Shown in pieces: positions 1-10,001 of a DNA stretch of 10,001 bases. Made by a program: the position numbers and the translations under genes. Origin of the DNA: Sphingomonadales bacterium (GTDB lineage Bacteria > Pseudomonadota > Alphaproteobacteria > Sphingomonadales > Sphingomonadaceae); assembly GCA_027489295.1 (NCBI GenBank), contig JAIYAA010000186.1, forward strand, positions 1-10,001, given 5' to 3'. Under the pieces are notes generated by a model, which was not told where the DNA came from, made no database searches, and saw only the letters and a program-made list of their open reading frames with translations. Position 1 is the first letter of the stretch; each line of letters begins with the position of its first letter.

Positions 1-2418
1 CACGAGCTGATCGACGCCAGCGCGATCCCCGACTGGGCCTTCGTGCTGCCCAAGGCGCTGGCCGTCACGCTGGTGCTGTTCTCCACGCTGATCGTCAGCG
101 TGATCGGCGGCATGGTGATGCAGCTGGTCCACGGCTATAGCGATTTCGAGCTGGGCAAGTATCTGCTCTGGTACGTGCTGCCGGAAACCGTCGACTATAC
201 CCTGCTCGCCGTGCTGGCGGTGTTCCTCCAGGCGCTCAGCCCGCACAAGTTCGTCGGCTGGGGTCTGATGGTGGTCTATATCATCGGCCGGGTGACGTTG
301 GGCAATCTCGGCTTCGGCGACGTGCTGTACAATTATGCGCAGGGCCCGGGCGTGCCGCTGTCCGACATGAACGGCCAGGGCAATTTCTGGATCGGGTCCT
401 GGTGGCTGCGGCTCTACTGGTCGTCGTTCGCGGTGCTGCTGCTGGTGCTGGCCCATGGCCTGTGGCGCCGCGGCACCGAGACGCGGCTGCTCCCGCGCCT
501 CAAGCGCCTGCCGCGCAAGCTGGCCGGCGTCGCGGGGATGATCGGGGGGGCGGCGCTGGCGGTGTTCGTTGCGACCGGCGTGTGGGTCTACACCAACACC
601 CATGTCTGGAACGTCTATCGCACGCCGATCAGCGACGAGCGCGAGCTTGCCGACTATGAGAAGACGCTGCTGCCGTTCGAGGGCGTACCGCAGCCCTCGG
701 TCGCCGCGGTGCGTGTCGCGGTGGACATCCAGCCGCATCAGCCGGGGCTGACCGCAGCCGGGCAGATGACGCTGGTCAACCGTACCGGCAAGCCGCTGGA
801 TGCGATCCACGTCCATCTGGGCGATCGGAAGACCAGGCTCCTGTCGGTAGCGATCCCCGGCGCCACCGTCGCCAAGGATTTCCCGCGCTTCCAGTACCGC
901 ATCTACCGGCTCGCCACGCCGCTGGCGCCGGGAGCGGCGACCACGCTCGACTTCCGCACCGAACGGCGCCAGCGCGGCTTCGCCAACAGCGGCAACGATA
1001 CCCGCGTCGTTGCCAACGGCACCTTCGTCAACAACAGCGAGTTCGTGCCGACGCTGGGCATCGACCGGTCCGGCATGCTGCAGGATCGCGCCAAGCGCCG
1101 CAAATACGGGCTGCCGTCCGAACTCCGCCCGCCGAAGCTGGAGGATCTCGCCGGGACGCGCTTCAGCGCCTTCCATGTCGACTGGATCAAGACCGACATC
1201 ACCGTCTCGACCGATGCCGACCAGACGCCGATCGCGCCGGGCGACAAGGTCGCCGATCGCAGCGAAGCCGGGCGGCGTACCGCGCGCTTCGTCACTTCGG
1301 TGCCGATCCTCAATTTCTATTCGGTGCAGTCGGCACGCTATCGGGAGAAGCATCTGCAGCACAACGGCATCGACCTGGCGGTCTATTACGACCCGCAGCA
1401 CGGCGCCAATGTCGATCGGATGCTCGCCGCCTTCCGCCACGGGCTCGATACGTACCAGCCGGCGTTCGGCCCCTATCAGTTCCGCCAGGCGCGGATCATC
1501 GAATTCCCGGATTACGCCCAGTTCGCACAGGCGTTCGCGGGCACCATGCCCTATTCGGAAGGGATCGGCTTCATCGCCGACCTCTCCGACAAGGAGAAGA
1601 TCGATTACGTCACCTATGTCGCGGCGCACGAGCTGGGGCACCAATGGTGGGCGCACCAGGTGATCCCGTCCGACAACCAGGGCGCGACCATGGGCGTGGA
1701 GACGCTGGCGCAATATTCGGCGCTGATGGTGATGGAGCACCTCTACGGCCGCGACCAGATCCGCCGCTTCCTCAAATACGAGCTCGATCGCTACCTCCGC
1801 AGCCGCGGCGGCGAGGTGATCGAGGAATTGCCGCTCGCCCGGGTCGAGAACCAGCAGTACATCCATTACCGCAAGGGCAGCCTCGCCATGTACCGGCTGA
1901 AGGACGAGCTGGGCGAGGCGCGGGTCAATGCGGCGCTCAAGCGCTACGACGCGAAGTTCCGCTTCCAGGGCCCGCCCTATCCCCGCAGCCTGGACCTGAT
2001 CGCCGAATTCCGCCTCGGCGCCAGCCCGGCCGATAATGCGCTGATCACCGATCTGTTCGAGCGCATCACCCTCTATGACATCAAGACCCGCTCGGCCGTG
2101 GTGACCAAGCTGCCCGATGGCCGCTGGCGCACCACGCTGACGATCGAGGCGCACAAGCTCTACGCCGACGGGCGCGGCAAGGAAACCGAGGCACCGATGG
2201 CCGAACAGGCCGAATTCGGCGCGTTCGCGGCGATGCCGGGGCGCGGTGCCTTCGCCGCGAAGGACGTGCTGACGCTCAAGCGCCTACCGATCCGCACCGG
2301 CACGCAGGTAATCACGCTGGAGACCAAGGCAAAGCCGGCCTTTGCGGGCGCCGATCCCTATAATGTCAGGATCGATCGCAATTCGGACGACAATGTCATC
2401 GGCGTGACGGCCGGCTGA
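1..2418 (+). CDS. ABC-2-type permease / M1-family zinc aminopeptidase fusion, 5'-partial
   Basis: The reading frame is open from base 1 to the TGA at 2416-2418, giving 805 visible residues; the GTG at 43 is internal and not the start. Residues 1-200 hold about five hydrophobic helices (roughly 19-43, 55-79, 84-100, 133-155, 176-198), the end of an ABC-2-like permease region. The rest resembles an M1 peptidase: HELGH zinc motif at 543-547, third zinc ligand probably Glu567, and Tyr623 in YRKG, fitting the M1 catalytic tyrosine. PYSEGIG around 517-523 probably replaces the usual GxMEN, with Glu520 equivalent to its Glu. Spacing from HExxH to Glu is 19 residues rather than 18, which I recall as normal for these fusions. 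Such proteins usually follow an ABC ATPase gene, so one is expected to the left. Substrate and transport direction are unknown. Being next to a Pls-like synthetase, it may process or export that product, but this is inference. The family call is firm. Confidence 0.9.
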   Translation, partial: HELIDASAIPDWAFVLPKALAVTLVLFSTLIVSVIGGMVMQLVHGYSDFELGKYLLWYVLPETVDYTLLAVLAVFLQALSPHKFVGWGLMVVYIIGRVTLGNLGFGDVLYNYAQGPGVPLSDMNGQGNFWIGSWWLRLYWSSFAVLLLVLAHGLWRRGTETRLLPRLKRLPRKLAGVAGMIGGAALAVFVATGVWVYTNTHVWNVYRTPISDERELADYEKTLLPFEGVPQPSVAAVRVAVDIQPHQPGLTAAGQMTLVNRTGKPLDAIHVHLGDRKTRLLSVAIPGATVAKDFPRFQYRIYRLATPLAPGAATTLDFRTERRQRGFANSGNDTRVVANGTFVNNSEFVPTLGIDRSGMLQDRAKRRKYGLPSELRPPKLEDLAGTRFSAFHVDWIKTDITVSTDADQTPIAPGDKVADRSEAGRRTARFVTSVPILNFYSVQSARYREKHLQHNGIDLAVYYDPQHGANVDRMLAAFRHGLDTYQPAFGPYQFRQARIIEFPDYAQFAQAFAGTMPYSEGIGFIADLSDKEKIDYVTYVAAHELGHQWWAHQVIPSDNQGATMGVETLAQYSALMVMEHLYGRDQIRRFLKYELDRYLRSRGGEVIEELPLARVENQQYIHYRKGSLAMYRLKDELGEARVNAALKRYDAKFRFQGPPYPRSLDLIAEFRLGASPADNALITDLFERITLYDIKTRSAVVTKLPDGRWRTTLTIEAHKLYADGRGKETEAPMAEQAEFGAFAAMPGRGAFAAKDVLTLKRLPIRTGTQVITLETKAKPAFAGADPYNVRIDRNSDDNVIGVTAG

Positions 2419-2429
2419 ACATTTCCGCT

Positions 2430-2494
2430 GCCGGGTGCTTTCGGCAAACGTTAGTCCGTTTCCAGACGGACGATCGGAGCGTAAGCACCCGGCA
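2430..2494 (+). promoter_or_regulatory. Nested inverted repeat in the leader of the Pls-like synthetase gene
   Basis: Twelve bases at 2429-2440 (TGCCGGGTGCTT) are perfectly complementary to 2483-2494 (AAGCACCCGGCA). The last base of the right arm is the A of the synthetase ATG. The 42-base interval contains a second perfect hairpin, GTCCGT at 2454-2459 with ACGGAC at 2466-2471 and a 6-base loop. The likely ribosome-binding GGAG (2476-2479) lies between the inner hairpin and the right outer arm. As RNA this would fold into a stem-on-stem structure touching the start codon, suggesting translational control. As DNA, the arms could be operator half-sites. The 75-base gap means the upstream gene may or may not be co-transcribed. 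No U-run follows the outer stem, so a classical terminator is unlikely. The structure is seen directly; the role is inferred. Confidence 0.55.
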
Positions 2495-5400
2495 TGAGCC
2501 CAAGGATTGACGACCCCGCGAGCGAACCCGTGCAGACGGTGTTCGCCTCGATCGCGCCCTCCCCCGCCCTTCGCGAGGAGGAACCCTATGCGCGCGACGA
2601 GCTGCTGCACGAGATCTTCGAATCCGCGTGCCGGCAGCATGGCTGGCGCGGCGCGGTCCGGCTGCTCGGCGACGATCCGGAGAGCAGCCGCCGCACCGCG
2701 CTCAGCTATGTCGAGCTGCGCGACCGGGCGCTGCGCTTCGCCCGCCAGCTGCGCGACATGGGCGTGCAGCGCGGCGACCGCGTCGTCCTCTGCCTGCCGC
2801 GCGGGCTCGATCAATATATGGCGATCCTCGGCGTGCTCTGGGCCGGCGCCTGCTATGTGCCGGTCGACTGGACCTATCCGCAGGACCGCATCGACTTCAT
2901 CGTCGAGGATAGCGGCGCGGTGCTCGTCGTCACCGAAAGCGCGCGCGCCGGGGAAATGACGGGCCGCGTGCTCGCGGTGGACACCGCGCTGGGCGACCTC
3001 GCCGCGCGCGAGGCGCTGCCGCTCGGTCGCGCCGAGACCGGCAGCACGCCCGACGACCTCGCCTATATCATCTACACCTCGGGCACGACCGGCCGGCCCA
3101 AGGGAGTGATGATCACCCACCGCAACGCCGCCCATCTGGTCCGCTCGGAATCCGCGATCCTGGCGCTGGAGACCGAGGACAGGGTGTTCGGCGGCTTCAG
3201 CCTCGCCTTCGACATGTCGGTGGAGACGATGTGGAGCGCCTTCTTCGTCGGCGCCGAGCTGCTCGTCGCGGGCGAGGCGCTGGCCAAGGCCGGGCCGGAC
3301 ATGGCGGAGGTGCTCGCCGCCGAGCAGGTGACGATCTGGCACGTCGTGCCGTCGCTGCTGACCCTGGTCGAGACGGAGATGCCGGCGCTGCGCCTGCTCA
3401 ACCTGGGCGGCGAGGCGTGCCCGCCCGATCTGGTCACGCGCTGGGCGCGGCCGGGCCTGCGCATCCTCAACACCTATGGCCCGACCGAGACGACGGTGAC
3501 CGCGACCTGGACCGAAGTCCAGCCCGGCCGCCGCGTTACCATCGGCCGGCCGCTGCCAGGCTATACGGCCTGGATCGTCGACGAGCAGCTCTGGCCGGTG
3601 CCAGCCGGTGCCGAGGGCGAACTGGTCCTCGGCGGTCCCGGGGTCGGTGCGGGCTATGTCAATCGCCCGGACCTCACCGCCGAGAAGTTCGTCCACACCC
3701 CGTTCCACGGGCCGGACGGCCAGCCGGCGCTGATCTATCGCTCGGGCGACCTCGTCCGGCTCGATGCGGTGGGCGACATCGACTTTATCGGCCGGATCGA
3801 CACGCAGGTGAAGATCCGCGGCTTCCGCGTCGAGCTCGGCGAGATCGAGGCGGTGATCGCCGACGATCCCGCAATCGCGCAGGCGGTCGTCCACCTGTTC
3901 CGCGACGACGATGGCGCCGAATTCCTCGCGGCATTCCTCGTCGCGCGCGGCGGTGCGGCGATCGACCTCGACGCAGTGCGCACGCGCGTACGCGATCGAC
4001 TGCCCAACTACATGCGGCCGGCCGGCTATCAGCTGCTCGACGCGCTTCCCACCCTCCCCGCCTCGGGCAAGGTCGATCGCAAGGCGCTGCAGCGCCCCGC
4101 GCTCGCCCCGGCCAGCGAGCGCGAGACCGTCGCGCCCGCCACCCCGCTGGAGGTGCAGCTGCACGCCGTGTGGGCGGAGGCGTTCGCGCCGCAGAAGGTG
4201 TCGGTGACCGACGATCTGTTCGAGGATCTGGGGGGCCACTCGCTCAAGGCGGCGCGCCTCGTCTCGGCGATCCGCAAGACGCCGGGCCTTGCCGGCATCT
4301 CGATCCAGGACCTCTACGCCGCCCCCACCATCCGCACGCTCGCCGAGCGGCTGAAGGACAAGGTCGTCGCCGACACCGCAGCCGAACAGCCCTTCCACCA
4401 CACGCCGGCCGCGACCCGCTGGCTTTGCTGGATCGCCCAGACGATCGCGCTGGTACCGATCTACGCGATCGCCGGGCTGCAATGGTTTTTCCCCTATGTC
4501 GCCTATGTGCATCTGTCGGGCGACATCGACCGGGTACCGGCGCTGATGGTCAGTGGCCTCAGCTTTCTCGCCATTCCGCCGCTGGCGATGCTCGCCTCGA
4601 TCCTGGTCAAATGGCTGGTGATCGGCCGCTACCGCGCCGGTGACTATCCGCTCTGGGGCAGCTATTATTTCCGCTGGTGGTTCGTCCGTCGCTTCTCCGA
4701 GGTGATCGCCACCCCCTATCTTGCCGGCACGCCGATGATCCGTGCCTATTACCGGCTGATGGGCGCCAAGGTCGGCAAGCGCGCCTTTATCGGCCGCGGC
4801 AACATCGATGCGGCGGACCTGGTATCGATCGGCGACGGCGCCGTAGTCAGCGACTATGCGATGCTGGCGACCACCTCGGTCGAGCGCGGGCTGCTGCGGA
4901 TCGGGACGGCGACGATCCGGCCCGGCGCGTTCGTCGGCTCGATGGGGGTGGTCGGGCGCAACTGCACCATCGGTGAAGGCGCGGCGCTGGAGGATCTGTC
5001 CGCGCTGCCGATGGGCACTACCATCCCAGCCGGCGAACGCTGGAGCGGATCGCCCGCGCGTCCCATCGCGACCGGCATCCCCCGCGAGACCGACGATGAA
5101 GCCGGCCCGCTCCGCCGCCTGCTCACCGGCATCGCGCTGACCATCGGCGCGCTGATCCTGCCGATCGTCGCGATCCTGCCGATTGCGCCGGGGCTGGTGT
5201 GGATGATCGAGATCGACTGGAACACCGAAAGCTACAGCTATCTGCTGATCTCGCCGATGCTCGCGGTCACCTATGTGCTGCTGATGTGCGTGCTGACGGT
5301 CGCGGCCAAGCGGCTGTTCCTCGGCCGGGTGAAGCCGGGCCGCTATTCGATCCACAGCTGGTTCTATGTCCGCTTCTGGTTCGTCCAGCAGGTGAACGAC

Positions 5401-6516
5401 CTCGCGCTGCGGCTGCTCCACCCGATCTACGCGACGCTCTACGTGGTGCCCTGGTACCGGGCGCTGGGCGTGAAGGTCGGGCGGCGGGCCGAGATCTCCA
5501 CCGCGGCGGCGATCGTCCCCGATCTGGTCGAGGTCGGGCCGGAGAGCTTCATCGCCGACGCGGTGCTGTTCGGTGCTGCCCGGGTGGAGCCCGGCGCGAT
5601 CCGGCTGGCGCATACCAAGATCGGCCGCCGCTCGTTCATCGGCAACTCCGCGCTGCTGCCGGCCGGCGCCACGATCGGCGACGGCGTGCTGATCGGCGTG
5701 CTCTCCAAGCCGCCCGAGGACGGCAGCGCCGCCCAGCCCGACGGCACCTGGTTCGGCTCGCCGCCGATCTCGCTCCCGGTCCGCCAGACGGTCGGCCTGT
5801 TCGACGAAGGCGCGCGGTTCAACCCCAGCAAGCGGCTGATCGCCACCCGCCTTTCGATCGAGGCGATCCGGGTGACGCTGTCGCTCACCCTGTTCGTCGC
5901 GTTCTTCAGCCTGCTGCTCTCGATCGTCAGCGAACTCGATGACCTGCGCAACGGCGGGCATCTGATCGTCTACGCCTTCCCGTTCCTCTATGTCGGCTTC
6001 GCGCTGGCCTGCGGGATGTCGGTCGTGCTGCTGAAGTGGCTGGTGATGGGGCGGTACAAGCCCACCACCCAGCCGTTGTGGAGCACCTTCGTCTGGCGGA
6101 CCGAGCTGGTGACGGCGACCTACGAGAATCTCGCCGTGCCCAACCTGCTCGAGCCCTTGCGCGGCACGCCGTGGCTACCGGCCTATCTGCGCCTTCTCGG
6201 CTGCAAGATCGGCAAGCGCTGCTATATCGACACCACCGACGTGACCGAGCAGGATCTGGTGGAGATCGGCGACGACGTCGCGCTCAACGACTTTGCCGGC
6301 CTCCAGACGCATTTGTTCGAGGATCGGGTGATGAAGGTCAGCGGCGTGAAGGTCGGCGACCGGGCGACGCTCGGCTCCTATGCGATCGTGCTGTACGATG
6401 CCGAGATCGGCGAGGACGTGCAGCTGGGCGATCTGTCGGTGGTGATGAAGGGCGAGACCCTGCCTGCGGGGACGTCATGGGAAGGCTCGCCGGCACAGCT
6501 CGCGCAGGAGGCGTGA
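2494..6516 (+). CDS. Pls-like membrane-bound NRPS: adenylation, carrier, three (2 TM + LbH-like) modules
   Basis: This 1340-residue protein probably makes an amino-acid homopolymer or oligomer at the inner membrane. The adenylation domain (about 33-535) has YTSGTTGRPKG at 194-204, FDMS with Asp240, NTYGPTE at 326-332, YRSGD at 415-419, GRIDTQVKIRG from 433 and Lys526 in ASGKVDRK. The carrier domain (about 550-622) has DLGGHSL, with Ser583 as the phosphopantetheine site. Then come three repeats of a TM pair plus soluble domain: TMs near 643-672/681-710, 880-905/916-943 and 1122-1146/1157-1185. Each soluble part opens with GR(Y/V), carries hexapeptide-like IG/VG repeats and closes with WxGSP (Trp850, Trp1086, Trp1329). 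No HHxxxDG condensation motif or thioesterase is visible. Architecture and length match S. albulus Pls (about 1319 residues). The ATG start has GGAG 14 bases upstream, a long spacing, and the next in-frame start (GTG 2530) has nothing better. The gene overlaps a downstream phosphopantetheinyl transferase. The monomer is uncertain. Confidence 0.93.
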   Translation: MSPRIDDPASEPVQTVFASIAPSPALREEEPYARDELLHEIFESACRQHGWRGAVRLLGDDPESSRRTALSYVELRDRALRFARQLRDMGVQRGDRVVLCLPRGLDQYMAILGVLWAGACYVPVDWTYPQDRIDFIVEDSGAVLVVTESARAGEMTGRVLAVDTALGDLAAREALPLGRAETGSTPDDLAYIIYTSGTTGRPKGVMITHRNAAHLVRSESAILALETEDRVFGGFSLAFDMSVETMWSAFFVGAELLVAGEALAKAGPDMAEVLAAEQVTIWHVVPSLLTLVETEMPALRLLNLGGEACPPDLVTRWARPGLRILNTYGPTETTVTATWTEVQPGRRVTIGRPLPGYTAWIVDEQLWPVPAGAEGELVLGGPGVGAGYVNRPDLTAEKFVHTPFHGPDGQPALIYRSGDLVRLDAVGDIDFIGRIDTQVKIRGFRVELGEIEAVIADDPAIAQAVVHLFRDDDGAEFLAAFLVARGGAAIDLDAVRTRVRDRLPNYMRPAGYQLLDALPTLPASGKVDRKALQRPALAPASERETVAPATPLEVQLHAVWAEAFAPQKVSVTDDLFEDLGGHSLKAARLVSAIRKTPGLAGISIQDLYAAPTIRTLAERLKDKVVADTAAEQPFHHTPAATRWLCWIAQTIALVPIYAIAGLQWFFPYVAYVHLSGDIDRVPALMVSGLSFLAIPPLAMLASILVKWLVIGRYRAGDYPLWGSYYFRWWFVRRFSEVIATPYLAGTPMIRAYYRLMGAKVGKRAFIGRGNIDAADLVSIGDGAVVSDYAMLATTSVERGLLRIGTATIRPGAFVGSMGVVGRNCTIGEGAALEDLSALPMGTTIPAGERWSGSPARPIATGIPRETDDEAGPLRRLLTGIALTIGALILPIVAILPIAPGLVWMIEIDWNTESYSYLLISPMLAVTYVLLMCVLTVAAKRLFLGRVKPGRYSIHSWFYVRFWFVQQVNDLALRLLHPIYATLYVVPWYRALGVKVGRRAEISTAAAIVPDLVEVGPESFIADAVLFGAARVEPGAIRLAHTKIGRRSFIGNSALLPAGATIGDGVLIGVLSKPPEDGSAAQPDGTWFGSPPISLPVRQTVGLFDEGARFNPSKRLIATRLSIEAIRVTLSLTLFVAFFSLLLSIVSELDDLRNGGHLIVYAFPFLYVGFALACGMSVVLLKWLVMGRYKPTTQPLWSTFVWRTELVTATYENLAVPNLLEPLRGTPWLPAYLRLLGCKIGKRCYIDTTDVTEQDLVEIGDDVALNDFAGLQTHLFEDRVMKVSGVKVGDRATLGSYAIVLYDAEIGEDVQLGDLSVVMKGETLPAGTSWEGSPAQLAQEA

Positions 6517-7157
6517 CCGGGCCGGTCTGGCTGTCCGGCCCGGTTTCGGACTGGCCGGCGGCGGCGGATCGGCCGATCGCGTGGCACATCCGGCTCGACG
6601 ATCCCGCGGTGGCGCGGCTTCATGTGTCCGCTGCCGTCCGCGCCGAGGATCTGCGCGACCTGGCGAACAGGCCCCAGGCCGAACACCGGCTCCGCCGGCG
6701 GCAGCTGACGCGCCTGCTGCTTGCGCGCATCGCCGACCTGCATCCGGACCAGATCGCGTTCACGCGCTCGGCGCTCGGCGCGCCGCTGCTGGCCCTGCCC
6801 GAAGGCTGGCATGTCAGCGTGGCGGGGCGCGGGGTGGAGGCGCTGATCGGGGTTTCGCGCGCCGCGATCGGCGTCGATCTCGAGGAGTTGCTGGATGCCC
6901 CCCTCCCCGACGACGCGATAACGGCGGGCGAGCGAGGCACCCTCGCCGCCGCCGGTCCGCGGGAATGGACCGCCTGCTGGGTCGCCAAGGAGGCGCATGC
7001 CAAGCGTCTCGGTATCGCCTCGGCTGTGGACCCGGCCGCGATCCATACCGAGGCCCTGAGCACCGATCATTGGGTCGCCACGACCGCCGAGGGCGACTCC
7101 CGCTGTATCCTTCGGCAGTCGGGCTCGCTGCTGCTGGGCGTGGCGGTGGCGGACTGA
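6513..7157 (+). CDS. 4'-phosphopantetheinyl transferase, Sfp type
   Basis: It transfers the phosphopantetheine arm of CoA to the carrier serine of an NRPS, acyl carrier or similar protein. The 214-residue product, close to the usual Sfp-family length, has both signatures. IGVDLE puts the Mg-binding acidic residues at Asp122 and Glu124, and WVAKEAHAK places Lys159, Glu160 and Lys164 as in the WxxKEAxxK motif. The chosen start is the GTG at 6513-6515, which overlaps the synthetase TGA in GTGA. AGGAGG at 6506-6511 is only one base away, so initiation probably relies on translational coupling. The frame is open further upstream, but that part is antiparallel to domain logic: it overlaps the conserved third module of the synthetase in another frame. 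A start at GTG 6622 would cost 36 residues. The natural partner is Ser583 of the preceding synthetase; action on other carrier proteins in the cell is possible. Confidence 0.9.
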   Translation: MTGPVWLSGPVSDWPAAADRPIAWHIRLDDPAVARLHVSAAVRAEDLRDLANRPQAEHRLRRRQLTRLLLARIADLHPDQIAFTRSALGAPLLALPEGWHVSVAGRGVEALIGVSRAAIGVDLEELLDAPLPDDAITAGERGTLAAAGPREWTACWVAKEAHAKRLGIASAVDPAAIHTEALSTDHWVATTAEGDSRCILRQSGSLLLGVAVAD

Positions 7158-7168
7158 GCGCCACCGCC
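7142..7168. terminator. GC-rich hairpin between convergent genes, possible bidirectional terminator
   Basis: GGCGGTGGCG at 7142-7151 and CGCCACCGCC at 7159-7168 form a perfect 10-bp inverted repeat with a 7-base loop. The loop contains the TGA stop of the transferase gene (7155-7157). It lies at the only junction between the plus-strand synthetase genes and the minus-strand efflux genes, whose ends are 18 bases apart. Neither strand shows a T-run after the stem, so it is not a textbook intrinsic terminator. A role in stopping or stabilising both convergent transcripts is inferred from position. Confidence 0.5.
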
Positions 7169-7175
7169 GGCCGGG

Positions 7176-8582
7176 TCAGACCGTTGGCTGCCAGCCGCCG
7201 CCGAGCGCCCGGAACAGGTTGACCTGCGCCTCGGCGATTGCGGCATCCGCCGTGGCCAGCGCCGCCTGCGCGTCGGCAAAGGTGCGTTCGGCGTCGAGCA
7301 AGTCGAGCGAGTTGATGTCGCCCTCGGTCTGGCGCGCGCGGGCGATGCGGACGACGGCCTCGGCTTCGTCATGCGCAGCCTGCAGCGCGGTGCGCCGTTC
7401 GAGCGCGCGGCCATAGGCGGAAAGCGCCGTCTCGGTCTCCTGCAACGCGGTCAGCACGGTGCCGTCGAACGTCGCGAGCGCGGCGCGACTGTCCGCCTCC
7501 GCCGCGGCGATGCGGGCGCGGGCGGGTGCCGGGTTCACCGTCCAGTTGATCAGCCCGCCGACCAGCCAGCGCAGCGGCCCCGCGCCGAAGATATTGCCGA
7601 AGTCATTTCCCGTGGATCCCCCCGAGGCGCCGAGCGAAATGCGCGGATAAAGGTCGGCCGTCGCCACGCCGATCCGCGCCGTCGAAGCGGCGAGCCGGCG
7701 TTCGGCCGCGCGCACGTCCGGCCGCCTTGCGAGCAGCGCGGCGCCGTCACCGACCGGGATCGGCTGGTCTAGCCGCAGTGTCGTGTGCCGCTCGCGCGCT
7801 TCGGGCGGTAGCTCGGCGGGGGTCTTGCCGATCAGCGTCGCGAGGCGGAACAGCGCCGCATCACGCTGGGCAGCAAGCGCGGGCACGTCGGCCTGGCGCT
7901 GATTGCGCAGCGCGGCGATGCGGGCGACGTCGAGCCGGGTCGCGAGCCCCACGCCGCGGCGGCGCTGCGTGAGGTCGATCGACTGATCGAGAAGTGCCAC
8001 GATATGCTCGGCCACGGTCAGCCGCTCGGCCGAGGAGACCGCATCGGCATAGGCGCGCGCGGTATCCGCCGCGACGATCACGCGGACCGCGTCCCCGTCG
8101 GCCTCCGCGGCGGCGACATCGCCGCGGGCGGCCTCGACGTTGCGCGACAGGCGGCCGAACAGATCGACCTCGTAGGAAACGCTGAGGCCGGCATCGACCT
8201 GCCAATCCTCCTGCGCGGTGCCGATCGGACGCTGCCCGGCCGGCACGCGGCCGTAATTGGCCCCGGCGCTCGCGGTGCCCTGCGGCAGCCGGTTGGCGCT
8301 GGCACCGCGCAACGTGGCGCGGGCGCGCTCGATGCGGGCAACGGCGACGCGAACATCGGCGTTGGCGGCGAGCGCCTCTGTGACGAGCCGGTCGAGCACC
8401 GGGTCGTTGTAGAGCCGCCACCAGCCCGCCTGCACCGGCGCGGTGTTGACCGCCGGGCTGGTGGAGAGGAACGCCCCCGAGGCCGTCTGCGGATGGGCGG
8501 GTGCGGTATAGTTCGGGCCGGCGGCGCAGGCGGAAAGCGCCAGCGCCGAAACCGCGGCCATCATGGAAGCCATGCGTTGCAT
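7176..8582 (-). CDS. RND efflux outer-membrane lipoprotein, NodT/OprM type
   Basis: This is the outer-membrane channel of a tripartite efflux pump, a TolC-like trimer spanning outer membrane and periplasm. The 468-residue protein starts with a short hydrophobic signal peptide ending in the lipobox LSAC (Cys19), followed by AAGPNYTAP, the typical mature start of this family. Near residue 50 comes WWRLYNDPVLDRLV and then a helical Ala/Arg/Glu-rich stretch of the first OEP repeat. The second repeat contains RRPDVRAAERRL and RIGVATADLYPRISLG at about 285-315, a hallmark of NodT-type factors. Length is normal. The ATG at 8582 is preceded by AGGAG (CTCCT at 8590-8594 on the plus strand) with a 7-base spacer; Met4 is a weaker alternative. 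It follows an RND permease on the same strand after 105 bases, so it is probably the last gene of that operon. Drug range cannot be read from the sequence. Confidence 0.94.
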   Translation of the reverse strand: MQRMASMMAAVSALALSACAAGPNYTAPAHPQTASGAFLSTSPAVNTAPVQAGWWRLYNDPVLDRLVTEALAANADVRVAVARIERARATLRGASANRLPQGTASAGANYGRVPAGQRPIGTAQEDWQVDAGLSVSYEVDLFGRLSRNVEAARGDVAAAEADGDAVRVIVAADTARAYADAVSSAERLTVAEHIVALLDQSIDLTQRRRGVGLATRLDVARIAALRNQRQADVPALAAQRDAALFRLATLIGKTPAELPPEARERHTTLRLDQPIPVGDGAALLARRPDVRAAERRLAASTARIGVATADLYPRISLGASGGSTGNDFGNIFGAGPLRWLVGGLINWTVNPAPARARIAAAEADSRAALATFDGTVLTALQETETALSAYGRALERRTALQAAHDEAEAVVRIARARQTEGDINSLDLLDAERTFADAQAALATADAAIAEAQVNLFRALGGGWQPTV

Positions 8583-8589
8583 GCGAAAT

Positions 8590-8594
8590 CTCCT
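8590..8594 (-). promoter_or_regulatory. Ribosome binding site of the outer-membrane efflux gene
   Basis: The minus strand reads AGGAG followed by seven bases and ATG, a near-ideal Shine-Dalgarno. It supports the start at 8582 rather than Met4. Confidence 0.7.
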
Positions 8595-8617
8595 GAATTG
8601 TGAAGGCGCGCCCTCCC

Positions 8618-8661
8618 CTCTTCCGTCATCCCAGCTTCCGCCGGAATGACGGCTGGAAGAG
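8618..8661. repeat. REP-like imperfect palindrome between the RND permease and the outer-membrane factor
   Basis: CCGTCAT at 8623-8629 pairs with ATGACGG at 8646-8652. The stem continues inward with two mismatches (CC/GG and GC/GC pairs), and CTCTT at 8618-8622 pairs with AAGAG at 8657-8661 outside. The pattern, GTCATCC...GGAATGAC with CTTCCGCC inside, resembles short palindromic intergenic repeats common in proteobacterial genomes. In translation these give spurious peptides like VIPAEAGMT, which appears here on the minus strand. In this operon position it could act as an mRNA-stabilising or partially terminating hairpin. Copy number in the genome cannot be seen from one window. Confidence 0.6.
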
Positions 8662-8687
8662 AGGAAACGGCGGGCCTTCCCCTGTGC

Positions 8688-10001
8688 TTACTCGGCCGGC
8701 TGGAGCTGGTGGTGATCGCCCCCCTGCCCGCGCCGCCGGGCAAGCCGCGCACCCAGCGCACGGCACACCACGTAGAAGGTCGGCGTGAACAAGAGGCCGA
8801 AGCCGGTGACGCCCATCATCCCGAAGAACACCGCCGTCCCCAATGCCTGGCGGAGCTCGGACCCCGCACCGCTCGCGATCAGCAGCGGCACCGCGCCGAG
8901 GATGAAGGCGAAGCTGGTCATCAGGATCGGCCGCAGCCGATCCTGCGCCGCCCGCACCGCGGCTTCCACCGGCGACAGGCCGTCGCGCACTTCGGCCTGG
9001 TGGGCGAACTCGACCACGAGGATCGCGTTCTTGGCGGCGAGCGCGATCAGCACCACGAGCCCGATCTGCGTCAGCACATTGTTGTCCATGCCGCGCAGGT
9101 TCACGCCCGCCATGGCCGCCAGCAGACACATCGGCACGATCAGGATGATCGCCAGCGGCAGCGTCAGGCTCTCATATTGCGCCGCCAGCACCAGGAAGAC
9201 GAACAGCACCGCCAGCGCGAACACCAGGCCCGCCGTGCTTCCCGCCATCTTTTGCTGATAGGCGATGCCGGTCCACTCGCCCGCATAGCCGGCGGGCAGG
9301 TCGGCGGCGATCTTCTCCATCGCGTCGAGCGAGGCGCCCGAGCTGTAGCCCGGCGCGGTATCGCCATCGACTTCCACCGCCGGGAACAGGTTGTAGCGCG
9401 TCACGCGATACGGGCCCGTCTTGTTCTCGAAGGTCGCGACCGATCCGATCGGCACCATGCCGCCGGCGTCCGAGCGCGTCTTGAGGTTGGCGATGTCGGC
9501 CTCGGTCGCCCGGAAGGGCGCGTCGGCCTGCGCGGTCACCCGGTAGGTGCGGCCGAGCATGTTGAAGTCGTTCACGAAGGCCGAGCCGAGATAGACGTTG
9601 AGCGCTTCGAACACCCGCTCGGGCGGCACGCCCAGCATCTCGGCCTTGCGGCGGTCGATATCCGCGAAGACGCGCGGCGTCGCGGTGTTGAAGAAGGTGT
9701 AGACCTGGGCGAGCCCCGGGGTCTTGTTGGCCTGGCCGATCAGGCCGAAGGACGTGGCGCCCAGTGCCTGATAGCCATGCTCGGCGCGATCCTCGACCAT
9801 CAGGCGGTAGCCGCCGGCCGAACCGATGCCCTGGATGAGCGGCGGCGGGACCACGAGCAGCATCGCCTCGTTGATGTCGGCGGTGCGCTTGCGCGCCTCG
9901 GCCATGATGCCGGCGATGTTGACGCCCAGCTTCTTGCGCTCCTCGAAGCTCTGCAGCGGGACATAGGCGGCGGCGCTGTTCGGGGCGAGCGTCTGCGACG
10001 G
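8688..10001 (-). CDS. RND multidrug efflux permease, HAE1 family (MexF/OqxB-like), partial at the right edge
   Basis: This is the inner-membrane proton-driven pump of a tripartite efflux system. The frame is open from base 10001 to the TAA at 8688-8690, giving 437 residues, the C-terminal two-fifths of a protein usually near 1050. The ATG at 9905 is internal. Residues 1-250 are the second periplasmic porter/docking region, including FVNDFNMLGRTYRV and YAGEWTGIAYQ, typical of MexF/OqxB-type pumps. TM8-TM12 follow at about 257-275, 280-300, 311-332, 361-379 and 388-412. TM10 has ALAAKNAILVVEFA, with Lys324 matching the AcrB Lys940 of the proton relay. RLRPILMTSFAFILG is the conserved lead-in to TM11. 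The Asp pair of TM4 lies outside the window. The protein ends in a short Arg/His/Gln-rich tail. The outer-membrane factor lies downstream; an adaptor (membrane fusion protein) gene is expected upstream, beyond the edge. Confidence 0.95.
   Translation of the reverse strand, partial: PSQTLAPNSAAAYVPLQSFEERKKLGVNIAGIMAEARKRTADINEAMLLVVPPPLIQGIGSAGGYRLMVEDRAEHGYQALGATSFGLIGQANKTPGLAQVYTFFNTATPRVFADIDRRKAEMLGVPPERVFEALNVYLGSAFVNDFNMLGRTYRVTAQADAPFRATEADIANLKTRSDAGGMVPIGSVATFENKTGPYRVTRYNLFPAVEVDGDTAPGYSSGASLDAMEKIAADLPAGYAGEWTGIAYQQKMAGSTAGLVFALAVLFVFLVLAAQYESLTLPLAIILIVPMCLLAAMAGVNLRGMDNNVLTQIGLVVLIALAAKNAILVVEFAHQAEVRDGLSPVEAAVRAAQDRLRPILMTSFAFILGAVPLLIASGAGSELRQALGTAVFFGMMGVTGFGLLFTPTFYVVCRALGARLARRRGQGGDHHQLQPAE

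Follow-up and report, generated by a model that had tools for sequence, protein, structure and literature searches.

The question raised by this locus is what a large membrane-bound synthetase makes together with the product of the gene that overlaps its end. The locus lies in a stretch of 10,001 nucleotides from a Sphingomonadales bacterium (hereafter the window), and the features described below are on its plus strand unless otherwise stated. The open reading frame at 2494..6516, running from ATG to TGA, encodes a 1340-residue protein and is a full-length homopoly(amino acid) synthetase gene of the Pls/PosA family. Its closest relative among the matches listed is from Sphingomonas elodea (95%), in agreement with the alphaproteobacterial origin proposed in a preliminary description of this DNA, and of the 120 homologues listed, 12 are sphingomonad entries that carry the source name "Pls/PosA family". 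TIGR02353 (NCBIfam) scored 856.1 bits (cut-off 423.1) over residues 648–1334, covering positions 2–695 of the 695-position profile. The score is about twice the curated cut-off and the match extends over the whole terminal domain, which supports the membership of the Pls/PosA family suggested earlier.

The adenylation core (residues 57–388, 2662..3657; PF00501, AMP-binding, 271.6 bits) is followed by an AMP-binding C-terminal subdomain (residues 450–520, 3841..4053; PF13193, AMP-binding_C) and a carrier domain (residues 556–620, 4159..4353; PF00550, PP-binding). The phosphopantetheine site of the carrier, Ser583 (codon 4240–4242), lies within the sequence DLGGHSL, and serine occupies the aligned position in 201 of 201 rows. 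This single adenylation domain with a serine-bearing carrier, together with a TIGR02353 score above the cut-off, is the combination that characterizes Pls/PosA (CHPA) enzymes. Pfam searches of the synthetase (E values up to 0.001) detected no condensation or thioesterase family, and gave a Hexapep match at 1040–1068 and an LbH match below the cut-off. The motifs HHxxxDG and GxSxG, typical of condensation and thioesterase domains, respectively, are also absent from the synthetase sequence. Hydropathy analysis, in which overlapping peaks were merged, yielded six transmembrane segments in three pairs (643–669 and 681–712, 873–909 and 913–946, 1120–1151 and 1154–1187); an extra peak at 1052–1071 falls inside a modeled β-helix.

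An AlphaFold2 model of residues 640–1340 (pLDDT 89.8, pTM 0.90) contains three β-helix units on six membrane helices. The predicted polymerizing domain (residues 648–1334, 4435..6495) would thus consist of three repeats of a transmembrane helix pair and a left-handed β-helix, namely, C1, C2, and C3, as indicated by TIGR02353, the model, and Foldseek/VIA; the nearest solved folds to the β-helix units are hexapeptide acetyltransferases (Foldseek/VIA). Pfam, hydropathy, and the model therefore bear out the architecture described previously, that is, a single adenylation domain, a carrier with Ser583, six transmembrane helices, and three soluble units with neither a condensation nor a thioesterase domain. 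Conservation across the rows points to the QTHLFEDR motif in C3 (residues 1271–1278, 6304..6327) as a candidate active site. H1273 is kept in all 200 rows that hold the terminal domain, across several pocket types, and among the 80 locus rows T1272, E1276, and R1278 are each invariant (80/80), with Q1271 and D1277 each found in 79. We found no residue named as catalytic for the terminal domain in the accessible text of the PosA paper (PMC10522769).

To assign a monomer, we compared the substrate pocket with that of PosA from Acinetobacter baumannii, using correspondences from the accessible text of PMC10522769 and from an Acinetobacter calcoaceticus protein aligned to PDB 8g95. Nine of the ten pocket positions (D240, M241, E244, H283, N303, G305, T327, V335, and T336) are encoded at 3211..3501 according to the alignment, and the tenth is K526. 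The resulting pocket, DMEHNGTVTK, is the same in all four Acinetobacter loci (L050, L051, L053, and L058), and it equals that of A. baumannii PosA (DMEHNGTVSK) at 9 of 10 positions. One of the four loci aligns to the PosA crystal chains 8g95/8g96 with a score of 886 bits. Asp217, Met218, Glu221, and Thr304 of PosA are matched in the window, and Ser313 is replaced by T336, as in the four Acinetobacter loci. The exact window pocket occurs in 136 of the 201 aligned rows, which include the window and 120 homologues picked for likeness to its terminal domain, and the serine form of PosA in 7. In the accessible text of the 2023 report, PosA is a proven δ-poly-L-ornithine synthetase of a Gram-negative bacterium, its in vitro product is poly-L-ornithine of 7–12 units joined by isopeptide links, and the exchange of Ser313 for Ala causes a 183-fold loss (PMC10522769). 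The same source assigns Met at pocket position 2 to the ornithine type, Ala to Lys enzymes, and Phe to PDAP enzymes (PMC10522769); the window has Met241 at this position and thus lacks the Ala of ε-poly-L-lysine synthetases. The pocket match to the Acinetobacter loci and PosA therefore predicts δ-poly-L-ornithine and not poly-lysine. The preliminary description had proposed a "cationic or other homopolymer" in a group where such products are little described; "cationic" agrees with the PosA-like L-ornithine pocket and the open "or other" is narrowed to this prediction, whereas the second statement was overstated, since this kind of system is known and δ-poly-L-ornithine from a Gram-negative bacterium was reported in 2023 (PMC10522769, accessible text).

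The overall similarity to the Acinetobacter proteins is low. The window synthetase shares 43 to 44% identity in the adenylation domain and 36 to 38% in the terminal domain with the two Acinetobacter loci measured; the values for the A. calcoaceticus orthologue are 42.8% and 35.7%, respectively. Members with a different pocket are at least as similar overall to the window synthetase as the Acinetobacter proteins are; for example, the adenylation domains of L040 (DAESIGTVIK) and L063 (DFEYLGTVTK) are 49% and 45% identical to that of the window. Trees were built from a locus set consisting of the best 80 of at least 582 confirmed stretches; the terminal-domain tree excluded L048, whose terminal domain is cut, and the adenylation-domain trees and AU tests used 57 rows, 23 of the 80 having been dropped as near-copies, gappy, or long. 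In both the terminal-domain and the adenylation-domain trees, the window clade was separate from the four Acinetobacter loci that served as stand-ins for PosA, which places the window synthetase outside the PosA clade so represented. Because the window lineage stands apart and the overall identity is low, pocket identity alone carries the substrate claim.

In the rooted adenylation-domain tree, the sphingomonad and Acinetobacter lineages lie within one 45-row clade with support of 96/84; in a quick unrooted tree, the same clade was supported at only 62. Holding these 45 rows together in the terminal domain was not rejected (p = 0.27), and a first AU test (p = 3e-53) had been unfair because rows nested inside both lineages were counted as outside. 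The adenylation-domain tree agrees with the terminal-domain tree and thus gives no sign of a domain swap. We therefore rejected a convergent origin or swapping of the ornithine pocket, and shared descent explains the two lineages more simply. There is one inconsistency: the terminal domain places the cyanobacterial locus L031 with the sphingomonads (support 83, not starred), a grouping that is rejected in the adenylation domain (p = 0.0009).

The second gene encodes an Sfp-type 4'-phosphopantetheinyl transferase (PPTase) at 6513..7157. It starts either at GTG 6513, with a 4-nt overlap with the synthetase gene, or at an in-frame ATG at 6477, with a 40-nt overlap. PF01648 matched the product at 26.1 bits, barely above the cut-off of 25; this weak match is strengthened by genomic linkage, and the protein contains GVDLE at 120 and WVAKEAHAK at 156, which we take to be the Sfp-type motifs (G-V-D-x-E and W-x-x-KEA). 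The PPTase adjoins the synthetase in 33 of the 35 rows of the alphaproteobacterial clade, including the window. Among 101 genomes of one sphingomonad genus, 15 have a synthetase above the cut-off, including the center genome, which was picked because it has one, and an ACPS-family match lies 276 to 381 bp downstream in 15 of 15. Two or more ACPS-family matches were found in all 15 synthetase-bearing genomes versus 20 of the remaining 86 (Fisher p = 1e-8, uncorrected for relatedness). These counts strongly back the overlapping transferase gene and the self-contained synthetase–PPTase cassette of the preliminary description, and this PPTase looks dedicated to its synthetase, whose carrier, judging from the linkage, it probably modifies. 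The two genes are fused into one open reading frame in L040, a distant relative. By contrast, the clade HMM did not detect an adjacent PPTase in 35 of 81 loci, including all four Acinetobacter loci; the family as a whole thus does not depend on the pairing. The counts of adjacent PPTases are lower bounds, because the HMM was trained on 18 rows that all belong to the 35-row alphaproteobacterial clade. In L019, L024, L035, and L039, rough gene calling missed the PPTase frame, and blastp finds a PPTase relative in each. We know of no PPTase pairing for Pls of Streptomyces albulus, which entered our comparison as the adenylation-domain chain 7wew among the matches listed.

From these sequence features, the product of the two-gene cassette is probably a short, positively charged homopolymer with isopeptide links, and δ-poly-L-ornithine is the most likely candidate. 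The adjacent PPTase would load phosphopantetheine onto Ser583, as its family and strong linkage suggest, and the adenylation domain, with a pocket nearly identical to that of PosA, would activate L-ornithine, D240 holding the α-amine and E244, T327, and T336 the δ-amine. The ornithyl thioester would then be passed to the membrane domain, in which the three β-helix units may form a pseudo-trimer, and joined, in repeated, template-free cycles, via a δ-amine supplied either by free ornithine or by the growing chain. From its conservation, H1273 with E1276/D1277 in C3 is the likely catalytic group. The chain would leave at the membrane, perhaps outward.

An enzyme of the same type that uses another monomer (L-Lys, Dab, Dap, or modified ornithine) or a mixture, and so makes a different isopeptide homopolymer, seems unlikely to us. 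The PosA crystal has L-Lys bound, and with the M218A exchange kcat/KM for Lys is almost ten times higher (PMC10522769, accessible text); as noted above, the window synthetase is overall no nearer to the Acinetobacter proteins than to members with other pockets; however, its Met at position 2 is of the ornithine type and its whole pocket is that of the four Acinetobacter loci. Even less probable is a terminal domain that acts as an aminoacyltransferase, adding one or a few ornithyl groups to a lipid, peptide, or saccharide. Although the β-helix units resemble acetyltransferases acting on single acceptors, the match spans the entire TIGR02353 domain, the constancy of H1273 extends over several pocket types, and polymerization was shown for PosA and Pls, the characterized members being polymerases according to the accessible text of PMC10522769.

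A different addition to the δ-poly-L-ornithine cassette concerns the gene upstream. The frame at 1..2418, cut by the window edge, encodes a membrane M1-family aminopeptidase (PF01433, HELGH), the C-terminal part of an ABC-2 permease–peptidase fusion; a full-length orthologue has 1194 residues, and its ABC2 permease matches score close to the cut-off. The zinc peptidase PLD presumably belongs to family M1 as well. In S. albulus, translation of pldII is coupled to that of pls, and pldII is required for self-protection; its product is described as an aminopeptidase, related to PLD, on the external side of the membrane (PMC9223678, accessible text). That the window gene, with its HELGH motif kept and ending 75 bp before the synthetase on the same strand, similarly exports or trims the polymer for self-protection is a rather doubtful possibility. 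In L025 and L035, a different M1 gene adjoins the synthetase gene in divergent orientation, but these two loci are near relatives of each other. Moreover, blastp found no relative of the window M1 protein in the 80 loci (flanks of 10 kb or to the contig end), and of 27 genomes with a synthetase, 7 have strong orthologues, which in no case adjoin the synthetase; one more, weak match (19 bits) is in G115. Chance adjacency is thus quite possible, and we rejected the peptidase as a generally conserved partner, as it is unlinked in relatives; it may be a strain-level partner of the cassette. In all, 67 upstream neighbors were found, and Pfam was run on 65 of them, all but those of L043 and L045; 15 of the 80 loci had no downstream open reading frame by the criteria used. 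The downstream RND efflux genes on the minus strand were rejected as polymer exporters, with blastp relatives of either gene in just 5 of 80 loci at 23 to 45% identity.

The TIGR02353 proteins of sphingomonads and Caulobacter are direct relatives, mostly 70 to 95% identical in the terminal domain, with no difference of substance from the window synthetase; in the publications consulted, we found no characterized member and no report of any polymer from a sphingomonad. The window gene would fall within the NAPAA (non-alpha poly-amino acid) clusters, which we take to be an antiSMASH class. The NAPAA reports, in their accessible text, concern ε-poly-L-lysine clusters in Gram-positive bacteria (PMC10628120, PMC10740426). 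PosA shares with the window synthetase the A–T–six-transmembrane–C1C2C3 architecture and the β-helix pseudo-trimer, which in the window is modeled, but posA is described in the accessible text as a single-gene operon without obvious co-transcribed neighbors (PMC10522769), whereas the window synthetase gene is overlapped by that of the PPTase. Pls of S. albulus has the same architecture, and pldII beside pls recalls the window M1 gene (PMC9223678, accessible text), but Pls differs in having Ala at pocket position 2 instead of Met (PMC10522769, accessible text).

The general "Pls/PosA family" annotation thus becomes a testable product in 15 of the 101 genomes of a sphingomonad genus, or about one-seventh, among them close relatives of the gellan-producing S. 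elodea. Owing to the linked PPTase, both genes could be co-expressed in E. coli as they stand, and the almost invariant QTHLFEDR motif is a direct target for a mutational test of the terminal domain. Caulobacterales relatives with changed pockets are candidates for further polymers. Speculatively, and with little probability as a whole, sphingomonads may hold a second δ-poly-L-ornithine synthetase lineage with a dedicated PPTase, whose polymer, exported or trimmed here by the adjacent ABC-2/M1 peptidase, would act on their own anionic exopolysaccharide or on fungal or bacterial neighbors.

The synthetase, a 1340-residue protein encoded on the forward strand at 2494-6516, was divided by Pfam into an adenylation (A) domain (residues 57-388; C-terminal subdomain, 450-520) and a carrier domain (556-620), in which Ser583 lies within DLGGHSL; no condensation or thioesterase domain was detected by Pfam. 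Hydropathy analysis indicated three pairs of transmembrane segments, six in total. Residues 648-1334 matched the NCBIfam model TIGR02353, "Pls/PosA family non-ribosomal peptide synthetase," from end to end with 856.1 bits, which is twice the curated cut-off. The search gave 4200 homologues within the E-value limit; among the best 120 of these, the top match was a Sphingomonas elodea protein (95% over the terminal domain; 95.0% for the A domain and 94.7% for the terminal domain in our own alignment), followed among named homologues by Sphingomonas and Novosphingobium proteins at 81-84%.

To predict the monomer, ten pocket positions were mapped using PMC10522769 and the PosA orthologue of Acinetobacter calcoaceticus aligned to PDB 8g95. 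The window pocket reads DMEHNGTVTK, which is identical in all four Acinetobacter loci, and the sole difference from A. baumannii PosA is Ser313, which is Thr in the window. Across 201 aligned proteins (81 loci including the window and 120 database proteins chosen for likeness to it; the pocket is incomplete or missing in five rows), 136 carry exactly this pocket and seven carry the Ser form. According to PMC10522769, Met at pocket position 2 corresponds to ornithine, Ala to lysine, and Phe to diaminopropionate. On the basis of the pocket match and the Met at position 2, the monomer is predicted to be L-ornithine and the product δ-poly-L-ornithine. However, overall similarity counts against this prediction: identity between the window synthetase and the A. 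calcoaceticus protein reaches only 42.8% in the A domain and 35.7% in the terminal domain, whereas the protein of L040, a Holophagaceae locus with a lysine-like pocket, is closer at 49.2% and 43.9%, respectively.

Trees of the terminal domain (80 rows) and the A domain (57 rows), neither of which contains A. baumannii PosA itself, both placed the window synthetase in a sphingomonad/Caulobacter clade, separate from another clade shared by the Acinetobacter, betaproteobacterial, and Verrucomicrobia proteins. The synthetase is therefore not a strict PosA orthologue, although it probably works like PosA. When A domains of NRPSs and acyl-CoA ligases from outside the family were used to root the A-domain tree, the Pls-family A domains formed a single clade (98/93), inside which the two ornithine lineages grouped together (96/84), so the ornithine pocket of the window synthetase may simply be inherited. 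Changed pockets occur in Caulobacterales loci of the alphaproteobacterial clade (DIESIGTVAK, DIEADGTVAK, and DVEANGTGSK) and in many database proteins numbered P0094 and higher (13 with DIECNGTVTK and six with DVEFNGTVAK). The changed-pocket loci L015, L018, and L069 are nested within the ornithine-type clade, and these relatives, together with P0094-P0120, are candidates for unknown polymers.

The phosphopantetheinyl transferase (PPTase) ORF, which starts at GTG 6513 or ATG 6477 and runs to 7157, overlaps the synthetase end in another frame. Its product scored 26.1 bits against PF01648 (cut-off 25) and holds the Sfp-type transferase motifs GVDLE and WVAKEAHAK. Downstream neighbours were scanned in the window and in 65 of the 80 listed loci, and 45 of these 66 matched PF01648 (E up to 0.01). 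Using an HMM built from 18 members of the alphaproteobacterial clade, we detected an adjacent PPTase in 46 of the 81 listed loci including the window, namely 33 of 35 clade rows versus 13 of 46 others; this HMM gave no match in the clade rows L022 and L069 or in any of the four Acinetobacter loci. According to PMC10522769, the gene for A. baumannii PosA forms an operon on its own.

Within one sphingomonad genus, TIGR02353 exceeded its cut-off in 15 of 101 genomes, including the centre genome, which was picked for having the synthetase. In all 15, a same-strand ACPS-family match lay 276-381 bp past the terminal-domain match; 14 had exactly two such matches, the synthetase-adjacent one and one other. 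At least two matches were found in 15/15 synthetase-positive genomes versus 20/86 others (Fisher p 1e-8, with related genomes not independent); in a smaller 11-genome set, six of nine alphaproteobacterial genomes had only two. In the L040 metagenome-assembled genome, synthetase and C-terminal PPTase are naturally fused in one 1675-residue ORF (L040:2273-7300; ACPS match at residues 1563-1649). Because of the adjacency and the genome counts, the PPTase looks like a dedicated partner of the synthetase, the fusion being the most direct support. A divergent terminal domain in one genome of this genus (G090:C132:16325-18403; 363 bits, below the cut-off) had no ACPS match on the same contig. A 385-kb Sphingomonas parapaucimobilis plasmid (NZ_CP155753.1) carries a 71% identical synthetase (374627-378598) with its PPTase; the cassette can thus be plasmid-borne, which fits its patchy presence in the genus.

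Upstream, a membrane M1 peptidase gene cut by the window edge ends 75 bp before the synthetase; a full-length orthologue (1194 residues) joins an ABC-2 permease and an M1 peptidase in one protein. The parallel with Streptomyces albulus is suggestive: PMC9223678 describes pldII, the major ε-poly-lysine-degrading enzyme, as an aminopeptidase on the outside of the cell membrane and reports that its translation is coupled to that of pls and that it is required for self-protection. Relatives of the window peptidase were absent from the flanks of the 80 listed loci, and strong orthologues occurred in seven of 27 synthetase-bearing genomes, none adjoining the synthetase; L025 and L035 carry a different M1 gene, divergent to the synthetase. 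As the pairing is not conserved, we hypothesize for the window strain only that the peptidase could be part of the synthetase system. Downstream, the reverse strand (7176-10001) encodes an outer-membrane factor of the NodT type and, C-terminal part only, an RND pump of the AcrB type; both genes are convergent with the cassette, and no link between them and the cassette was seen.

Other neighbours were seen elsewhere. A GNAT-type acetyltransferase gene (blastp family f9, six loci) directly follows the PPTase in several Sphingomonas loci, and both products tested (L010:14535-15080 and L035:14040-15089) matched PF00583/PF13673; this enzyme might acetylate the polymer for self-protection. An EAL-domain protein is encoded upstream in seven of 65 neighbours scanned (L039:4848-5681, L026:2628-3599, L048, L073, and others, assigned beyond L039 by blastp family f6), hinting at a c-di-GMP or biofilm link. 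Pfam found a Peptidase_M55 D-aminopeptidase in three downstream neighbours, which by blastp family f43 appear to belong to the cyanobacterial loci L031, L032, and L033, whose pockets are Phe-type.

Earlier publications describe the family and its architecture as well as the polymer and the fold model, and the poly-lysine clusters treated in PMC10628120 and PMC10740426 belong to Gram-positives. No report of a sphingomonad product of the Pls/PosA type was found in the literature, most subscription articles lying outside the search, and the available text of PMC10522769 contains no word beginning with Sphingo-. The present analysis adds a substrate prediction for the sphingomonad lineage, evidence for the PPTase as a dedicated partner, and a pointer to a possible catalytic motif, QTHLFEDR, in the terminal domain.
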